Source: a virus. Taken from it: DNA of 64,000 nucleotides. Where the stretch lies: positions 47,816 through 111,815 of IMG/VR virus record IMGVR_UViG_3300024308_000024. One strand, 5' to 3'. Under the pieces are notes generated by a model. That model saw nothing but the letters and a program-made list of their open reading frames with translations, searched no databases and was not told where the DNA came from. Every line of letters begins with the position of its first letter. Positions within the stretch are counted from its first letter, which is position 1. This document shows, one piece after another, positions 1-64,000 of the stretch. Made by a program: the position numbers and the translations under genes.

Positions 1-2
1 CT

Positions 3-1175
3 GTAGAAGAGTCTACCCCAGGTGAGGTTTTATTAACCGAAGCTTTAGGTGACTTAGCTGCTGCTGACACCCCAATCGATGCTGCAGTGGAATTAGGTCA
101 CGACCAAGAGATCCCGGAAGACGCTACCAGCTTAAATGCTGCGTTAGAATCCATGGGTTACACGAAACGTAAGTTGTCACAGGAAGCTGAAGGTTTCCGT
201 GAGATGGCTCGTCGTTTCTGGAACTTTGTCTCTGGTTTAGTGTCTCAAGCCTGGGAAGCATTCATGCGCTTTGTGGAAGCGGTGTTCTCGACGTTAGGTC
301 GTGAAAACGCGAAGAACAAAGAGTTGATTGCCCGCATCGGTAAAATCGAAGGTAAACAGCCCACGAAAGACAAAGTCTCTACGGGCACTGCCGGTAAGTA
401 CTTAACCAGCAACGGTAAAGCACCGAACAAGTTCGCTGACGCGAACGACGCGTTGAATGAAGTAGAGCGGTTACTGTCTTCTTTATTGGACAAACACTCT
501 TCTGAAATCTTAGGTTTAGCTGACGATTTAGACAAAGTGTTCACTGGGTTTAAAACCGAAGAGTCTGAGAAAGCATTGGCTGAAGCGGCTGGTAAAGCCC
601 GCGCCGCACTGCGTAACAGCAGTGTAATGGGTATCCTGCCTAAGCCAGGTAGTTCTGACGATCGCTACAAGAAAACCGAAGACGGTATTGAAGTGAAGAT
701 GTCCGCGCCTCTGCCAGGCGGTAAGTTCTTAGTGGCTCACCTTCCGACCGATGACGCTACCTCCGCTAAAGTACGATCAGCGAATTTTGCGATTGTTGAT
801 AATCCAAAATTTGAAACGTACAAAGCGGGCGATATTGACGTGCTGACACCAGCCGATCTGAAGAAATTGGTCGGTAAGTGCGCTGCCGTATTGCGTTTAG
901 TGGCAGACTATCGTAACGGTAAATCGAAGAAACTGAAAGACGCTTCTGACAAACTGAAACAGTCGTCTAAACGTTGTTCTGAAACCTTCGGTAAAGCGGA
1001 AGCTACTCCTGGTCAGAAAGAAAACTACCAGGACTTACTGCGTTACCAAACGGCATTCGCTACGTGGGCTACCCAGCCTATGGGCCGTGCGTGTGAGTTG
1101 TCGTTGCGTGTGGTGAAAGCCGCACAGGCGATGATCGCTACTCATATTGCTGCCTACCCGGTAGACAAAGAGTAA
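3..1175 (+). CDS. Probable internal virion protein, 5' end outside window
   Basis: The frame is open from the first bases of the window, so the GTG at 87 is an internal codon and the true start lies upstream; about 390 codons are visible. The first 60 visible residues are acidic and low in complexity, then comes an S-Q-E motif (about residues 59-61), followed by an amphipathic stretch rich in F and W and a helical region. A removable acidic propeptide ending at S/A-x-E is known for head proteins of phiKZ-like phages and is cut by the prohead protease; applying that here is inference. A UUCG-type terminator follows at 1186-1212. Could be any large virion protein. Confidence 0.55.
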   Translation, partial: VEESTPGEVLLTEALGDLAAADTPIDAAVELGHDQEIPEDATSLNAALESMGYTKRKLSQEAEGFREMARRFWNFVSGLVSQAWEAFMRFVEAVFSTLGRENAKNKELIARIGKIEGKQPTKDKVSTGTAGKYLTSNGKAPNKFADANDALNEVERLLSSLLDKHSSEILGLADDLDKVFTGFKTEESEKALAEAAGKARAALRNSSVMGILPKPGSSDDRYKKTEDGIEVKMSAPLPGGKFLVAHLPTDDATSAKVRSANFAIVDNPKFETYKAGDIDVLTPADLKKLVGKCAAVLRLVADYRNGKSKKLKDASDKLKQSSKRCSETFGKAEATPGQKENYQDLLRYQTAFATWATQPMGRACELSLRVVKAAQAMIATHIAAYPVDKE

Positions 1176-1185
1176 GCCATAAAAC

Positions 1186-1213
1186 AAGGAGTACCTTCGG
1201 GTACTCCTTTTAT
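1186..1213 (+). terminator. Intrinsic terminator
   Basis: A 10-bp stem (AAGGAGTACC / GGTACTCCTT) closed by a TTCG tetraloop, followed by TTTATGCC. It ends the virion-protein transcript just before the promoter at 1227. Confidence 0.85.
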
Positions 1214-1219
1214 GCCGTT

Positions 1220-1265
1220 TCGAAACTTTTATAGGTATTTAATATGGTTGGGACAATAGCCATAT
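1220..1265 (+). promoter_or_regulatory. Phage promoter with 5' leader hairpin
   Basis: TCGAA at 1220-1224, then TTTTATAGGTATTTAATAT at 1227-1245. The same block recurs at 9149, 28590, 33025 and, in variant form, at 15364, 55923 and 58084, always in intergenic DNA before a plus-strand gene. Immediately downstream ATATGG (1242-1247) pairs with CCATAT (1260-1265), a leader hairpin before the ribosome site AAGGAG of the gene at 1280. Promoter function is inferred from recurrence and position. Confidence 0.75.
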
Positions 1266-1279
1266 AAGGAGACTTAACT

Positions 1280-1918
1280 ATGTCAGCTTTAGATTTAAAT
1301 GAGTATAAAGAACGTCAAATTCGACTGTTCGCGGAAACCAAAGCAGAGCTCTTAAAGCAAACTGAGCTTACGCCAGAGGTCGTACGCGAAGTGCGTCTAT
1401 CCGTGTTGGGTTTATCCACCGCCATCGCGGATACGTTACCCGACCCACACATGAACGTGCATGTCGAGTACGCCATTCAACAAACCTTAGAACAGGTCCT
1501 GGAATGGCGTAAGAACCCACGTGTGTTAGCAGCATGCTTCGCATTAGCACAGCTGGAACTCGCTAGTGAGCTCTTCACTCAGTTTGCAACGAAGTACAGT
1601 TTAAAGTGGTACTTCATGCGTGAGACCACACGACGTGAGTTAATCCGTAAAGTCGGTGACGTGTTATACACCTTACGCACACACTGCGGTACGTACAACG
1701 AGAAAAACTGGTTATCCCTCTTTAGCGAAGATGACTTAAAGGGTCGTGAGTTTACACTCCCAAAACCTTTAGTGGCTAAAGACGCGAAAGCGACTCAGAA
1801 AGAGCTGGATCTGTACTCACCGTTACTGGTCGAGTACTACAACCAGTTCTTGGCGGTATTAAAACTGCCTAAGGAGGCACCCCAGCTGGCTGCTGCCCCC
1901 ACTGAAGCAGAAGCCTGA
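1280..1918 (+). CDS. Hypothetical protein, 212 aa
   Basis: I do not recognise this protein. It starts at ATG 1280 after a clear AAGGAG site and sits directly behind a phage promoter, so it heads a new transcription unit. The sequence looks mostly helical, with no membrane segment or signal peptide; the C-terminal tail is rich in A, P and E. Its codon use matches the surrounding phage genes. Role unknown. Confidence 0.8.
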   Translation: MSALDLNEYKERQIRLFAETKAELLKQTELTPEVVREVRLSVLGLSTAIADTLPDPHMNVHVEYAIQQTLEQVLEWRKNPRVLAACFALAQLELASELFTQFATKYSLKWYFMRETTRRELIRKVGDVLYTLRTHCGTYNEKNWLSLFSEDDLKGREFTLPKPLVAKDAKATQKELDLYSPLLVEYYNQFLAVLKLPKEAPQLAAAPTEAEA

Positions 1919-1997
1919 TAACCGGCTGATTATTCGTAGGACAGCCTTCCACAGCTGTTTTGCGATAGTAAAGAAAGACCCAACCGATGGATCATAC

Positions 1998-2318
1998 GTG
2001 CTGGAAGGAATCGCCCCTTATCAAGGCATCCCACCACACTGTGAAGACTTAATCGGTTACGGCAGTATCCGTTCTCGCAGAGCTTTAACCAAAGCCATCC
2101 TGCGCCGCATGCGTGAGACGCCGAAAGACTTACTGACTCGCGCTGTCCCTACTCCAGAGACCATTCGTTACTTACGACAAACCTACGGACATGAAAACCT
2201 CCAAGGGAAGTTCGTGGAGTCTAACTACGTCATCTTTGACGACTCTGGAAAGGAAACGGTACTGAAACCTACCGAGTGGTTCTGGTTTTTAAGCCAAGAA
2301 GAAATCGCTCGTTTATGA
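1998..2318 (+). CDS. Hypothetical protein, 106 aa
   Basis: Small basic protein of unknown function, read from GTG 1998. No ATG lies in frame nearby, and the ribosome site is weak, so the start is uncertain and the protein may begin slightly further upstream or downstream. An arginine-rich stretch (about residues 26-37) and an aromatic C-terminus (W-F-W-F) are the only striking parts. Co-directional with its neighbours. Confidence 0.6.
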   Translation: MLEGIAPYQGIPPHCEDLIGYGSIRSRRALTKAILRRMRETPKDLLTRAVPTPETIRYLRQTYGHENLQGKFVESNYVIFDDSGKETVLKPTEWFWFLSQEEIARL

Positions 2319-2376
2319 TACAAAGGCTGTGCCACCGCACAGCCTCACCCCACTCTCAAAAAAAGGAAGCTAGACT

Positions 2377-2700
2377 ATGTTCACAACCATCAAAAAACTG
2401 TTTGCCGCATTCAATACAGCAGCCCGTACTCAGGAAGACGTTGCGTTACGTCGTGCTGCTGAAAGAGCAGCAGAAAAATTTCATTTGTCACTGGTCCCTG
2501 TACATGCAGGAAACTGGGACGAAACCCAAACCAACCCGTCGATCTGTTTAGACGGAATGAATGCCTTTTACTTCACAGGTACACGTAGCTTACGTTTACC
2601 GTCTGGTGTACTTGCCAACACGTTACGGGCAGAAGTACTAAAACAGCTTCCAGACCACGTACGTGCTGACTACCGTAACCGTATCACAATCGCAGCTTAA
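2377..2700 (+). CDS. Hypothetical protein, 107 aa
   Basis: Starts at ATG 2377 with an AAAGGAAG site a few bases upstream. The N-terminal 45 residues are helical and charged, the rest is mixed. No recognisable motif. Thirteen bases separate it from the next gene, whose ribosome site AAGAGGA overlaps its stop codon, so the two are probably cotranscribed and coupled. A frame-shifted ORF over the same DNA (2276-2551) is rejected for lack of a ribosome site. Confidence 0.75.
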   Translation: MFTTIKKLFAAFNTAARTQEDVALRRAAERAAEKFHLSLVPVHAGNWDETQTNPSICLDGMNAFYFTGTRSLRLPSGVLANTLRAEVLKQLPDHVRADYRNRITIAA

Positions 2701-2713
2701 GAGGACGACCATT

Positions 2714-3676
2714 ATGTTTATTAAAGAGACTTTTGACGTACGTAAACAATTTGTGATTATCGACTTAAAATCTGGTGGGGTGAGCCCTTTCCCAGCCTGT
2801 GTACAGAAAATCGCTTTAAACTTAGAGACCCCATACGACCTTGTAGAGGAAGTGAAGTTAGGTGGTCGTAATTACGCCACCAAGTTCTTCAGCGTATTGG
2901 AGAAAGACACTGAGTGCTTCGGTGTGACGGAACGTCCTGTGATGCAATTACAGAACGTACGGTATGGCGCTGCAGCCAACACCACCTACGGCGGACAGCT
3001 ACCTGAAGTTCTGGAGTTAGCAGGTATTCAGTTTGGCTGGTGTGAGTACTTAGACTTATACACCCCAATCAAACACGTAGGAGACGTTGAGGTCTCTGGG
3101 ATAGACACGTTGCTCCTAGGTAGTTACGGTGACGCACCCCGCGTTGAGTATGGGGAGACTATGGATGAGTTTGAAGTAACGACTCCTCTGTGTGACCTCA
3201 AAGTGGAGGACGTCGCTAAAATACAAACAGGTACACGAACCTGTGTAGTGCGTCTCAACGAGCAGCTGTACTTAGCCGAAATGCAAGCCAGTGCGTTAGC
3301 GACTCGTTTGACAGACCAAGAACTACAGTACTACTTAAACACACACCTAAACCCCCATGGGTTAGAGGTCGTTGAGTTTGTAGGGTTTACGTTCTTGTCG
3401 TACCCACAGAAACTCAACGAGGGTGTGTTCTCAGTGGAGTTACTGAACCGTCCTGTGTCTAACAAAGTCGTGGCTACGGGCTATAGCTGGGAAGTGCGTG
3501 TACAGAACCGTCGTGTAGTAAGTGTGATCCCTCAGTTTGAAAACGGTGTGAAGATCACTGCTCAGGTGAGTCGTCGTATTGAACATTTCATGGCGATGCT
3601 CGGTTTAGTGAACCACAGTCACGATACTGGAGAACCTACGAACTCCATTTCAGCAGAGCACAAACACCTGCACTAA
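2714..3676 (+). CDS. Hypothetical protein, 320 aa
   Basis: ATG 2714 is preferred over the longer in-frame option at 2663 because it follows AAGAGGACG and avoids overlap with the previous gene. The product is mixed alpha/beta, without membrane segments, and ends in a histidine-rich tail. I recognise no family. It directly precedes the NADAR gene with nine bases between them, so they belong to one unit, but no shared function can be read from this. Confidence 0.75.
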   Translation: MFIKETFDVRKQFVIIDLKSGGVSPFPACVQKIALNLETPYDLVEEVKLGGRNYATKFFSVLEKDTECFGVTERPVMQLQNVRYGAAANTTYGGQLPEVLELAGIQFGWCEYLDLYTPIKHVGDVEVSGIDTLLLGSYGDAPRVEYGETMDEFEVTTPLCDLKVEDVAKIQTGTRTCVVRLNEQLYLAEMQASALATRLTDQELQYYLNTHLNPHGLEVVEFVGFTFLSYPQKLNEGVFSVELLNRPVSNKVVATGYSWEVRVQNRRVVSVIPQFENGVKITAQVSRRIEHFMAMLGLVNHSHDTGEPTNSISAEHKHLH

Positions 3677-3685
3677 GGGGTATGG

Positions 3686-4189
3686 ATGAAAACCTTCAAA
3701 GTAGGGAGCACAGAGGGTGAGTTAGAACTCACCCAACTGAGCGAGGACGGTGTGACGCATGTCAACATCTATTCCAAAGCAAGAACTGAGCTAGGGCGGT
3801 TACTGACGAATTTCTCTCCTCTGGGGTTTACGCACCCAGAGTACGGAGAGTTTAAGTCATTAGAAGCGTTCTGGTACTGGTTAGGGACGGGGAAACAATG
3901 GGACTCGTTACGTGAACTCTCGGGATACGATGCAAAACGGGTAGGAAAGAACTACCGGCAAATTCCACTCGAGAACTTTCAGGAGGAGTTCAAGCGTGCG
4001 ATTCTGTTACGTTTCCAACAACACCCTGATCTTACAAAACTGTTTCTAGCTAACACACTCCCTTTGACGCACTATTACACCTTTGGTGGCGGTGAACAAT
4101 TTGTTGTCGTGGACGCGAAGAAGTCGTTTTGGATTCTTGAGTTCTATGCCGAACTCTGGACTTCTAAACGGTTAAAGCATGTAAGCTAA
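3686..4189 (+). CDS. NADAR-family protein (YbiA-like)
   Basis: The 167-aa product has the hallmarks of the NADAR/DUF1768 family: Y-S-K-A-R-T-x-L-G-R-L-L-x-N-F-S at residues 29-44, then a conserved G-x-F-x-S-x-E (54-60) and an L-P-L-T-H-Y-Y motif near the C-terminus. Family members split N-glycosidic bonds; some remove ADP-ribose added to guanine bases of DNA by DarT-type toxins, and YbiA acts on riboflavin intermediates. In a phage the attractive inference is reversal of host DNA ADP-ribosylation, that is counter-defence, but an ordinary nucleotide-metabolism role is equally possible. Family assignment is firm, role is not. The gene is the last of its unit, closed by the hairpin at 4197. Confidence 0.85.
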   Translation: MKTFKVGSTEGELELTQLSEDGVTHVNIYSKARTELGRLLTNFSPLGFTHPEYGEFKSLEAFWYWLGTGKQWDSLRELSGYDAKRVGKNYRQIPLENFQEEFKRAILLRFQQHPDLTKLFLANTLPLTHYYTFGGGEQFVVVDAKKSFWILEFYAELWTSKRLKHVS

Positions 4190-4196
4190 AAACGTG

Positions 4197-4222
4197 TTAC
4201 GGGGCTGAAAAGCCCCGTAATC
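4197..4222 (+). terminator. Terminator hairpin
   Basis: A perfect 10-bp stem TTACGGGGCT / AGCCCCGTAA around a GAAA tetraloop, just after the NADAR gene. The U-tract is poor immediately downstream, but T-rich sequence follows about 20 bases later. Confidence 0.75.
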
Positions 4223-4271
4223 GTATAGTTTTGAACCTATTTCTTTTTTTTTGTCTCAGGGAGACATCCCC

Positions 4272-5807
4272 ATGCCTTTGATCAACTACATGCTACCAGA
4301 GACGTACCAGAGCATCACCCGTCCTGTGGCAGTATCTATTTTAAAACAGGTGTTAGCCAATAGTGGTATACACGACCAAACCTTCGTGGGGTTCTTTGGA
4401 GACCAACAAGTCCTGCGTTTAACAAATTCAGGATGGTTAGAAGAAGGAGTAGGGCCTCAGTTTGACCAACGTCAAGCGGTGTTTGTGAAACACCAAGAGC
4501 TCGAGTACGAACCGACGTTGATCGCGCAGAACTCTACCACGAAAGATCAGAAGTATTTGTTCTTAGACACCGACTTAGGGATCGCTTACCGTCCCGTTAC
4601 GACCACGATGGAAGTGACGTTGTCCTTCACGTTCCGCTCTGAAGACAAACAAGACGCGGTACGTTGGAGAGACAACTTCGTAAGGCAGCTACGGAATAAC
4701 AAAGCACATCAGCTCCACAAAGTCAGTTACCAGTATCCATTCCCACCTGCAGCGTTTGCTACCCTTTTAGAGTTACATCGTTTACGGGAAACCAAACAAG
4801 GCTACGCAGAAGACTTCGGTGTGTACTGGAAGAACCACGCTGCACTAGAAAAGTTTACGTTTATTACCAAACTGGATGGTTCGGAAATGGAACCGTACGT
4901 GCAGGAAGACCAGATCAACGTACAAGGGTGGTTCCGTGATACCCTACCTAGTGAACCCAGTAAAACCACCGGTGCAACGTACGAAGCGACGTTTGACTTT
5001 GTGTTCCAGTACCAACGTCCGATTTCGATTATTGGGAAGATTCCTGTATTGGTGCATCAACAGCCCGTACCAGCGAAACTGTATGACCGTCTACCGAGTT
5101 ATAAACCAGAAGCTTTAGCGGATAAAGGATTTATTGACGAAATCCTTGACACACCACGGAGTTTCTCGTGGTTGACGAAAGACTACACGGTAGGGATCAC
5201 TATCCCTCATTACGACGATTGGTTACCGAAGTATCCAAACGCCAACTACTTGAACATCGTCACCTCGTTGCTGTTGATTAACCCAGACACCCCTCGTACG
5301 GTACTGACGTTAACTCAGTTGGGTGAGTACGAAATCGTTCCTGAGCTTTTAGAGTATCTAAAACAAGAACGTGCATTTTTGTTTGGTGCGAATAACTGTC
5401 CAGTACAGATTGAGATCTACGAAGGGGGTGTGCCCATTGACTACACCTACTTAAGTATGGACGAGAACTTCGTGATCACTTGCAGTCGTGACTTAGACCC
5501 ACGGTTAGAGTACCGGTTTCGGTTTAACGTCCTGTGGGGCTTAGACCTGCTAGACACACAGACCGAACTACGGTTTCGTCAAAACCCTCAGGTGTGTTTA
5601 AAGGTCTTACGCTGGGTGTATCCGCCTATGCAACCCCAAGGACTTACTCCTCGGGTGATCGCTAATCGCTTAGTAGAGAAAGAAGGGTACGACAAGGTCG
5701 TAGGACGACTACGCAAAATAGGTCAACAACGTGCAACCAGTTTTGAAGTCCGGTGGTGGATGTTCAATGAGTTACTAATTAAAACCCGCAGAGGACGTTT
5801 AGCATGA
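4272..5807 (+). CDS. Probable virion structural protein, 511 aa
   Basis: ATG 4272 follows CAGGGAGAC; the longer TTG start at 4251 lies in a poly-T tract and is rejected. The protein is soluble, beta-rich and rich in aromatic residues, with no enzyme motif. It heads four genes linked by 4-10-nt overlaps (5804, 7126, 7755), a layout typical of tail or baseplate blocks in large myoviruses. I infer a structural role from size, composition and context; the exact part (baseplate, tail or neck) cannot be told. The last bases ATGA hold both its stop and the next start. Confidence 0.6.
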   Translation: MPLINYMLPETYQSITRPVAVSILKQVLANSGIHDQTFVGFFGDQQVLRLTNSGWLEEGVGPQFDQRQAVFVKHQELEYEPTLIAQNSTTKDQKYLFLDTDLGIAYRPVTTTMEVTLSFTFRSEDKQDAVRWRDNFVRQLRNNKAHQLHKVSYQYPFPPAAFATLLELHRLRETKQGYAEDFGVYWKNHAALEKFTFITKLDGSEMEPYVQEDQINVQGWFRDTLPSEPSKTTGATYEATFDFVFQYQRPISIIGKIPVLVHQQPVPAKLYDRLPSYKPEALADKGFIDEILDTPRSFSWLTKDYTVGITIPHYDDWLPKYPNANYLNIVTSLLLINPDTPRTVLTLTQLGEYEIVPELLEYLKQERAFLFGANNCPVQIEIYEGGVPIDYTYLSMDENFVITCSRDLDPRLEYRFRFNVLWGLDLLDTQTELRFRQNPQVCLKVLRWVYPPMQPQGLTPRVIANRLVEKEGYDKVVGRLRKIGQQRATSFEVRWWMFNELLIKTRRGRLA

Positions 5808-7126
5808 GTTTCTTTACCGATGACACCACACCTCCACAAACCCCTGTGGACTTAGTGACTCAACCCTACCGAGGGATTACCAACGACACGCGGTTAATCC
5901 CAACGACCGATTTACTCACACACGTCAAAGGCTCCAAGTGGGTAGTTACGTACTACAGTCAGGTGTTAGGGGTAGACAGTGAGCCTACAGCGTACTCACC
6001 CAGTATCCCTCCTGCACTCCAGCAGTACGTGCGAATCCGTGAGTTTGAGTTTAAAGTCACGACACCTATTGAGCCTCAGTCCTTAACTGAAAACGCTGAG
6101 TTCAAAGTCGAAGGGACCGCGTTTGTATTTCCGCACGTGGTACCCAACGTAGGGGATATGTTTATCGCCCCAGTCCGTCCGGGACAGCTTGGGTTCTTTA
6201 CGCTAACGTCAGCTGAGCCGAAGTCGATCTTCCAGCAACCTGCGTATGAAATCCGTTACGAGTTACGTTCCTTACTGGACGACGTCACGTCACGAGATCT
6301 TGAAAAGAAAGTCACTAAGGACGTGATCTACGTTCGTGATTTCTTACGTGTGGGTAGAAACCCAATGTTAGTCGAGTCGGAGTACGCACAGTACCAGACG
6401 TTACTGACTCTACAGCAGACGTTGATCAACCAGTACTTTGAACAAAACTACGTGCATGAGTTTGAAGCGTTCTTGGTTCCTGACCAAGACACTACCACGT
6501 ACGATCCTTACGTCGTAGACTTTATCTCCCACCTGGTTCCGAAAGACCGCTATCGGTTCTACCAGAAAGCGGAACAGCTGGTGTGCGATGACGTGAACTC
6601 AGCAACAGTCACGACACTATTTGACGTTCTACTCAAAGGAGACACGAAGCAGCTGGTGCGGTGTCGTCGTGATTTTGCGTTACTGCCTACAAAGACGGTA
6701 TTCCAACCTCCTTTGTACAGAACCATTCGCTACAGTGGGATTGACCTTGTGGTGAAGTCTGCTCAAGACCACCCCAACGCCACACGTCCGATTAACTGGA
6801 TAGGTACCCCACCTACGATCCAATCGTTCAGTGCTCAAATCAGCACCACAGAGCTTTCAGGGCTCTTACACACACAAAGTAGTGTGTCTGTACCCCTATG
6901 GCCTCTAGAGCCCGCCTACGTCGTTTCTGAGGCGTTCTACAGGGACTACGTTGCTACGTGTGTACTAGAGCAAGAACTCAAAGCGGTGTTAGACAATCAA
7001 ACCCCTCAGCTCGCCAGGGTATTAACCTTAGCACGCGATCTTGACAACCTCAGTGAAGTACAGCGGTTTTACTTTACTCCTTTAGTGTTGTTTTTAAGCG
7101 TGTATGCTTTAGGAGCGATTAACTAA
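5804..7126 (+). CDS. Probable virion structural protein, 440 aa
   Basis: The start ATG overlaps the previous stop (ATGA at 5804-5807), giving translational coupling, and the gene ends in the same way against the next. The product is beta-rich and has no signal peptide, membrane segment or catalytic motif that I can see. Its N-terminus is rich in T, P and Q. Second of four coupled genes; structural role inferred from the block it belongs to. Confidence 0.6.
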   Translation: MSFFTDDTTPPQTPVDLVTQPYRGITNDTRLIPTTDLLTHVKGSKWVVTYYSQVLGVDSEPTAYSPSIPPALQQYVRIREFEFKVTTPIEPQSLTENAEFKVEGTAFVFPHVVPNVGDMFIAPVRPGQLGFFTLTSAEPKSIFQQPAYEIRYELRSLLDDVTSRDLEKKVTKDVIYVRDFLRVGRNPMLVESEYAQYQTLLTLQQTLINQYFEQNYVHEFEAFLVPDQDTTTYDPYVVDFISHLVPKDRYRFYQKAEQLVCDDVNSATVTTLFDVLLKGDTKQLVRCRRDFALLPTKTVFQPPLYRTIRYSGIDLVVKSAQDHPNATRPINWIGTPPTIQSFSAQISTTELSGLLHTQSSVSVPLWPLEPAYVVSEAFYRDYVATCVLEQELKAVLDNQTPQLARVLTLARDLDNLSEVQRFYFTPLVLFLSVYALGAIN

Positions 7127-7764
7127 TGCGTACGTATCCTTCTTTGGAGGCTACCCCTATCTGGAAGTTGTTTAACTACTTCTGGTGGGTACAAGCTCCA
7201 CAAGTCCACTTACTGACTGATCACCACATCCAGTTGTACGGAACTCCCACCAGTGGGGACTTAAAACACGACGAAGCAGCTTTAAAGCAAATGGTGTTGT
7301 GTCAGCTCCCTGCGGTACGAGACCCAGAACAAACTCCACAGATCAAATCGATTCTAGAGTTGATCTTGGATGGCGTTCCAGTGCAGTTCGAGAAACCCCA
7401 AGAAATCGCAAAGTTGTACGACTTACTGGTCGAACACGTCCAAGTCCTCGCGGAGTACTTTAGTGAGTCGATGTTTTTCAGCCAACGTGCCATTCAAGCG
7501 TCTCCTGAGAAACAACGTGTCTTACAAGACGCGAGTGACTTACAAGAGTTTATCAACGCACTCCACCCTGTGGTAGAGCGATGGCGACCTGAGCCTGTGG
7601 CTCCTCCCTCTGACTTCTTGCAGATGTTGGAGTATTGGAGACACGGTGTGGGCACAAACCCACTCTTTGAACGTGAGCAGAAAACCTACACCAACGAAGC
7701 CCCTGACGTGTTTAACGCAGCACTCAGTGGTTTAGGTCGGGAGAGGGTACGCGCATGGCGTTAA
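7126..7764 (+). CDS. Probable virion-associated protein, 212 aa
   Basis: Third gene of the coupled block; it begins on the stop codon of its predecessor and overlaps the next gene by 10 nt. The product looks largely helical, with a tryptophan-rich N-terminus (W-K-L-F-N-Y-F-W-W-V near residues 13-22). No family recognised. Its smaller size and helical character suggest a connector or adaptor among the beta-rich neighbours, which is a guess. Confidence 0.55.
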   Translation: MRTYPSLEATPIWKLFNYFWWVQAPQVHLLTDHHIQLYGTPTSGDLKHDEAALKQMVLCQLPAVRDPEQTPQIKSILELILDGVPVQFEKPQEIAKLYDLLVEHVQVLAEYFSESMFFSQRAIQASPEKQRVLQDASDLQEFINALHPVVERWRPEPVAPPSDFLQMLEYWRHGVGTNPLFEREQKTYTNEAPDVFNAALSGLGRERVRAWR

Positions 7765-9095
7765 AACCGATGTTTTACACCGAGGCAGTACGGCAAATCC
7801 AACGTGCCCCTCGGCCTGTGTTTGTACAACTGACGGCTGAGTTTCGAGTCCCCAAAGGAAAGTTCTCTCCATGGAAGGTAGTAAACTTTGACCAAGAGAA
7901 AGACTTTGTCAAAGGGTTTATGGAAACAAGCTTTCTGGAAGTCTTAATGGTGTTAGAACAATACCGTCAATACGTGTACCCACACAGAAACGACTTAAAG
8001 GTAGATTTGAAACGGATTGTCGTCGGTGAACTACAGGGAGGGATCATCAAGTCCCTCCCACCTACGCTGCGTACTTACCGTGCTGTCCTTTTAGAGAACA
8101 CAGACCCTGGACTCTTAGGACAGAACAGTATGTCAGGTCTTGCACAAGTCAGCGGGACTCAGACCTTTGTCAACGTAAAGTTTCAGTTGATTCCAATAGA
8201 GTTTGATAAACTGCAATACGTTCGTTTTGGTGGACCTTACGTCAACTCCACACCAGGAGATTTACTCAAGTGTTTACTCACCCAAGCGATCAGCCAAACC
8301 AAAGGGTTAGAGAACGAGCGATTAAAGGGGTTGGAGTTTGTGACGCCTGATAACAAAACCGTCAGGAAACAGATCAACATCCAACACGGTGTAGAGCTTT
8401 ATAACCTACCAGGGTATCTACAGAAACATGGGGGAGGGATCTACAACAACGACATCGGTATTTTTTCACACCGACAGTTATTGTATGTATATCCGTTGTA
8501 TGACACGACGCGATACAACAAAAGTAAATATGCCGTGGACTTTTATATCATCCCACGCAACCAGGTGATCACCGAACGAACCTACGACGTAAAGAACGAT
8601 CGAGTGACTGTTGTAATTACTGGGGCAGTAAAGCATTTTGACTTTAGTGACCAAAAACAAACCTCAGAAGGCAATGGTGCAATGTTTAGCGTTGCCACCA
8701 AACAGTTTAATGAGTTTGTGAAAGTCGAGAACGGAGTGGGTGTTTTACAGCCCGATAAAACCGCAGCGACAGTACAAGTCCAGGAGCGTGAGTCTAAACT
8801 CAACAACGCTCCGATGCTTCAGCGTCGTGTGACGGACAACATCGCACGAGAGCTTTCTAAACTCTCAGCGCGTAAAGGTCAACTGGCACATTTCGTATGG
8901 AATGATGCAGACCCTGAGTTGTTAGTCCCCGGTATGCCCATGCGTATTTTCTATCAAGGCCCACAAGGCTTAGTAGAAGGCTACGGCACAGTCCTTGGGG
9001 TAGAGGCATATACCGCGTTAGAACGTCCTGGGTTTACCACAGAGACGTACCAAACCACGGCTTCGGTCATGGTGTATTTTATCCCAAAAACTTAA
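7755..9095 (+). CDS. Probable virion structural protein, 446 aa
   Basis: Last of the coupled block 4272-9095. ATG 7755 lies inside the end of the previous gene with GGGAGAGGG just upstream. The protein is mixed alpha/beta and soluble; residues 270-340 hold several long beta-like stretches. No catalytic motif seen. The 13-bp hairpin at 9106 closes the operon. Structural role is inferred from context. Confidence 0.6.
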   Translation: MALKPMFYTEAVRQIQRAPRPVFVQLTAEFRVPKGKFSPWKVVNFDQEKDFVKGFMETSFLEVLMVLEQYRQYVYPHRNDLKVDLKRIVVGELQGGIIKSLPPTLRTYRAVLLENTDPGLLGQNSMSGLAQVSGTQTFVNVKFQLIPIEFDKLQYVRFGGPYVNSTPGDLLKCLLTQAISQTKGLENERLKGLEFVTPDNKTVRKQINIQHGVELYNLPGYLQKHGGGIYNNDIGIFSHRQLLYVYPLYDTTRYNKSKYAVDFYIIPRNQVITERTYDVKNDRVTVVITGAVKHFDFSDQKQTSEGNGAMFSVATKQFNEFVKVENGVGVLQPDKTAATVQVQERESKLNNAPMLQRRVTDNIARELSKLSARKGQLAHFVWNDADPELLVPGMPMRIFYQGPQGLVEGYGTVLGVEAYTALERPGFTTETYQTTASVMVYFIPKT

Positions 9096-9105
9096 CCGAC
9101 ATAAA

Positions 9106-9136
9106 GCTACTCTAGGGCGCAGTGCCCTAGAGTAGC
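9106..9136 (+). terminator. Strong hairpin, probable terminator
   Basis: A perfect 13-bp stem (GCTACTCTAGGGC / GCCCTAGAGTAGC, loop GCAGT) after the structural operon. There is no U-tract; the next promoter element begins only a few bases later, so it may be a factor-dependent terminator or a 3'-end stabiliser. Confidence 0.65.
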
Positions 9137-9141
9137 CTGAC

Positions 9142-9192
9142 TCGAATCTTTTATAGATATTTAATATAAAGTTGATATGACGCTTGACGTCA
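9142..9192 (+). promoter_or_regulatory. Phage promoter with leader hairpin
   Basis: TCGAA at 9142-9146 followed by TTTTATAGATATTTAATAT at 9149-9167, one base off the main consensus. Downstream TGACG (9178-9182) and CGTCA (9188-9192) form a leader hairpin. It would drive the gene at 9235 and probably the small gene and structured RNA beyond. Confidence 0.75.
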
Positions 9193-9234
9193 GATCCCTA
9201 GGAATTTTCCACCCAGCCAACAGGAGCAAACACC

Positions 9235-9477
9235 ATGGCAACCTTAGTAAGACCCAACGTAGAAGTCCACCTGAAACAATTAGGTGAAGTCGGTATCCCA
9301 GACGGTTTCGTCGTAGTAAAATCCGGCGAACAAACCGTAAAAGTTGCATACGAGTTAGTAGGTGACGTTCCAGAAGAGTTAGATGCGCAATTTATCCGTG
9401 ACATCCAAACTGCTCTGAATGTTGAATTACTAGCCCGCAACTTTCCACAGGCACAACGTGTCTACGTGGGAGCGTGA
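9235..9477 (+). CDS. Small hypothetical protein, 80 aa
   Basis: ATG 9235 follows AACAGGAGCAAACACC, a good ribosome site. The 80-residue product is acidic and mixed alpha/beta, without cysteines or membrane segments. It stands alone behind a phage promoter, with a terminator hairpin folded over its own stop codon (9466-9485). This arrangement and its favoured codons suggest high expression; function unknown. Confidence 0.8.
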   Translation: MATLVRPNVEVHLKQLGEVGIPDGFVVVKSGEQTVKVAYELVGDVPEELDAQFIRDIQTALNVELLARNFPQAQRVYVGA

Positions 9478-9489
9478 GCTCCCACTTTT
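9466..9489 (+). terminator. Terminator overlapping a stop codon
   Basis: GTGGGAGC (9466-9473) pairs with GCTCCCAC (9478-9485), loop GTGA, then TTTTATGCC. The stop codon of the preceding gene lies in the loop, so ribosomes finishing translation would compete with hairpin formation. Confidence 0.8.
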
Positions 9490-9545
9490 ATGCCGCTGTA
9501 GAACATTCCCCCATTCCCCCACTCAACTTTTAGGACACATCCACC

Positions 9546-9632
9546 ATGCAAGAACCCCAAACTGTTCAGTTAGCGATCAATGGTAAAACGTACGTTTTCA
9601 CAGTGTACGCGATTAATACCAAACCTCGCTAA
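9546..9632 (+). CDS. Possible 28-aa peptide
   Basis: An open frame of 28 codons from ATG 9546 after TTTTAGGACACATCC. The product (M-Q-E-P-Q-T-V-Q-L-A-I-N-G-K-T-Y-V-F-T-V) reads like a short two-strand beta element and uses codons typical of this genome. Too short for any family assignment; it could be a real micropeptide or chance. Confidence 0.4.
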   Translation: MQEPQTVQLAINGKTYVFTVYAINTKPR

Positions 9633-9707
9633 CCACCTCGTTTGCGTAGCTGCACTCTGACGAGTGTATCTACACGAGCGTTCGTGCTCGAACATCCGAA
9701 GGGAGTT

Positions 9708-10096
9708 TAAGGTATGAAAGATGCGGCAATTTGGCTACTCTCCTTTACAGGAGACAGCAAGAGCTCTCCGGCTTTGGTAAACAAGGAATACTGCTTGTCC
9801 GCGCAGCGGCCAACCGGTGGTTTCCGGCCCACGCAGTCCCCAAGATTACTGCGTCATGTAAGAGTCCCGAAAAGTCCTCCACACGCGTCTCGTTTGCGTG
9901 CCACACGAACAGTCGGCGTAATAAAGGTGAGCGCAGCCTTCCAACCTGCCTTGTCACTGACTTCTAGTCGTCTTCCAAGACACCGCGACGGCGGCATGAC
10001 TAAAAGTCACACAACACCTAAACCTACGCTAACGAATGATCGTAGAAATACTCACCCATGTTCGTCCGTAGACCCGTGTTAACCTTTCATACCTTA
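9708..10096 (+). ncRNA. Large structured RNA with 13-bp terminal helix
   Basis: The ends pair perfectly: TAAGGTATGAAAG (9708-9720) with CTTTCATACCTTA (10084-10096). Inside are many local helices: TCTCC/GGAGA, ACGCAGT/ACTGCGT, CACGC/GCGTG, GTCTT/AAGAC, TGACT/AGTCA, CTACG/CGTAG, AACC/GGTT within GGCC/GGCC, plus a long-range ACGAACA/TGTTCGT helix. A terminator with a UUCG loop (10101-10141) follows at once. A 122-codon ORF over the same bases has an odd composition and looks accidental. I see no RNase P, tmRNA or tRNA core motifs. Large ornate phage RNAs such as GOLLD and ROOL are known; membership is untested. Flanks upstream (9634-9705) also hold small hairpins. Strand is inferred from the terminator polarity. 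Confidence 0.6.
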
Positions 10097-10100
10097 CTTA

Positions 10101-10141
10101 GCATAGAGGAGGCCTTCGGGCCTCCTCTATGCACTTTTTTT
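10101..10141 (+). terminator. Intrinsic terminator of the structured RNA
   Basis: A 14-bp stem GCATAGAGGAGGCC / GGCCTCCTCTATGC with a TTCG loop and a run of seven T. The T-run is on the plus-strand side only, so it ends rightward transcription. The minus-strand gene at 10162 also converges on it. Confidence 0.92.
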
Positions 10142-10161
10142 GCTTCATTTCTTTTTTTGTA

Positions 10162-10554
10162 TTACGCGCTGTACCAGAGTAAAAAACTCCAGTAGGGTAA
10201 ATACAGCCAGATTGCTTTACTGCGTACAAATCCTTGCAAGACCTTGGTGATGTCCATGTGTTCTTTATACAGAAGTTTTCCTCTAAGTACAGAGACTCGC
10301 TTGAAATGTACTTCAAGGACCCAGAGTATAAACTCCAATAACGCAACAGTAGCGACGGCGTATAACCACTGCTCTAAAAGCACAGGGGTTTGACGACAGA
10401 GCGTATACGCTAAGATACACGCTGACCAAATCGCTGTAAGGTGTCCTGTGACGTTGAGTTGTCTTGACGCAATTCGATGCTCGTGTTTATTCCAGTAATA
10501 GATAAGCACGAGGATACTTTTAAGGAGTATCCCCCACAGATAGTAGTCGATCAT
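10162..10554 (-). CDS. Membrane protein, 130 aa
   Basis: Read leftward from ATG 10554, which overlaps the helicase stop codon (ATGA), so it is coupled to helicase translation; the longer start at 10566 is less likely. The product has three to four hydrophobic stretches (about residues 5-20, 35-55, 60-80 and near the C-terminus) separated by basic loops. No family recognised. A membrane protein directly behind a replicative helicase is unusual; whether they act together is unknown. Confidence 0.7.
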   Translation of the reverse strand: MIDYYLWGILLKSILVLIYYWNKHEHRIASRQLNVTGHLTAIWSACILAYTLCRQTPVLLEQWLYAVATVALLEFILWVLEVHFKRVSVLRGKLLYKEHMDITKVLQGFVRSKAIWLYLPYWSFLLWYSA

Positions 10555-12478
10555 GCTGCAAACCACTCACCGCCATCCCCGTGTAGGTTAGCGCCCCCTG
10601 GACGAGACATACTGGTATCACGACCATGGATGTCATCTCGTATACCACCTACAGGCTCAAACGGAAGTACGGTATACAGATCTGTCTCAGGTGTCATGCG
10701 GGTGCCTAAGCCACGGTGTTTCCCACGTTGTACCGTTAAGTAACTCCGACCATCGAGTTTCACGATATGGATCAACATTTCCATATCGACTTCTTGGTCG
10801 ATCGTTTTACAGGAGTCCCAGTAGCCTTTGTTGGCGATTTCTTTCACGAAGTCATCTACACCATTCCTCAACAAGTACTTCGCCTCTGTGCTGATCTGAG
10901 CCGGTGTCATGACCGCTATTCTTCTCTTTTATGTTCGGAGAGGTTCGTGAGACCTCTCCCGCGTCTTACGCTTCACAGCGTGGGTACGCAGCTGTAGGCT
11001 TTCCCTACAGAACAGACTATATCATTTCATCCTCTACTCTTAGTAGAATAGGAGGAGCTCTCCACTTGGGACTCACTTGAGTCCTACTCCCAGCTACGGG
11101 ATAGTCGTTGAACCTTTCCCCGCGTCTCAAGGACGGGAGGGGACTTGGCTGCTACAGGAGACCTTAGGTCTCACGGTTGCCCATTGTACATCCGTTTCGT
11201 TTTCAAACCGTGGCTTTGGCTTTCGCCTCGCAGTGGTGAAACAGCTTTAGGGGTTTCCAGCAGTTCAGAGAGGTTTCATTAAAACCTTACGGCTTTAACG
11301 CCCTGTAATTAAGGAGCACAAAAGTTTCTTACACGTCTAAATAGGTCACGCACGTCTTGCCCTTGGGCACCAGCCGTACAACCTTTTTTACTGAACATGT
11401 TCAGGTAGTCAATCGTCAGTAGGTGTATCTCGTATCCTTCTGCTTCTAGTTTCAGAATCAACGTAAAGAGTTCTGGGTAACCAAAGTCAGAGGGGTTTAC
11501 ACGTACGTGGTGGAAGTGGTATCCGTTCACGCCTAAACGTCGCTTCACATAGGACGTCATCTCCTCGTAGGAGACCCTAGTCAAGTCCGCTGGTTGCTGT
11601 GTTTCATTCTCTACTAAAGAAGAGTACAAAAACGTCATGTTGTCTGTCGTAGCGTTTTCAGCGGCTACAACAAGTATCAGTGGCTTCTTCTTCGGGTCGA
11701 TCATGTACGGTGTGTTATACAAAGCAACTTGTTTAGTGAGGTTCAGAACCATCCCTGATTTGTAGTTGTGTTGCAGCGCACCGATTAAGTAAAAGTCGCC
11801 TCGCCTCAGACCGCCGTGCCAACCGAACATCCGAGTCAGCCCCTGCCAGCCTACTTTCAGAATACCCTCAGAAGACGACTCCTCCTGAGCTTTCTTAAAC
11901 AAGTCCTGCATTTTCTCTTCGTCAGAAATATCGACATAGTCGACAATCCCTGAAATTCCGTCTATTAAAGCTCCCTCGCGGTGATACACGTAGTGCTCTA
12001 ACTGTTCGATCATTTCTGCTGCGGCTGAAGCGATGTCGATCTGCTCGCCTGAGTACGCGTGTTTGGCGTAGAACCCTTTGACTTGTTTTTGAAACTTCCG
12101 TAAGTTCACAAAGTCAGAAAGTTCCTGTGCGTATAAAAAGCAACGTTTTTGAATCTCAATGCCTTCTAAGCCATCTGCTAAACCATTAGCAAATGCGTCG
12201 TAGATCGAATTTTGATCACGACAGATAATCCTTACTCGTTGCAGGAGTGTACCAAGGTTCATCGCACCTTGGTCGGGTTTGTTGATATACTGCAGCACTA
12301 AACCACGTAACCCCACGACGATCTCTCGTGTACGATCCCCATCGATGTTCTGATCTGGGATAGGGACTTCTTCTAACACGTTGCTAAGCAATTGTATGGA
12401 CCCGCCGGACGTGTGTTGTAAACGGCTTTCCCAGTAGGCTAGAGATAAAGCCTGCACCAGAATCATGGTAGCGTCCAT
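10551..12478 (-). CDS. DnaB-like replicative helicase, split by an intron
   Basis: Two exons on the minus strand: 12478-11312 (389 codons) and 10925-10551. Without splicing the first frame stops right after its P codon. Joining them gives about 513 aa, a normal size for this family. Exon 1 carries the RecA-type core: a non-canonical P-loop G-A-L-Q-H-N-Y-K-S-G and a Walker-B-like L-L-T-I-D-Y-L-N-M-F. Exon 2 supplies the conserved M-T-P-A-Q-I-S-T-E-A-K block, the I-D-Q-E-V-D motif and the final Q-R-G-K-H-R. The enzyme should unwind the phage replication fork. ATG 12478 follows CAGGAGTTACG. The junction chosen keeps phase and yields N-F-C-A-P-R-R-I-A-V-M-T-P; it is inferred, not proven. Confidence 0.9.
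10926..11311 (-). ncRNA. Group I intron, ORF-less, in the helicase gene
   Basis: All four conserved core elements occur in the right order on the minus strand: P (GAACTGCTGGAAACCCCTAA, 11266-11244), Q (AATGGGCAACCGTGAGACC, 11185-11167), R (GGTTCAACGACTATCCC, 11114-11098) and S (GATATAGTC, 11023-11015); R and S pair through GACTA/TAGTC as P7. The intron begins after an exon T and is placed to end on G at 10926, which restores the helicase frame. It is 386 nt, the size of minimal self-splicing phage introns, and has no room for a homing endonuclease. The exact 3' splice site could shift by a few bases. Confidence 0.93.
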
Positions 12479-12529
12479 CGTAACTCCTGTTGTTAATTAA
12501 CCATAAACCTTTTAAAAGCGGATTTCACT

Positions 12530-13075
12530 ATGATGCAAAATCCCGTGACTCGTTACGTCGCTTTAATCCCAGAGTGGTTTAAAGAACTAGCGACGTCTAG
12601 ACAAATACCAGTCAGTGACTTTACGAACCTCTCGTTACTGGAGGACAAATTATCTGTACAGGACGTATGTTTTTACGTCGCATACCACAATCGCCGTGAA
12701 CGGTATTTGAAAGGGCTAACGGGCGCTTTTAAAAGTTTTACCGACCACCCACAAAACGATGCGTGGTTAACCAAACATCGCAGCAAGCTACAAGCTGCAG
12801 AAGCAGAGTTCGATACAGCAGTGGCTGTAGCAGAACGGAGTGGGGTGGAGCTGAGTGAGATCTCAGTCCCCGTTACAGTACGTAGAACATCCTATGTACC
12901 GTGCTGCGTCTCTGACGAAACCATCGCCTTTATGGGCGTGGGGAGTTGGATTCAGTTTGAACAAAGTGCGTTCTTAGAACAAACCTTGATTGAGCTGAAT
13001 AAAATGATGACGCACCGGGAGCTGGAACAGTCAGAAATGTTCAAACTTTTCTGTGCGCTGGAACAAACGCATTAA
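12530..13075 (+). CDS. Hypothetical protein, 181 aa
   Basis: Divergent from the helicase, with 51 bases between the two starts and none of the common phage promoter motif there. Begins ATG-ATG at 12530/12533. The product looks mainly helical with a helical hairpin around residues 70-110; no motif recognised. It lies just upstream of the major capsid gene, so a head-related role is conceivable but unsupported. Confidence 0.7.
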   Translation: MMQNPVTRYVALIPEWFKELATSRQIPVSDFTNLSLLEDKLSVQDVCFYVAYHNRRERYLKGLTGAFKSFTDHPQNDAWLTKHRSKLQAAEAEFDTAVAVAERSGVELSEISVPVTVRRTSYVPCCVSDETIAFMGVGSWIQFEQSAFLEQTLIELNKMMTHRELEQSEMFKLFCALEQTH

Positions 13076-13120
13076 TCATTTGAGTGCTTCTGGCGGCCCC
13101 GGTGTCGTCGGTAGTATGAA

Positions 13121-13134
13121 TCTTAACGTTAAGA
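13121..13134. other. Perfect 14-bp palindrome before the capsid gene
   Basis: TCTTAACGTTAAGA is self-complementary and lies 20 bases before the capsid start, just ahead of its AAAGGAAGG ribosome site. It could be a protein-binding site or a small leader hairpin. No copy of the common phage promoter is present upstream of this highly expressed gene. Confidence 0.4.
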
Positions 13135-13153
13135 GTAAAGGAAGGCATCGACT

Positions 13154-15298
13154 ATGTCAAAGTTCGCATTAGGCCAATCGGCCGGTACGTTTGTAGGTAA
13201 TCTGCAAACACAAGTAAAAGCAGCACTGGCTCGCCAAGCTGCAGATTCTGCCGTAGGCCAAAAGATTCTGTCCGCAGAGTCTCTGAGCTTCCAGGATACC
13301 CAAGCATTAAAAGGTACGTTCAGTTCTGTGAATAACGAACTGGAAGGTGCGTTGAAAACTGCTTTCGAAAACAGTAAAATCGATCTGACTGGCAACAAAG
13401 CTGCGTTAGAGCGTTTAAGCTTAGGTTTAGAAGCCGCTACAGTCGTTGCGTTAGCACGTAACAACTTAAACAGCTGGGGTTCGAAAGCGGGTGTTCCTTC
13501 TGTACAGTGGACTCCAAACGCTCAGAACGGTGAGATGTTATTCCAACCGAATTTCTCTCAGGAAGCTTTCGACCGTACCAACGCTCAAAACTACATTGAG
13601 CAGACCATCACGTGGAACGTACTGTCTGCCCGTCAGGACGATTTCGCTGAAGCGTTTTTCCCAACGATCGTTGCTACTCCTGACCAATCGATCTTCATGG
13701 TGCAAGTAGACCGTACGTTAGTGTACCCAGGCTACAAACACGTGAACGGTGGTGCTGAAGCTGACTTCAACCGTAAGTCTCTGTTAGATGCAGTGGTAAA
13801 CCCTGACATCCTGAAAAACAACATCACTGACCTGGTGCCGTACAAAAACCCAGACAACAGTCAGAACGCTTATTTCTCTGCAGTAGCTGGTTTAGCCTCT
13901 ACTCGTGCCGTGGGTTCTGTCAACGTTCCTACTGCTCCGCTGGTGTTTGATAAGTCAATCGGTCTGTTAGGTCTGTCTGCTCACCCAACGCTGCTGAGCA
14001 ACAACGTGTTCACTGAGCAAGATGCCATTGACCCAGCTGCGAAAGTAGTAGGTGCTTGGTTGAAAGTGACCAAAGCCACTGACGAAAGCTACGTGTTCGT
14101 TGATCTACGTAATGCTCCAGGCACTCAGTTCTTCAAAACGCCAGAAGGCGATTGGAGAGAGATGTTACTGAACATGAACGTCGACACAGTAACGTTCAGT
14201 TCTGCAACCAAAGACATCGCTGGTGCTGTGGTTCCTGCGTTTGCTGCATTCACTGGTAAAGTACAAGTGCGTCTGCGCTTCAAAGGTGATCTGAACGTTC
14301 AGTCAGGTAACCTGTACATGTCAGGTCAGGTGGAAATCGTTCGCGTATTCGACGCTAACGGTAACAACATCGGTACTGGCGCAGCTGACGTGACTGGTGT
14401 AACGTTCGAATTAGATAGCTTTGAGTTGTCAGCTCGTCGTACCAACAGCAACTACCGCAGCCGTGGTATCCTGGTGGAACAAAACATCCGTCGTGAAGGT
14501 TACACCATCCCAGTACACGCTCCAGTGCACTACACCAAGCCAGTAAACGCCGACGCGTCTTACGATGCTTCTGTGAACACGGAGTCACTGATCAACACCA
14601 CTCGCGTACAAACGAACAACGCTGCTGTACAGCAACTGCTGGACAACGCGTCTCTGATTCGTTCTGCGTATGAAGCGTACCAGGACACTGGTATCGTTCC
14701 AAAAGTGGAAGGTTTAGGTCGTGAGTTAGTGAAGCCTTACTACCGTTACATCAACGTGAAAATGTCTGAAGTGTTAAACAGCGTTCGTTCTCAGGACAAG
14801 CTGGCTGACATCCAAGGTTATTTCACCACGTTGATCGGTCAGGCTGTTGCTGAAGCAATGACTGTGTCTGGTTACTGGGCAGCCGTGTCAGCAATGACTG
14901 GCGGTGTAGAACAGAAACCAACCGTCGTAATGGGTACAGATACTACATTACCACAATACCTGATGGTACAAGGTGATGACCGTACTGTAGGTCCTCTGCT
15001 GAAACCAGAAGTGGTTTCTACCAACAACCGTTTAATGCGCGGTAAGATCATGATCGCCCTGCGTTTAACTGATGGTGCTGAGTACCACCCACTGAACTAC
15101 GGTAACCACATTTGGATTCCTGAGTTAGTCGGTGAAATCCAGATGATCCGCGATGGTTCATTAGCGATGGAAGTAGGCGTACAACGTCGTAACCGTCACA
15201 TCCTGAACTGCCCAGTGCAGATCGAGATCGACGTAGAAGAACTGGAACTGATCACCTCTGGTGCAGTCGAGTTCATCAACAACCCAGTAACGCCATAA
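13154..15298 (+). CDS. Major capsid protein (phiKZ-type, 714 aa)
   Basis: Forms the icosahedral head shell. The assignment rests on length (phiKZ-type capsid proteins are about 750 aa), strong codon bias towards one codon per residue, a strong ribosome site, its own terminator, and the segment F-F-P-T-I-V-A-T-P-D-Q followed by V-x-R-x-L-V-Y-P-G and F-N-R-K-S-L-L-D-A (about residues 175-220), which reads like the N-arm and early HK97-fold region of large-phage capsid proteins. The first 150 residues are helical and may be a propeptide removed on maturation. The portal 7.5 kb downstream fits a head module. I am fairly sure of the role; family match needs a search. Confidence 0.85.
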   Translation: MSKFALGQSAGTFVGNLQTQVKAALARQAADSAVGQKILSAESLSFQDTQALKGTFSSVNNELEGALKTAFENSKIDLTGNKAALERLSLGLEAATVVALARNNLNSWGSKAGVPSVQWTPNAQNGEMLFQPNFSQEAFDRTNAQNYIEQTITWNVLSARQDDFAEAFFPTIVATPDQSIFMVQVDRTLVYPGYKHVNGGAEADFNRKSLLDAVVNPDILKNNITDLVPYKNPDNSQNAYFSAVAGLASTRAVGSVNVPTAPLVFDKSIGLLGLSAHPTLLSNNVFTEQDAIDPAAKVVGAWLKVTKATDESYVFVDLRNAPGTQFFKTPEGDWREMLLNMNVDTVTFSSATKDIAGAVVPAFAAFTGKVQVRLRFKGDLNVQSGNLYMSGQVEIVRVFDANGNNIGTGAADVTGVTFELDSFELSARRTNSNYRSRGILVEQNIRREGYTIPVHAPVHYTKPVNADASYDASVNTESLINTTRVQTNNAAVQQLLDNASLIRSAYEAYQDTGIVPKVEGLGRELVKPYYRYINVKMSEVLNSVRSQDKLADIQGYFTTLIGQAVAEAMTVSGYWAAVSAMTGGVEQKPTVVMGTDTTLPQYLMVQGDDRTVGPLLKPEVVSTNNRLMRGKIMIALRLTDGAEYHPLNYGNHIWIPELVGEIQMIRDGSLAMEVGVQRRNRHILNCPVQIEIDVEELELITSGAVEFINNPVTP

Positions 15299-15320
15299 GC
15301 GCCATTGTGGAATACCCTTT

Positions 15321-15350
15321 AGAAGGAGAGCTTCGTGCTCTCCTTCTATG
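15321..15350 (+). terminator. Terminator after the capsid gene
   Basis: AGAAGGAGAGC (15321-15331) pairs with GCTCTCCTTCT (15337-15347) around TTCGT, followed by ATGCCG. It isolates the capsid transcript from the next unit. Confidence 0.85.
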
Positions 15351-15355
15351 CCGTG

Positions 15356-15382
15356 TCGAATCCATTACAGATATATATTATT
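15356..15382 (+). promoter_or_regulatory. Variant phage promoter
   Basis: TCGAA at 15356-15360, then ATTACAGATATATATTATT (15364-15382), a divergent copy of the recurring promoter block. It has the same placement after a terminator and TATGCCG. Confidence 0.55.
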
Positions 15383-15394
15383 TTTTTGAGTAAT

Positions 15395-15511
15395 CTACGA
15401 TCATTCAGCCTCGCAACTCCCTAAACCGTGGAACGTTTAGAAGTCGCTTGGTTGAATTGGTCACGCGGGGTGACCCGAGCTTTTAGGTAGCGTCCAACTA
15501 AGGTCGCTTAG
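15395..15511 (+). promoter_or_regulatory. Structured leader RNA
   Basis: Between the promoter and the gene at 15575 lie about 190 non-coding bases that fold well: ATTCAGCC (15403-15410) pairs with GGTTGAAT (15450-15457) around the inner hairpin CTAAAC/GTTTAG (15421-15440); GGTCAC/GTGACC forms 15459-15475; CTAC (15395) can pair with GTAG (15486), closing a branched fold; CTAAG/CTTAG forms 15498-15511. This may be a regulatory leader of the downstream gene or a separate small RNA. Confidence 0.5.
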
Positions 15512-15574
15512 TACAGCGTTTTCCCATTAGCTTCGTTCTTTTCAAAAGAGACTGTAAAAGGATTCAGTGGTATC

Positions 15575-16717
15575 GTGAATAACCCAGCGAATTTATTAGG
15601 ACAATATCTAGCGCGTGTTCCAAACGCGCGTCCTGTAAAAGCTCGCGTCGTAGAGCGAGACTGTACGGACTTAGGTACGCGTAACGCGATCATGAGTGAC
15701 GTGCGTTATTACAACTTTACAGGAAAAGACTTATGGATGGTCCTGCGCGACGGAAGCGCAGTAAAGATTCCATCCTCAGGGACTTCTAGAGATCCCACGT
15801 TAGAAGGACGGTTGATGGTCGAACAAATTATCGACCACACCATGCGTCCTGACCTGATCGAGTTAGAAGACAACCCACAGCTACATCTACTCAGCAAAGA
15901 AGAAATCGACCGTATCCCGAAATGGCGCTTAAACACCAAAGGCCGTGGATACGTAAAAACCAGTTACCATCACTACGAGGATATCAAAGACGCCGGCGGG
16001 TTTATCTACTCAACGGACTTAGATGTCGTGTTCGTAGACCGTACTGGAAAAACAAGGGACGACGACTGGCCTATCCACCCTCACTCTGTACTACAAGAGT
16101 GTCGAGAAAGTCTAGACGACGCACCCGTCAAACAAAATCCATGTGGGTTACTGTTTGAACTGATCGACAACGAAAACCTGATTGGTGAGCACTACGTTAA
16201 CGTAGGGGGTCACGTAGTCACTATCACACCACAAAAAGACAAAGACCGACCCTGTGGTTTTTACGTCTACACGTGGGGGTGGCAGAAACTGGGGAATGCG
16301 GCTAAAAATAACATACTGACTTATATCTCTGTGACCGATTACGACACCGATAAAAGTCCGTATAAGTTCTTTAAATCAGCGCGTGCTGCATTAGAGTTCG
16401 GCGATGAGATCACACGTAAAGAACGTGAGCTCAAAGCAAAACAACAAGAACTCGATGCTGAGTTGTTGCGTCTAAAGAAAGACATCGCCAACGACAAGTA
16501 CGACGCAGATAAAGACATCCTGGAGGAAGAACGCAAAGCACGCAAGCGTAAAGCCAAACAGGAGAGAAAAGACTTCGAACGTGATCTGAAGAAGAAGTAC
16601 GAAGAAGACCGTTTAGCTGACAAACAAGCACAGCGTAAAGACCTCAGCGATATCATCAAGCTGGGTATCAGTGTCGTTACGTTAGTGATTAGTTTAGTGG
16701 CTATTGCACGGAAGTAA
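15575..16717 (+). CDS. Tail-anchored coiled-coil protein, 380 aa
   Basis: Starts at GTG 15575 with AAAAGGAT about 12 bases upstream. Residues 1-260 form a soluble mixed domain; about 270-355 is a highly charged coiled coil rich in K, E, R and D; the last 20 residues are a hydrophobic segment ending in A-R-K, so it is predicted to be C-terminally anchored in a membrane. Family not recognised. It has its own promoter and long leader and is followed by the RNA-polymerase-like gene. Role unknown; a virion or host-membrane protein are both possible. Confidence 0.75.
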   Translation: MNNPANLLGQYLARVPNARPVKARVVERDCTDLGTRNAIMSDVRYYNFTGKDLWMVLRDGSAVKIPSSGTSRDPTLEGRLMVEQIIDHTMRPDLIELEDNPQLHLLSKEEIDRIPKWRLNTKGRGYVKTSYHHYEDIKDAGGFIYSTDLDVVFVDRTGKTRDDDWPIHPHSVLQECRESLDDAPVKQNPCGLLFELIDNENLIGEHYVNVGGHVVTITPQKDKDRPCGFYVYTWGWQKLGNAAKNNILTYISVTDYDTDKSPYKFFKSARAALEFGDEITRKERELKAKQQELDAELLRLKKDIANDKYDADKDILEEERKARKRKAKQERKDFERDLKKKYEEDRLADKQAQRKDLSDIIKLGISVVTLVISLVAIARK

Positions 16718-16749
16718 ACCCACCAACCCTTTGACTAGGAGGAAAGCTA

Positions 16750-18351
16750 TTGAGTCAACTACTCCAGCGGGCGGCGAAAGCAGTCGTACCGCCCTTTAAC
16801 CCACACGTGAAAGAAGGCGTGGTGTACACCCACCTCAAACACGCCATGTCTCACATTGACATGATCTGGCGCTGTGCTGCAGAAGACTGGCCAGAGTCTG
16901 TCAAGTACTTACGAATGGAACGCTGTACTCCAGAAGAACACTTTAACTTCGTCTCTGGAAAACGGCATGGAAAGCACCAATTAGAAATGGCACCTACCGA
17001 TGTCTTTTTAACCAAAGTGTATCTTTCCTACCAAGGGCGTCAACTCGAGCCTCGGTATTTGTATTTACCTTTTACGGATCAAGCAGGCAGAATACGCTTA
17101 CGTGGTCCAGAACACACCATCCATCCAGTACTGGCTGACATTACGATCTCCGTGACAAAAAACGGGATCTATATGCCGTTCAGTCGTAGCAAGCTCACAT
17201 ACGAGCGCTTGAGTCACTCCTTCCAACAAAACGGGAAACCAGCGACAGGCTATGCGGTGTGGAGCGGCGTGCACTCCTACGCTGAAAAAGAATCAGGTAA
17301 GAACGTCATGTACACCACACTGACACATTACTTGTTCTGTAAGTTTGGAGTGATCGGTACGTTTAAACGCATCTTTGGGGAGACGTGTAACGTACAGCTG
17401 TTTGGTCCAGAACGTAAACTCTCAGACTTCCCAGAATCCGATTGGGTGATCTGTACGTCGTTAGGGGTAGCTCCAAAAACGATTCGCGGTGTAGCGAGGA
17501 AAATGTACCGTCCTTCTAAAGTACGGTTAGCGATCCCACGGGAGTTTTGGAATGAGTTTAGCTGTAACTTAATTGCTGGGTTTTTCTACGTGGTGGATAA
17601 CTATCCAGAACGGTTACTCCCTCAGTACTGTGATCACGTACGGGTGTGGACAACCATTCTGGGGTTGATTATCTTCAAGAATGACTCACGGGAAGGGAAG
17701 GTGTATGAAAACACCTTGGTGCATTTGGACTCCACTGATTCCTACGTGGATGCAGTGGTGCGGGAAGAGCTTGCTGAAGCAGGTATTTATTGCAATGATA
17801 CCTACGAGTTCTTTGCGTACGTCATCCAAAACATCTCGATGTGGATCATGACCACCAACCCTGGGACCATGCATGGAAAACGCTTACGCGTACTGCGGTA
17901 TGTGTTATCAGACATCGTGCAAGCGATCTTTAAGTTCTCATTCCGTATTAAGAATGACAACCGACGGCAGCTGAACGAGCGGCGTCTGACAATGGCAATC
18001 TCTAAGTACATCAAACCCGAACTGATCTTTAACCTCTCCAGAGGGCATGGGGAAGTAAGCGTGGTGTCGTCTCCTGGAGACAATATGGCGTATAAGTTCA
18101 CTGGTGCGTTGGTGTTACAAAGTGATGCTACAGGGGGACGTAGCCGGAGTAAAGTCAGTTTGACCGATCCCGCACGTGCGCTGCATTCCAGTATCGCCAG
18201 TGTTGGTAGTTACCCCAACCAACCGAAGTCAGACCCCACAGGCCGTGGTAAGTTAAACTTAGCTGCAAACGTCCAAGCAGATGGAACGGTGTTACCGAAC
18301 CCCGAGTTCCAACCTTTGCTGGATCGTGCACAAGAGATCTTTGAACGTTAA
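16750..18351 (+). CDS. Possible phage RNA polymerase beta-type subunit (N-terminal part)
   Basis: 533 aa, starting at TTG 16750 behind a very strong AGGAGGAAAG site. Two regions recall bacterial RpoB: residues about 100-155 (L-P-F-x-D-x-x-G-x-I-R-L-R-G-x-E, like the RpoB 'G-x-F-I-I-N-G-x-E' segment) and the C-terminus (A-L-H-S-S-I ... P-K-S-D-P-T-G-R-G-K-L-N-L, then D-G-T-V-L-P-N-P), like the RpoB region around 'P-T-H-Y-G-R-x-C-P-x-E-T-P-E-G'. phiKZ-like phages split beta into two polypeptides, one of them encoded close to the capsid gene, which fits the position here. This is a remembered-pattern call; a virion protein of other function is the alternative. Confidence 0.45.
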   Translation: MSQLLQRAAKAVVPPFNPHVKEGVVYTHLKHAMSHIDMIWRCAAEDWPESVKYLRMERCTPEEHFNFVSGKRHGKHQLEMAPTDVFLTKVYLSYQGRQLEPRYLYLPFTDQAGRIRLRGPEHTIHPVLADITISVTKNGIYMPFSRSKLTYERLSHSFQQNGKPATGYAVWSGVHSYAEKESGKNVMYTTLTHYLFCKFGVIGTFKRIFGETCNVQLFGPERKLSDFPESDWVICTSLGVAPKTIRGVARKMYRPSKVRLAIPREFWNEFSCNLIAGFFYVVDNYPERLLPQYCDHVRVWTTILGLIIFKNDSREGKVYENTLVHLDSTDSYVDAVVREELAEAGIYCNDTYEFFAYVIQNISMWIMTTNPGTMHGKRLRVLRYVLSDIVQAIFKFSFRIKNDNRRQLNERRLTMAISKYIKPELIFNLSRGHGEVSVVSSPGDNMAYKFTGALVLQSDATGGRSRSKVSLTDPARALHSSIASVGSYPNQPKSDPTGRGKLNLAANVQADGTVLPNPEFQPLLDRAQEIFER

Positions 18352-18381
18352 AAGAATAAAAGGTAAAGAAGGAAAAGGTAC

Positions 18382-20208
18382 ATGAGTAATTTAATTCAAT
18401 TAGTCCACACTGAGTTGGTGCAGTTCGTAAACCAGTACGCTAACAATGGCGTAATGTACAGGACGTTAGCGGACTACTGCCGTGTTCCACAGAACATGCA
18501 GAAGCTAACACAAAACACCAATGCAGTAGCGGTGATGTTCCAAGCCACACAACTGCAAATGGCGCAAAGCGGATCGTACATCCGTGAAGCGGTGAAAATC
18601 TCTGCGGGTGTGCAGGCAGCGACACTGGTGTCTCAGAACCCGAATCTGTTGTACCAAATGTCTCCACAAGAGCAAGCGGACTACAACGCTATGCTCAACA
18701 CACGAGCACAGCTGGATCGTGACTTAATGAATTTTGAGCAGCGTTTACAGCAGGCTCCAAATACATACGTCCCTCCAGTACACGCTCGTCCATCAGAGCC
18801 GATGTCGACGTACTTCCCACAGCAGCAGTACCAACCGCAGGTGGTTGTACCAAACCACATTCCGGTCTCTGGGAGTTACCAACCTCAGCAGGTAAGTTTA
18901 GCAACCTCTGCTATCCATACCCCTGTACAAACCCATACGACTGTGAGTGCTCCTATGGCCTCTACAGCAACCCCCGTGGAGGTACTTGTGAGTCGCAAAG
19001 TGTATCCAGCAGGTTGTCCTGCTAGTTTAGTCTTCCAAGCGCTAGACGGCGTTGTAAAAACTAGCACTGTCGTAGACGGTGTGTGTATAGAACGGATAGA
19101 AGAGGACCCAACCGTGCGGTTAGAAGATCATTTATTCACTGGCTTAGTCACTCCTACGACCATTGACGTAGGTGACGTCTTAGGCGGTCAGAACTTCTGG
19201 GACTTTATTGTAGACGTTCCACGTAGTAGTGCAAAAGCTACAGACTCTCCACTGTATCAAGCCACAGACAGCGTAGAGCTCTTTGAGCGCTTAGAGCCGA
19301 TTTACGCCCCTGGTGTACTGGCTGCACTGACTCCTGCGACTCTGATGCGTCAGGAGCGTATAGCGAAGGGTGGAGAAGCGTACCAAAATGGCGTAGGCTA
19401 CTTTACAGTGATCTCTCACCAACTGGTGTGCGCATTTGACTCTGACGCGAATATGTCGGATGACCAGAAGCTGGAGTACAAGTTATTCAGTGACTACGAG
19501 CAAGGCCTCAAAGGGTTCTTCGATTACGGTACACATCTGAATGAACTTTCGGTAGATGCGTTACTGGAGTTACTGACTCCAGCACTGAGTTGCGCAAAGA
19601 GCGAAATCGTTCGTTTGTTAGCCGGGGACTTAAACACCCGACTGACACGGATGTACAACACGTATCGTCAATACTCTGTAGGAGATCAGTCGTTTGAGAT
19701 GACGAGTTTCTCAGCAGACTACGAACCAGCGAACGAACGCTTACGTAGTTTTGCAAAAGAACGTTTCGGTCCAAACTGGAATTCTTTAGTGGGTATACCA
19801 GCCCACATGAAACAGTTGATCAAACGAGCGTGTAACTACTGTCACGTGAGCGCAGAGGAACTTGAGAAAGCTCCTTATTTACGTCAGCTGACGGTAGACC
19901 ACAACTCTGAGTTCGTGACGCGCAGCATCTGGCGTCGTGAGGTTTCTTTAGTCGCACAGATTCCAATGCTCTCAGCACAGCTTGGGATTCTGATGGAAGA
20001 AGCCATTGGTGCAGTCACTCGTGAGTCGTTCCCTGCTTTACACAGCTTCTTAGGAACGCTGGTAGAGAAAGGCGTAACGTCGAAGTACGGTCATACTCGT
20101 CGGTTCTTTACTACGCAAGACAATCAGATCTTCGAACTGATTGCTCTGAACAAAGACGCAGATGGTAGTACAACCTACGTGATTCGTTACAGCGCCACCG
20201 AGTTATAA
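18382..20208 (+). CDS. Hypothetical protein, 608 aa
   Basis: ATG 18382 follows AAGAAGGAAAAGG, 30 bases after the RNA-polymerase-like gene. The N-terminal 130 residues are helical; residues 130-200 are a low-complexity linker rich in Q, P and S; the rest is a mixed domain. No catalytic motif found. A Q/P-rich linker between two domains suits a structural or scaffold-type protein. Ends at a UUCG terminator. Confidence 0.65.
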   Translation: MSNLIQLVHTELVQFVNQYANNGVMYRTLADYCRVPQNMQKLTQNTNAVAVMFQATQLQMAQSGSYIREAVKISAGVQAATLVSQNPNLLYQMSPQEQADYNAMLNTRAQLDRDLMNFEQRLQQAPNTYVPPVHARPSEPMSTYFPQQQYQPQVVVPNHIPVSGSYQPQQVSLATSAIHTPVQTHTTVSAPMASTATPVEVLVSRKVYPAGCPASLVFQALDGVVKTSTVVDGVCIERIEEDPTVRLEDHLFTGLVTPTTIDVGDVLGGQNFWDFIVDVPRSSAKATDSPLYQATDSVELFERLEPIYAPGVLAALTPATLMRQERIAKGGEAYQNGVGYFTVISHQLVCAFDSDANMSDDQKLEYKLFSDYEQGLKGFFDYGTHLNELSVDALLELLTPALSCAKSEIVRLLAGDLNTRLTRMYNTYRQYSVGDQSFEMTSFSADYEPANERLRSFAKERFGPNWNSLVGIPAHMKQLIKRACNYCHVSAEELEKAPYLRQLTVDHNSEFVTRSIWRREVSLVAQIPMLSAQLGILMEEAIGAVTRESFPALHSFLGTLVEKGVTSKYGHTRRFFTTQDNQIFELIALNKDADGSTTYVIRYSATEL

Positions 20209-20243
20209 CAACACTTGTACCTCTCCTTCACAGGGGAATTTTG

Positions 20244-20273
20244 AAGAGGAGCCTTCGGGTTCCTCTTTTTTTT
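20244..20273 (+). terminator. Intrinsic terminator
   Basis: Stem AAGAGGAGCC / GGTTCCTCTT with one G-T wobble, TTCG loop and eight or more T. Strong rightward terminator. Confidence 0.9.
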
Positions 20274-20318
20274 GGTTTAAATTCTATGTGTTCTTTTTTT
20301 CCCTTGAGAGGGGTTCAA

Positions 20319-21029
20319 ATGGTTACTTCCTTAAAGAGTGCTTTACTGTCTGTAGAGTCTTTACTTGCCTTAGAGTCTATGGTAGACGGACAAGCACGCA
20401 AAGAGATTGAGTTGGTGTTCTACACGCAGTTTACTCCAGAGCAGTTTGTAGAGTTACAAGCTAAAGCGATCAGCACAGAAATCCAAGAGCAGTTTAGTCA
20501 CCGTGCCGAAAACGGGACGATACGCATGCGGGCCTGCACAGACCGTTACAGTCGGGTATCCGAAGACGCTATAGAAGACGAGTACATCCTGACGACGAAA
20601 GTCTGGTCCAGTGATGACTCGTTTGGTAAAAGTGAAGTCGAAGTAGAATCCAGTCGTGCGATGTTTATGCATTTCAAAACTCTGTTTACAGAAGGAATGT
20701 ACAAGCAAAGGTTTCGTGTGAGTGGTCCTACCGTCAGTCATCCAGACCAACCCGACGAAAAGACTCAACTGGTGTACGAAGTGGACGTCTTCTTTACAGA
20801 CAGTGACGCTATCTGTCCGTGGGTGAAAATCGACTTAGAGTTACCAGAGTACTTAGAGTCTACACGGAATGACTACAAAGTCTTACCAGAGTGGTTACAA
20901 GGCAGTGACTTAATCACCGCACAACACGGAGAGAAAACTCCTGAGATAGAAACACAGATCAAGAGTCTATACCGTGACCATTTCTCTGTGATCCCACAAG
21001 GTCGTCCTCGCTTAGAAATGAAAGCATAA
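20319..21029 (+). CDS. CYTH-like domain protein, 236 aa
   Basis: ATG 20319 (after TTGAGAGGGG) is preferred over upstream starts that lie inside the terminator. The order E-I-E-L-V-F near residue 25, G-x-I-R-x-R-A-C near 61, a central I-L-T-T-K-V and a late W-V-K-I-D-L-E-L-P matches the beta-strand pattern of the CYTH superfamily (triphosphate tunnel enzymes such as CyaB and thiamine triphosphatase), which hydrolyse or bind triphosphates using a metal. The lysine of the classical E-x-E-x-K motif is replaced by F, so activity is uncertain. It stands alone between two terminators. Confidence 0.6.
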   Translation: MVTSLKSALLSVESLLALESMVDGQARKEIELVFYTQFTPEQFVELQAKAISTEIQEQFSHRAENGTIRMRACTDRYSRVSEDAIEDEYILTTKVWSSDDSFGKSEVEVESSRAMFMHFKTLFTEGMYKQRFRVSGPTVSHPDQPDEKTQLVYEVDVFFTDSDAICPWVKIDLELPEYLESTRNDYKVLPEWLQGSDLITAQHGEKTPEIETQIKSLYRDHFSVIPQGRPRLEMKA

Positions 21030-21058
21030 AGGGAGGAGCTCAAGCTCCTCCCTATGCT
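21023..21058. terminator. Bidirectional terminator
   Basis: GGGAGGAGCT / AGCTCCTCCC (21031-21052), extended by AGCATA / TATGCT on either side. It separates the convergent CYTH (plus) and portal (minus) genes and can serve both. Confidence 0.8.
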
Positions 21059-21065
21059 GGTCTAC

Positions 21066-23786
21066 TTACGTAGGTTCTTCGTCTAATCCAGGTTCTTCTT
21101 TCGGAGTTTCTTCGGCGGTAGCCTCAGGCTCTTCTGTTTCCTCTGGTTCAGTTTCCGTTTCTTCCGTTTCAGGCTCTTCGTCTAAGTTGAAGTCGTCTCC
21201 AAACGAGTCGTCTCCACCAAAGTCGTCATCCCCTCCTGTGTCTTCTGTGGTATCGGTGGTCGTCGTGTCATCCGACGCCGCAGGCTCTTGCTCTAACTCC
21301 GCATTCACTTGCTCGTTTCGTTTGTCGTTGTAGTACGCCACCCCTTTCACAAAGTCCCCAATCGTGACCTGTAACGCCTCGTATAAAGCCAAGTGGTCTT
21401 CTTTTAAGTTGAATCCCGTTTGCTCTAACTCGTCGTTGTTCAGTAACTCTTGCAGTTCTGGTAGGATGTTGTTTTCTGCCATGAACTTCCGAGTGAAGTA
21501 ACTGATCACAGCCGCTTTGGTTTGATCGTAGCGATCAGAGCCTTCACTCCCACCCATCGCAGCCAATACGTCACGCGGTAAGAATTCTTCCACTGCTTGT
21601 TTCAGCAAGTCTTGGTAGTTTGTCAGTAAGTCACGTGTCGTTTCCAGTTTGGTAGAGTCTGGAGCAGGTAGTGTGATCTTCAGTGAATCCAAGAACGATT
21701 CCAGTACGTCATCTGGCGCAACGTCTTGAATGTCCTCACCCGTTTGGTCGTCTTTCAATACAGGTTTGGATTCATCGTTGATGTACTCTACGATTTTCGT
21801 GTACAATTCTTTTAACAAACCCCCAGATGCTTGCGTGTACTTACGTACGTGATCTACCAAGAACTCACTGGTTGTTTCTTGGTACACTGCAACGCGTTTG
21901 TTCAGTAACGCATTAGACTGAATCACAGAGGCTGCAAAGTCAGCACCTGATGCCGTATCGATAGTTTCAGGAGTTAAACCAAACGACATCAACCAACGCT
22001 TACGCATCGTGTCGTCAAAGTTAGAGTCAATCTCCACCCGGTTAGACTGGATGTCATTCTGAGAGACTTTCGTTTCAGGATATGCAGGGTGTCCTGTGAC
22101 GTTGACTTCAATCCCTGCCATCCTCACGTTGTCTTGGATTTGTACAGGAGAAAAACTACCAATCGGGTACGCACCGCCTTGCACACGAGCGATTTCCGTC
22201 ACCAGCATATCCACCGCTTTACGTGGGTCTTCTTCTCGTGGGTCTAACTGGATCTCGATACTTCGACGTGCGGTAGAGTTCTTAATCGCAGTCAATGTGT
22301 TGGTTACAGTTAACACCGCACGGATACTGGAGAGAATCTTTGAGCGTTCGATCAGCGAGACCCCAATCCCAAAGTCGTCGTAGTCATACGCCACGTACGT
22401 CATCAGCTCTTCTGGAATCCAGAGTAGTTGCGTACGCTGGTTCGCAAGCTGACGCGCTAACATAATGCGGTAGGCCTCTTCAGGTTTAGCGATCTCTACG
22501 TCCTGTCCGTTGATTCCGTTCTTGATCCGAGACTTCAGCTCTTGGTCCACCACCATCCCGTACGCCTGATACATCTTTGACATATCTACCGTTTGGTCGT
22601 CGTGGATTAACCCCGTACTGTATTGGTTCAAACGACTCAGTAAGTCAGTCGCTCCACGTTCACCTGAGTTCTGTCCCATCCGGTTCAGTCGAGAGTTTAA
22701 CTGGTTGTAGTAACTACTCGCCTGAGCACGTGACAATGGATTACCTAATTCATCAATCAGAATAAAGTAGCCCACTGCTGTTTTAGGAGAACCCGGTAGG
22801 GTGACAGGAATTACCGCCTCAGCAGGGCAATGTAAGACCAACGGATGGCCAATCGGAGCACGACTGGCCTGTGCGGTTGTTGCAACGGTTTGTACTTCCC
22901 GCACCAACATTTGTTTATTCCGATACAGACTGTTCAGGTCATTCGGATTCCCTTTCTGCTCTTTGTGCTTCACTGTGACTTTAATCGCTTCAAGTGAACT
23001 ACGCGTTGCGTTAGGTAAGTGATCACGGATCTTCTGTTTAGTGACGTTCTTACGTAACTCGTGTGAGAGCTTCGGAAGTTTCAGTGCGTCGAAACTATCG
23101 ATCACGGTAATCAAGCCATCGCCAATCGCCAACTTTGGATCGTACGCTGCGGTGGGTTTGGCTGACCCCATCGCTGACTCTAATGCAGCCCGTGGGGTAG
23201 GTGACGCTGGTTCTCTGGTCGGGTTTCCAAGAAAGCCCAACGGGCGCAGTGTCGTACCTGACTCGTCAAAGTAGCTTTTAAAGGCTTCATTTGCTAACCG
23301 TGGCTTGACGTTAATCAGATCGTCTATGGACGACTCTGGTAGCACCACTAAAGGGTGAGAGCCTTTCTCAAACAACGCATCCGACAGCCACTCCGGAAGG
23401 TCATTTTTAATCTTATAGACTTTCTCGAAGTGCTCGCGTAGCACTTTCAGTAAGTCGTTACTAAGCGCTGGAGCCAGCACGGAGTTCTCCACTTTCCATG
23501 TAAGCTCAGGGGAGCGTAAGTCATTTGGACTTACGATGCACGACACGAGGATCTGTCTGACGAGTTCTGTCTCTGGAAGAATCGCGAAGATATTCCTTGC
23601 ATCTTCAATCCGCGTGGCGGTCGTTTGTGAGAGTTTAGAAAGCGTAGACGTCTCTGGTGCTATGGCTCCATTTCGAATAGGTGCTGCATGGCGTTGATCT
23701 TTGACTAACTTCAGAGCAACGGCTGCTCCGACTGGGTTTTCTCGAAACGCCTGTAGTCTTTTTCCTTGAGTAATCACTGGTTTCAT
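21066..23786 (-). CDS. Portal protein, 906 aa
   Basis: The dodecameric ring through which DNA enters and leaves the head. Start chosen at ATG 23786 (AGAAAGG site upstream); the 30 extra residues of the longer frame read as untranslated leader. Supporting features: I-V-S-P-N-D early (about residue 83), the P-E-E-L-M-T-Y-V segment followed by G-I-G-V-S-L-I-E-R-S, and long helical stem-like stretches in the second half, as in T4-type and jumbo-phage portals. The last 80 residues are very acidic (D, E, T, P) and probably disordered. It is read opposite to its neighbours and starts only 45 bases from the divergent gene at 23832. Confidence 0.82.
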   Translation of the reverse strand: MKPVITQGKRLQAFRENPVGAAVALKLVKDQRHAAPIRNGAIAPETSTLSKLSQTTATRIEDARNIFAILPETELVRQILVSCIVSPNDLRSPELTWKVENSVLAPALSNDLLKVLREHFEKVYKIKNDLPEWLSDALFEKGSHPLVVLPESSIDDLINVKPRLANEAFKSYFDESGTTLRPLGFLGNPTREPASPTPRAALESAMGSAKPTAAYDPKLAIGDGLITVIDSFDALKLPKLSHELRKNVTKQKIRDHLPNATRSSLEAIKVTVKHKEQKGNPNDLNSLYRNKQMLVREVQTVATTAQASRAPIGHPLVLHCPAEAVIPVTLPGSPKTAVGYFILIDELGNPLSRAQASSYYNQLNSRLNRMGQNSGERGATDLLSRLNQYSTGLIHDDQTVDMSKMYQAYGMVVDQELKSRIKNGINGQDVEIAKPEEAYRIMLARQLANQRTQLLWIPEELMTYVAYDYDDFGIGVSLIERSKILSSIRAVLTVTNTLTAIKNSTARRSIEIQLDPREEDPRKAVDMLVTEIARVQGGAYPIGSFSPVQIQDNVRMAGIEVNVTGHPAYPETKVSQNDIQSNRVEIDSNFDDTMRKRWLMSFGLTPETIDTASGADFAASVIQSNALLNKRVAVYQETTSEFLVDHVRKYTQASGGLLKELYTKIVEYINDESKPVLKDDQTGEDIQDVAPDDVLESFLDSLKITLPAPDSTKLETTRDLLTNYQDLLKQAVEEFLPRDVLAAMGGSEGSDRYDQTKAAVISYFTRKFMAENNILPELQELLNNDELEQTGFNLKEDHLALYEALQVTIGDFVKGVAYYNDKRNEQVNAELEQEPAASDDTTTTDTTEDTGGDDDFGGDDSFGDDFNLDEEPETEETETEPEETEEPEATAEETPKEEPGLDEEPT

Positions 23787-23831
23787 GAGTGGAACCTTTC
23801 TGTGTTTTTTTAAAAAAGAGAGAACCAATAA

Positions 23832-25937
23832 ATGACCGATTCGTACCAGAAGATATACCGTCAGGGTATATTTCAACTCGCACGTTCGTTCGTGGTGAAA
23901 TCGGTAGCCACGGCTATGGCCATGAACAACAAGATCTTACGAGAATCGGTCGTCACTGGACAGACCGTGCTTTTAGAGCAACCCCAGACGTGGCGCTACT
24001 ATTTACATCTTGCAGGTGAGTACCATCCATTAGACACTCCGATGACTGTGATCTCATTAGACACGACGTTGGAGATTCCATTTACAAAAGCAGCGTTAGT
24101 CGACCACCGATTGACGTTACGGACGTATCGTCGTGGCGGTAGTTTTTACAACGAGCTATTGGCTAAGTACCCAGAACAAGTGCTATTGATCAAAGGGATA
24201 CTGAACCCAGTCCCTTTGTCTGTCTCTATTGCTGCACAAGACCATACGATTCTGGCGTGGGACAGAACGCTTGTAGAACCCCAAGAAGACGACTTGATCC
24301 TCCGTGTGCAAGGGTACATGCAACGCTACTTGGCTCGCTGGTATGACTCCGATCAAGTCTTTGCGCACAACTGCTATCCAGCTGCCGTGTATGGAGAACT
24401 CTTCAGTCACGTTCCAGCGTGGATAGAAACCGTACGGCAAGAAAATGTCCGTACGAATCGTGCGCACAGTTACCACATCTGGAATTACTTGGATGGCTTT
24501 GGGAATTTCTCTGTGCATCGCAGAGCCCTCACGACTGAGCAGGCGTTGTGGTTGTATCGGAACATGCAGTGGTTGCGTACCAACGGTGGGAAAGAACACA
24601 CCTTCCAGACGTTAGTAGAACACTTACTGACTAAACGGAATATCCCTTTAGGTCAGCACTACGTGAAACAGCTCACCGAAGGGTTAGAGGACAACCTATA
24701 CCCAGAGTTACAACTCGATCGGTTAGCGCTCAATCGAATCGATGAGAATCCATACACCGACCGTATCCGTAGCTTAGAAGAAATCGTTGAGTTACAGATT
24801 CCCTACGCGCGAGACAACGACAAAGACGTCGCTGAAGAGAAGGTCAACGTACGACACGACTTAGAGCGTACACGACTTGCGTCTTTACCAACGAAAGTGT
24901 TAGAGTCTGTGATGGTGGATAACACCAATCGTAAACCGTACGCGTTGTCTGACGTGTTACTAGACCACTGGATTTTCTTAAGTACTTACCAACGCTACGG
25001 TGCAGTGATCACTGTACGTAACCCCAACAACGGGGACTTGATCCGGATGTCGGTCAAAGAAGCAGCGGTCTGGTACGTGTATGCAATGAACCGAGTGAAT
25101 GGGTTTGAGATCTTGGAGCAAGAGATCCAACCGTACGAGGTCAACTTCGTACGACGTCGTGTACCACCAACCACCAGTGAACTCCAGAGCATGTCGTCTC
25201 GTTTAACAGACGCTGACATTCAAGAAACACTTTCAGACTTGATCCCTATTGAGTTTGTGGTGTCTACTGAAGCGTTCTATTTCCTCTGTGGGGAAATCCA
25301 CCAACGGATGTTACTGCACCATCGTCAGTTCACTCGAGAAGAACGTCACGTCAAACGAGGACAGCTTGAAGAAACCACGAATCGGTGTTATCGAAAAGCG
25401 ACGTGTGTGTTTGTAGACACGCCAACGACGTTTGAAGAGTTTTTCACTAGCCGTGGATGGAACTTACATTTACTTAATGACTCTGACATCCAACTGACGT
25501 TAGAGGAAACCATTCGTCTCGCTACTGGAGCGGACGTCAACTCTGAACTGACTCTAGCCGAATTGCAGAAGTCGTTACTGGCAGTCACAGCAGCACTGAG
25601 CGCATACTCAAATCAGTTTATCCCCACGATCAATTCCAGCTCAGCTATTGCACTGGAAGTATTACGTGCTCGGATCGACAACATCCAGAGTGTAGTGTCT
25701 GGAGAGAGCATGCTCCACCAAGCGGACATCACTCCACTGTCTGTGCGGTGTCGTACGTACAGTGTTGTGAAAACAGACGTAGGTCGTGCCTCTACCTTAC
25801 GGTTAGGAATGACGTATACGCCTCATCGTCTACGCGCAGAAACTCAGCTGCAACTCCAACCCCAAACACGAGTCGGGACACGGTATCGGTTAGCACTCTC
25901 TGAGAGTCGCATCTTGCGTGTGCGAGACAACACCTAA
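23832..25937 (+). CDS. Probable virion structural protein, 701 aa
   Basis: ATG 23832 is preceded by an AAAAAAGAGAGAA site and lies back to back with the portal start. Long soluble protein without membrane segments or an enzyme motif; the region 40-330 is rich in aromatics and the rest is mostly helical. In phiKZ-like genomes genes next to the portal encode head-neck or tail components, so I infer a virion role by position. Confidence 0.6.
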   Translation: MTDSYQKIYRQGIFQLARSFVVKSVATAMAMNNKILRESVVTGQTVLLEQPQTWRYYLHLAGEYHPLDTPMTVISLDTTLEIPFTKAALVDHRLTLRTYRRGGSFYNELLAKYPEQVLLIKGILNPVPLSVSIAAQDHTILAWDRTLVEPQEDDLILRVQGYMQRYLARWYDSDQVFAHNCYPAAVYGELFSHVPAWIETVRQENVRTNRAHSYHIWNYLDGFGNFSVHRRALTTEQALWLYRNMQWLRTNGGKEHTFQTLVEHLLTKRNIPLGQHYVKQLTEGLEDNLYPELQLDRLALNRIDENPYTDRIRSLEEIVELQIPYARDNDKDVAEEKVNVRHDLERTRLASLPTKVLESVMVDNTNRKPYALSDVLLDHWIFLSTYQRYGAVITVRNPNNGDLIRMSVKEAAVWYVYAMNRVNGFEILEQEIQPYEVNFVRRRVPPTTSELQSMSSRLTDADIQETLSDLIPIEFVVSTEAFYFLCGEIHQRMLLHHRQFTREERHVKRGQLEETTNRCYRKATCVFVDTPTTFEEFFTSRGWNLHLLNDSDIQLTLEETIRLATGADVNSELTLAELQKSLLAVTAALSAYSNQFIPTINSSSAIALEVLRARIDNIQSVVSGESMLHQADITPLSVRCRTYSVVKTDVGRASTLRLGMTYTPHRLRAETQLQLQPQTRVGTRYRLALSESRILRVRDNT

Positions 25938-25992
25938 ACCATCGTATGTCATTTAGTCCATTTTTACTTATAAAACAGAATTGAGGTGATCA

Positions 25993-26850
25993 ATGGCCAG
26001 CGAAATTATTACGCGGACCGTCTATGGGGCAGGACTCCAGAATGCTTTGTTGTTACGTCGACCGTACACGATACTGCCTAACTCTACATTAAACCAAGCG
26101 TTAGCCATCCAACACCCTTCTACGATTGCAGCAGGCGTCTACCCACAGGTAGGCTACTACGCGATTGGTCGTAAAGGCACACGGCGTTTAAACCACACTG
26201 AAAGTGGGGTAGGATATGATGCACCAGTGAAACACCGTCCACGTGATGCCGCACCGTTTGAAATCGTGCCTTTTGTTTTACGGTTAATCACCGATGACTT
26301 ACCGGAAGTAGAGCGAAACAAATACGCGTTACGTCGTCAAGAAGAACACGGTGGTTTACAGTACTACGCGTACTACTTAAAACGGTTGGATCTGTCGAAC
26401 ACCACGATTGACTACTCGTTAACGACCGTAGTAGGGGGTGTGGAGAACTCAGTGCCGTTTGTGCCGAACAGTGGGGATCTGTCTCCTACACAACCAGTGC
26501 TCCCACCGAGTACGTCTACCCCAGCATTAGAAGACGGTGACTTTCTAGAAGTCAGCTCTCCAGTGCCTGTGGTGTTCAGTGCACAAGACGTTCAAGAGTA
26601 CTACAACGTCTGTAGCGTACTCTACGGAGATCCACTGTTCTCTGTGGTGTCTGAGATTGCTGTGTGTAGTGGGTTAGACCGTGTGGTGAACGTACAAACC
26701 ACGGGGGGTGCTACCATTCCGTTCAACGAGGCAGTCGGTGTGCAGATCACTCACTTTATCTCGACGTACTACAGTTTAGCGTTTGTAAGTACGGGTTTTG
26801 ACATGACGTTTGACATTGGTGCTACCGAACCAATGTTAATTGAAGAGTAA
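25993..26850 (+). CDS. Probable virion structural protein, 285 aa
   Basis: Starts at ATG 25993 after TTGAGGTGATCA. Beta-rich, with a P/S/T-rich linker near residues 155-175 separating two domains. No catalytic motif. Its stop codon shares one base with the next ATG (26850). Structural role inferred from the neighbouring portal and 701-aa protein; it could be a neck or tail completion protein. Confidence 0.55.
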   Translation: MASEIITRTVYGAGLQNALLLRRPYTILPNSTLNQALAIQHPSTIAAGVYPQVGYYAIGRKGTRRLNHTESGVGYDAPVKHRPRDAAPFEIVPFVLRLITDDLPEVERNKYALRRQEEHGGLQYYAYYLKRLDLSNTTIDYSLTTVVGGVENSVPFVPNSGDLSPTQPVLPPSTSTPALEDGDFLEVSSPVPVVFSAQDVQEYYNVCSVLYGDPLFSVVSEIAVCSGLDRVVNVQTTGGATIPFNEAVGVQITHFISTYYSLAFVSTGFDMTFDIGATEPMLIEE

Positions 26851-27440
26851 TGTTGAACGCACACTTTACTACAGAACCGTTACGTATCCTCGCCCTCGAC
26901 CCAGGGACGAACACCCTGGGCGTAGCGTGGATAGAACTCTGTTTAGTCAGTGGGAGAATCACCCTGGTGTACGGTGGAACCTTTAGCGCGGATCGGTACG
27001 CAGACTTTGACTCTTCCTTACAGTGGAGTATAGGACAACGTGCCATCAAACTAGACTACCATCGACAGAACCTACAACAGTTGTTGTTTCAATACCAACC
27101 ACACGTCGTGGCGAGTGAAGCCCCTTTTATGGGGCGTTTCCCTCAAGCGTACGCTGCGTTGGTGGAATGCTGTAATGTAATTACCCACACTGTGCTTGGG
27201 TATGATCCTTCACTCCAAGTACAGTTTGTAGATCCTCCTACAGCGAAACTGTCCGTAGGGGCACTGACGCGTAAAGGGTCGAAAGAAAACGTACAAGAGT
27301 CCATCCGTGCGTTGGTAGACGCAGGACGGTTGTTTATCCATCCTTCAGTTCCTTTTCTGGAGTTAGATGAACACACGTACGATGCCATTGCAGTAGGGTA
27401 CTGGTCAGCCACAACCTTTGCTCTGCAGTTACGTCGCTAG
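26850..27440 (+). CDS. RuvC-like Holliday junction resolvase
   Basis: 196 aa, the usual size. RNase H-fold nuclease with the four acidic residues in place: D17 in L-A-L-D-P-G-T-N-T-L-G, E90 in V-A-S-E-A-P-F, and D173 and D178 in L-D-E-H-T-Y-D-A-I-A-V-G. Such enzymes cut four-way junctions; in large phages this debranches replicated DNA before packaging, which fits its coupling to head genes (its ATG overlaps the previous stop). Terminator at 27444. Confidence 0.88.
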   Translation: MLNAHFTTEPLRILALDPGTNTLGVAWIELCLVSGRITLVYGGTFSADRYADFDSSLQWSIGQRAIKLDYHRQNLQQLLFQYQPHVVASEAPFMGRFPQAYAALVECCNVITHTVLGYDPSLQVQFVDPPTAKLSVGALTRKGSKENVQESIRALVDAGRLFIHPSVPFLELDEHTYDAIAVGYWSATTFALQLRR

Positions 27441-27443
27441 AGT

Positions 27444-27466
27444 GGAGGGGAAACCCTCCTTCTATG
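27444..27466 (+). terminator. Terminator
   Basis: GGAGGG, GAAA tetraloop, CCCTCC, then TTCTATGCCG, directly after the RuvC-like gene. Confidence 0.75.
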
Positions 27467-27523
27467 CCGTTTTATTTTACCCCAGCGAGTAAACTTGTAA
27501 TCTGACACAAGAGGTTTTAGAAA

Positions 27524-28180
27524 ATGGAGAAAGGTACGTTTTACGTAGTAGAAGGGTTAGATGGTTGTGGGAAAGGTACACAGATCGAGCTACTCAAACA
27601 GCACTTAGAACAAAACGGCAGAGCGGTGCTTGTCGTCGCAGAGCCCGGTCAAACCGTCATCGGTACAGAGATTCGTCGAATCTTGAAAAGTACGGAGTAC
27701 CCACGGACACCGATTACTGAGCTACTACTCTTTGCAGCCTCTCGTAGAGAAGCGTTGACTGAAGTAGCGATTCCTGCACTGGACGCTGGGTGGGACGTGA
27801 TCTACGATCGATTTGTCTGGAGCACACGAGCGTATCAAGGCGCTGGGTTAGGCATTCCGGATGAAGTAGCACAAGTGGAAGAACTCGTGTGGTCTGGTTT
27901 GGACGACTACCGACCTGACGTGGTGATCTACTTAGACTGTTCGGTAGAAACGGCTTTAGAACGACGTAGAAACGCCACAGGGATGGACATGATCGAACGT
28001 AGGGGTTCGGAGTTCTTTAAACGCGTCTGTAACGAGTTTAGAGCGATGTTTACCAGTGAGGCTATGGGATTGGATCAAACTGCAGCTGCATGCGTTGTAG
28101 TGAACGCTGAGGCCCCTATAGAGGACGTACAGAAAGAGCTACTGTCTAAGCTTGCTGAGTTGGAGGTGCGCTGTGGATGA
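27524..28180 (+). CDS. tmk: Thymidylate kinase (dTMP kinase)
   Basis: Phosphorylates dTMP to dTDP for DNA synthesis. 218 aa, typical length. P-loop G-L-D-G-C-G-K-G-T at 11-19 after V-V-E; the E-P-G motif at 40-42; the D-R motif with following Y-Q-G (D95-R96, Y104-Q-G) that binds dTMP; and R-R-N...E-R-R in the lid. Clear ribosome site (AAGAGG) before ATG 27524. Its end overlaps the next gene by 8 nt. Confidence 0.95.
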   Translation: MEKGTFYVVEGLDGCGKGTQIELLKQHLEQNGRAVLVVAEPGQTVIGTEIRRILKSTEYPRTPITELLLFAASRREALTEVAIPALDAGWDVIYDRFVWSTRAYQGAGLGIPDEVAQVEELVWSGLDDYRPDVVIYLDCSVETALERRRNATGMDMIERRGSEFFKRVCNEFRAMFTSEAMGLDQTAAACVVVNAEAPIEDVQKELLSKLAELEVRCG

Positions 28181-28577
28181 ATTACACCTAGATCGTAGTC
28201 TAGAAGTCCCTACTGAAAAGGTCAATGAAATCGTTTTGCCCAAAGACCCACAGTACAGTGCTGGACTTCGGAATGGATTCCGTTTTACCTTAAAGAAAGT
28301 AAAGACCGGAGTATTAGGGATACGTTACGTGGTGCCTAGCCATTACCACCCTACTTACGTGGCTGGGATACTCTGTGCAATCTACGGACTCCCGAAGTTC
28401 TTAAACCTGTACCAAAGTTTAGAGTCGTTCAAACAGACCTTACGTGATCACAAAGCAGAGTTCGTAGGAGTAGACGACTTGACGTTACTCAAAGCGATTG
28501 ACTTAGTACGGCAAATCGACCCCAGTGATCGTAAGTTCGTAGTCGACGTCTTAAGTGGGCTGACTCTACCTAAGTAA
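28173..28577 (+). CDS. Hypothetical protein, 134 aa
   Basis: Start set at GTG 28173, which overlaps the thymidylate kinase stop and follows GTTGGAGGTG; the TTG at 28152 is less convincing. Basic, mixed alpha/beta, no known motif. Coupled to the kinase gene, but a nucleotide-metabolism role is only suggested by that. No clear terminator follows before the promoter at 28590. Confidence 0.7.
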   Translation: MDELHLDRSLEVPTEKVNEIVLPKDPQYSAGLRNGFRFTLKKVKTGVLGIRYVVPSHYHPTYVAGILCAIYGLPKFLNLYQSLESFKQTLRDHKAEFVGVDDLTLLKAIDLVRQIDPSDRKFVVDVLSGLTLPK

Positions 28578-28583
28578 CCGAAT

Positions 28584-28640
28584 CGAATGTTTTATAGGTA
28601 TTTAATATCCCAGTGAGTAGGAGTTGTAAACTCCGCTCAC
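28584..28640 (+). promoter_or_regulatory. Phage promoter with leader hairpin
   Basis: TCGAA (28583-28587) and TTTTATAGGTATTTAATAT (28590-28608), identical to the copies at 1227 and 33025. The leader folds as GTGAG ... CTCAC enclosing GGAGTT/AACTCC (28613-28640). Confidence 0.78.
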
Positions 28641-28670
28641 AGGACTTTTCTTTATTGAAGGATTTTACCC

Positions 28671-28913
28671 ATGAAACATTCAACCGCTTTAGTTTTACAG
28701 TGTAGCGCAGAGCACCAGCGTCTAATCGTCGGTGTGCACAAGCACCCAGAACTCTTACGTGTGCTGGACGACGTAGCAACGCTTTGCTCGCTTCTTGCAT
28801 TTGACCACGTTCATGCATACCGTCGTGGCTTGTCGGATTCCGAAGATTGGATCGCGACTATCCAGATGGCGTTGACGTACATTAAACAATACACACCTCA
28901 ACGTGTGCATTAA
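28671..28913 (+). CDS. Small hypothetical protein, 80 aa
   Basis: First gene behind the promoter at 28590, ATG 28671 after TTGAAGGA. Helical, histidine-containing, soluble. No family recognised. Opens a run of short unknown genes to 30678. Confidence 0.75.
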   Translation: MKHSTALVLQCSAEHQRLIVGVHKHPELLRVLDDVATLCSLLAFDHVHAYRRGLSDSEDWIATIQMALTYIKQYTPQRVH

Positions 28914-28924
28914 GGGAGGTGGGT

Positions 28925-29305
28925 ATGTACGGTTTAGGGATTGTGTATCACCTCGTGAAATTGTTCCTTCTAGTCAGTTTCAAGAGTATGTGGTACAATC
29001 TAAAGTATACACAGAAAGTAGGAACGGACCTCCCATGGATCTTTCCTAACAGCTGGATTTACTTACAGATGGCGGTGATGTACTGGCGTCTGTTCTGTGC
29101 GGTGAGTGAAGACGATTTTCCTTGTGTGGTTCCCGCACTGGATCGACTACTGGAAATCGAGAAACAAATCGCACAGCTTCACTTTGTATCCACCGGACGT
29201 TACACGTCTACCCAACTTGGCCTGATGTACGAACAACAAATGGCTGATCTGAAACACACACTAAAAAACATAGCAGAGCTTCGCGCTCTGCTTTCTTTGC
29301 GCTAA
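28925..29305 (+). CDS. Hypothetical protein with N-terminal hydrophobic segment, 126 aa
   Basis: ATG 28925 after GGGAGGTGGG. Residues about 3-20 are hydrophobic (possible membrane anchor) and the C-terminal 50 residues look like a helix or coiled coil ending in leucine-rich sequence. Function unknown. Spaced 11 bases from its predecessor, so in the same operon. Confidence 0.7.
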   Translation: MYGLGIVYHLVKLFLLVSFKSMWYNLKYTQKVGTDLPWIFPNSWIYLQMAVMYWRLFCAVSEDDFPCVVPALDRLLEIEKQIAQLHFVSTGRYTSTQLGLMYEQQMADLKHTLKNIAELRALLSLR

Positions 29306-29318
29306 AGGAGTTCGACCT

Positions 29319-29774
29319 ATGTTAGCAACATCATTCAACACCGCTCAGTTACGTCGTGAAATCGATGAAGCGACACCCATTGCTGCCACCTTTCGAATCG
29401 GTGGGAAGTTTGTGGTGTTTAACTCAGAAGCACAGCAAGGAGCGTTAGCGTTAATCGCGCACTCTGCGCAAGGCGCTGCTGAGCAAGTGTTCTTTGTAAG
29501 TGCGGATGTTTCGGCGGATCGTGCAGCTGAAGTGTTGAAGAAGTTTTTAGACGTGCCTAAACAGCACATCAAAACGGGGACCGTCGTATCTACTCACGCT
29601 GTAGCGGGTTCTGACTTTCTGTCCTGTGTGGTGCAGATGTCAGATGAGCAAGGTGTGTTCTACACTCACGTCTTTGGTTTAGTGCCCACGCAAGGGGTGG
29701 TGAATCAAACCGTACGTCACGTAGGTACGGTGGATGACTTAGCGAATAACTCAGGAACTGAAATCGATGACTAA
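29319..29774 (+). CDS. Hypothetical protein, 151 aa
   Basis: ATG 29319 after AAAGGAG. Mixed alpha/beta, soluble, A/V-rich, with an acidic C-terminus. It overlaps the next gene by 8 nt. No motif recognised. Confidence 0.72.
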   Translation: MLATSFNTAQLRREIDEATPIAATFRIGGKFVVFNSEAQQGALALIAHSAQGAAEQVFFVSADVSADRAAEVLKKFLDVPKQHIKTGTVVSTHAVAGSDFLSCVVQMSDEQGVFYTHVFGLVPTQGVVNQTVRHVGTVDDLANNSGTEIDD

Positions 29775-30678
29775 ATTACCTTTATACATCGTAGTGTCGG
29801 CCGTGACACCAGTAGAAGATCCGAGACTCAAACGGTTTCTGGAGCAAGCTTTGGAGTACTGTGAGTCGGTGAAAGTTGTTGCTCGCGCCAACGAGTACTT
29901 AACGTCGGGTTTAGTCCCCAACCGTGTATCTACCTACGTCGGTGGGAGGTTCTGGTTACAGCAAACGTGGAAGACGTTAACCGATGAATTGGATACTCTC
30001 GCCATGCTTTGTTACGACGGCAAACACCCTCTTGACGACTTGTTAAAGTCTCCTGCGAAAAATGTAACGCCGACAAAACAGGCGAGTGAACCGGTCTGGA
30101 ACTACGATACTGAAACCACCACCTTAGTACCCACGGAAGAAGCGACGAATTGGGTGTTGGGAGAAGCGGTTTCGTTATCGGCCAATTATGCGACAATGGT
30201 CACTACGGTGGATTTCAGTAAGAACCAGCAGTATCTACCGAATGAAAGTTGGATACTGGGAATCATCACGTCTATTCGCGAATCCCATCCAGATCTTACG
30301 TTACTGTACACAGAAGGGCAGTGCTGGAACTTCTACAAAATCCTGAAGTCGATCTTTGGTGACGTGGTCGCTGCTTGGTACGACCCTGTAGAAGGTCACG
30401 TGTACTCTAAAATCGGTGACGCATGGTACGATATCAGAGGACAACATAAAACGGTTGCAGAAACCTGCAGACCGTATGCCGAAGTCCAAAGTAGCGACCA
30501 CGCAGACAACTGGGGTACTCGTGACACCAGACGTCTCATCGACCTAGCGGTTGCGAAAGTGGTGTACTCCGATCAGAACCACCGTGAAGTGTTGGAAAAC
30601 GGAGGTCCTTTACTGGATCGCTTGATTGAAGTCCCACATAAAACATTCGAAAACTTAATCGACGTGTTAACACGTTAA
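29767..30678 (+). CDS. Cysteine-hydrolase-like hypothetical protein, 303 aa
   Basis: The C-terminal half shows a pattern seen in papain-fold proteins of many phages: E-G-Q-C-W-N-F-Y (C186), then E-G-H-V-Y-S-K-I-G (H211) and W-Y-D-I-R-G (D222). The C-H-D order and spacing suit a thiol peptidase or transglutaminase-like fold, with substrate unknown. The N-terminal 170 residues are not recognised. Terminator at 30684. Family call is tentative. Confidence 0.55.
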   Translation: MTKLPLYIVVSAVTPVEDPRLKRFLEQALEYCESVKVVARANEYLTSGLVPNRVSTYVGGRFWLQQTWKTLTDELDTLAMLCYDGKHPLDDLLKSPAKNVTPTKQASEPVWNYDTETTTLVPTEEATNWVLGEAVSLSANYATMVTTVDFSKNQQYLPNESWILGIITSIRESHPDLTLLYTEGQCWNFYKILKSIFGDVVAAWYDPVEGHVYSKIGDAWYDIRGQHKTVAETCRPYAEVQSSDHADNWGTRDTRRLIDLAVAKVVYSDQNHREVLENGGPLLDRLIEVPHKTFENLIDVLTR

Positions 30679-30683
30679 TCCAG

Positions 30684-30709
30684 AGGGAGAGTACAGACTC
30701 TCCCTTTAT
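30684..30709 (+). terminator. Terminator
   Basis: AGGGAGAGT (30684-30692) pairs with ACTCTCCCT (30697-30705), loop ACAG, followed by TTATGC. Confidence 0.78.
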
Positions 30710-30739
30710 GCTCCCATTCTCAAATAAAAGGTGCAGGTC

Positions 30740-31867
30740 ATGTCTAATAAAAATATTCGTTTAGTACAGATGAACAACGGTGTGTTAGTCGAACACTTCC
30801 ACCCAGCTCCTACCACAGAGCGCTTACCAGCCGCGATGTATCGTTTGCAAACCACCGACAAAACTGTAGCGTTGATTCACGTTGACCCCTACCCAATGCC
30901 CACTAAGATCTACGGCGATCACCACCGCCGTAAAGAGCTGATCTTAGACACACTCAGTCGTCGTGTGGAGTCGGTGGGTGTGTTGTTACTGGGGATGAAA
31001 GGTACGGGGAAATCCGTATTAGCGTATGACTTGTGTAATGAAGCGGTGAAGAACGGACACCCTGTGTTTGTGATTGACCACACCGTACCTGCGTCTATGC
31101 TGACCTTCCTGTATGAGTTGGTCAACGGCGAGTGCGTGTTTCTGTTTGATGAGTTCAACAAACGCTACGCGGAGAAAGCCGAGCAGGACGACTTGCTGAC
31201 GTTCTTCAGTGACGCGAAGATCCAAAAAGCGTTGTTCTTGATCACACAGAACGAGGTGGATAAACTTCCTGATGCGTTTTTAAATCGCACAGGACGTTTC
31301 TTGTTCCGCTTTGAGTACAGCGTGCTTAAACGCTCAGAAGCAAAAGAAATCATCGATGACTTGATCGTAGATCCTGAAACTGGCGAGTTCTTGCTGGATT
31401 ACGTAGACCAACAGGCGTTAAGTCCGAATATGCTGATTGATCTTATTCGCCAGATTCAATCGTTCGGTGGTCGTTATGACTTAGGCTATCTGCTGAACGT
31501 CATGAACGTGCCTCGTCCAGTGTGGGTGAACGTAGAATGGGGCATTGCGTTTGATCCAGAAAATCCTTTACCGAAAGGTTGGGGTTATGCGATGGATCGT
31601 CGTGACGCCAAAAATGCGATCCTGTACTTTGTTACGGAAACAGGCAGTCGCATTCGGGAGCTGGACGTTGAGTACGGGTTACCTGAAGTAGGGCGTGGCG
31701 GTGAGTACAGCACGATCCGTACGTCTAACGCTGCGAATCTTCCGTCGAAGGTGAAGTACTACATTCACGTCAAGACGTTAGGTGTGGGTGTGCTCAGTGA
31801 CTACAGACCACCGGTTGAAGTCCAGGTACTTTACCCAGAGAAGGAAACGGAGTCGGCGGATGAGTGA
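30740..31867 (+). CDS. AAA+ ATPase, 375 aa
   Basis: ATG 30740 (AAAAGGTGCAGG upstream) rather than GTG 30731. Walker A G-M-K-G-T-G-K-S at 85-92, Walker B V-F-L-F-D-E at 133-138, sensor-1-like L-I-T-Q-N (N171) and an arginine-containing N-R-T-G-R segment near 185. A single AAA+ module with an 80-residue leader and a 130-residue C-terminal extension. Such proteins remodel protein or DNA complexes; the partner is not evident. The next gene overlaps its end by 8 nt, suggesting a functional pair. Confidence 0.85.
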   Translation: MSNKNIRLVQMNNGVLVEHFHPAPTTERLPAAMYRLQTTDKTVALIHVDPYPMPTKIYGDHHRRKELILDTLSRRVESVGVLLLGMKGTGKSVLAYDLCNEAVKNGHPVFVIDHTVPASMLTFLYELVNGECVFLFDEFNKRYAEKAEQDDLLTFFSDAKIQKALFLITQNEVDKLPDAFLNRTGRFLFRFEYSVLKRSEAKEIIDDLIVDPETGEFLLDYVDQQALSPNMLIDLIRQIQSFGGRYDLGYLLNVMNVPRPVWVNVEWGIAFDPENPLPKGWGYAMDRRDAKNAILYFVTETGSRIRELDVEYGLPEVGRGGEYSTIRTSNAANLPSKVKYYIHVKTLGVGVLSDYRPPVEVQVLYPEKETESADE

Positions 31868-32294
31868 AGTGGACTTCAACCGGCTTCTCAAACGTTGGGC
31901 GGTGCAAATCAGCTCAACACGGGAAGACAAGAGTGGTGTGAAGGAGTGTGATATCGGCGGTGGGTCATTCGCTACCGAGAAAGGTGACCGTCTGGTGTCA
32001 GGTATTACCAAAAGCGGTCTACTACAAATCGCTACGGACCACCCACTCACAGCAAAAGTATTGATGGGTAATAGTGCAAAACTTGACACGACTCGTTGTA
32101 CCACCGCGGCGGATATTCTGGACATGGATGACTTTACAGACACTCACTCGTCGGTGTATGTGTCAGCTACCGCTGCTCGGATTAAAGTTCCAGCTCAGGG
32201 TAAACCGCCGATAGAATTTAGGGCTCCACAGAGCATCGATCCGGTCTCTTTCGGAACGCTTGTGTGGCCGCAGCGTGGCGTTAATGGTCGGTAA
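31860..32294 (+). CDS. Hypothetical protein, 144 aa, coupled to the AAA+ ATPase
   Basis: ATG 31860 lies inside the last codons of the ATPase gene; longer in-frame starts are rejected. Soluble, T/S/D-rich, without known motifs. Close coupling makes it a candidate adaptor or substrate of the ATPase, an inference only. Ends at a strong terminator. Confidence 0.7.
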   Translation: MSEVDFNRLLKRWAVQISSTREDKSGVKECDIGGGSFATEKGDRLVSGITKSGLLQIATDHPLTAKVLMGNSAKLDTTRCTTAADILDMDDFTDTHSSVYVSATAARIKVPAQGKPPIEFRAPQSIDPVSFGTLVWPQRGVNGR

Positions 32295-32302
32295 ACAAAA
32301 GC

Positions 32303-32330
32303 AAAGGACCTTCGGGTCCTTTCTTTTTTG
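32303..32330 (+). terminator. Intrinsic terminator
   Basis: AAAGGACC / GGTCCTTT with a TTCG loop, followed by CTTTTTT. Confidence 0.92.
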
Positions 32331-32360
32331 TCCAATCCTGTGTTTAGGATCAGGAGAGCT

Positions 32361-32975
32361 ATGATGAAGGTAGACCGTTATTTAACACTGTTGGGAGACG
32401 AATACCTTCGCTCCGCGCTCCCAGAAGGAGCGATGTTAGTCGAAGAGATTAACAAACACACCACACTCAAACATTCGTATAAAGAGCTCACTGGAAACCA
32501 AGCCAGAGACTTAATCGAAACGCTCGAAAGTTACCACCAGAAAAAGATACTTGCGTGGGAACTTAACGACGGTTTGGAATCAGAACGTCAGCGTAAAGAA
32601 GCAAGAACACAACTCGAACGGTCTAGATCGGGAAAGATCTTAAAACCGTTAGTCGCGATAGGGATGTGTTTCTTAGTCACCGTGCTGACACTCGCGTACA
32701 CCGGGATGATTCTCTGGGTGAGTTATCACACAAAGACCTTACCGGATTGGGAACAAATGGTATTACCGTATATCGTTCCAGGGTTTGTGATGTGGAAGTA
32801 CTTTGGGATTATCAACGACGAAACTAAAGCGTTGATGCAAGCGGTGGTCGAGTCCACACCTGCGGGTTCACTCGTGAGCAAACTAGCCGACTTACGACAC
32901 TCCAAAGGAAGAGCCAAACCTACCACTGACGACGAGTACAATCTACGCCCACCTCCACCTCCGTCGGATGGTTAG
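32361..32975 (+). CDS. Membrane protein, 204 aa (holin-like topology)
   Basis: ATG-ATG at 32361 after CAGGAGAGCT. The first 90 residues are soluble and charged, then come two hydrophobic segments (about 96-121 and 133-149), and a cytosolic tail ending in P-P-P-P-P-S-D-G. Two membrane spans with a charged tail are compatible with a holin, but the long N-terminus is unusual for one, and lysis genes lie elsewhere (37741 and 54589). First of a cluster of membrane proteins. Confidence 0.65.
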   Translation: MMKVDRYLTLLGDEYLRSALPEGAMLVEEINKHTTLKHSYKELTGNQARDLIETLESYHQKKILAWELNDGLESERQRKEARTQLERSRSGKILKPLVAIGMCFLVTVLTLAYTGMILWVSYHTKTLPDWEQMVLPYIVPGFVMWKYFGIINDETKALMQAVVESTPAGSLVSKLADLRHSKGRAKPTTDDEYNLRPPPPPSDG

Positions 32976-32987
32976 AAAACATAGCAC

Positions 32988-33010
32988 AGGGAGCTACGTA
33001 GCTCCCTTTA
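32988..33010 (+). terminator. Terminator, palindromic
   Basis: AGGGAGCTAC / GTAGCTCCCT is an inverted repeat without spacer, followed by TTATGCCGTTTCGAA, the same bridge to a promoter as at 1211. Confidence 0.75.
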
Positions 33011-33017
33011 TGCCGTT

Positions 33018-33069
33018 TCGAATTTTTTATAGGTATTTAATATCACGGTGAAGCGCGATAGACATCGCG
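33018..33069 (+). promoter_or_regulatory. Phage promoter with leader hairpin
   Basis: TCGAA (33018-33022), then TTTTATAGGTATTTAATAT (33025-33043). Downstream CGCGAT (33054-33059) pairs with ATCGCG (33064-33069). Confidence 0.78.
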
Positions 33070-33089
33070 TCAATCAGGAGGATTTAAAG

Positions 33090-33449
33090 ATGTTAAATTA
33101 CAAAAATTTTGATCACGTCAGGATGGTGGTGGTATTTAGTGCGATATTTGCTATGGCGCAATGGGTGTTCCCAGAACTCCAAGGCTGGGCGTTAGTTGCA
33201 TTGGTGCTTGCAGGACACCACACGGTGATAGGATGGTGTTTAGGTCGTTATATCACGTCGAAGGATACGGTGGTGATGTTGGCGTGCTCGCATACGGCTG
33301 TGTGCGCTTCTGTATTTCTCTTATATGCAGAAACTCCCTGGGCGTGGTTCACAAACATCGTGGGGTTTATTGTTGTGTCAGAAGTTCTTACCTATGTTAC
33401 TCACGCGGTTAGTTTCATACCCAAAAGGTTTGAGAATGAACAGCGCTAG
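33090..33449 (+). CDS. Membrane protein, 119 aa
   Basis: ATG 33090 follows AGGAGGATTTAAAG, one of the strongest ribosome sites in the window; a longer frame from 33048 is rejected. About four hydrophobic segments cover most of the protein, with a basic C-terminus (F-I-P-K-R-F). No family recognised. Overlaps the next small gene by 14 nt. Confidence 0.75.
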   Translation: MLNYKNFDHVRMVVVFSAIFAMAQWVFPELQGWALVALVLAGHHTVIGWCLGRYITSKDTVVMLACSHTAVCASVFLLYAETPWAWFTNIVGFIVVSEVLTYVTHAVSFIPKRFENEQR

Positions 33450-33597
33450 TTTAGCAGCGAGGATCTCCCAAGACCTCGCGTATCGAAAATTCGTGGTGGA
33501 GTCCAGTCAAATGGATTCCACTCTCAAAAAGAAAGAGTTAGCTGCGCTGCAACGCGATTTAGCGCTCTTAAAACAACTCAGGGAGAAACACAAATGA
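33436..33597 (+). CDS. Small helical protein, 53 aa
   Basis: ATG 33436 lies inside the end of the previous gene after AAAAGGTTTGAGA. The product is a single charged amphipathic helix, rich in K, L and A (possible coiled coil). It is sandwiched between two small membrane proteins with overlapping ends on both sides, so the three are probably made together. Function unknown. Confidence 0.6.
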   Translation: MNSASLAARISQDLAYRKFVVESSQMDSTLKKKELAALQRDLALLKQLREKHK

Positions 33598-33944
33598 GTT
33601 TATTTCTAACTGCCTTCACGTGGGTTGCTGCGTGGGTGTCGTACTACCTCGAATACTCAGGGTTTAATCCCATTGAGTGGTTTTGTGTGATAACACCACT
33701 CGTGGTTTTAGGGATAGCCTACATCGCACTGCCTGATAAACCGGGAGCAACCAACCACTTGGTTGCAAGGGTGTTCATTTTAACTTTGTTAGCCAATGGG
33801 ATAGGGGTTGCGATATTTTCAGTAATCGTCGCTTTGCCTTACTCGAGTTTCCAAGCATTAGTTTTATTACTCTGCGTGTTGGTACGTGGAGTGACGTTTT
33901 ACGCTCGTGAGCGCAGACGTGCGCAACAAGAAATCCGCTGGTAG
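33594..33944 (+). CDS. Membrane protein, 116 aa
   Basis: Starts on the stop of the 53-aa gene (ATGA). Three or four hydrophobic segments, then a strongly basic tail (R-E-R-R-R). Similar size and plan to the protein at 33090, perhaps a distant paralogue. Role unknown; candidates are inner-membrane remodelling, superinfection exclusion or lysis timing. Confidence 0.7.
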   Translation: MSLFLTAFTWVAAWVSYYLEYSGFNPIEWFCVITPLVVLGIAYIALPDKPGATNHLVARVFILTLLANGIGVAIFSVIVALPYSSFQALVLLLCVLVRGVTFYARERRRAQQEIRW

Positions 33945-34014
33945 GTGTACACCTACCTGCACACAACGACAGCACCTGACGACAAGGGAGTAGGATTCGG
34001 TACCCCACTCCCTT
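33940..34014 (+). terminator. Two hairpins after the membrane-protein cluster
   Basis: GGTAGGTGTACACCTACC (33940-33957) is a perfect palindrome overlapping the stop codon. A second stem AAGGGAGT / ACTCCCTT spans 33984-34014. Neither has a U-tract, so termination is uncertain. Confidence 0.45.
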
Positions 34015-34057
34015 AAAGGTGTTTATTAAAAAACTCTAAACAAAAGAGAGCCCACTC

Positions 34058-35269
34058 ATGGAAAATACCAATACAAAGAAAGCCACCAAAGACATCGCAC
34101 AGTTCGACGGATTCAGAATCAACACCACGTTCAACGGTGGTGTGATTGGTCATTGTGTAGTTCCTCAGTTAGGGAACGTTACCACATTGATGAAAGAGCA
34201 CTACCCTATCACGTGGTGGGACGGTGTGATGAACCTGAAAGCATTCATGGAGTTGTTCCAAGGAGACCCTGAGGTTAAAAGTGAATGCGACCGTTTGATC
34301 AGACAGATGTCTTTGATGACTTCCACGGAAGCCTTAGCCTCCGAACACAAACTAAAAGCGACAGAGTTCGGTCTACGTTGGGAAGACACCCGCGGTGTGT
34401 GGGGTGTGAGTTTCAACGCACAAGCGAGGGTCGAAGTCACGGAAACGTCGATTCCGTATACGTTTACAACGCGTGTGTTTTCAGGACAGCGTAACAAGCG
34501 TGCGGTGGTGTTACACGGTACAGGTGATGCGGTCAGTAATGCGTTAGTGCGTAGTGCAGCGATTTACATTGCAGGTGAGCGTGAGTTGGGTGAGCACGGT
34601 TTAGAGTTGCTGTGTGTGTATCTGACCATCCAAGCGTTAGAAGTCTTCCGTCACTGGCAAGACGGTCGGATGAAAAACACCCGACGCATTAACGTATTGG
34701 GGTTAGAAATTGAGTTCGTCGTGGAGTTTGCTGAACCGGTGCGGTTTGCTGGTCGTGTGTCAGAAGAAGCTGTCGTCGCTTCTACGGTAAAAGAGGAGAC
34801 TCCGGTGGAAGTCACTCTGGACCCGAATGACCCATGGGCACGTGCGCGTGCCGGGCTAAAATCTCCTCGTCCTCCTAAACAGAAACAGAAAGCTCCAGTG
34901 GAAGTAAAACAGGAAGAACTGAAACCTGCGCGTAAACCTACCCCACCGAAAGCTCCAGTGAACTCTGTGATGGCTGATGCATTAAAAGCAGCTATCCCGG
35001 AGCTTAACAAAGACCCAGTGAGTACAGCACCAGAAACCACTGTAGTTCCAGTCAGCGCTGAGCCTATCGCCAAACCTAAACGTGAGAAACGCCGTAAGCC
35101 TGAGGTTGAAACCCAACCAGAACCTGAAGTGGGTACAGACTCCGGTCCTACCGATTTAGACGCGGCGTTGGTTGACTCACTGAAAGTGGCGTGCGGTACA
35201 GCAGAGCCAGTGGAGACTTCCGAACCTATGGAGTCCGCCGGTGATGAAACCTACGCGTTAGAAGCGTAA
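34058..35269 (+). CDS. Hypothetical protein with disordered C-terminus, 403 aa
   Basis: ATG 34058. The first 240 residues form a globular mixed domain; the remaining 160 are low complexity, rich in P, K, E, T and V, and probably disordered. No catalytic motif. This layout suits a nucleic-acid or protein-binding protein with a flexible tail, but I do not recognise it. Followed by a strong terminator. Confidence 0.7.
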   Translation: MENTNTKKATKDIAQFDGFRINTTFNGGVIGHCVVPQLGNVTTLMKEHYPITWWDGVMNLKAFMELFQGDPEVKSECDRLIRQMSLMTSTEALASEHKLKATEFGLRWEDTRGVWGVSFNAQARVEVTETSIPYTFTTRVFSGQRNKRAVVLHGTGDAVSNALVRSAAIYIAGERELGEHGLELLCVYLTIQALEVFRHWQDGRMKNTRRINVLGLEIEFVVEFAEPVRFAGRVSEEAVVASTVKEETPVEVTLDPNDPWARARAGLKSPRPPKQKQKAPVEVKQEELKPARKPTPPKAPVNSVMADALKAAIPELNKDPVSTAPETTVVPVSAEPIAKPKREKRRKPEVETQPEPEVGTDSGPTDLDAALVDSLKVACGTAEPVETSEPMESAGDETYALEA

Positions 35270-35274
35270 TACGG

Positions 35275-35302
35275 AAAAGGGACTTCGGTCCCTTTTCTTT
35301 TT
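35275..35302 (+). terminator. Intrinsic terminator
   Basis: AAAAGGGAC / GTCCCTTTT with a TTCG loop and CTTTTT. Confidence 0.92.
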
Positions 35303-35319
35303 GCCCCAAAGGAGGGAGT

Positions 35320-35916
35320 ATGTCACAAAACACTTTAATCACCAGACGTTGGAAAGTTGACGTCAGTTTACCGGAAATACCCAATTCGGTACGAGCATAC
35401 GTAGGTTTTGGTCAAGAACTCGATTCGCTCCAGTTCACAAAAACGGTGGCTGGTCGCAATGAGTTACTGAAACTACGTAGTGTAGTAAAAGATATCACCC
35501 ACAGTGACGGTGAGACGTTGACAGCGATTGAGAATCTGCTGGATGATATCGACTACGCGGTACAGCCGATTAAAACAGAGCGGACTGGGCATCGCCTCAT
35601 TTGGAATAACGAAGAGTACTACACCAAGCTAAGTAACTTAAAGCCTTATTATTGGGATTCTGAGTTACAGGTTGTGTTGATACTCAAGTCAGCGACGTCT
35701 GAAGTTCGTTACACACGAGACTTAGGTGCGCTGAATGAGAGTATTACCGCGGGTGTGTTAGGTTGGTTTCCAGAGTGGATGATTTGGGAAGCGTTACTCA
35801 GTCGTTTGGAGAGAATTGAAATAGGTTCTGAACCTATCGTCGACCAACTGTTATTAAAACAAGGGCTACATGAGTTACATTACTCATTAGCCGTGAAATG
35901 GGAGTCTGGACAATGA
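35320..35916 (+). CDS. Hypothetical protein, 198 aa
   Basis: ATG 35320 after AAAGGAGGGAGT. Soluble, W-containing, mixed alpha/beta; no motif seen. Ends with ATGA shared with the following gene, indicating coupling. Confidence 0.72.
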   Translation: MSQNTLITRRWKVDVSLPEIPNSVRAYVGFGQELDSLQFTKTVAGRNELLKLRSVVKDITHSDGETLTAIENLLDDIDYAVQPIKTERTGHRLIWNNEEYYTKLSNLKPYYWDSELQVVLILKSATSEVRYTRDLGALNESITAGVLGWFPEWMIWEALLSRLERIEIGSEPIVDQLLLKQGLHELHYSLAVKWESGQ

Positions 35917-36419
35917 GACATTTAGTCGCACACATTTTCGAAAGGTGGTGTGAGTATTACGGGTTAGTCCACCGGAAGAACATTCCGTTTAATTCTAACC
36001 ACCCACACGAAGCGGTGTTGTTAGAAAAGATGAACTCTGGCGATTGTGGTGTGACCGCATTTGCTGTCGGGGCGGTGTTGAAAACACTTCACGGGTTAAC
36101 TCCAACTTTCTGCGACAACGGCGAGCATGCGTACTTCTTCCTGAACGTCTCTGGTATGTATTTGTACTTCGATGCGTACAACCCAGCAGGTACAGACTGC
36201 ATCGAAGAAATTCGTGGGTGTAACCCGAACGATTTATCGAATGTGACTTCTGGTGACTTTAAATGGTTGCAGGAAACCTTCATGCCCTCAGATAGTTTAG
36301 GATGGGAATACATTCGTGTGTTTTATGGGTTGATGACAAACCGCGACTTTGATACGGACTACCCGTACCACAGAGCAGCGATTCAGTTTGACTATTACGA
36401 CGTGTACGTCCATAAGTGA
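35913..36419 (+). CDS. Cysteine-hydrolase-like hypothetical protein, 168 aa
   Basis: ATG 35913 overlaps the previous stop. Residues M-N-S-G-D-C-G-V-T-A (C45), N-G-E-H-A-Y-F (H72) and L-Y-F-D-A-Y-N-P (D87) give a C-H-D order like that of thiol hydrolases of papain or transglutaminase type. Nothing tells the substrate. It differs from the C-H-D protein at 29767 in length, and similarity between them is limited to the motif plan. Confidence 0.5.
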   Translation: MRHLVAHIFERWCEYYGLVHRKNIPFNSNHPHEAVLLEKMNSGDCGVTAFAVGAVLKTLHGLTPTFCDNGEHAYFFLNVSGMYLYFDAYNPAGTDCIEEIRGCNPNDLSNVTSGDFKWLQETFMPSDSLGWEYIRVFYGLMTNRDFDTDYPYHRAAIQFDYYDVYVHK

Positions 36420-36427
36420 GGTTTTAA

Positions 36428-36910
36428 ATGGGTACTGATATACACGGTACGTTTCAGAAGAAAATACAGGTCGGCGAACAAACGCGGTGGGTGGATGTAT
36501 CACACAACTGGACCTTTGGCCGCAACTACGTTTTGTTTGCGGCCTTGGTAGGCGCGCCAACCGTCCACTTAACCTATCTGCAAAGTCACGGCGTGGACAC
36601 TTCTGTGGTGAGGATAAATGGACTACCCGACGACCTACAACTTGTAAACGGCGACCATATACAGTTAACTAACCCTATTGAAACTGTGTTTATGGGTAAG
36701 ACAAGAACTCAAAGTGGTCTGTTGTTCATTGGTGACCACACCCACAGTTGGCTCTATGGTGAACTGCTGATTCAGTGGTACCATCGGAACATCGATGCTC
36801 TGAATAACTTGGGGGTTCTGAAAACCCCGATTGTATCATTGGTCGATGAAGTAAAACGGCTCACCGAAGAATACGGACAGATCCGTATGGTCTTTGGGTT
36901 TTCTGTTTAA
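36428..36910 (+). CDS. Conserved-type hypothetical protein (M-G-T-D-I-H-G start), 160 aa
   Basis: The N-terminus M-G-T-D-I-H-G, followed by W-V-D-V and R-N-Y-V-L-F-A-A-L, recalls a family of unknown function found in many phages and bacteria, in which these blocks are the conserved part. The family's activity is not known to me. Nine bases separate it from the previous stop, so it is in the same operon. Confidence 0.6.
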   Translation: MGTDIHGTFQKKIQVGEQTRWVDVSHNWTFGRNYVLFAALVGAPTVHLTYLQSHGVDTSVVRINGLPDDLQLVNGDHIQLTNPIETVFMGKTRTQSGLLFIGDHTHSWLYGELLIQWYHRNIDALNNLGVLKTPIVSLVDEVKRLTEEYGQIRMVFGFSV

Positions 36911-36943
36911 AACAACAACGCAATCAACCAAAAGGAGACTTTA

Positions 36944-37675
36944 ATGTCTACACCAACAACCACACAAGCACTTTTACCAACATTTCACTACATCTGGCAA
37001 GCCAGCGTTAATGTGGACACGGGCGATGTCGGTATTCACACTCCAGCGGGTTGGGCACATCAACTGAGTTTCCAGACGGAGTATCCGGACTTTGGTTTAC
37101 TGATGCGTGACTTACCAAAAGCGTTTGACGCACTGGTGCCGTATAAAAACATCGGCGGGTACGAACCACAACTGGACTTCTACAAAACGCGGATAGCTGA
37201 ACACTTTGAAATCTTAAAAGCGTTAGCTACCGATGCTGTGGATTTCAGTGACATCGGTTACTTCTACGCCCACAGCGAGTGGAACCGACTGAACTTAAAT
37301 GAAATCGCCCCTGGTTTCACCATTGAGATTGGTTTGGCTCCCGATGGTAAAACGAAGTACACCGACAAACCTACCAACAGCGACAGATTTGAATTGTCGA
37401 TGGTTGTGAACAGGAAGCGTACTGTGTCCGTGTTACCGAACAGTAACTTAGACCCAGACGATTTACTGACAGCCGTTGAATACGTATTAACCTACGTACC
37501 AAACTTCGTAAAAACTGGCGCTGTACGTTTCTGGTTGTTGTACCGTCTAGTCAGTCTGATACAAAACTCAGACCTGTCGACTTTAGGCGCTGAAGGAAAC
37601 CGCATCAACCTGAAGTTAGCAGACTACGAATTTGACTTTATCTTATCCAAGGTAGACCAAAGCGTAGGCGCGTAA
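36944..37675 (+). CDS. Hypothetical protein, 243 aa
   Basis: ATG 36944 after AAAAGGAGACTTTA. Soluble, aromatic-rich, mixed alpha/beta; no recognisable motif. Last plus-strand gene before the spanin block; it ends at a bidirectional terminator. Confidence 0.7.
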   Translation: MSTPTTTQALLPTFHYIWQASVNVDTGDVGIHTPAGWAHQLSFQTEYPDFGLLMRDLPKAFDALVPYKNIGGYEPQLDFYKTRIAEHFEILKALATDAVDFSDIGYFYAHSEWNRLNLNEIAPGFTIEIGLAPDGKTKYTDKPTNSDRFELSMVVNRKRTVSVLPNSNLDPDDLLTAVEYVLTYVPNFVKTGAVRFWLLYRLVSLIQNSDLSTLGAEGNRINLKLADYEFDFILSKVDQSVGA

Positions 37676-37683
37676 ACTAACCC

Positions 37684-37720
37684 GCATAGAGGAGTCCCAC
37701 AACGGGACTCCTCTATATGT
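37684..37720. terminator. Bidirectional terminator
   Basis: ATAGAGGAGTCCC / GGGACTCCTCTAT with loop ACAAC lies between convergent genes (36944 plus, 37741 minus). Confidence 0.82.
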
Positions 37721-37740
37721 TGCTTCATTTCTTTTTTGCT

Positions 37741-38331
37741 TTAAAAGGTATACCCGTTTTCTTTGTAAAACTCAGCGTTCTTTGAGTTATACTCGTTTAC
37801 TTGGTCGTACTGGAGTTGGATGTATCGTTGGCAGGAACCAAGGGTGACTGCGGTTCTATCAGCGTCGCTGGTGAGACGGATAAGAGCTGTAGCAGTCTCT
37901 TCGTGAAGTTCGGCTCGACGTTCTGCATGAGTTCCGATGGCGGAGGCTGCAAGATTAGCGGTGGCGGCACTGGCCTCTGCGTCACGGAGGCGGACTGACA
38001 ACCTAAGTTTATCATTGCGAAGCTGATCCACAAGCTCAGTTTCAGTTTTGTCCACATACTTAATTACCTCTCTGTATTCAATACGTACGGTTTCAGTTTT
38101 GTTCGCGTACTTTTTTTGTAACTCATCTCGCTGCTCACGGAGGGTTTCCGTATCTTTTTGATACTTTTCCAGAGCTACGACTTTACGTTCCGCCTGTGCG
38201 GTTTGTTCTGCTTTCTTCCCGAGGTAATACCCACCCCCTACAAGGAACACCACACACAGAACAAACAACACCACCTGTCGGATGGTTTTCCATCCTTCGG
38301 GTGAGATCGGTATACTAAATAAATTAAACAT
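37741..38331 (-). CDS. Inner-membrane spanin (Rz-like), 196 aa
   Basis: Start at ATG 38331, where translation begins near one transmembrane segment (about residues 17-37), followed by a long periplasmic coiled coil rich in K, E, R and Q (about 40-170). This is the plan of i-spanins, which fuse inner and outer membranes in the last step of lysis together with the lipoprotein encoded inside it. The gene starts 4 bases after the stop of 38336-39571. Confidence is high because of the nested Rz1-like frame. Confidence 0.88.
   Translation of the reverse strand: MFNLFSIPISPEGWKTIRQVVLFVLCVVFLVGGGYYLGKKAEQTAQAERKVVALEKYQKDTETLREQRDELQKKYANKTETVRIEYREVIKYVDKTETELVDQLRNDKLRLSVRLRDAEASAATANLAASAIGTHAERRAELHEETATALIRLTSDADRTAVTLGSCQRYIQLQYDQVNEYNSKNAEFYKENGYTF
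37797..38057 (-). CDS. Outer-membrane spanin (Rz1-like lipoprotein), nested in Rz
   Basis: An 86-aa frame wholly inside the i-spanin gene in another frame, as for lambda Rz1. It has a short basic start, a hydrophobic signal (residues 6-18), a lipobox-like N-L-G-C with C20 as lipidation site, and a proline-rich stretch P-V-P-P-P-L-I-L-Q-P-P-P, typical of Rz1. The -3 residue of the lipobox (N) is not ideal. It would bridge the periplasm with the coiled coil of its partner. Confidence 0.82.
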   Translation of the reverse strand: MWTKLKLSLWISFAMINLGCQSASVTQRPVPPPLILQPPPSELMQNVEPNFTKRLLQLLSVSPATLIEPQSPLVPANDTSNSSTTK

Positions 38332-38335
38332 AGAG

Positions 38336-39571
38336 TTAGGTCTCCGTTGAGGACTTAGAGAACACCAAGAAATGCGCACCAGCGTATTTCGCAGGTTTGT
38401 TTGGATCTGGAAACTCTCCTACGACTTCTGGAGTTTCTACCCAATCCGTAGAATGGAAAATGTTGGTACGATCCATGTAGTCGTTGGTTTGCAAACTCCA
38501 CACGCCAGCGAACTTACTGTGTTTGTAATCGATGAGTCTGCCTTCACTACCAAGTAATGGTAAACCGATTTTCTCGTAGCTGTAGTAAAGTCCAGGTAAC
38601 TTCGACTGCTCCACGGGGTGTCTGGTAATGAAGAGTTCTTCTTCCAGGTCTAAGTAGATCACAAACGTCTGAGACAAGTCAAACAGTTTACGGATAGTTT
38701 CATCGGCAAAGACTTGCTCTTTCGATGCGTACTCCCCTAAGTGTTCTATTTCCCAGTCCATGTCCGTTAACCGTTGGAGGATAAAGAATCGCTCTAGCCA
38801 GTTAAACCGTTTGAAGTCAATCTTGTAGGTCTGGTCCCCTACCAGAAAGTTGTGTTGATCGGGTACGACTAAAAACCCTCCTATAGAAAGGAGGACTTTT
38901 CGTCCGTTGATCGGTTCCGGTAAACTCACGTACAGCACGTCAGACAAAGGCTGTGTGTCTTTTTGTTTGTAGACGTCGTGTCGAGTCAGGTTCACACACG
39001 AGAGCGTAGACACCCGTTGGAAGTCAATGATCCCCATTTGGTTATCATTCTTCTTGCGTAAGGTTCTTGCTGCATCGTAGACTGTAAGACCATGCACTGC
39101 TCCTTCTGTAAAGTGCAGTAAACCTCCTGCGGTGAATAAACAGTTTTGCTGGATAGCAAAGTAATCCACGGAAGGTTTCGTGAGTAACACGTCAATCTGT
39201 TGGTCATACGAGAGTTCGTAGTCGATATGAAACGCTCGGTTCACTGGCGTTTGTTTAAACGTAGCGTAGTGGACGTTGTAGTACTGCGCTCTATGCCACG
39301 TAAACGTCAAAGGGTTGGTGGTGGTCGGTAACACCAAGTTTCCATTCTGGACTAAGAACTGGTTGAGTGTGTACTCTGAGGTTCTCCAGATTTCTGGTAA
39401 GTCGTACAGGTTTAAGGTCTCCTCACGACTGAAGACGTCATTGTTTAAGAGGACGTACCCCCGTGGATACCTGAAAAAGATTTGGTTCAATTGCAGGTGT
39501 TGGATGTCGGTCTGACGGTACTGTCCGTCGTAAACGGACGTCTGTACAAAGGCGGTAATATAGCTATACAC
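38336..39571 (-). CDS. Probable virion structural protein, 411 aa
   Basis: GTG 39571 with GGAG ten bases upstream. Beta-rich, aromatic, soluble, without an enzyme motif. It is divergent from the fibre locus (39644) and cotranscribed with the spanins, so a tail or baseplate role is plausible but inferred. Confidence 0.6.
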   Translation of the reverse strand: MYSYITAFVQTSVYDGQYRQTDIQHLQLNQIFFRYPRGYVLLNNDVFSREETLNLYDLPEIWRTSEYTLNQFLVQNGNLVLPTTTNPLTFTWHRAQYYNVHYATFKQTPVNRAFHIDYELSYDQQIDVLLTKPSVDYFAIQQNCLFTAGGLLHFTEGAVHGLTVYDAARTLRKKNDNQMGIIDFQRVSTLSCVNLTRHDVYKQKDTQPLSDVLYVSLPEPINGRKVLLSIGGFLVVPDQHNFLVGDQTYKIDFKRFNWLERFFILQRLTDMDWEIEHLGEYASKEQVFADETIRKLFDLSQTFVIYLDLEEELFITRHPVEQSKLPGLYYSYEKIGLPLLGSEGRLIDYKHSKFAGVWSLQTNDYMDRTNIFHSTDWVETPEVVGEFPDPNKPAKYAGAHFLVFSKSSTET

Positions 39572-39643
39572 TGGGGCTACTCCATGGTAAAGACCGAGGT
39601 AATTCTATGTTAACCCACGGTACATCGAAGAGAGATCATTCAT

Positions 39644-41068
39644 ATGTTACAACTGAGCTATACCTTTCCCCTTGATCCGGGAGGAGAGGCCGTCTCGAAT
39701 AAAATCGAGAGGGAAGTGCATGAGATCACTGCCGATCCTGGCCGTGTGTACAATTTTATTATCCCACGCTGCGCTCCTTACTTTGGAGAGAGCGTTTTAG
39801 TCAAAGACGTCACAAGCGGACTGTACTTAACGAAGAATATCGACTTTGTGCTCACACATGCGTTCGAAGCACAGAGTAACACCGAACCGTTTAAGCCGGT
39901 GTATGGTAGTTTACTGTTAACGAACACGGCGTTCACAGGTCGATTAGAACTCACGTACCAAACGCTAGGTGGTCCTTACACCTTAAACGAAATCGAGTTA
40001 CTCAACACGTTAGCGAATGTGTTAGTAGACCCCCGTACCACCACGTGGGAAAGCGTAGCGGCCAAACCGTACGTGTATGACCCATTGCTCCACACTCACC
40101 ACTCCAGTGACTTAGTGGGGATGAATGAAGTCGTAGACGCGATACGTGAGATCGCGCAGAACATCACGAGCAACAGCGCAGCGATTACGCAGGCTATACT
40201 GGTGCACAGAAATGACCCAGATGCCCACGCACAGTACGTGAAACAATCGGAGCTCACAGGACAGTTCCAAGCCCAGCTCTCTGGTGCGAGTACTGGGTTT
40301 GCAGGTGGGACGGATAACGTGTTGGAACTCAACCAACCGGGGACGTACACCCTTACTAACTACGCAGAAGGGTTGTTGATCAGTTTCGTAGCGACATACA
40401 CCAACACAGGTCCAGTCACTGCAAAGATTGGTGCGTTATCTGCACTGACGGTGTATAAAGACAACACACGTCCTTTAGCGCCAGGTGATATCAAAGCGGG
40501 TTGTAGTTACCAGTTGGTACATCGTAGTGCTCAGTGGTTCTTGTTAAACCCAAGTACACGGCATCAAAGTCGGTACGTGAGGATCGTCGCTACCGCTGGT
40601 CAAACAGAGTATCGGTTTAAGTACGTACCGGGTACTGTGACGGTGAAGAAAGACGGCTTAGCTGTCAATGTCGCTAACTACACGCAAACCAGCGGAAACG
40701 TGGTGGTATTAAACGCTGGGGTAGTAGTGAACACGTTGATGGAATTCACGTTCGAGCAGGAGAGTGGGAAATGGGTCATGCCGCTGAATAACTCTTACCT
40801 TGCCAGTGGAATTCAATTGTATCCAGACAACGCGTTAGGTCCGTGTACCTACTTTTTGCCGTTTAATCCAAGTGATGGTGAAGCGGTGGAATGGGTCGCG
40901 AGCGACACTGATTTCGAAACAAACCCAATGACGTTCAATGGGAATGGTAAAAACATAATGACAGATGGCACGTTAGTCGTGAATGAGTCTCGTGTGGGGG
41001 GTCGGTTGATCTACTCTACGGCTCTGAATAAATGGCGTCTGTTTGCAACCACCACAGCTGGTGTGTGA
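39644..41068 (+). CDS. Tail fibre or adaptor protein, 474 aa
   Basis: Residues 1-190 share a layout with the proteins at 43370 and 44698: Y-T-F-P-L-D-P-G near the start, P-x-F-G-E-S-x-x-V, G-x-Y-x-x-N-E-I-E-L, and H-T-H-H-S-S-D-L-V-G-M-N-E-V-V-D-A. The family block, with the histidine cluster at about 146-150, is probably the baseplate-proximal domain of a fibre. The C-terminal half is beta-rich and repetitive, as in tail spikes. No strong ribosome site before ATG 39644. It starts the recognition locus. Confidence 0.72.
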   Translation: MLQLSYTFPLDPGGEAVSNKIEREVHEITADPGRVYNFIIPRCAPYFGESVLVKDVTSGLYLTKNIDFVLTHAFEAQSNTEPFKPVYGSLLLTNTAFTGRLELTYQTLGGPYTLNEIELLNTLANVLVDPRTTTWESVAAKPYVYDPLLHTHHSSDLVGMNEVVDAIREIAQNITSNSAAITQAILVHRNDPDAHAQYVKQSELTGQFQAQLSGASTGFAGGTDNVLELNQPGTYTLTNYAEGLLISFVATYTNTGPVTAKIGALSALTVYKDNTRPLAPGDIKAGCSYQLVHRSAQWFLLNPSTRHQSRYVRIVATAGQTEYRFKYVPGTVTVKKDGLAVNVANYTQTSGNVVVLNAGVVVNTLMEFTFEQESGKWVMPLNNSYLASGIQLYPDNALGPCTYFLPFNPSDGEAVEWVASDTDFETNPMTFNGNGKNIMTDGTLVVNESRVGGRLIYSTALNKWRLFATTTAGV

Positions 41069-41080
41069 GGAGTTTTATAA

Positions 41081-42355
41081 ATGGCTGATTTTAGTCAATT
41101 TTTTCCCAACAGCAGCGCCGCTGGCGCTGAAGTCGGTGAGTTGATAAGGATGTATCGAGGTACCACCGATGTGCGTTACGAAACTGGTGGTAGAGTCTAC
41201 CTACAAGTAGGGTTCCTCGAGAGAGACCAGAACTACTACGATACAACTTACTGGACGCCCGGTAAACTTTGGATACCACTCAATGTTTTATTACGCGACG
41301 CCAAGAACACCGTTGCGGCATTTCATGCTCTGGGGCCTTCTAACAGGTTGAGTTTAATCCACACCGGCAGTAATGCCGCGGATTGTGCGGCATGGTATTC
41401 CGATGACGGAGGGTTGACGTGGGTGCGTTGTACTGTTAGTCCTACGATCACCCAAAACCAGAGAGTGATCGGGAATGCGTACGTCCCAGGAATTTCTCGG
41501 TATTTCGCTGTTGATTCTGAGTCGAGAATACACACGTCGACCGACGCGATAACGTGGAGTACCGCTAATGGAGGATCGGCGATCGCTTTTGCCGCCGGCA
41601 CGGCAGTGCGCACGACGAGCGATTCTTCCCGAATGTACGCTCACTCGAACACAAAATCTAGCGACACAGCTTACATCGCACTGATTTCAACCACCGGAGC
41701 CCCAACAATCGCGAGCTACACAGCCACAGAACCAAATTTAATCGATTTGATACACGACGGCACAAACGTAGTTGCGTTGTGGTCGAACGGCTCTTATATT
41801 TTTCGAGCCTATCGCTCCGCTACCGGCGCGACTGGGACTTGGTCTGCTGGGATATCGATGGACGTGTCGACGGATGGTCCGGCTCCAGCTGTTTTTGGAA
41901 CTAACGCGACCATCGGGTTCTTTTTCTTGGGCCCAGCATCTCATAAACTCTGTGTTCCTTTTTACGACCCAGTACGTTTACGTTCTGGTTTTTATTACAG
42001 CAACGACAGCGGTGTTTCTTGGTCGCGTGTTGATGTGGTATCACCCAATGGTTTTGCGTTGTATACCTCCTTTTATGCGGACGGGTACTGGTACGCTTAC
42101 GAGCATCCGAGTACTAACCCACTCGCTCAGGTGTGGAGAACAGCGGATCTGATTACGTGGGAGATGACAACCATTCGTCCGTACGGAGTGAAAAGTGCTG
42201 CCAATGTTTTCATACAGGGAAAGAGAGGAGCCATGTCGCTACCCAATCAAACACTCACATCCGTGACTAGCGGGGGTGGTGTGATAAGTATTCCGGCTGC
42301 TGGTTCAGTGTACGATAGTGTATCGGGTCAGTACGATTACGTTAGAATAAAATGA
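41081..42355 (+). CDS. Asp-box (BNR) beta-propeller tail protein, 424 aa
   Basis: Four or more repeats of the Asp-box type: W-Y-S-D-D-G-G-L-T-W, I-H-T-S-T-D-A-I-T-W, Y-Y-S-N-D-S-G-V-S-W and W-R-T-A-D-L-I-T-W. These mark sialidase-like beta-propellers. The N-terminus is shared with the protein at 53306 (N-x-Y-D-T-T-Y-W after L-x-x-D-Q) and so is the ending (S-G-Q-Y-D-Y-V-R-I-K), so the two are paralogues. I expect a glycan-binding or glycan-cutting tip. Base composition and codon choice are richer in CG dinucleotides than neighbouring fibre repeats, hinting at acquisition. Confidence 0.75.
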   Translation: MADFSQFFPNSSAAGAEVGELIRMYRGTTDVRYETGGRVYLQVGFLERDQNYYDTTYWTPGKLWIPLNVLLRDAKNTVAAFHALGPSNRLSLIHTGSNAADCAAWYSDDGGLTWVRCTVSPTITQNQRVIGNAYVPGISRYFAVDSESRIHTSTDAITWSTANGGSAIAFAAGTAVRTTSDSSRMYAHSNTKSSDTAYIALISTTGAPTIASYTATEPNLIDLIHDGTNVVALWSNGSYIFRAYRSATGATGTWSAGISMDVSTDGPAPAVFGTNATIGFFFLGPASHKLCVPFYDPVRLRSGFYYSNDSGVSWSRVDVVSPNGFALYTSFYADGYWYAYEHPSTNPLAQVWRTADLITWEMTTIRPYGVKSAANVFIQGKRGAMSLPNQTLTSVTSGGGVISIPAAGSVYDSVSGQYDYVRIK

Positions 42356-42365
42356 GGAACGATCG

Positions 42366-42836
42366 ATGACGAATAGCATCATAGACGCGCGCGAACAACC
42401 TACAATCGCGGTCGATCTCAGACTCGACGTGATCTTACCCAATAAAAACGTAACTGTGGCGGGAGTTGAGGCACTGCCGTATCCCAACGGCTTTTACTAC
42501 TGCTCTCCGGCAGATACGTTATCTGTATCTGCCGGCTTAAAAGCTCAAGACGGCACGCCGTTACTGGAGATCAGCTACGTGTGGCCGGAAGGACATCCGT
42601 TGGAAGGACAACCCATGGTTTTAAAATTACCGTTCGTGAGACACGCTGCTGGCCGTGCGACGACAGACGAAGTATACCTCAACGCCACTATTGTAGACGG
42701 CGAGTTAACTATTTGGGGTAAAATACCTGACGTTGGCGGAGACTGGAAAATTCTGATTGACCGTTGTAACGTGGCGTTGAAGGCCATCGGAGCTCCGTTT
42801 AAAGTAGTGTCTGCCGACATCACGTTTTTAGCATGA
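42366..42836 (+). CDS. Hypothetical protein in the fibre locus, 156 aa
   Basis: ATG 42366 is 8 bases after the propeller stop. Beta-rich and soluble, with no repeat or motif recognised. Position between fibre genes suggests a fibre tip, chaperone or decoration protein. Composition resembles the propeller gene more than the fibre repeats, so the two may have moved together. Confidence 0.6.
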   Translation: MTNSIIDAREQPTIAVDLRLDVILPNKNVTVAGVEALPYPNGFYYCSPADTLSVSAGLKAQDGTPLLEISYVWPEGHPLEGQPMVLKLPFVRHAAGRATTDEVYLNATIVDGELTIWGKIPDVGGDWKILIDRCNVALKAIGAPFKVVSADITFLA

Positions 42837-42871
42837 GTACGCTACGTCCACCCCGTAAAAGGAGAAAAGTC

Positions 42872-43354
42872 ATGGAATGTGAACTGAAGATCATTTTTGG
42901 TTCAAGTACAAAGATAGGCGGTAAAGCCATTCGTGGATGGACGTGGTCAAAGTGGAGTCACTGCGGGTTGTTGTTTGACCACCCGCATTACCTCAGTCAA
43001 CCGAAAGTCTATGAAGCTGTTGCGTTTAAAGGAGTGATCACGACTTCTTTAAACGACTTTATAGACCGTTACAAATCTGTTGCTGTGGTATCGGTTACTG
43101 TAGATGCTGCCACTTACCTCAACGCCAAAGCAATCGCCGAGGCAGAGCTTGGAAAACACTACGACTACTTAGCCATCTTTGGGATCGTCTTCCAACGGGA
43201 TTGGCATAACCCCAATCGGTGGATCTGTAGTGAGTACGTACCTTTTGTATTCGAGGAAGCAGGTATCCCACTGATCCGTACCGATGAGTCCTTAAACCGA
43301 ATCGTTCCACAGGACTTATGGTTGTTAAACTTACCGACCGTCCATCTTAAGTAA
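42872..43354 (+). CDS. Permuted papain-like (YiiX/NlpC-type) protein, 160 aa
   Basis: ATG 42872 follows AAAAGGAGAAAAGTC and is preferred to ATG 42833, which has no ribosome site and would translate the Shine-Dalgarno itself. The motif order is that of circularly permuted papain-fold enzymes: W-S-H-C-G-L-L-F (H30) first, V-Y-E-A (E48), then W-I-C-S-E-Y (C119). Such proteins act as amidases or lipases. In a tail locus it may cut peptidoglycan or a surface lipid during entry; that is inference. Confidence 0.65.
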   Translation: MECELKIIFGSSTKIGGKAIRGWTWSKWSHCGLLFDHPHYLSQPKVYEAVAFKGVITTSLNDFIDRYKSVAVVSVTVDAATYLNAKAIAEAELGKHYDYLAIFGIVFQRDWHNPNRWICSEYVPFVFEEAGIPLIRTDESLNRIVPQDLWLLNLPTVHLK

Positions 43355-43369
43355 ACCCTGGAGTCAGAG

Positions 43370-44269
43370 ATGTCATATCCGTCAATTGCTAAGTACCCGT
43401 TGGATTTGACGGGTACTGCACTTACTAACCGTATTACAGGGGAGCTGAAAACGATTCCACTCAACCGGAATCGTGCGTTTGCGTTATACGAAGGACCGTT
43501 TTACGGAGAGAGTTTAGTCCTCACTCGTTTGCCTGGCGGAGAAACACTGACTCAAGGCACCGACTACCAGTTACTGTATCTGTACTCCGATGCAACGATC
43601 CGTTCCAGTAAACCTGTGTACGCGATCGTGAACATTATCAACCCAGCGATTGAAGGAGCACTCTCCTGTGACTACCAAGTCATCGGTGGGACGTACTCCA
43701 GTAACTTTGCAGCAATCCAGTTGATCCTTGATGCGCTGAACTTAGACGACCGTCCTGTCCAGTGGCAGAACATCGTCGGTTTACCTGTCCAGTTTCCACC
43801 GTCTCCTCACCTACACCACGCGAGTGAACTCTACGGAATGGAGCACGTTGTTAATGCGCTGACAGAAATCCTCAACGCTATGGGGCAAGGAAACGAAGCT
43901 CAGATCACAGAAATCCTCACACGGCTAGGTAACGTAGAGAATGCGTACAACAGTATTCTTCCTAACGTCAATAAAAGTGTAGGGTTTGCTTTTGGTACGT
44001 TTCTCTCTGTAGACTCTACGGTACAAGTCTCAAAGCACTACCACGTCGGAGATGGTCTGGTTGCAACACTTCCAGCGATTGGCTCAGTAGCGCTTGGAGA
44101 CAAAATCGTTTTCAGTCAAACCCCAGGACACACGTGGACGTTACAAACCCCAGGAGGAGCAGAGCTGCTCGAATGGTGGGGTGTAACCGATACCTCTGCC
44201 CTTTGTAACCTAGATCGCTCGTTCTTTGTGATGAAAACTGCTGCAGATCGATGGAGTATTTTAGAATGA
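43370..44269 (+). CDS. Tail fibre attachment-type protein, 299 aa
   Basis: The start K-Y-P-L-D-L-T-G-T-A-L-T-N-R-I-T-G-E and the later F-P-P-S-P-H-L-H-H-A-S-E-L-Y-G-M-E are nearly the same as in the protein at 44698, and a diverged form occurs at 39644. The rest is a short linker helix and a beta-rich end. I read it as a fibre with a baseplate-binding N-terminus and a small head. It ends with ATGA shared with the next gene. Confidence 0.72.
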   Translation: MSYPSIAKYPLDLTGTALTNRITGELKTIPLNRNRAFALYEGPFYGESLVLTRLPGGETLTQGTDYQLLYLYSDATIRSSKPVYAIVNIINPAIEGALSCDYQVIGGTYSSNFAAIQLILDALNLDDRPVQWQNIVGLPVQFPPSPHLHHASELYGMEHVVNALTEILNAMGQGNEAQITEILTRLGNVENAYNSILPNVNKSVGFAFGTFLSVDSTVQVSKHYHVGDGLVATLPAIGSVALGDKIVFSQTPGHTWTLQTPGGAELLEWWGVTDTSALCNLDRSFFVMKTAADRWSILE

Positions 44270-44619
44270 TTAATCTAGCTCAACGAAAAGCATCGGTCTC
44301 CGGAACGAACACGATCTTGTTAGGCGATACCATTGACGTTCCTACACTGACGCTCTCTCGTGTGTCAGGAGTGGCACGGTACGTGGTGGATACCAGAGAC
44401 ACCTCGGTCACCGTGACGTTAGATCACGCAACGTATGCAATCAAAGATCAAGTCACTTTACAAAAAGCATTCTCCGTAGGACGAGTCGACTACCGTATTC
44501 CAGGAGCAGACCTGCTGATGCCTGATGGAACCGTAGACAACGCCCCTTACGTAGAAAACACGCCGGCTGAAATCACACTGGTTAAGTTGAGTGCCACACA
44601 GTGGGTGATTCAACTGTAA
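44266..44619 (+). CDS. Small fibre-tip-like protein, 117 aa
   Basis: Overlaps the previous stop (ATG 44266). Its last 60 residues match the C-terminal end of the 2311-aa fibre in plan: P-D-G-T-V-D-N-A-P-Y-V-E-N ... W-V-I-Q-L here, P-D-G-T-T-D-S-N-P-W-F-E-S ... W-V-V-Q-L there. So it appears to be a free-standing copy of a fibre tip domain, perhaps added to the 299-aa fibre in trans. Terminator follows. Confidence 0.7.
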   Translation: MINLAQRKASVSGTNTILLGDTIDVPTLTLSRVSGVARYVVDTRDTSVTVTLDHATYAIKDQVTLQKAFSVGRVDYRIPGADLLMPDGTVDNAPYVENTPAEITLVKLSATQWVIQL

Positions 44620-44634
44620 AACACCAAAGCAGTG

Positions 44635-44666
44635 GGCGGAGTGGGTCATACCACTCCGCCTTTTAT
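44635..44666 (+). terminator. Intrinsic terminator
   Basis: GGCGGAGTGG / CCACTCCGCC with loop GTCATA, followed by TTTTATT. Confidence 0.9.
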
Positions 44667-44697
44667 TCACGTCTTTTTTTGAGGACCGGAGTGAGCA

Positions 44698-45573
44698 ATG
44701 AGTACACCGGCGTTAAACAAGTACCCATTAGACCTGACTGCTGAGGCGTTAAGCAATCGCATTACAGGTGAACAATGGACCATCCCCCAGTACGTGCAAA
44801 GGACGATCGTCCCACGTGAAGGCGTGTTCTACGGACACGGTTTTGAATTACGGCAAGTGGGAAACCCCACTCCTTTAGAAAGAAACAAAGACTATCGATT
44901 CTTGGAGCTGAACTCTGAGATCACAGTACGCTCAGGGCATGCTGCTTTCTTTATCATCCAGCTTTTAAATCCTGACGTCTACGGCGACGTTGAACTTGAC
45001 TACCAAGTGCCTGGTGGGTCGTATGTCACCTACCCCGACACCGTTGCAGCGTACCTACAGTTATTAAACTTAGACGACCGTCCTGTGGCGTGGGTGGACT
45101 TAGTCGGTGCGCCAGTGCAGTTTCCTCCAGCACCACACCTACACCACGCGAGTGAGCTGTATGGCATGGAAGACGTCAGAGACGCACTACTGGATATCGC
45201 AGAGAAAATAGAGATCTCTGCTGCATTGCAAGCGCAAGTGGCGTACCTGACAGAAGAAGTCAATCGACTCACTGAGAACGCAAAAGTGGTTCTCGTCTCC
45301 ACCGATGTGTTTTCTGCACTCCCTGGACGGAACTACATGGTGACAGCAAACAACGTCAACGTGTTCTTGCCTTTGCTAAATACCGTCCCTATCGGCAGTA
45401 TCGTTACAGTAGACACAGCGGATGATACCTTTACTGCGGTGATCACAGTAAACGACGTAGCGAACGAACTGATCTTGTTTAACAACCAAACTGCACCGTC
45501 TGTCAACTACAGCAACGTAATGACCATTCGGTTTATAAAAATAAATGACACTACATGGAGAGCTCGGTTATGA
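44698..45573 (+). CDS. Tail fibre attachment-type protein, 291 aa
   Basis: Second close paralogue of the 43370 protein: K-Y-P-L-D-L-T-A-E-A-L-S-N-R-I-T-G-E at the start, L-N-L-D-D-R-P-V-A-W and P-H-L-H-H-A-S-E-L-Y-G-M-E in the middle, coiled coil at about 160-195, beta-rich end. Coupled by ATGA overlap to the giant fibre, so it probably links that fibre to the baseplate. Confidence 0.74.
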   Translation: MSTPALNKYPLDLTAEALSNRITGEQWTIPQYVQRTIVPREGVFYGHGFELRQVGNPTPLERNKDYRFLELNSEITVRSGHAAFFIIQLLNPDVYGDVELDYQVPGGSYVTYPDTVAAYLQLLNLDDRPVAWVDLVGAPVQFPPAPHLHHASELYGMEDVRDALLDIAEKIEISAALQAQVAYLTEEVNRLTENAKVVLVSTDVFSALPGRNYMVTANNVNVFLPLLNTVPIGSIVTVDTADDTFTAVITVNDVANELILFNNQTAPSVNYSNVMTIRFIKINDTTWRARL

Positions 45574-48500
45574 CGTCGATTAATATAACCGCGAATTTAC
45601 CAGGGTACTTAAACGACATCGTCGAGGTCGCTACGTTTGCCGACTTACCCGTCACGGGCAGTACGCAATACACCTACAAAACCATAGATACCGGACGGTT
45701 GTATAACTACGTCCCAGGAGTAGGGTATGAAGACTCTGCGGATGTCGTCAGTAGTGACGCTGTACCAGAAGGGGCGACTAACCTCTACTTCACGCAAGCG
45801 AGAGTGCGTGACACGGTACTGGTTGGTTTTACCCCAGGTACCGTAGCCGCTATTGCAGCCACCGATAGTGTTTTTGAGGCGTTTCGTAAACTACAAGCTC
45901 AGCTGAATAGCCACTTTGGTGCAGGAGGTAGCGCCCACGCGTTAGCTTCCGGTGCTCAAGCGGGTTTTATGTCGACGTCACACTACGTGAAATTAGACGG
46001 CATAGCCGCCGAAGCGACGAAAAACCAAACGGATGCGTTTTTATTGTCCCGTACCAACCACACCGGTGAACAACCTATCTCTACAGTGACGGGTTTGCAA
46101 GCAGCTCTGGATTCTAAAGAACCTAATTTAGGGTTCATTCCAGTACAGCAAGGTACTGGTGCAGGACAGAGTCCGGCGATTGCAGTGAAGATTGGGTGGA
46201 ATCCGACCAGTGCGCGTTTAGAACTTGCAACCAACTCTACAGAGTACGGTTCCGTATGGCCTATGTCTGTGTCGGGTAACGCACTTACAGCCACCCGCTT
46301 AGAAACCGCACGGACGTTATCCGTGGGTGGTGACGCCACCGGTGGAATCTCTTTCAATGGTACGACAAACGTCACGATTCCTGTCACGTTAGTGAACACT
46401 GGCGTAGTCACTGGGACGTACACGAAAGTCACAGTAGACGCGAAAGGTCGTGTGACTACTGCCACGACGTTAAGTGCGACGGACATCCCTAACCTAGACT
46501 GGAGTAAAATTACTACAGGTAAACCTACGACGCGTGACGGGTACGGAATTACCGACGTGCCTAAGAACGACGGTACGAGTGCTACCGGTACGTGGGCGAT
46601 TAGTATCTCTGGTAGTGCAGCAACACTGACTACAGCCCGGACCATCTCTATTACTGGTGATGGCACAGCCTCTGGAAGTTTCAACGGTTCTGCCAACTTA
46701 GGGTTAGCGTTCACTTTGGCTAATTCTGGCGCTACCGCAGGGAGTTACGGCACCAGCATTGCTGTTCCTACAGTGACTGTTGATGCGAAAGGTAGAATCA
46801 CCGCTGTTTCTAACACGACAATCCGTAGCGCGACGACGAGTCAAACGGGTGTGGTGCAATTAAACAACACCGTGACCTCTACCAGTACCACTGAGGCAGC
46901 AACTACCAACGCAGTGAAAGTGACTTACGACTACGCTGCGACGATGATTCCTCTCGCACAACGTGGGGTAGCAAACGGCGTAGCCACGTTGGATGCCCAG
47001 GGGTTGGTGCCGTCGTCTCAATTGCCGAGTTACGTGGATGACATTCTTGAGTATCCGAACTTAGCCGCATTTCCAGCTACAGGTGAGACTGGAAAGATCT
47101 ACGTCGCTTTGGATGACAACCGGCAGTATCGTTGGTCAGGTAGTGTGTATATCTGGATCAATGAAAACTCAGGTACAGCCGATGCCGCTGTCAAGTTACA
47201 AACCGCACGGACGATCAACGGGACGTCGTTTGATGGTACAGCGAATATCACCACACTGACGTGGGGTACCGCAAGAAACATCACCATTGGTTTACTAACC
47301 AGATCAGTCAACGGTTCTGCGGATGTGGAGTTTACTTTAGCAGATATCGGAGCTTTTCCTAAAGCCGGCGGGACAATCGACGGAAATGTCGACGTGGGTG
47401 CAACGAACCGTGCAGCAAATACGGTCGTACGCGCTTTAGCGGGCGATGCACATCGAGCTGGCTTTGAGGCCCACGGGGACGTCCAGGGAACTGGATATGT
47501 CTACGTCGGGCAATCGACCACGTTCGGTGGTGGTATGTTCTACAACGGTGACGCTTCTCCAGCGTTCGCGACGGGGGAAGCTGCCGATCGGGTGAGTTTC
47601 TTCCGTAGAGCCGATGGAGTCGCACACGTTGTGTTTTCGTACTTCGTTACTGGACCAGATGTGCTGTTTGTGGGGAATATTACAGCACCTACCTTTATAG
47701 GTGCGCTGACTGGTAATGCATCCACAGCGACTAAACTCGCGACTGCGCGTACGTTGAGTATTACAGGCGATGCGACGTGGTCCACGACGTACGACGGTTC
47801 TGCGAACTCCACAGGAGCACTTACACTCAGTAACTCTGGTGTGGTTGCAGGCACCTATCCGAAGGTCACCGTAGATGCGAAAGGACGAGTCACCAACGGG
47901 TCGTCTTTAGTAGCAGCGGATATTCCTAGTTTAGATTGGTCGAAGATTACCACAGGTAAACCATCGACACTTGCTGGATACGGAATTTCTGATGGTGCGT
48001 TACTGGATGGGAGCAACGCTGTAGGAACCTGGGGTATCTCTGTTACAGGGAATGCTGGGACTGCAACGACGTTACAGACTTCAAGAACGATCTCCACGAC
48101 CGGTGACGGTACGTGGACTGTGGACTTTAACGGCTCTGCAAACGTCAGTGCGGCGTTTACGTTAGCGAACAGTGGCGTGACGGCGGGTACGTTTGGTAAC
48201 AACGTAACTATACCTACTGTCACCGTAGATGCCAAAGGGCGGGTGACATCCATCGCTCACAACTCAGTCCGTCTTGGAACTACATCGCAAACGGGTTTAG
48301 TACAACTCAATGACAACTTAACCAGCACCAGCACCACCTTAGCATTAACTGCAAACCAAGGGAAAGTGTTGCGTGACACCACTCCTCACGCAGCAAGAAC
48401 TAGTGGGACGTTAAACACAACGTCGGGTACGTGGTATCGTGTCGCTTCATCGCCGGTGGGTGTGGATCGCTGCACGGGAGAGTTCTGGGTGCGGTGGTCT

Positions 48501-51500
48501 ATCAGTTCCCATCACGGTTCTGTGCGTTTTGACTCATCGATCTACTATGGGCTAGAACCCACAGCGATCCAGAAGGATTTCAGTCGTTTTGGTTCAGGTG
48601 GATTTGATGCAGTACGTGTTGTGTACCACACGACCTATGCTGGAAACTATGCGTTTGTAGAACTACGAGCGTCGGGTACGCATACTGCAATTCAAATGGA
48701 CGTCCAGTCCAGTAGTATGTTAGGATGGTCGTTGACTCCAGTCGGAACGTTAGGGTCTATCCCAGCTGGTTACAGCACCTACCAAGCCAACTTCTACTTA
48801 AAGATAACCTCCGGTACGTACCCGAAAGTCACTGTAGATAACTACGGTCGTGTGACAGGTGGTACGACGTTAGTAGCGGCAGACATTCCTGCATTAGACT
48901 GGTCGAAGATCACCACAGGCAAGCCCACCACCTTAGCGGGATACGGGATTACCGATGCTGCGTCGTCTACGCACAACCACACGTTGGACTCACTGTCGAA
49001 CGTGACGGTGACGTCTCCGATAGACGGGCAAGTGCTGACACGCAGCGGAACCGGCTGGGTGAATACCACGCTCGACTCCATCAATACCGGCACAGCGACT
49101 AAACTGGCCACAGCACGGACGATCTCTATTACTGGTGACGGTACGTGGAGTGTGTTGTTTGATGGTAGCGGTAACGTGACTAGCGCACTTACGCTCAGTA
49201 ACTCCGGTGTAACAGCAGCGACGTATGGTAGTACGATTGGCGTACCGGTCATTGTAGTAGACGCAAAAGGTCGGATTACCTCAGCAAGCACCCAAACCAT
49301 TCGTAGCGCGTCGACAGCACAGACGGGTGTGGTGCAATTAAACAACACCGTGACCTCCACCAGTACCACTGAGGCTGCAACAGCTTCGGCTGTCAAAGCG
49401 GCCTACGATTCCTCACTGACAAAAATACCATTGAGTGAAAAAGGAGCCGTGAACGGCGTAGCGACGTTAGGTGCGGATGGTAAAGTACCTGCAGCGCAAT
49501 TACCGAGTTACGTGGACGACGTGTTGGAGTACGCTACACTCGCGTCCTTCCCAGTCACTGGAGAAACCAGTAAACTGTATCTCGCGATAGACACAGGCCG
49601 GCTGTACAGATGGTCGGGTAGTGCGTACGTGTGGGTCAACCCCGCAGCGGGTACCGCAGATACTGCAGTGAAGCTACAAACCGTCAGAAGCATCACCTCC
49701 ACGGGTGACGTCAGCTGGACGGTGAACTTCGATGGTTCTGCAAACGTGTCTGGCACTGCAACCTTGGCGAACTCAGGAGTCACCGCGGGTACGTACACGA
49801 AAGTGACTGTAGACGCGAAAGGACGTGTGACAGGTGGTACGACGTTAGTAGCGGCAGACATTCCTACACTCAACCAAAATACCACAGGGAACGCAGCCAC
49901 AGCGAGTCAGTTACAACGCCGTATCAGTACAACGAATTCCGGTGGTACGCTCAGCGGACGTTGGACGAAAATCTCCACGATGACGATAACGAACCTATAC
50001 AGCGAAATGATTGTTTTGTTGGAAGGGACCTCTGTCGGATCTGGGGATGGTATTTTACGGGCGTGTGAAATTACGTTACGGGTGAAACAACAGGCCGCTT
50101 TTGGTTCTAACCCATTTGTTACCGCACAAATCGTGGGGGATGAAAGCCCTCACTTTACGTTAGGGTATGTGGTTGTTTCTAATGCAGGCCCTACTGTTGT
50201 GGATTTCTACATGCGTTGGGATACCACGTACGCCCAACTGACTGCTGTTGTCATACACACCGACTCTGCAGGCGTTGCTAGTTACACGTTATACAGCGAC
50301 CAACCTAACTTCGCCGCCGGTGATTTAACCGGACTGGTTATTGTTGATAAACGAGTTCGGTTATTAGACAATGACGCCATCGCTTTGAATGTAAACAGTG
50401 CGTTAACGTTGACAAACACACGAACCATCGCTATTACAGGAGATGGTACGTGGTCGGCGTCGTTTAACGGGTCTGCGAACGCCACAGGTGCGCTTACGCT
50501 TGCAAACAGTGGAGTGACTGCGGGTACGTATCGCAGTGTCACAGTGGACGCGAAAGGGCGGGTTACAGCAGGTACGAATCCCACTACGGTGGTGGGCTAC
50601 GGACTGACGGATGCGGTAGACATCACTAGTACTCAAACCTTAACTGGGATGAAAGTGCTGGCGGCTGGGTTGCGTTACGGGAATTTATCTTTTGCCAAAT
50701 ATGCATGGTCGCCAGCGTGGGGTGCGGAACAAACATGGAGAACTCTGGTTACAGTTACTCTAGCCAATAGTGCTTATAGTGCTGTCGCGTGGCGATTTAA
50801 GTTAGTCGACCCGCAAAACAATTTTGGTTCACAGACAGCATCGGAATTTCTGAAGACCAGCTATTACACTGTAAGTTTAGTACGCGCGAGCGGAACAACG
50901 CTGAACGTACCAGACAACGCAAATGTGTTTGGTCCCGGAAGTCAAATACGAGTAGTACAAACCGGACAAGGTCAACACGAAATCCAGGTCTGGAATGACG
51001 CTTGGCATCGTGTTTACCATGTTGAATCGGAGATGATTGCTTCTAATGGAAGTCACACCATCACCTACGGGACGGGGCTTGCTGTAGGCACGTCTACAGG
51101 CACGATCTACACTGCAGTGCGTGGGTCTGCACGTGAGTTCTTTGAGCGTATCAGTGCGAATGTGTTGATCTCCGAAATCGCTACAGGCACCGCGCCGTTG
51201 ATCGTTGCGTCTACGACCAAAGTAGCCAACTTAAACGTCGACCTACTGGACGACCAAGAAGGCTCGTATTACACCAACGCCAGTAACTTAAATACTGGTA
51301 CGGTACCGGTAGCGAGACTACCCGTCGCCACCACCAGTGTCGCGGGTATCTCCCAGTTATCGGACAGTGTTTCTACAACCAGCTCTACGTTGTCGGCATC
51401 TGCTACAGCCGTCAAACAAGCGTATGACTTAAGTTCAAGGGCACTTAGAACCAGCAGCGCTACGGTTAATACGGTAGTCAATGGGTGGTACCGGCTTGTT

Positions 51501-52505
51501 TCTTCCAGTTCTGGGATTAACCGATTTGACGGCATACTAAACTTACGTTGGAGTGTATCGGGAGATCATGGCGTTGTACGTGTACAATACTCGTGTTATT
51601 TCGGACAAAACCCACAAGTGAAGTTGTTGGACTACGGTAACTATTCCGGGGCTGTGTTTGATAAAATCCGAATCGTCTACCATCCAAGCTACACAGGTAA
51701 CTTCGCGTACATCGACGTACACGCCACCGAAGCGATGACAAACATGTCGCTTTTTGTTGAGATTGTCGATTACAACAACGTAGCGTCGGTAGGTATCGCA
51801 ACTGCCGCTGCCTTGGGCTCCGGGTATCTCACCGTAGAACAAGAGATTTCTCTTGCTGCGTTGGGAGGAGACGCCGCTGGGGGGGAAACGTTCCAGTTGA
51901 TCTCTGCGAATACGACAGCTGTCAGTAAGACGGTGTACGGCGTAGACACCACTGCGGGCATCGTGGAGTTAACGTTACCCGCCACACCAGCTGTAAATGA
52001 CACCGTCAGTTTCTACGACGCTGCGAGTAAGTTTGGTTTAAACAAACTCGTACTGAAGAGAAACGGACAGTCGATCATGGGGTTAGTGGAAGACGTCGAC
52101 GTCAACCAAAGTGGGACTACCAGTCGGTTGGTGTTTGTGGGAGGGACCACGGGATGGATGTTTGTAGGCGGGGTATTACAACCGTCAGAAGCGTCTACGC
52201 CGACAGTCGCTACGTACACGAAAGCAACAGCCGGTACACGCAACCTCACTCGGGTCGCTGGAGAAGGAAAACTCTACGCAGATACGCGGTTAGGGAACGT
52301 GTCGATCGTGTTGGACAACACGTTCATCGACCAAGACCATGTCGTGGTGTATAAACCGTTTACCGCCAATCGTGTGACTTTTACAACCACCAGTGGAACC
52401 TTCTACTTACCAGATGGAACCACCGATAGCAACCCATGGTTCGAAAGTGTGAACGGGGAGCTGCGTGTGATTCGTGATGGTACGGATTGGGTGGTGCAGT
52501 TATAA
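45570..52505 (+). CDS. Giant repetitive tail fibre, 2311 aa
   Basis: Start at ATG 45570 on the previous stop. Built from repeated fibre modules: eight copies of V-T-V-D-A-K-G-R-V-T (or close forms), repeats of R-T-I-S-I-T-G-D-G-T-W-S, D-W-S-K-I-T-T-G-K-P-T-T followed by G-Y-G-I-T-D, and two copies of a linker with Q-L-P-S-Y-V-D-D and Y-R-W-S-G-S. Four aromatic beta-sandwich-like inserts interrupt the repeats (about 48400-48740, 49950-50330, 50730-51080, 51480-51780); the first and last are clearly related. The end matches the 117-aa protein at 44266. Very probably a long receptor-binding fibre, trimeric by analogy. Confidence 0.88.
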   Translation: MTSINITANLPGYLNDIVEVATFADLPVTGSTQYTYKTIDTGRLYNYVPGVGYEDSADVVSSDAVPEGATNLYFTQARVRDTVLVGFTPGTVAAIAATDSVFEAFRKLQAQLNSHFGAGGSAHALASGAQAGFMSTSHYVKLDGIAAEATKNQTDAFLLSRTNHTGEQPISTVTGLQAALDSKEPNLGFIPVQQGTGAGQSPAIAVKIGWNPTSARLELATNSTEYGSVWPMSVSGNALTATRLETARTLSVGGDATGGISFNGTTNVTIPVTLVNTGVVTGTYTKVTVDAKGRVTTATTLSATDIPNLDWSKITTGKPTTRDGYGITDVPKNDGTSATGTWAISISGSAATLTTARTISITGDGTASGSFNGSANLGLAFTLANSGATAGSYGTSIAVPTVTVDAKGRITAVSNTTIRSATTSQTGVVQLNNTVTSTSTTEAATTNAVKVTYDYAATMIPLAQRGVANGVATLDAQGLVPSSQLPSYVDDILEYPNLAAFPATGETGKIYVALDDNRQYRWSGSVYIWINENSGTADAAVKLQTARTINGTSFDGTANITTLTWGTARNITIGLLTRSVNGSADVEFTLADIGAFPKAGGTIDGNVDVGATNRAANTVVRALAGDAHRAGFEAHGDVQGTGYVYVGQSTTFGGGMFYNGDASPAFATGEAADRVSFFRRADGVAHVVFSYFVTGPDVLFVGNITAPTFIGALTGNASTATKLATARTLSITGDATWSTTYDGSANSTGALTLSNSGVVAGTYPKVTVDAKGRVTNGSSLVAADIPSLDWSKITTGKPSTLAGYGISDGALLDGSNAVGTWGISVTGNAGTATTLQTSRTISTTGDGTWTVDFNGSANVSAAFTLANSGVTAGTFGNNVTIPTVTVDAKGRVTSIAHNSVRLGTTSQTGLVQLNDNLTSTSTTLALTANQGKVLRDTTPHAARTSGTLNTTSGTWYRVASSPVGVDRCTGEFWVRWSISSHHGSVRFDSSIYYGLEPTAIQKDFSRFGSGGFDAVRVVYHTTYAGNYAFVELRASGTHTAIQMDVQSSSMLGWSLTPVGTLGSIPAGYSTYQANFYLKITSGTYPKVTVDNYGRVTGGTTLVAADIPALDWSKITTGKPTTLAGYGITDAASSTHNHTLDSLSNVTVTSPIDGQVLTRSGTGWVNTTLDSINTGTATKLATARTISITGDGTWSVLFDGSGNVTSALTLSNSGVTAATYGSTIGVPVIVVDAKGRITSASTQTIRSASTAQTGVVQLNNTVTSTSTTEAATASAVKAAYDSSLTKIPLSEKGAVNGVATLGADGKVPAAQLPSYVDDVLEYATLASFPVTGETSKLYLAIDTGRLYRWSGSAYVWVNPAAGTADTAVKLQTVRSITSTGDVSWTVNFDGSANVSGTATLANSGVTAGTYTKVTVDAKGRVTGGTTLVAADIPTLNQNTTGNAATASQLQRRISTTNSGGTLSGRWTKISTMTITNLYSEMIVLLEGTSVGSGDGILRACEITLRVKQQAAFGSNPFVTAQIVGDESPHFTLGYVVVSNAGPTVVDFYMRWDTTYAQLTAVVIHTDSAGVASYTLYSDQPNFAAGDLTGLVIVDKRVRLLDNDAIALNVNSALTLTNTRTIAITGDGTWSASFNGSANATGALTLANSGVTAGTYRSVTVDAKGRVTAGTNPTTVVGYGLTDAVDITSTQTLTGMKVLAAGLRYGNLSFAKYAWSPAWGAEQTWRTLVTVTLANSAYSAVAWRFKLVDPQNNFGSQTASEFLKTSYYTVSLVRASGTTLNVPDNANVFGPGSQIRVVQTGQGQHEIQVWNDAWHRVYHVESEMIASNGSHTITYGTGLAVGTSTGTIYTAVRGSAREFFERISANVLISEIATGTAPLIVASTTKVANLNVDLLDDQEGSYYTNASNLNTGTVPVARLPVATTSVAGISQLSDSVSTTSSTLSASATAVKQAYDLSSRALRTSSATVNTVVNGWYRLVSSSSGINRFDGILNLRWSVSGDHGVVRVQYSCYFGQNPQVKLLDYGNYSGAVFDKIRIVYHPSYTGNFAYIDVHATEAMTNMSLFVEIVDYNNVASVGIATAAALGSGYLTVEQEISLAALGGDAAGGETFQLISANTTAVSKTVYGVDTTAGIVELTLPATPAVNDTVSFYDAASKFGLNKLVLKRNGQSIMGLVEDVDVNQSGTTSRLVFVGGTTGWMFVGGVLQPSEASTPTVATYTKATAGTRNLTRVAGEGKLYADTRLGNVSIVLDNTFIDQDHVVVYKPFTANRVTFTTTSGTFYLPDGTTDSNPWFESVNGELRVIRDGTDWVVQL

Positions 52506-52510
52506 CCTAG

Positions 52511-52530
52511 AGTGGGGGGAGACTCCCACT
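52511..52530 (+). terminator. Weak terminator hairpin
   Basis: AGTGGG ... CCCACT just after the giant fibre, without a U-tract. May attenuate transcription into the small downstream genes. Confidence 0.4.
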
Positions 52531-52557
52531 CGACTTACTGATTCTTAAGGAGTGTGT

Positions 52558-52944
52558 ATGAAAGGGTATTTACCTACCCCAGAAGACACGATACGTGTCG
52601 TCAATGGGTACGTGTGTGCTGTGGGTGTGAATGCAGGCTCGCCTGACATCCCTGCGGGGGTGGTGATGGTAAAACAAATCACTGCTGGTGGTCCTAGCAG
52701 TGCGTCAAGTGACTTTGAGCTAGTACACGCGATAGACTACGTGGAAGCTGAAATCACTCAGCGTTATGACGGGAATACCAAAGCGTTCTTAGACGACTTC
52801 ATCCGTGTAGGGAATGAGAAGCTTTTAAAAGCAACAGGTGGAACGCTTCCAGAGTACCCAACGGGGGTATTGGAACAGTTACTGTGGCTTTTTCGTTACG
52901 GCTTTTCAGACGATGCTGCACAAGGTTTTAAATTACTTCCGTAA
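52558..52944 (+). CDS. Small protein in the fibre locus, 128 aa
   Basis: ATG 52558 after AAGGAGTGTGT. The region A-E-I-T-Q-R-Y-D-G-N-T-K-A-F-L resembles A-A-I-T-N-N-Y-G-G-S-A-A-R-Y-V in the next gene, so the two may be distant paralogues. Possibly fibre assembly or chaperone factors; no firm family. Confidence 0.65.
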   Translation: MKGYLPTPEDTIRVVNGYVCAVGVNAGSPDIPAGVVMVKQITAGGPSSASSDFELVHAIDYVEAEITQRYDGNTKAFLDDFIRVGNEKLLKATGGTLPEYPTGVLEQLLWLFRYGFSDDAAQGFKLLP

Positions 52945-52954
52945 GGGGTAGGGT

Positions 52955-53290
52955 ATGTTTAAAATAGACGTAGCGACGTATGATCGCTTCATTATCCAGT
53001 TTCAATTAGGAATGGATAATGACTTTTGGGTCGCGTTATACAACCCGCAGTCGGGACAGAACGAGGAAGCAATCGCGGTTAGTAACGACGCGCAAGCTGC
53101 CATTACGAATAACTACGGTGGGAGTGCAGCAAGGTATGTGGCTGAAAAGGTTATTCCAGAAGCTACGGAGTTTCTTCAGGCGTATTTTGGGGTCAAAGAG
53201 CCTACGCCAGGGACTGGCTGGGAAGACGCATTAAAAGTAGAGTTGAGTAAATACTCGCTCGATACCACAACCTTTACATTCCGTAAATAA
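52955..53290 (+). CDS. Small protein in the fibre locus, 111 aa
   Basis: ATG 52955 after AAGGGGTAGGGT, 10 bases behind the previous stop. Mixed alpha/beta, acidic. Shares the I-T-x-x-Y-x-G block with its neighbour. Located between giant fibre and propeller, so a role in fibre assembly or tip binding is plausible, but unproven. Confidence 0.65.
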   Translation: MFKIDVATYDRFIIQFQLGMDNDFWVALYNPQSGQNEEAIAVSNDAQAAITNNYGGSAARYVAEKVIPEATEFLQAYFGVKEPTPGTGWEDALKVELSKYSLDTTTFTFRK

Positions 53291-53305
53291 AAGGAGACTA
53301 CCCCA

Positions 53306-54523
53306 ATGGGTAATTTAGCGAGATTTTTCGGTGGTGGTGATGTAGCTGTTGGGGCCAAGACGACCTTCTATGAACGAACGCCTCACGTGCACATCGACGG
53401 TACAAAAGTGTATGTGCGTACGGGTACTGTACTATCGGACCAAAATCTGATCGATACGACGTTCTGGCGTTTTGGAAGACTAAACTTAAGTACGAGTTCT
53501 GTATTACCTACTCTTTATGGTAACGTTTTGGGAATCGCAACTCCGTGTCAGATACCATCCACTGGCAGGATTGTAATTCCAGTTCAGAGCGCGAGTGGTG
53601 GTCCTAAAGGTACCGTGGTCAGTGACGATGGTGGGGTGGGGTGGTCTTTCTTTTTGAATAACATTGGAACTATAATCACCAACGGCTCTTTAAACGTAGG
53701 GTTTTGGCATCCCGGATTCAACAGAGTGATTTATTTAGCTTCCCAAAACGACCATACCTGGATTTTTGGGCATAGCACGGACGGTGTCGCGTGGACCATC
53801 GCGTCGTCGTCTGTGGCGGATGGGACGCACGGTTGGCCTGATTGGTATGCTGCCAGCCCTAATAACTTTGCGGTGCTCCGCAAAAGTAGATCGGACACGG
53901 GCACACATTCCAGATTCGCCATCGAGAAAGCCAACAACCTGACCAACACAAGTCCGACTAGAGTCACCGTAGACGTGAACACCTCGTCTAACTGGTGGCC
54001 CTACGGAATTGTTTGGGACGGTACCAACTACGTCGTTATGGCGCGTTTTAGTGGAGGTACCGCGTTCCGTTTGCTTTATGCCAACGACTCTACGTTTAGT
54101 TTTACGTTAGGTGCGGTTGTGGACACGAGTGGGTTGAGTTTACCTAGGACTTTCTCGTTTCATCTACTTCCTGGTGGTGGGTCTTTTAGAAATATAGTGC
54201 CTTACTCCGATGCGGCTGGCAATAGAGGATTTTATTATAGTAATAACTCTGGTGCTACTATGACCGATTTTCCGCTCGGGGCCAACAAAACGTATTTCTT
54301 GTCTTACGCAGGTTTCTTCGACAACAAACACTGGACCAACGGCGAGGAGGGGCGTTTTTACACGACAACGGATTTTGTGAACTACGTGGAAGTCGATCAT
54401 TCGATGCCGACGGTATTGACGTCACAGAGAGTGTTTGTGGGAAATACAATTGGAGGTTTTCTGGCGGGAACACCAAGCGCGACATCTTCCGGTAGCTTCG
54501 TTGATTACGTAAGAGCAAAATAA
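53306..54523 (+). CDS. Asp-box (BNR) beta-propeller tail protein, 405 aa
   Basis: Paralogue of the protein at 41081. It has V-S-D-D-G-G-V-G-W, H-S-T-D-G-V-A-W, Y-Y-S-N-N-S-G-A and Y-T-T-T-D-F-V-N-Y repeats, D-Q-N-L-I-D-T-T-F-W near residue 50, and the ending S-F-V-D-Y-V-R-A-K. Starts at ATG 53306 (AAAAGGAGACTACCCC). Likely a sialidase-like fold that binds or cuts host glycans. Last gene of the recognition locus. Confidence 0.75.
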   Translation: MGNLARFFGGGDVAVGAKTTFYERTPHVHIDGTKVYVRTGTVLSDQNLIDTTFWRFGRLNLSTSSVLPTLYGNVLGIATPCQIPSTGRIVIPVQSASGGPKGTVVSDDGGVGWSFFLNNIGTIITNGSLNVGFWHPGFNRVIYLASQNDHTWIFGHSTDGVAWTIASSSVADGTHGWPDWYAASPNNFAVLRKSRSDTGTHSRFAIEKANNLTNTSPTRVTVDVNTSSNWWPYGIVWDGTNYVVMARFSGGTAFRLLYANDSTFSFTLGAVVDTSGLSLPRTFSFHLLPGGGSFRNIVPYSDAAGNRGFYYSNNSGATMTDFPLGANKTYFLSYAGFFDNKHWTNGEEGRFYTTTDFVNYVEVDHSMPTVLTSQRVFVGNTIGGFLAGTPSATSSGSFVDYVRAK

Positions 54524-54549
54524 CGAGTTCGTATCTTGGTTACAAACCC

Positions 54550-54584
54550 AGCATAGAGGGAGGCTTTACGCCTCCCTCTATGCT
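54550..54584. terminator. Bidirectional terminator
   Basis: AGCATAGAGGGAGGC / GCCTCCCTCTATGCT, a perfect 15-bp stem with loop TTTAC, between the convergent propeller and endolysin genes. Confidence 0.85.
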
Positions 54585-54588
54585 ACAC

Positions 54589-55200
54589 CTAAGGTGTCAA
54601 CCACTCCGCGTAATTCCAGAATGCTTTCCATACACGGTTCACCCACCCCCGTGTAAAGTCTTCGTTCTTCTGACGCTCTTCCGAGATCTTCACGTAGTGT
54701 GCGATCTGTAAACCGTAGATCATCAACGTCAGTTTCTCAAACCCAGCTGAGTCTTTCGTCACGGTATTCGCATACCCTTCAAACGCTTTTAGAGTCACAG
54801 GACCAATGATCGTCCCTAACTCAATATCAGGATACAAAGTACCCTGCTTATTTAACACGTTTAAACTGCGTTGTAGCGCTTGTGCTGCGTTAGCTATACC
54901 AGCATTCACACCAAAGTCAAATAATCGACTAGCGAGCGTTACAGAGCGTTTTGCGATGGTGTCTAAGTTCAAACGTTGCCAATACTCCACGTCATACACC
55001 GCATACACAAAATCCACTGGCATTGTCCGCATGTTTCCGTCCCACTTGTAGTGAGCCCACCAGTGTTTGTACTTCATTGCTGTCTCTTTGGTGATCCCAT
55101 AGTTGGTCTCTCCCCCTAAGTCATTCGGGTCATCCACGTACCCACCTTCTACCACCACGACTTCGTGGATACATTCATTCTTCGTTAACGGTTGTTTCAT
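54589..55200 (-). CDS. Endolysin, GH108-type muramidase
   Basis: Degrades peptidoglycan at lysis. The signature is E18 in V-V-E-G-G-Y-V-D-D-P-N-D-L-G-G-E-T-N-Y-G-I-T, which is diagnostic for glycoside hydrolase family 108, and E18 is the expected catalytic acid. 203 aa, usual length, with a C-terminal half resembling the peptidoglycan-binding part of this family. Start ATG 55200 overlaps the previous stop (ATGA) and follows TGGAG. No signal peptide, so release needs a holin. Confidence 0.93.
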   Translation of the reverse strand: MKQPLTKNECIHEVVVVEGGYVDDPNDLGGETNYGITKETAMKYKHWWAHYKWDGNMRTMPVDFVYAVYDVEYWQRLNLDTIAKRSVTLASRLFDFGVNAGIANAAQALQRSLNVLNKQGTLYPDIELGTIIGPVTLKAFEGYANTVTKDSAGFEKLTLMIYGLQIAHYVKISEERQKNEDFTRGWVNRVWKAFWNYAEWLTP

Positions 55201-55457
55201 GGGTTTCTCCATTCAAATACACCAGCAGCTACGTCTGCCTTTACATACACTTCAGCCATAGGACAGTCTACCACATGCCACGTAGGACTGTTTACACTCG
55301 CTTTATCCCACAGATATCGATGTCCTCCGTCGACTACCGTGAACTCGACGTGCATGTGTCCTCCTACACCAGGCACTACAGAGAACACAGCACCAGGACG
55401 TACGTTCACTAAAACCTTTATATACCCATTCGCAGGAATGGTTACAGATTGTTGCAT
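55197..55457 (-). CDS. Small beta-rich protein upstream of endolysin, 86 aa
   Basis: Start at ATG 55457 after GAGCGAGGTGTG. Beta-rich and soluble, with glycine turns; not a holin (no membrane span). It is translationally coupled to the endolysin. Could be a virion decoration or a lysis-related partner; unknown. Confidence 0.62.
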   Translation of the reverse strand: MQQSVTIPANGYIKVLVNVRPGAVFSVVPGVGGHMHVEFTVVDGGHRYLWDKASVNSPTWHVVDCPMAEVYVKADVAAGVFEWRNP

Positions 55458-55558
55458 CACACACCTCGCTCACTACTCTTTGTATCAAAGAATAGTTATT
55501 TTTTACACTGAGTCTACGTATACTATGTAGTCACTGACTACTGCCTCTTTCCAGCAAT

Positions 55559-55577
55559 GGGAGGGGTTGGGGTGGGG
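55559..55577 (+). other. G-quadruplex motif
   Basis: GGGAGGGGTTGGGGTGGGG: four G-runs with loops of 1, 2 and 1 base, the tightest canonical form, followed by CTTTTT. It lies in the divergent non-coding region and stands out in a genome of medium G+C. Confidence 0.7.
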
Positions 55578-55590
55578 CTTTTTGTGTGTG

Positions 55591-55609
55591 TAACTATTAG
55601 TTAATATAG
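55591..55609 (+). promoter_or_regulatory. Possible variant phage promoter
   Basis: TAACTATTAGTTAATATAG resembles the recurring block (TATAG-x-TATTTAATAT) but lacks an upstream TCGAA. It would start a transcript running through the hairpin array. Confidence 0.35.
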
Positions 55610-55619
55610 TAGAGAGAAT

Positions 55620-55903
55620 AGAGAGATAAGGTATAGAGGAATGAACGTAGTGAATGACTTCCTTATCCTCTCTATGAACGATATCCTTATTCCCTGTATC
55701 TACAGATACAGGAGAGAGAACTGTCTGTCATAATACAGACAGTATCCTTCAGTAGTGTGAGTGTCCAGACACTCACCATCCCTATCCCTAGAGAGAGGTA
55801 GTACTCTCTCTAGACAGACAGGAGTAGCGTGGGTGCTTACACCCACTACCCTTCTCCTAAGACGAGAGTCCAGTAGCTAAGAGGGAGGGGACACACCCCT
55901 CCC
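55620..55903 (+). other. Array of seven consecutive hairpins, possible ncRNA or origin
   Basis: Non-coding stretch holding, in order: AGAGAGATAAGG / CCTTATCCTCTCT (55620-55673), CCTGTATC / GATACAGG (55693-55712), ACTGTCTGT / ACAGACAGT (55720-55743), GTGAGTGTC / GACACTCAC (55757-55776), CTAGAGAGAG / CTCTCTCTAG (55788-55813), GTGGGTG / CACCCAC (55829-55846) and GGGAGGGG / CCCCTCCC (55883-55903). The stems differ in sequence, so it is not a simple tandem repeat. The last, followed by GTCTATGCGG, may be a terminator. The rest of 55458-55976 has no gene: a CTTTG/CAAAG hairpin at 55478-55490, the G4 and promoters. Confidence 0.75.
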
Positions 55904-55914
55904 GTCTATGCGGT

Positions 55915-55976
55915 CTGGAAAGAATTACAGGTATTTAATATACAGGTAGAGACAATCAATCAAAGGTATACGTACC
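55915..55976 (+). promoter_or_regulatory. Phage promoter variant
   Basis: AATTACAGGTATTTAATAT at 55923-55941, with TGGAA in place of TCGAA upstream. The leader hairpin GGTA/TACC (55965-55976) overlaps the ribosome site of the gene at 55977. Confidence 0.68.
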
Positions 55977-56681
55977 ATGCGTAGAGTGATGAAATACGGA
56001 GACTACAGTCATAAAGAACCAGTCGTGGTATTCGATAAGTTACTGAACAAACAGATCCGTAAATACATGAAAGTAGAATTAGGAATCTCCCCAAAAGAAA
56101 TATCTGCCTGTCTACAAGTGTTGTATCACCCAGACCTTACGTACACGCAGTCGTTTGGGAATACGTCTAGCTGCTCGCAGGTTGCGTTCTTTGAACACTT
56201 GTTGGTGGAGGACGTTTCATTGTTGTATAAACGCATGGGGAGTCTAGCGAAACGTTTAACAGAAACCGTAGGGGAGCGTGTTACGGTAGGGAAAGTACTG
56301 AAGGTTTTTAAAGACGCAGAAGGACAATTAGTAGAACACCTCGAGGCGTTAAAAGAACAGGCTGTAGATCAAGTCTTTGTCCAACAGTCAGAAGCCGTGG
56401 TGCGGGTGTGTGGTTTACCTACAGCAAAGTTGGGTTTATTCCAGAGCTTCTTTGCTGGAGACTTTAAGGACACCAGAGATAAAAAGAAAATGCAAGCTCG
56501 ATGGAAGAAATACTCGGTGTATAAAAAGGAACACCGGATACTAGGGAAAGCCGAATTAGGGCTGATAGAGAAACACAAAGGGCAGGTACTCACGTTCAGT
56601 AAAGAAGGGTTACAAATAGAACCTTTGTATACGCCATTGAATTGGGAACTGTTAGACCGTTACGTACAAACAAAAAACTGA
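55977..56681 (+). CDS. Hypothetical protein, 234 aa
   Basis: First gene of the rightmost operon, ATG 55977 after CAAAGG. Basic, mostly helical, soluble, with lysine-rich tracts (about 160-185). No motif recognised. A basic helical protein at the head of a likely early operon could bind nucleic acid. Confidence 0.72.
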   Translation: MRRVMKYGDYSHKEPVVVFDKLLNKQIRKYMKVELGISPKEISACLQVLYHPDLTYTQSFGNTSSCSQVAFFEHLLVEDVSLLYKRMGSLAKRLTETVGERVTVGKVLKVFKDAEGQLVEHLEALKEQAVDQVFVQQSEAVVRVCGLPTAKLGLFQSFFAGDFKDTRDKKKMQARWKKYSVYKKEHRILGKAELGLIEKHKGQVLTFSKEGLQIEPLYTPLNWELLDRYVQTKN

Positions 56682-56691
56682 GGAGAGAGAA

Positions 56692-57093
56692 ATGAATGAG
56701 AATACGATCTACGTTGTGTTGACGGTGTTCGCTGGCCTGCTGTTAATAGGCTGGTTGGCAGATCTAGAACAAAGAGAACAAAATCGCCACAAGCCTTACG
56801 TAGAAGAGGTTTTATACAAATTGAGCACTCCAGCGGATTGGGGGTTTCATTACGAGTACGCCCGAGACGTCACCAGTGGAGAGACAGGACGTACGTTTGA
56901 AGTCTCAAGCTACGGGAAAGGAAGCTACACCGTGTACGTGTGTGAGAACTACGTGCAACTGTCGTACCAGGGAGGACAGTTAGTAAGAATCCATCACCAC
57001 ACGGGAAAGGACGGAACCACGGAAGTAACACACTTTGTGTTTACTGGTGACGTAGAAGAAGCAAAACAATTAATCAACAAAGCATTTGCGTAA
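56692..57093 (+). CDS. N-terminally anchored small protein, 133 aa
   Basis: ATG 56692 after AGGAGAGAG. One transmembrane segment at about 5-24, then a soluble domain with V-Y-V-C-E-N-Y-V-Q-L ... V-E-E-A-K-Q-L-I. Similar plan and length to the next gene, so the two are probably paralogues. Function unknown. Confidence 0.68.
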   Translation: MNENTIYVVLTVFAGLLLIGWLADLEQREQNRHKPYVEEVLYKLSTPADWGFHYEYARDVTSGETGRTFEVSSYGKGSYTVYVCENYVQLSYQGGQLVRIHHHTGKDGTTEVTHFVFTGDVEEAKQLINKAFA

Positions 57094-57103
57094 GGAGTGA
57101 GAC

Positions 57104-57517
57104 ATGTCAGAAACTTTGCTGTTAGGAATTGTCGTAGGGGCGTGTTCGGTGTTACTGTTACACTTGGTAAGGTATCTGTGGTTAAAACACAAAGCGATGA
57201 AGCGGGAGCAACGACAGCGTTTGCTCCCGCTTTTCTATGACTTACAAAACCATTTGGCGGGTTTTAAGGAAGTCTCCGATGAAATCGTCGATGTTCCTGG
57301 TATGGGGAAATCCACCATGTGTGTACGTACGCGTGAGGATCTAGAAGTCGTGATGTTTCCGCATTACGCGAGGGTCTTAATGGGAGACCGTGAGGTATTA
57401 AGTATCATGGTAAAGGATGGAGAAGTCGTTAAATACACGTGTGCGAAAGACCCAGAGCTCATTGAAGAGTTAGTGAGATTAGCAATATTCGATCGTGGAT
57501 TCAAAGTAATCCAGTGA
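57104..57517 (+). CDS. N-terminally anchored small protein, 137 aa
   Basis: ATG 57104 after AAGGAGTGAG. Transmembrane segment about 4-25, a basic juxtamembrane stretch (K-R-E-Q-R-Q-R), then a soluble domain ending E-L-I-E-E-L-V-R-L-A-I, paralleling the previous protein. Topology suggests an inner-membrane anchor with the domain on one side; role unknown. Confidence 0.68.
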   Translation: MSETLLLGIVVGACSVLLLHLVRYLWLKHKAMKREQRQRLLPLFYDLQNHLAGFKEVSDEIVDVPGMGKSTMCVRTREDLEVVMFPHYARVLMGDREVLSIMVKDGEVVKYTCAKDPELIEELVRLAIFDRGFKVIQ

Positions 57518-57541
57518 ATCTGAAGAAAAAAGGAGTACGCT

Positions 57542-58000
57542 ATGCCGATAGTAGAGACTGTAGAGACCGAACACCTCACACAACAGCAACGGGATACGCA
57601 AGAACACTTAGTGCGGTTAATTAACGGGGAGCTTACACAGTACATCGTAGAAGGGTATGTGTTCACAACACCAGAAGAAGCAGAAGGGTCACTGGAAGAA
57701 GTGCTGTGTCTAGAGTGCGTGAGAGGCGCAGGAGATGCGTTTGGAGACATCGCAAGTGAGTTTATTGACTCAGCGCTTGTCGAGCTTGAGCTGAACGCGT
57801 TTCCTGATCGAGTTCTAGAGTGCGTCCTGACGTTGTTTTATATTTGCAGTGAAGCCAAAGCAGATATAGCAGTCCGTTGTACGTTATTCGTGCCTACAGA
57901 CGACGTACTCTACATGGCGATCGAAACCGTGGACGAAGATACCGAAACTGCGTGTATTCTGTTTAAGATAGAAAAAGTAAAAGTCAGAGTGCTCCATTAA
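57542..58000 (+). CDS. Hypothetical protein, 152 aa
   Basis: ATG 57542 after AAAAGGAGTACG. Very acidic, soluble, mixed. Acidic small phage proteins are often DNA mimics or inhibitors, but nothing specific is seen here. Terminator follows. Confidence 0.68.
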   Translation: MPIVETVETEHLTQQQRDTQEHLVRLINGELTQYIVEGYVFTTPEEAEGSLEEVLCLECVRGAGDAFGDIASEFIDSALVELELNAFPDRVLECVLTLFYICSEAKADIAVRCTLFVPTDDVLYMAIETVDEDTETACILFKIEKVKVRVLH

Positions 58001-58008
58001 CGCAAAGC

Positions 58009-58048
58009 GGGGAGGGTTTCACACCCTCCCCGTATGCCGTTTCTTTTT
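58009..58048 (+). terminator. Intrinsic terminator
   Basis: GGGGAGGGT / ACCCTCCCC with loop TTCAC, followed by GTATGCCG and a T-run. Confidence 0.87.
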
Positions 58049-58076
58049 TTGTGTCATAATTCACAGCATAGACTAA

Positions 58077-58122
58077 TCGAAGTGTTTATAGACCTACATT
58101 ATCTTTAGGAACTAAACTAAAG
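58077..58122 (+). promoter_or_regulatory. Variant phage promoter with leader hairpin
   Basis: TCGAA at 58077-58081 and GTTTATAGACCTACATTATC from 58084, a divergent copy. The leader hairpin CTTTAG (58103-58108) / CTAAAG (58117-58122) occupies the same place as at the other promoters. Confidence 0.55.
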
Positions 58123-58139
58123 AACCATCGGAGAGTACC

Positions 58140-59168
58140 ATGGAACTAAAAGAATACGACGTACGTTTACCTAAGAATTTCACTATACAGCATGGAGAAT
58201 TCTCCATAAGCACACTGTCGGTGTTATTGCCAGAAGGAGGTACGTACACCCCCACAAAACTTACCGCTGTGGACTCATGCACGTATTGTCTCGAAGGTGC
58301 CTTTAACACCTACCGCGTAAACGAGCCTCATGAGTTTTGGGTTCGTTTTACGTGTGAACGTTCTTCCAATCTGGAAGAGGTGACCGTGGAGTCCAAACAG
58401 ACGTACGCGAATATGTCGGATAAATACACGCCACCTAGCGATAGAGTGCACGCGCAGGTATCGGACTTTACCGTCGATTACCCAAGGGGTATGGGACGTG
58501 TGATTATAGCCGAGGTCGAGTGGTCTGAGGACGAAGAGAATAACAGCATGAGCGATCGCCATAAAGTACACGTTCAGATAAAACTCAAAGACCCTGAGGG
58601 AAAATTCTTCCCTCGGATACCTGAGTTCCTGGAAGCAATCGAACACCACTACGAGAAGGACGTTCCTTTTGATTTGTCTCTAGGTTGGCCTTATACTCAC
58701 TTAGAACAAATCCAACGTCCACATTTCTTTTTCTCAGAAGACTTTAAGGACGAAGAATGGTTCTACGAGTTACTGACCACGGAAGTCGATCGGAAGAAAC
58801 TGGAGTTACACAGAGAAGGGAAGGTGTATCCGGATTGCTTACAAGCGTTCTTTACATTAGTCTCTCCGTTTCTTGTAGCTGAAGAAGGACAACTGTTAGC
58901 GGTATGGGCGCACGAAGACGACGACTTTGACGATCGCTTAACGTACGCTTATGTGTATCGCGGTGGATTGGCGTGTGAGGTTAAAGTTCCTGATGAACCA
59001 CCAGTTAAAAGAGAACCTGTCTTCCTTGGGTTCCTGGGTACCCCACCAAGAACTGTTGGTGGGATAGACTTCATCGCGTTGACAGTAGAGGGCGAGTGGG
59101 AACGTTTACAAGAGCTGTTAAAAACCACTCCTGTTATAAACTCATTCGGATTAAAAGAGAAGGAATAA
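58140..59168 (+). CDS. Hypothetical protein, 342 aa
   Basis: ATG 58140 after CATCGGAGAGT. Acidic, soluble, beta-rich in the first 180 residues. No motif recognised. First gene behind the promoter at 58084 and start of a run of about a dozen closely spaced small genes to the end of the window. Confidence 0.7.
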   Translation: MELKEYDVRLPKNFTIQHGEFSISTLSVLLPEGGTYTPTKLTAVDSCTYCLEGAFNTYRVNEPHEFWVRFTCERSSNLEEVTVESKQTYANMSDKYTPPSDRVHAQVSDFTVDYPRGMGRVIIAEVEWSEDEENNSMSDRHKVHVQIKLKDPEGKFFPRIPEFLEAIEHHYEKDVPFDLSLGWPYTHLEQIQRPHFFFSEDFKDEEWFYELLTTEVDRKKLELHREGKVYPDCLQAFFTLVSPFLVAEEGQLLAVWAHEDDDFDDRLTYAYVYRGGLACEVKVPDEPPVKREPVFLGFLGTPPRTVGGIDFIALTVEGEWERLQELLKTTPVINSFGLKEKE

Positions 59169-59173
59169 ACGGT

Positions 59174-59407
59174 ATGTACCAAGTACTAAATCAAGATTGC
59201 CCACAAAGAGCCGTAGAATTGATTCTAAGCGCTTTTGGTGAAAAGAGCATGCTCGATCAACCTGCTTGTATTCACGTCGATCTGAGTGATTCTGAGTACG
59301 CTAAAAACAATCCCATCGTCGTACAACCTAAAGAGGAATGTGTGGTCGTATGGGTATCCACGCCGAACAAACCGGGACATTTCTGTAAGTACCTGGAACG
59401 GGACTGA
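59174..59407 (+). CDS. Hypothetical protein, 77 aa
   Basis: ATG 59174, five bases after the previous stop; the frame is longer upstream but overlaps the preceding gene. The A-G-A-A-G-G-A-A ribosome site lies in the end of that gene. The core W-V-S-T-P-N-K-P-G-H-F-C-K-Y resembles W-L-D-H-P-D-N-G-P-F-C-Y-I in the protein at 59844, so the two may be related. Confidence 0.6.
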   Translation: MYQVLNQDCPQRAVELILSAFGEKSMLDQPACIHVDLSDSEYAKNNPIVVQPKEECVVVWVSTPNKPGHFCKYLERD

Positions 59408-59417
59408 GGAGTAGACT

Positions 59418-59840
59418 ATGAAACGAATCGAAATTGATTTACCGCCATCGGAACTCATGCACACTACCGTTTGTGGAGTCACCTGTGCTGCGCAGAACCT
59501 GGTGTATTTGGTACCGTCACACATCTCAGTTGAATTGTCTGAAATTGGAATGAATTCCGGTACAGAAACTTTCTTTGCGGTCTGTAACGTTTGGGAAACA
59601 CGCAACCCACAACACAAACACCAGCATCGCGTTGAGTGGAAAATAACCCAAGCAATGGATGTGAAGAACAACTGCCATGCTCCTTTGTTGACCTGGAGAC
59701 AAACGTACGTCTGTTTTGATAGTCCTTATTGCGCCCCTAAAGACCGGGTGTGGTTGCAGTGTTCATTGGTCACCCCATACAGTGGCGATGAATCGGTTCG
59801 TGTAGCGACCGCTTGCATCGATTGGGAAGAAGAGGATTGA
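59418..59840 (+). CDS. Hypothetical protein, 140 aa
   Basis: ATG 59418 after GAGGAGTAG. Beta-rich, cysteine-containing, soluble. No family recognised. It lies between two small proteins that look related to each other. Confidence 0.68.
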   Translation: MKRIEIDLPPSELMHTTVCGVTCAAQNLVYLVPSHISVELSEIGMNSGTETFFAVCNVWETRNPQHKHQHRVEWKITQAMDVKNNCHAPLLTWRQTYVCFDSPYCAPKDRVWLQCSLVTPYSGDESVRVATACIDWEEED

Positions 59841-59843
59841 ACC

Positions 59844-60149
59844 ATGTACGAATACGTCGACATCAAAATCGGTACCACCGTCTCTCCTACGACAGACGCG
59901 GTACTTCGAGCGCACTTTAAAACGCTGAACCCGTTAGTGAAGCAGTTGTCCACACAACTACCCATCTCCCACGTCTGGCCTAGCCGTGGAAACTATTACG
60001 AAGCGCTGAGTTTCTTTGAGAACAACAACCTCGTGGTGTGGTTAGACCACCCAGACAACGGACCGTTCTGTTACATCAGCGAGCGTTTAACCGACCGGAG
60101 CGTAGAGCCGGTCATTACCTTTAACCTATACGAGGCGGTGGTAGAATGA
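59844..60149 (+). CDS. Hypothetical protein, 101 aa
   Basis: ATG 59844, three bases after the previous stop, with GAAGAAGAGGA just upstream. The V-V-W-L-D-H-P-D-N-G-P-F-C-Y block parallels the 77-aa protein at 59174. Overlaps the HTH gene by 4 nt. Confidence 0.67.
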   Translation: MYEYVDIKIGTTVSPTTDAVLRAHFKTLNPLVKQLSTQLPISHVWPSRGNYYEALSFFENNNLVVWLDHPDNGPFCYISERLTDRSVEPVITFNLYEAVVE

Positions 60150-60418
60150 TGATTATTTCCGGTGGTGTATCTTGGGAAATACCGAGGTACTTAACACTGT
60201 CTGACATATACCGTCTTCTAAGCGTTAGTCGTCGTACTCTGGAGAGGATGCGGTACTCTCCGGAACACCCTGACTACGTGCCACTTAGGGACTCTCGCGG
60301 GAATATTACGGCAGTGCCTCTCCCAGATTTTAAATTGGGAGGAAGTCCGAGATGGGAGCGTGAGAAATTCATCAACTGGCTAAAGTCACTTTCTGAACCA
60401 GAAAAGGAACCAACATGA
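60146..60418 (+). CDS. AlpA/excisionase-like HTH protein, 90 aa
   Basis: Residues about 15-36 (Y-L-T-L-S-D-I-Y-R-L-L-S-V-S-R-R-T-L-E-R-M-R) fit the helix-turn-helix of the AlpA/excisionase (MerR-like) family, followed by a wing-like segment with R-W and a closing W-L. Such small proteins bind DNA as regulators or recombination directionality factors. No integrase is in the window, so a transcription regulator of phage genes is likelier. ATG 60146 or 60149. Confidence 0.72.
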   Translation: MMIISGGVSWEIPRYLTLSDIYRLLSVSRRTLERMRYSPEHPDYVPLRDSRGNITAVPLPDFKLGGSPRWEREKFINWLKSLSEPEKEPT

Positions 60419-60942
60419 GCACACCTGAACTGAAGGACCTAATGAGCGACGCGCACCAAACTCAGCACGTCTTACGGGATACGGACACAACGTCCTGTTA
60501 CGTGGCTGTCATAGAAGGAACAGACCATCAACGCGTTGTAGAAATCTTTCTAGGCGCACACCAAACGACACTCACTAATCGTGCTGTAGCTAATGAGTAC
60601 TTTGATCGCTTTCTAGAAGACCTAACTCGTCCTAAAAGTGTAACGCTTGGGGTGTACGTTGACAATGGGGTATTGATCGGCTTTCTTAACGCCAGTCCTT
60701 GTGCGTTTGATGCAGAGTGCGTTTCGTTGAACCAACTTTGCGTAGCGTGGCAGTGGCAGCGTTCTGGAGTAGGGAAATTGCTAGTGAGGACTTTAGAAGA
60801 CCACTGTAGACACCACTTTGATACCGTGTTTCTTTCTACAGATAAACCGAAGTATTATGAACGTTTGGCGTATCAAATCGTTTCACAAACGTACCGTAAA
60901 CAGTGGTTAGTCATGGTCAAAAGCATAGCCGATCGTTGGTGA
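60415..60942 (+). CDS. GNAT-family acetyltransferase, 175 aa
   Basis: Acetyl-CoA-dependent N-acetyltransferase. Motif A is at about 110-122: V-A-W-Q-W-Q-R-S-G-V-G-K-L-L (Q115, G118, G120), followed by a motif-B-like K-P-K-Y-Y-E-R-L-A-Y. Substrate unknown: host or phage protein, toxin or small molecule. Coupled to the HTH gene (ATGA). Confidence 0.82.
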   Translation: MSTPELKDLMSDAHQTQHVLRDTDTTSCYVAVIEGTDHQRVVEIFLGAHQTTLTNRAVANEYFDRFLEDLTRPKSVTLGVYVDNGVLIGFLNASPCAFDAECVSLNQLCVAWQWQRSGVGKLLVRTLEDHCRHHFDTVFLSTDKPKYYERLAYQIVSQTYRKQWLVMVKSIADRW

Positions 60943-60948
60943 TCCAAA

Positions 60949-60957
60949 GGGGGGGGG
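60949..60957 (+). promoter_or_regulatory. Nine-G ribosome binding tract
   Basis: The Shine-Dalgarno region of the gene at 60963 is an unbroken run of nine G six bases from the ATG. Runs of this length slip during replication and would change spacing to the start. Confidence 0.5.
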
Positions 60958-60962
60958 TTTAA

Positions 60963-61316
60963 ATGAACATCAAAATTACCGATCTGAAAGTAACCGCAGC
61001 ACATGCACAAATCACTGACCTCGCTGTCTGTATGCTCGATGGGACTCCTCTAGATCTTTCTCTAGAGTTATTCACTCAAGGGTGGTCGGATCACCAAGCC
61101 GTAAGTTTACGAGTCACTGGACTTTACAACGTCCAGTTGTGTTTTTGTGATCCCACGTTGATGATCAAAGCCAATAAATGGACAGGTAGTTTATTTTTAG
61201 AATGGGTAGGCGACCCACTTGGATTTACAATCGCTACGCCCGATGGGTTGGAATTTGTGCCCGTAGAGGTCAAGTTCAAACTTGCTGTTGAGTACACTTA
61301 TCGCGGAGGCGAGTAG
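60963..61316 (+). CDS. Hypothetical protein, 117 aa
   Basis: ATG 60963 behind the nine-G tract. Beta-rich, soluble; no motif recognised. Its last bases form part of the ribosome site of the following gene (GGAGGCGAGTAGA). Confidence 0.67.
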   Translation: MNIKITDLKVTAAHAQITDLAVCMLDGTPLDLSLELFTQGWSDHQAVSLRVTGLYNVQLCFCDPTLMIKANKWTGSLFLEWVGDPLGFTIATPDGLEFVPVEVKFKLAVEYTYRGGE

Positions 61317-61317
61317 A

Positions 61318-61797
61318 ATGGACAACGTCGTATCCATCACTAAGAACAAAGACTTTAGCGAAGCGGATATGCTTCGTCGTCGGTTACTTGAAGAAGACCA
61401 ACCCTTCGTGTATCAAGGGGTGTTCGTTACCCCTTTAGTAGGAGACCACGATATTCAGCTGAAAGAAACCGTTGCTTTAGAGTACGAAGAGACCGACACA
61501 GCCGATGGTTTAGTCAAAGAGTTTGTTCAAGCTGCTATTCCTCGGTTTGGCCTCACTCCATTCAACCACACGTGTTTCACTTTGTCCGCTACCGCCATGG
61601 GAGCACTTATCGGTTATTCGAAAAGTAAGATCTTGAAAGGGGAGTCCTTCTCTCCTTTTCAGGCGGTACTTGCAAAACAAACCGATGGTTCGTTCGTGTT
61701 GTTACTTGACACGGAGCTCTATGAAAATAAAGCTACTCGACTGATTAAATTCAGCCCAGTAGTGTTAAAACCTATACAGGAGACCACCCGTGAGTGA
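61318..61797 (+). CDS. Hypothetical protein, 159 aa
   Basis: ATG 61318 lies one base after the previous stop and follows GGAGGCG; a longer frame from 61282 is rejected. Acidic, mixed alpha/beta. Overlaps the exonuclease gene by 8 nt. Confidence 0.68.
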   Translation: MDNVVSITKNKDFSEADMLRRRLLEEDQPFVYQGVFVTPLVGDHDIQLKETVALEYEETDTADGLVKEFVQAAIPRFGLTPFNHTCFTLSATAMGALIGYSKSKILKGESFSPFQAVLAKQTDGSFVLLLDTELYENKATRLIKFSPVVLKPIQETTRE

Positions 61798-62650
61798 AGC
61801 AACCCAACACCCCCGTTTGAACCTACAGACACGGAACTTCCAAAAGGACGAAGTCTGTATCCAACTCAAGACAGACAAGTGGTACCACGAAAACTTCTTT
61901 GAAGGGCTACACATGCTCCTTAAAGGAGAAGTCGCACAGTTCGACTGGAAAGACGTCATGGTGGACATCGAGACGTTAGGACTGAGCTCACAAGCTGCGT
62001 TTGTAGAGATCTCCTTAGTGCAGTTTAATCGCTTTACAGGAGAGTCTGGTCTGTTCTTAAAAGTGCCGATTCGTTTAGACAGCTTACTCAAAGCGGGTTT
62101 AAAAATAAACGGTGGTACTGTAGCGTGGTGGTTAAGACAACCCGATACTACACGTCTTCCGTTATCTCGTACGTTAGAGAACGGGTTAGAGTTAGAAGAT
62201 GCGCTTCACCTCGTTGCGGTGTTCCTGAATGAAATCGGCAAAGACGCCGTCCTCTGGGGGAACGGCGCTCGGTTTGATTTAGGGATACTCGCGAATGCGT
62301 TTGAAGTCTCTGGTGTACCACTGCCATGGAAGTTCTTTAAAGAACTCGACGTCCGTACTGTCGTAGAAGTAGGGTATCTCTTTGGAATCAACCCGAAGAA
62401 AACTTTAACTTTCGAAGGAGAGCCTCACGACTCCCTGCACGATTGTTTCCACCAGATCAAGTACGTGAGTTTTATCTTGAGACAACTCAAAGCGGCTGGT
62501 GTGGCGTTCCAGTGGACGAATGACCAAATCCGCGAGTTAGCACTCCGCAATGGCTTTAAGTTAAAACCTCAACCCGACGGACAGGAAGACTTAAACCCAT
62601 ACGTGTACGGCTTTGCAAGGGCGTTGCGTCCTAATGGGAATCCAGAATGA
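61790..62650 (+). CDS. DEDDh 3'-5' exonuclease, DexA-like
   Basis: GTG 61790 after AGGAGACCACCC. Four acidic and one histidine position fit the DnaQ/DEDDh fold: D59 and E61 in M-V-D-I-E-T-L-G, D163 in N-G-A-R-F-D-L-G-I, H213 and D218 in P-H-D-S-L-H-D-C. The spacing and the motif I and Exo III forms are like phage T4 DexA and its relatives. Role: trimming single-stranded DNA or RNA; 286 aa, a little longer at the N-terminus than usual. Confidence 0.85.
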   Translation: MSEATQHPRLNLQTRNFQKDEVCIQLKTDKWYHENFFEGLHMLLKGEVAQFDWKDVMVDIETLGLSSQAAFVEISLVQFNRFTGESGLFLKVPIRLDSLLKAGLKINGGTVAWWLRQPDTTRLPLSRTLENGLELEDALHLVAVFLNEIGKDAVLWGNGARFDLGILANAFEVSGVPLPWKFFKELDVRTVVEVGYLFGINPKKTLTFEGEPHDSLHDCFHQIKYVSFILRQLKAAGVAFQWTNDQIRELALRNGFKLKPQPDGQEDLNPYVYGFARALRPNGNPE

Positions 62651-63000
62651 ACCAGAAGGTAGAAATAACCGTTGATAGTTTTGCGGTCGTAATGGTTGAC
62701 GAAAAGATAGGCGCCCGCAGGATTCCCGAAGAATCATTAGTGGTGCACTATCAAACTCAACTCCCGCTGGTAATACCAGTTTTTGAGTTAGGCTATCTTC
62801 ACGGTGAATTAGAGCACCAAGGAAAGAAAACTCCTTTCGTGTACACATTTAGCGTGATTCCAGTACCCAGTGACGTAACTAACTTCATTGTCGCTGGCGG
62901 TGCTGCTTCTTTTCTATCGGCTGGCCAGAATGCCTCGCAGGCCGATGTGAAGCTAACAGTTGAACCGGTACTCAAAGCTGCTGTAATTAAGGAGCAATAA
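62647..63000 (+). CDS. Hypothetical protein, 117 aa
   Basis: Starts on the exonuclease stop (ATGA). Soluble and beta-rich in the first half, A/S-rich in the second. No motif seen. Its end overlaps the ribosome site AAGGAG of the next gene. Confidence 0.67.
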   Translation: MNQKVEITVDSFAVVMVDEKIGARRIPEESLVVHYQTQLPLVIPVFELGYLHGELEHQGKKTPFVYTFSVIPVPSDVTNFIVAGGAASFLSAGQNASQADVKLTVEPVLKAAVIKEQ

Positions 63001-63004
63001 ACGA

Positions 63005-63538
63005 ATGAACGTAAATCCAAATCCTCAGCTAGTAGTCCTATCTATAGAACGGTATAAAGAACTACTCTCTTTAGTAGAGGAGAACTACCACGAAAGTCAA
63101 AGGGAGTTACTCCTCAGACGTGTGAAACGGCACGCTCGTAAGTTTAACACAAACCTTCGCAAAGAACGTTACGCTCAGCTGGTAAAAGACAGAGCGAAGG
63201 ACCGTAAACACAAACAGACAATGCGTCCGATCTTGCAATACCCGGCATATCTCCCTCTACCGAGAGCCTTACTGACAGACGTGGAACTTTTCCAGTTAAG
63301 TCCAGTCGGTTTATTTCACCTACACGGGTGGGAGCAGAAAGAGATCCGGTTCCATCACCGAGAAGGGCCGTTGGTGTTTGTCAGTGTGGATCGTGTCTTT
63401 CGCGGTACTGTGTTGTTATGCAAAGAGATGTTTAATGACCTACCGTCACGCCCGATCTCTGAAGTCATAGAGAAAACAAACACCCTAAATTGGTTTACCA
63501 AGGAATCCGAGATTCTAGCACAGCAGAAGGGTAACTAA
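63005..63538 (+). CDS. Hypothetical basic protein, 177 aa
   Basis: ATG 63005, five bases after the previous stop, with AAGGAGC upstream. A strongly basic stretch (about 40-75, R-R-V-K-R-H-A-R-K and further K/R) suggests nucleic-acid binding; the C-terminal half is mixed. Not recognised. Confidence 0.67.
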   Translation: MNVNPNPQLVVLSIERYKELLSLVEENYHESQRELLLRRVKRHARKFNTNLRKERYAQLVKDRAKDRKHKQTMRPILQYPAYLPLPRALLTDVELFQLSPVGLFHLHGWEQKEIRFHHREGPLVFVSVDRVFRGTVLLCKEMFNDLPSRPISEVIEKTNTLNWFTKESEILAQQKGN

Positions 63539-63541
63539 ACT

Positions 63542-63919
63542 ATGAATGTAAAAGTAGATTTAAAACGTTTTTCTATGGAGTTACTGACTCCCAGAAATCC
63601 TAGCACAGAAGTATCGAACATACCTGTGCTCAGAATCCAAACGCCGCTTCCTTTGGTTGCTAACGATGGTGACGTGTTGCAGATTCGTGCTATGGTGGAC
63701 TATCGCGGTGAAACTCACACAGCCGACTTTGAACTCACTGTGAATAGCAAGCGACAGGAAGTGAGCAGAGTACAAATACTTTGTCGTCCTGTTGTTGGCA
63801 CGCCGGTCCCAGAGATGTTTTTTACGACTAACGACGGATTGGGTGTTCGTACCACAAAACTAGGAGACCAGAATGAACATCACTTTCAATTCAGTCTCTG
63901 CTTTGGCAGAAGACGTTAA
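63542..63919 (+). CDS. Hypothetical protein, 125 aa
   Basis: ATG 63542, three bases after the previous stop. Beta-rich. The last 46 bases overlap the next gene in another frame, an unusually long overlap for this genome, so the frame's end might be shorter in relatives. Confidence 0.6.
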   Translation: MNVKVDLKRFSMELLTPRNPSTEVSNIPVLRIQTPLPLVANDGDVLQIRAMVDYRGETHTADFELTVNSKRQEVSRVQILCRPVVGTPVPEMFFTTNDGLGVRTTKLGDQNEHHFQFSLCFGRRR

Positions 63920-64000
63920 CCTACTGACGGTTGTATCGACCGAACTAATAAATACTCCGTTAGGCCAACCCAACGTCGTTCAATGCGATACGTACAACGG
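63873..64000 (+). CDS. Hypothetical protein, truncated by window end
   Basis: ATG 63873 after CTAGGAGACCAGA. The frame is open for the remaining 128 bases, so the gene continues beyond the window. Starts M-N-I-T-F-N-S-V-S-A-L-A-E-D; nothing else can be said. Confidence 0.6.
   Translation, partial: MNITFNSVSALAEDVNLLTVVSTELINTPLGQPNVVQCDTYN

Follow-up and report, generated by a model that had tools for sequence, protein, structure and literature searches.

A candidate non-coding RNA tail, closed by a 13-bp helix, at the end of a small predicted transcript unit in a phiKZ-like jumbo phage

The non-coding RNAs of phiKZ-like jumbo phages have hardly been charted. The Grad-seq study of phiKZ, in its passages on such transcripts, names two non-coding RNA candidates, and describes an abundant non-coding RNA of about 100 nt that derives from the 3' UTR of gene PHIKZ298, has no mapped start of its own, folds into two stem-loops, of which the second is possibly a terminator, and is seen on Northern blots (PMC8545117). 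The phiKZ RNAs are mentioned in a 2026 review, in the part that concerns them (PMC13282480). Elsewhere the role of non-coding RNAs in phage-host interactions is treated only generally, in the sections that take up the subject (PMC12571901), and a word search of PMC10914614 returned no passage on it. The larger GOLLD and ROOL RNAs are of phage or prophage origin, hundreds of nucleotides long and extensively paired by prediction; the relevant sections of PMC12286853 place them often near tRNA islands and give many GOLLD members a length above 800 nt. Here we describe a much longer candidate than the PHIKZ298 RNA, an element of 389 nt; no description of it was recognized among the literature matches listed.

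The element lies in a window of 64,000 nucleotides, the whole stretch of DNA analyzed, to which all coordinates refer. Neighboring proteins match PHROG families for a virion structural protein, the major head protein, and a DnaB-like helicase, and identify the source as a phiKZ-like jumbo phage. Among the best 40 of 272 records, its protein relatives are mostly phages of Pseudomonas, Erwinia, Salmonella, Vibrio, Serratia, Aeromonas, and Klebsiella, 218–322 kb in length. The same phage is present in IMG/VR as a record of 233,377 bases, with one mismatch in 12,246 aligned bases; there is none across 5554–14000, so the element is identical in this copy. By our own gene calls, 215 of the 250 genes of the phage lie on the strand equal to the window's + strand. 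Cumulative GC skew has no extreme at the locus, and a reading of the element as a replication origin was dropped on that ground.

Our best single reading, a tentative one, makes the element part of a non-coding 3' tail on the + strand (9633 to ~10141) of a p80–p28 transcript that would yield a processed, helix-capped RNA (Table 1). A scan with the 17-base promoter motif, allowing up to two mismatches, gave 11 sites in the 233-kb copy, all on the window's + strand; there were no sites on the other strand, and none for the motif read backwards as a control. Five sites are exact. The site upstream of p80, 67 bases from its start, is one of them and was also one of the three seeds of the motif; the exact sites at 1229, 28592, and 33027 were not seeds. 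Because so many genes already lie on the + strand, the strand bias of the motif is only supportive and weak evidence alone. In the five relatives searched the motif occurs once, in G002. Between 9168 and 10160 of the + strand it does not recur (best score 7.2 against a cut-off of 16.7), and a scan for sigma-70-type promoters across 9000–11000 found no site, which leaves a free-standing RNA gene unsupported. A motif upstream, and none from there to 10160, instead places the element at the end of a unit made up of promoter, p80, p28, tail, and terminator. The terminator-like hairpin over the p80 stop codon could stop part of the transcripts early. The structure model of p80 (pLDDT 55.6) was too poor for a search, and p28 has no significant relatives (one match, at E 8).

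Table 1. Features of the predicted transcript unit and its 3' tail (window coordinates)
Feature	Position	Strand	Basis
Phage promoter-like motif TTATAGATATTTAATAT (consensus TTAYAGRTATWTAATAT)	9151–9167	+	exact site, motif scan
p80, small protein gene, first after promoter	9235–9477	+	codon score 0.35
Terminator-like hairpin over p80 stop codon	9466–9485	+	
p28, 28-codon frame with coding-like codon use	9546–9632	+	codon score 0.263
Two upstream hairpins (9640–9679, 9680–9693), part of the same non-coding tail	9640–9693	+	well-predicted
389-nt non-coding domain closed by 13-bp helix	9708–10096	+	folding, shuffles
5' arm of terminal helix, TAAGGTATGAAAG	9708–9720	+	sequence
ORF122, 122-codon open frame, judged not coding	9714–10082	+	codon statistics, single-sequence fold
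3' arm of terminal helix, CTTTCATACCTTA	10084–10096	+	sequence
Terminator hairpin: stem 10101–10132 (14 bp), T tract 10135–10141	10101–10141	+	

The earlier note had described a C-rich RNA whose ends pair perfectly over 13 bp, followed within 10 bases by a strong terminator, and these features are borne out. The two arms are exact complements, the terminator stem starts 4 nt after the 3' arm, and the 389 nt contain 115 C and 86 G. When the local 615-nt stretch 9486–10100 was shuffled, a perfect repeat of at least 13 with a spacing of at least 100 arose in 13 of 10,000 shuffles. When all 30 phage gaps of at least 220 nt were shuffled as a set, 17 of 300 rounds gave at least one such helix, a chance of about 6% that one occurs anywhere in the longer non-coding gaps of the phage; both frequencies leave out the placement of the helix beside a terminator, which adds weight. 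Among 43 perfect repeats of at least 11 (spacing 150–800) in the 233-kb phage, the terminal helix alone has both arms in non-coding DNA, again by our own gene calls. The end-to-end geometry of helix and terminator is real. The sequence makes it plausible that the + strand yields an RNA closed by this helix and the terminator. The main rival of a 3'-tail RNA, and a serious one, is an inert spacer: the region separating the structural operon from the helicase would have held an accessory gene that decayed or was replaced, its inverted repeat would have arisen by chance, and it would have no RNA function. We hold this to be a substantial possibility, though short of probable. The phage-wide chance of such a helix speaks for it, and p28 could be a truncated frame; the local rarity of the helix and its end only 4 nt from the terminator count against it.

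Folding bears on both readings. As a whole, the 389 nt reach −121.7 kcal/mol against a mean of −102.2 for dinucleotide shuffles (z −3.65), and none of 100 shuffles was as good (1 of 100 in a second run). Once the terminal helix is removed, the z of the remaining 363 nt is only −1.39, a fold that 11 of 100 shuffles equal (8 of 100 and 2 of 60 in repeat runs); the excess over shuffles is mostly due to the terminal helix. The claim of a structured 389-nt RNA thus stands for the whole, whereas the interior is unexceptional, with a stability near random, as an inert spacer would have it. The proposed boundaries are incomplete as well, as well-predicted hairpins continue upstream. These hairpins are strong (9640–9695, z −4.44), which speaks against an inert spacer. 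Extending the fold to 9633–10140, terminator included, gives a z of −6.89, and 9633–10096, terminator excluded, folds better than all of 100 shuffles. The tail from 9486 to 10097 has a z of −3.55 (60 shuffles). Among 26 other phage gaps, 10 of the 52 strands have a z at least this low (20 shuffles per gap strand), a comparison that leaves out the 4 of 30 gaps longer than 800 nt, the element's own among them. Since two 200-nt windows inside the element are also no better than shuffles (from 9701, z 0.02; from 9801, z 2.28), stability alone does not distinguish the element. In the longer context 9486–10140, the pairs of the terminal helix form with a probability of only 0.51–0.62.

A functional RNA might instead come from the minus strand, by read-through from the helicase side, since that strand folds at −144.2 kcal/mol against −121.7 for the + strand. 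The minus-strand shuffles are also more stable, however (mean −127.7 against −102.2), so composition explains most of the difference, and the minus-strand z of −3.03 is no better. Ensemble diversity over the 389 nt is higher on the minus strand (0.270) than on the + strand (0.168), a + strand value matched by 16 of 100 shuffles. The minus strand carries no promoter motif across 9101–10160 (best score 4.6 against the cut-off of 16.7), and in its direction no run of T comes after the terminator stem. Given its z, its ensemble diversity, and the absence of a promoter motif in that range, we rejected the minus strand, which we consider very improbable as the source of a functional RNA.

An open frame, ORF122, runs nearly from arm to arm, with its start codon within the 5' arm and the sequence AGGGAG 8 nt 5' of the ATG. 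Its product would be very basic (calculated pI 11.3). These properties would suit a real foreign gene whose start codon is regulated by the arms, but codon use argues otherwise. With log-odds trained on long genes, ORF122 scores −0.18 and the ORF78 frame −0.28, both far from p80 and p28 (Table 1). The 110 accepted genes of 60–200 codons have a mean of 0.20 and a minimum of 0.06, the latter partly built in because a score of this kind had served to select these genes. Training on the window alone gave averages of 0.24 for the 34 training genes and −0.12 (sd 0.17) for 32 nested spurious frames, and ORF122, at −0.175, sits near the latter. Similar low-scoring frames (at most 4.0 bits in sum) of 120–198 codons are the best frames of four other gaps. 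ORF122 has no Pfam match, its sole PHROG match covers 16 residues at E 0.033, and its single-sequence structure model shows no confident fold (pLDDT 49.8). A search of 84,980 genomes returned 71 stretches and no relatives, and in the record search nine records matched, the best at E 2 and none significantly. We therefore regard a foreign gene as quite unlikely. In all likelihood ORF122 is no gene, and the stretch probably codes for no protein, in agreement with the earlier note, whose non-coding claim gains support from the codon use, the lack of a Pfam match, and the low pLDDT.

A 3' tail of the p80–p28 transcript suggests the following course of events. Transcription would start at the phage promoter and pass through p80 and p28 into the tail; the motif, the two genes, the lack of a further motif, and the terminator are what the sequence itself shows. 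The last ~390 nt would fold during or after transcription, and the 13-bp helix would join both ends directly before the terminator. Double-stranded ends would protect the piece from exonucleases, so that an RNA of ~390–500 nt, or a stabilized mRNA 3' end, could accumulate through processing rather than from a promoter of its own. As a phage RNA derived from a UTR, it would most likely serve to protect or regulate transcripts. One speculative contact is the CCUCC at 9876–9880 (mean unpaired probability 0.78), which could pair with Shine-Dalgarno sequences. The main value of the element at present lies in a precise transcript model and in the phage promoter motif.

The PHIKZ298 RNA is the closest counterpart. 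As described in the passages cited above, it comes from a phage of a related kind, forms a non-coding mRNA 3' tail, has no mapped start of its own, and ends in a stem that is possibly a terminator (PMC8545117); this likeness is one of description. The two differ in size and in kind of evidence, as the element would measure 390–500 nt and is predicted only, against a Northern-blot RNA of about 100 nt (PMC8545117). What marks a phage 3'-UTR-derived RNA is visible here in the sequence alone: a tail after a coding gene, no promoter motif of its own, and a 3' terminator.

Searches for relatives led back to the same phage, and this second copy, being identical, offers no covariation. At E ≤10, blastn against 50,697 phage records gave 59 records, of which the best 20 each cover only 5–7% of the query; 14 of these 20 fall on the terminator stem and 6 on window 9782–9809 at E 5. 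At E ≤0.01 one phage record remained, on the terminator stem only, and a plasmid search gave one chance match (E 0.5). IMG/VR was searched with the frames of ORF122 and ORF78, with the spaced pair of arms, and with one hairpin 20-mer; the same phage alone came back, from pattern searches that reach close relatives only. Of 11 whole-record loci, one of them the same phage, seven gave matches at E ≤10, and the same phage alone was convincing (best other E 0.037). The non-coding gaps of five genomes yielded a best match in another genome of E 0.35, and 26 IMG/VR loci (L087–L112) a best E of 7.9. By eye, the non-coding gaps that follow this structural gene in L087, L089, L100, L102, L107, and L112 bear no resemblance to the element. 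Also by eye, L087 and L089 share blocks with each other in a similar non-coding stretch after the structural gene (~7540–7833), possibly another conserved phage RNA.

In L005, L013, L014, L015, and Eowyn, the slot between the structural gene and the helicase is taken up by small frames or genes that differ from one relative to another. In L005, which encodes a putative p80 homologue (21% identity), no comparable RNA was found in the slot. Both observations speak for an inert spacer. The slot has the look of an accessory hotspot, and this lineage seems to have acquired the element or to have evolved it anew. Traces of a gene were not found by tblastx (lowest E 0.38 among relatives and 0.14 within the phage's own genome), a result against an inert spacer but one of little power, since the known remote G002 homologue of the p80 control was absent from the best 12 matches.

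None of the 4227 covariance models of Rfam 15 gave a credible match to the element at E up to 10; two sub-threshold chance matches lie near it, one of them on the terminator. The GOLLD and ROOL profiles of PMC12286853, according to the part that describes them, were taken from Rfam and should thus be among the families searched. The earlier note had seen no RNase P, tmRNA, or tRNA core and had suggested a GOLLD- or ROOL-like RNA, or a new class. The first point is confirmed by the absence of any Rfam match, RNase P RNA included, and of any ARAGORN match; membership in GOLLD or ROOL is unsupported by the Rfam 15 search. A free-standing large ornate RNA, distant from these families yet of the same kind and perhaps oligomeric, is unlikely. 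It would account for a phage-borne element of several hundred nucleotides with a long closing helix and a terminator after it, and in origin, length, and extensive predicted pairing the element does resemble GOLLD and ROOL as the cited sections present them (PMC12286853). Unlike them it has no covariance-model match and no tRNA island, and it is shorter than many GOLLD members. We found no tRNA gene in the window or in 12 pieces of the 233-kb copy, the element has no promoter motif of its own, and a single lineage carries it in the searches run. That restriction to one lineage also leaves a new RNA class unsupported. The version of it in which a 390–500-nt RNA, known so far from one jumbo phage lineage, is freed from the 3' end of a short mRNA, has its own two ends capped by the helix that joins them, and acts in trans on phage or host messages strikes us as improbable.

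Other structured or mobile elements fit no better. Retron RNAs are closed by terminal repeats; reverse transcriptase (PF00078) gave no match in the one record of the 233-kb copy, against 3 of 14 records for the control, and TnpB (PF07282), which would point to a guide RNA, gave none in the same record, with 6 of 14 for its control. The ends read TA-AGGTATGAAAG ... CTTTCATACCT-TA, as would those of a small non-autonomous transposon that has terminal repeats of 11 bp and duplicates a TA target, but TA at both ends is automatic for any palindrome that starts with TA. The 11-bp end is exact only at the two arms in the 233-kb phage (two more places at one mismatch), and the sole IMG/VR contig with ends 340–370 bases apart is the same phage. 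A transposon is hardly credible, and a MITE was rejected as the element is a single copy in one phage. The nearest structured phage RNA is the group I intron of the neighboring DnaB gene (RF00028), about 1 kb away, and the gap that holds it is similarly stable (z −3.45 and −3.66 on the two strands). Unlike the intron, the element shows no group I core (RF00028 is absent from 9500–10160 and occurs within 8700–11500 only at 10992–11321 minus), does not resemble the phage's group I-like gaps, and interrupts no recognized gene.

The group I intron itself (~10911–11315 minus) splits the DnaB helicase gene into exons at 12478–11309 and 10910–10551. Its RF00028 match scores 47.2 bits, just below the gathering score of 50, and the two exon matches abut in 11 relatives (L005–L015). 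Five other gaps of the phage resemble this intron or one another in sequence, one of them above the Rfam threshold. A frame of 134 codons at 10162–10566 on the minus strand is rich in hydrophobic residues, scores neutral in codon use, and has no match in the 50,697 phage records. Apart from the site at 9151, the promoter motif occurs on the + strand of the window at 1229, 15365 (one mismatch), 28592, 33027, and 55925. A leader of ~280 nt follows the site at 33027, and behind the major head protein gene the stretch 15299–15574 combines a hairpin, the promoter motif, and a structured leader. A dense array of near-perfect hairpins occupies the non-coding stretch 55461–55976, with a promoter motif near its end and a + strand z of about −11 (20 shuffles).
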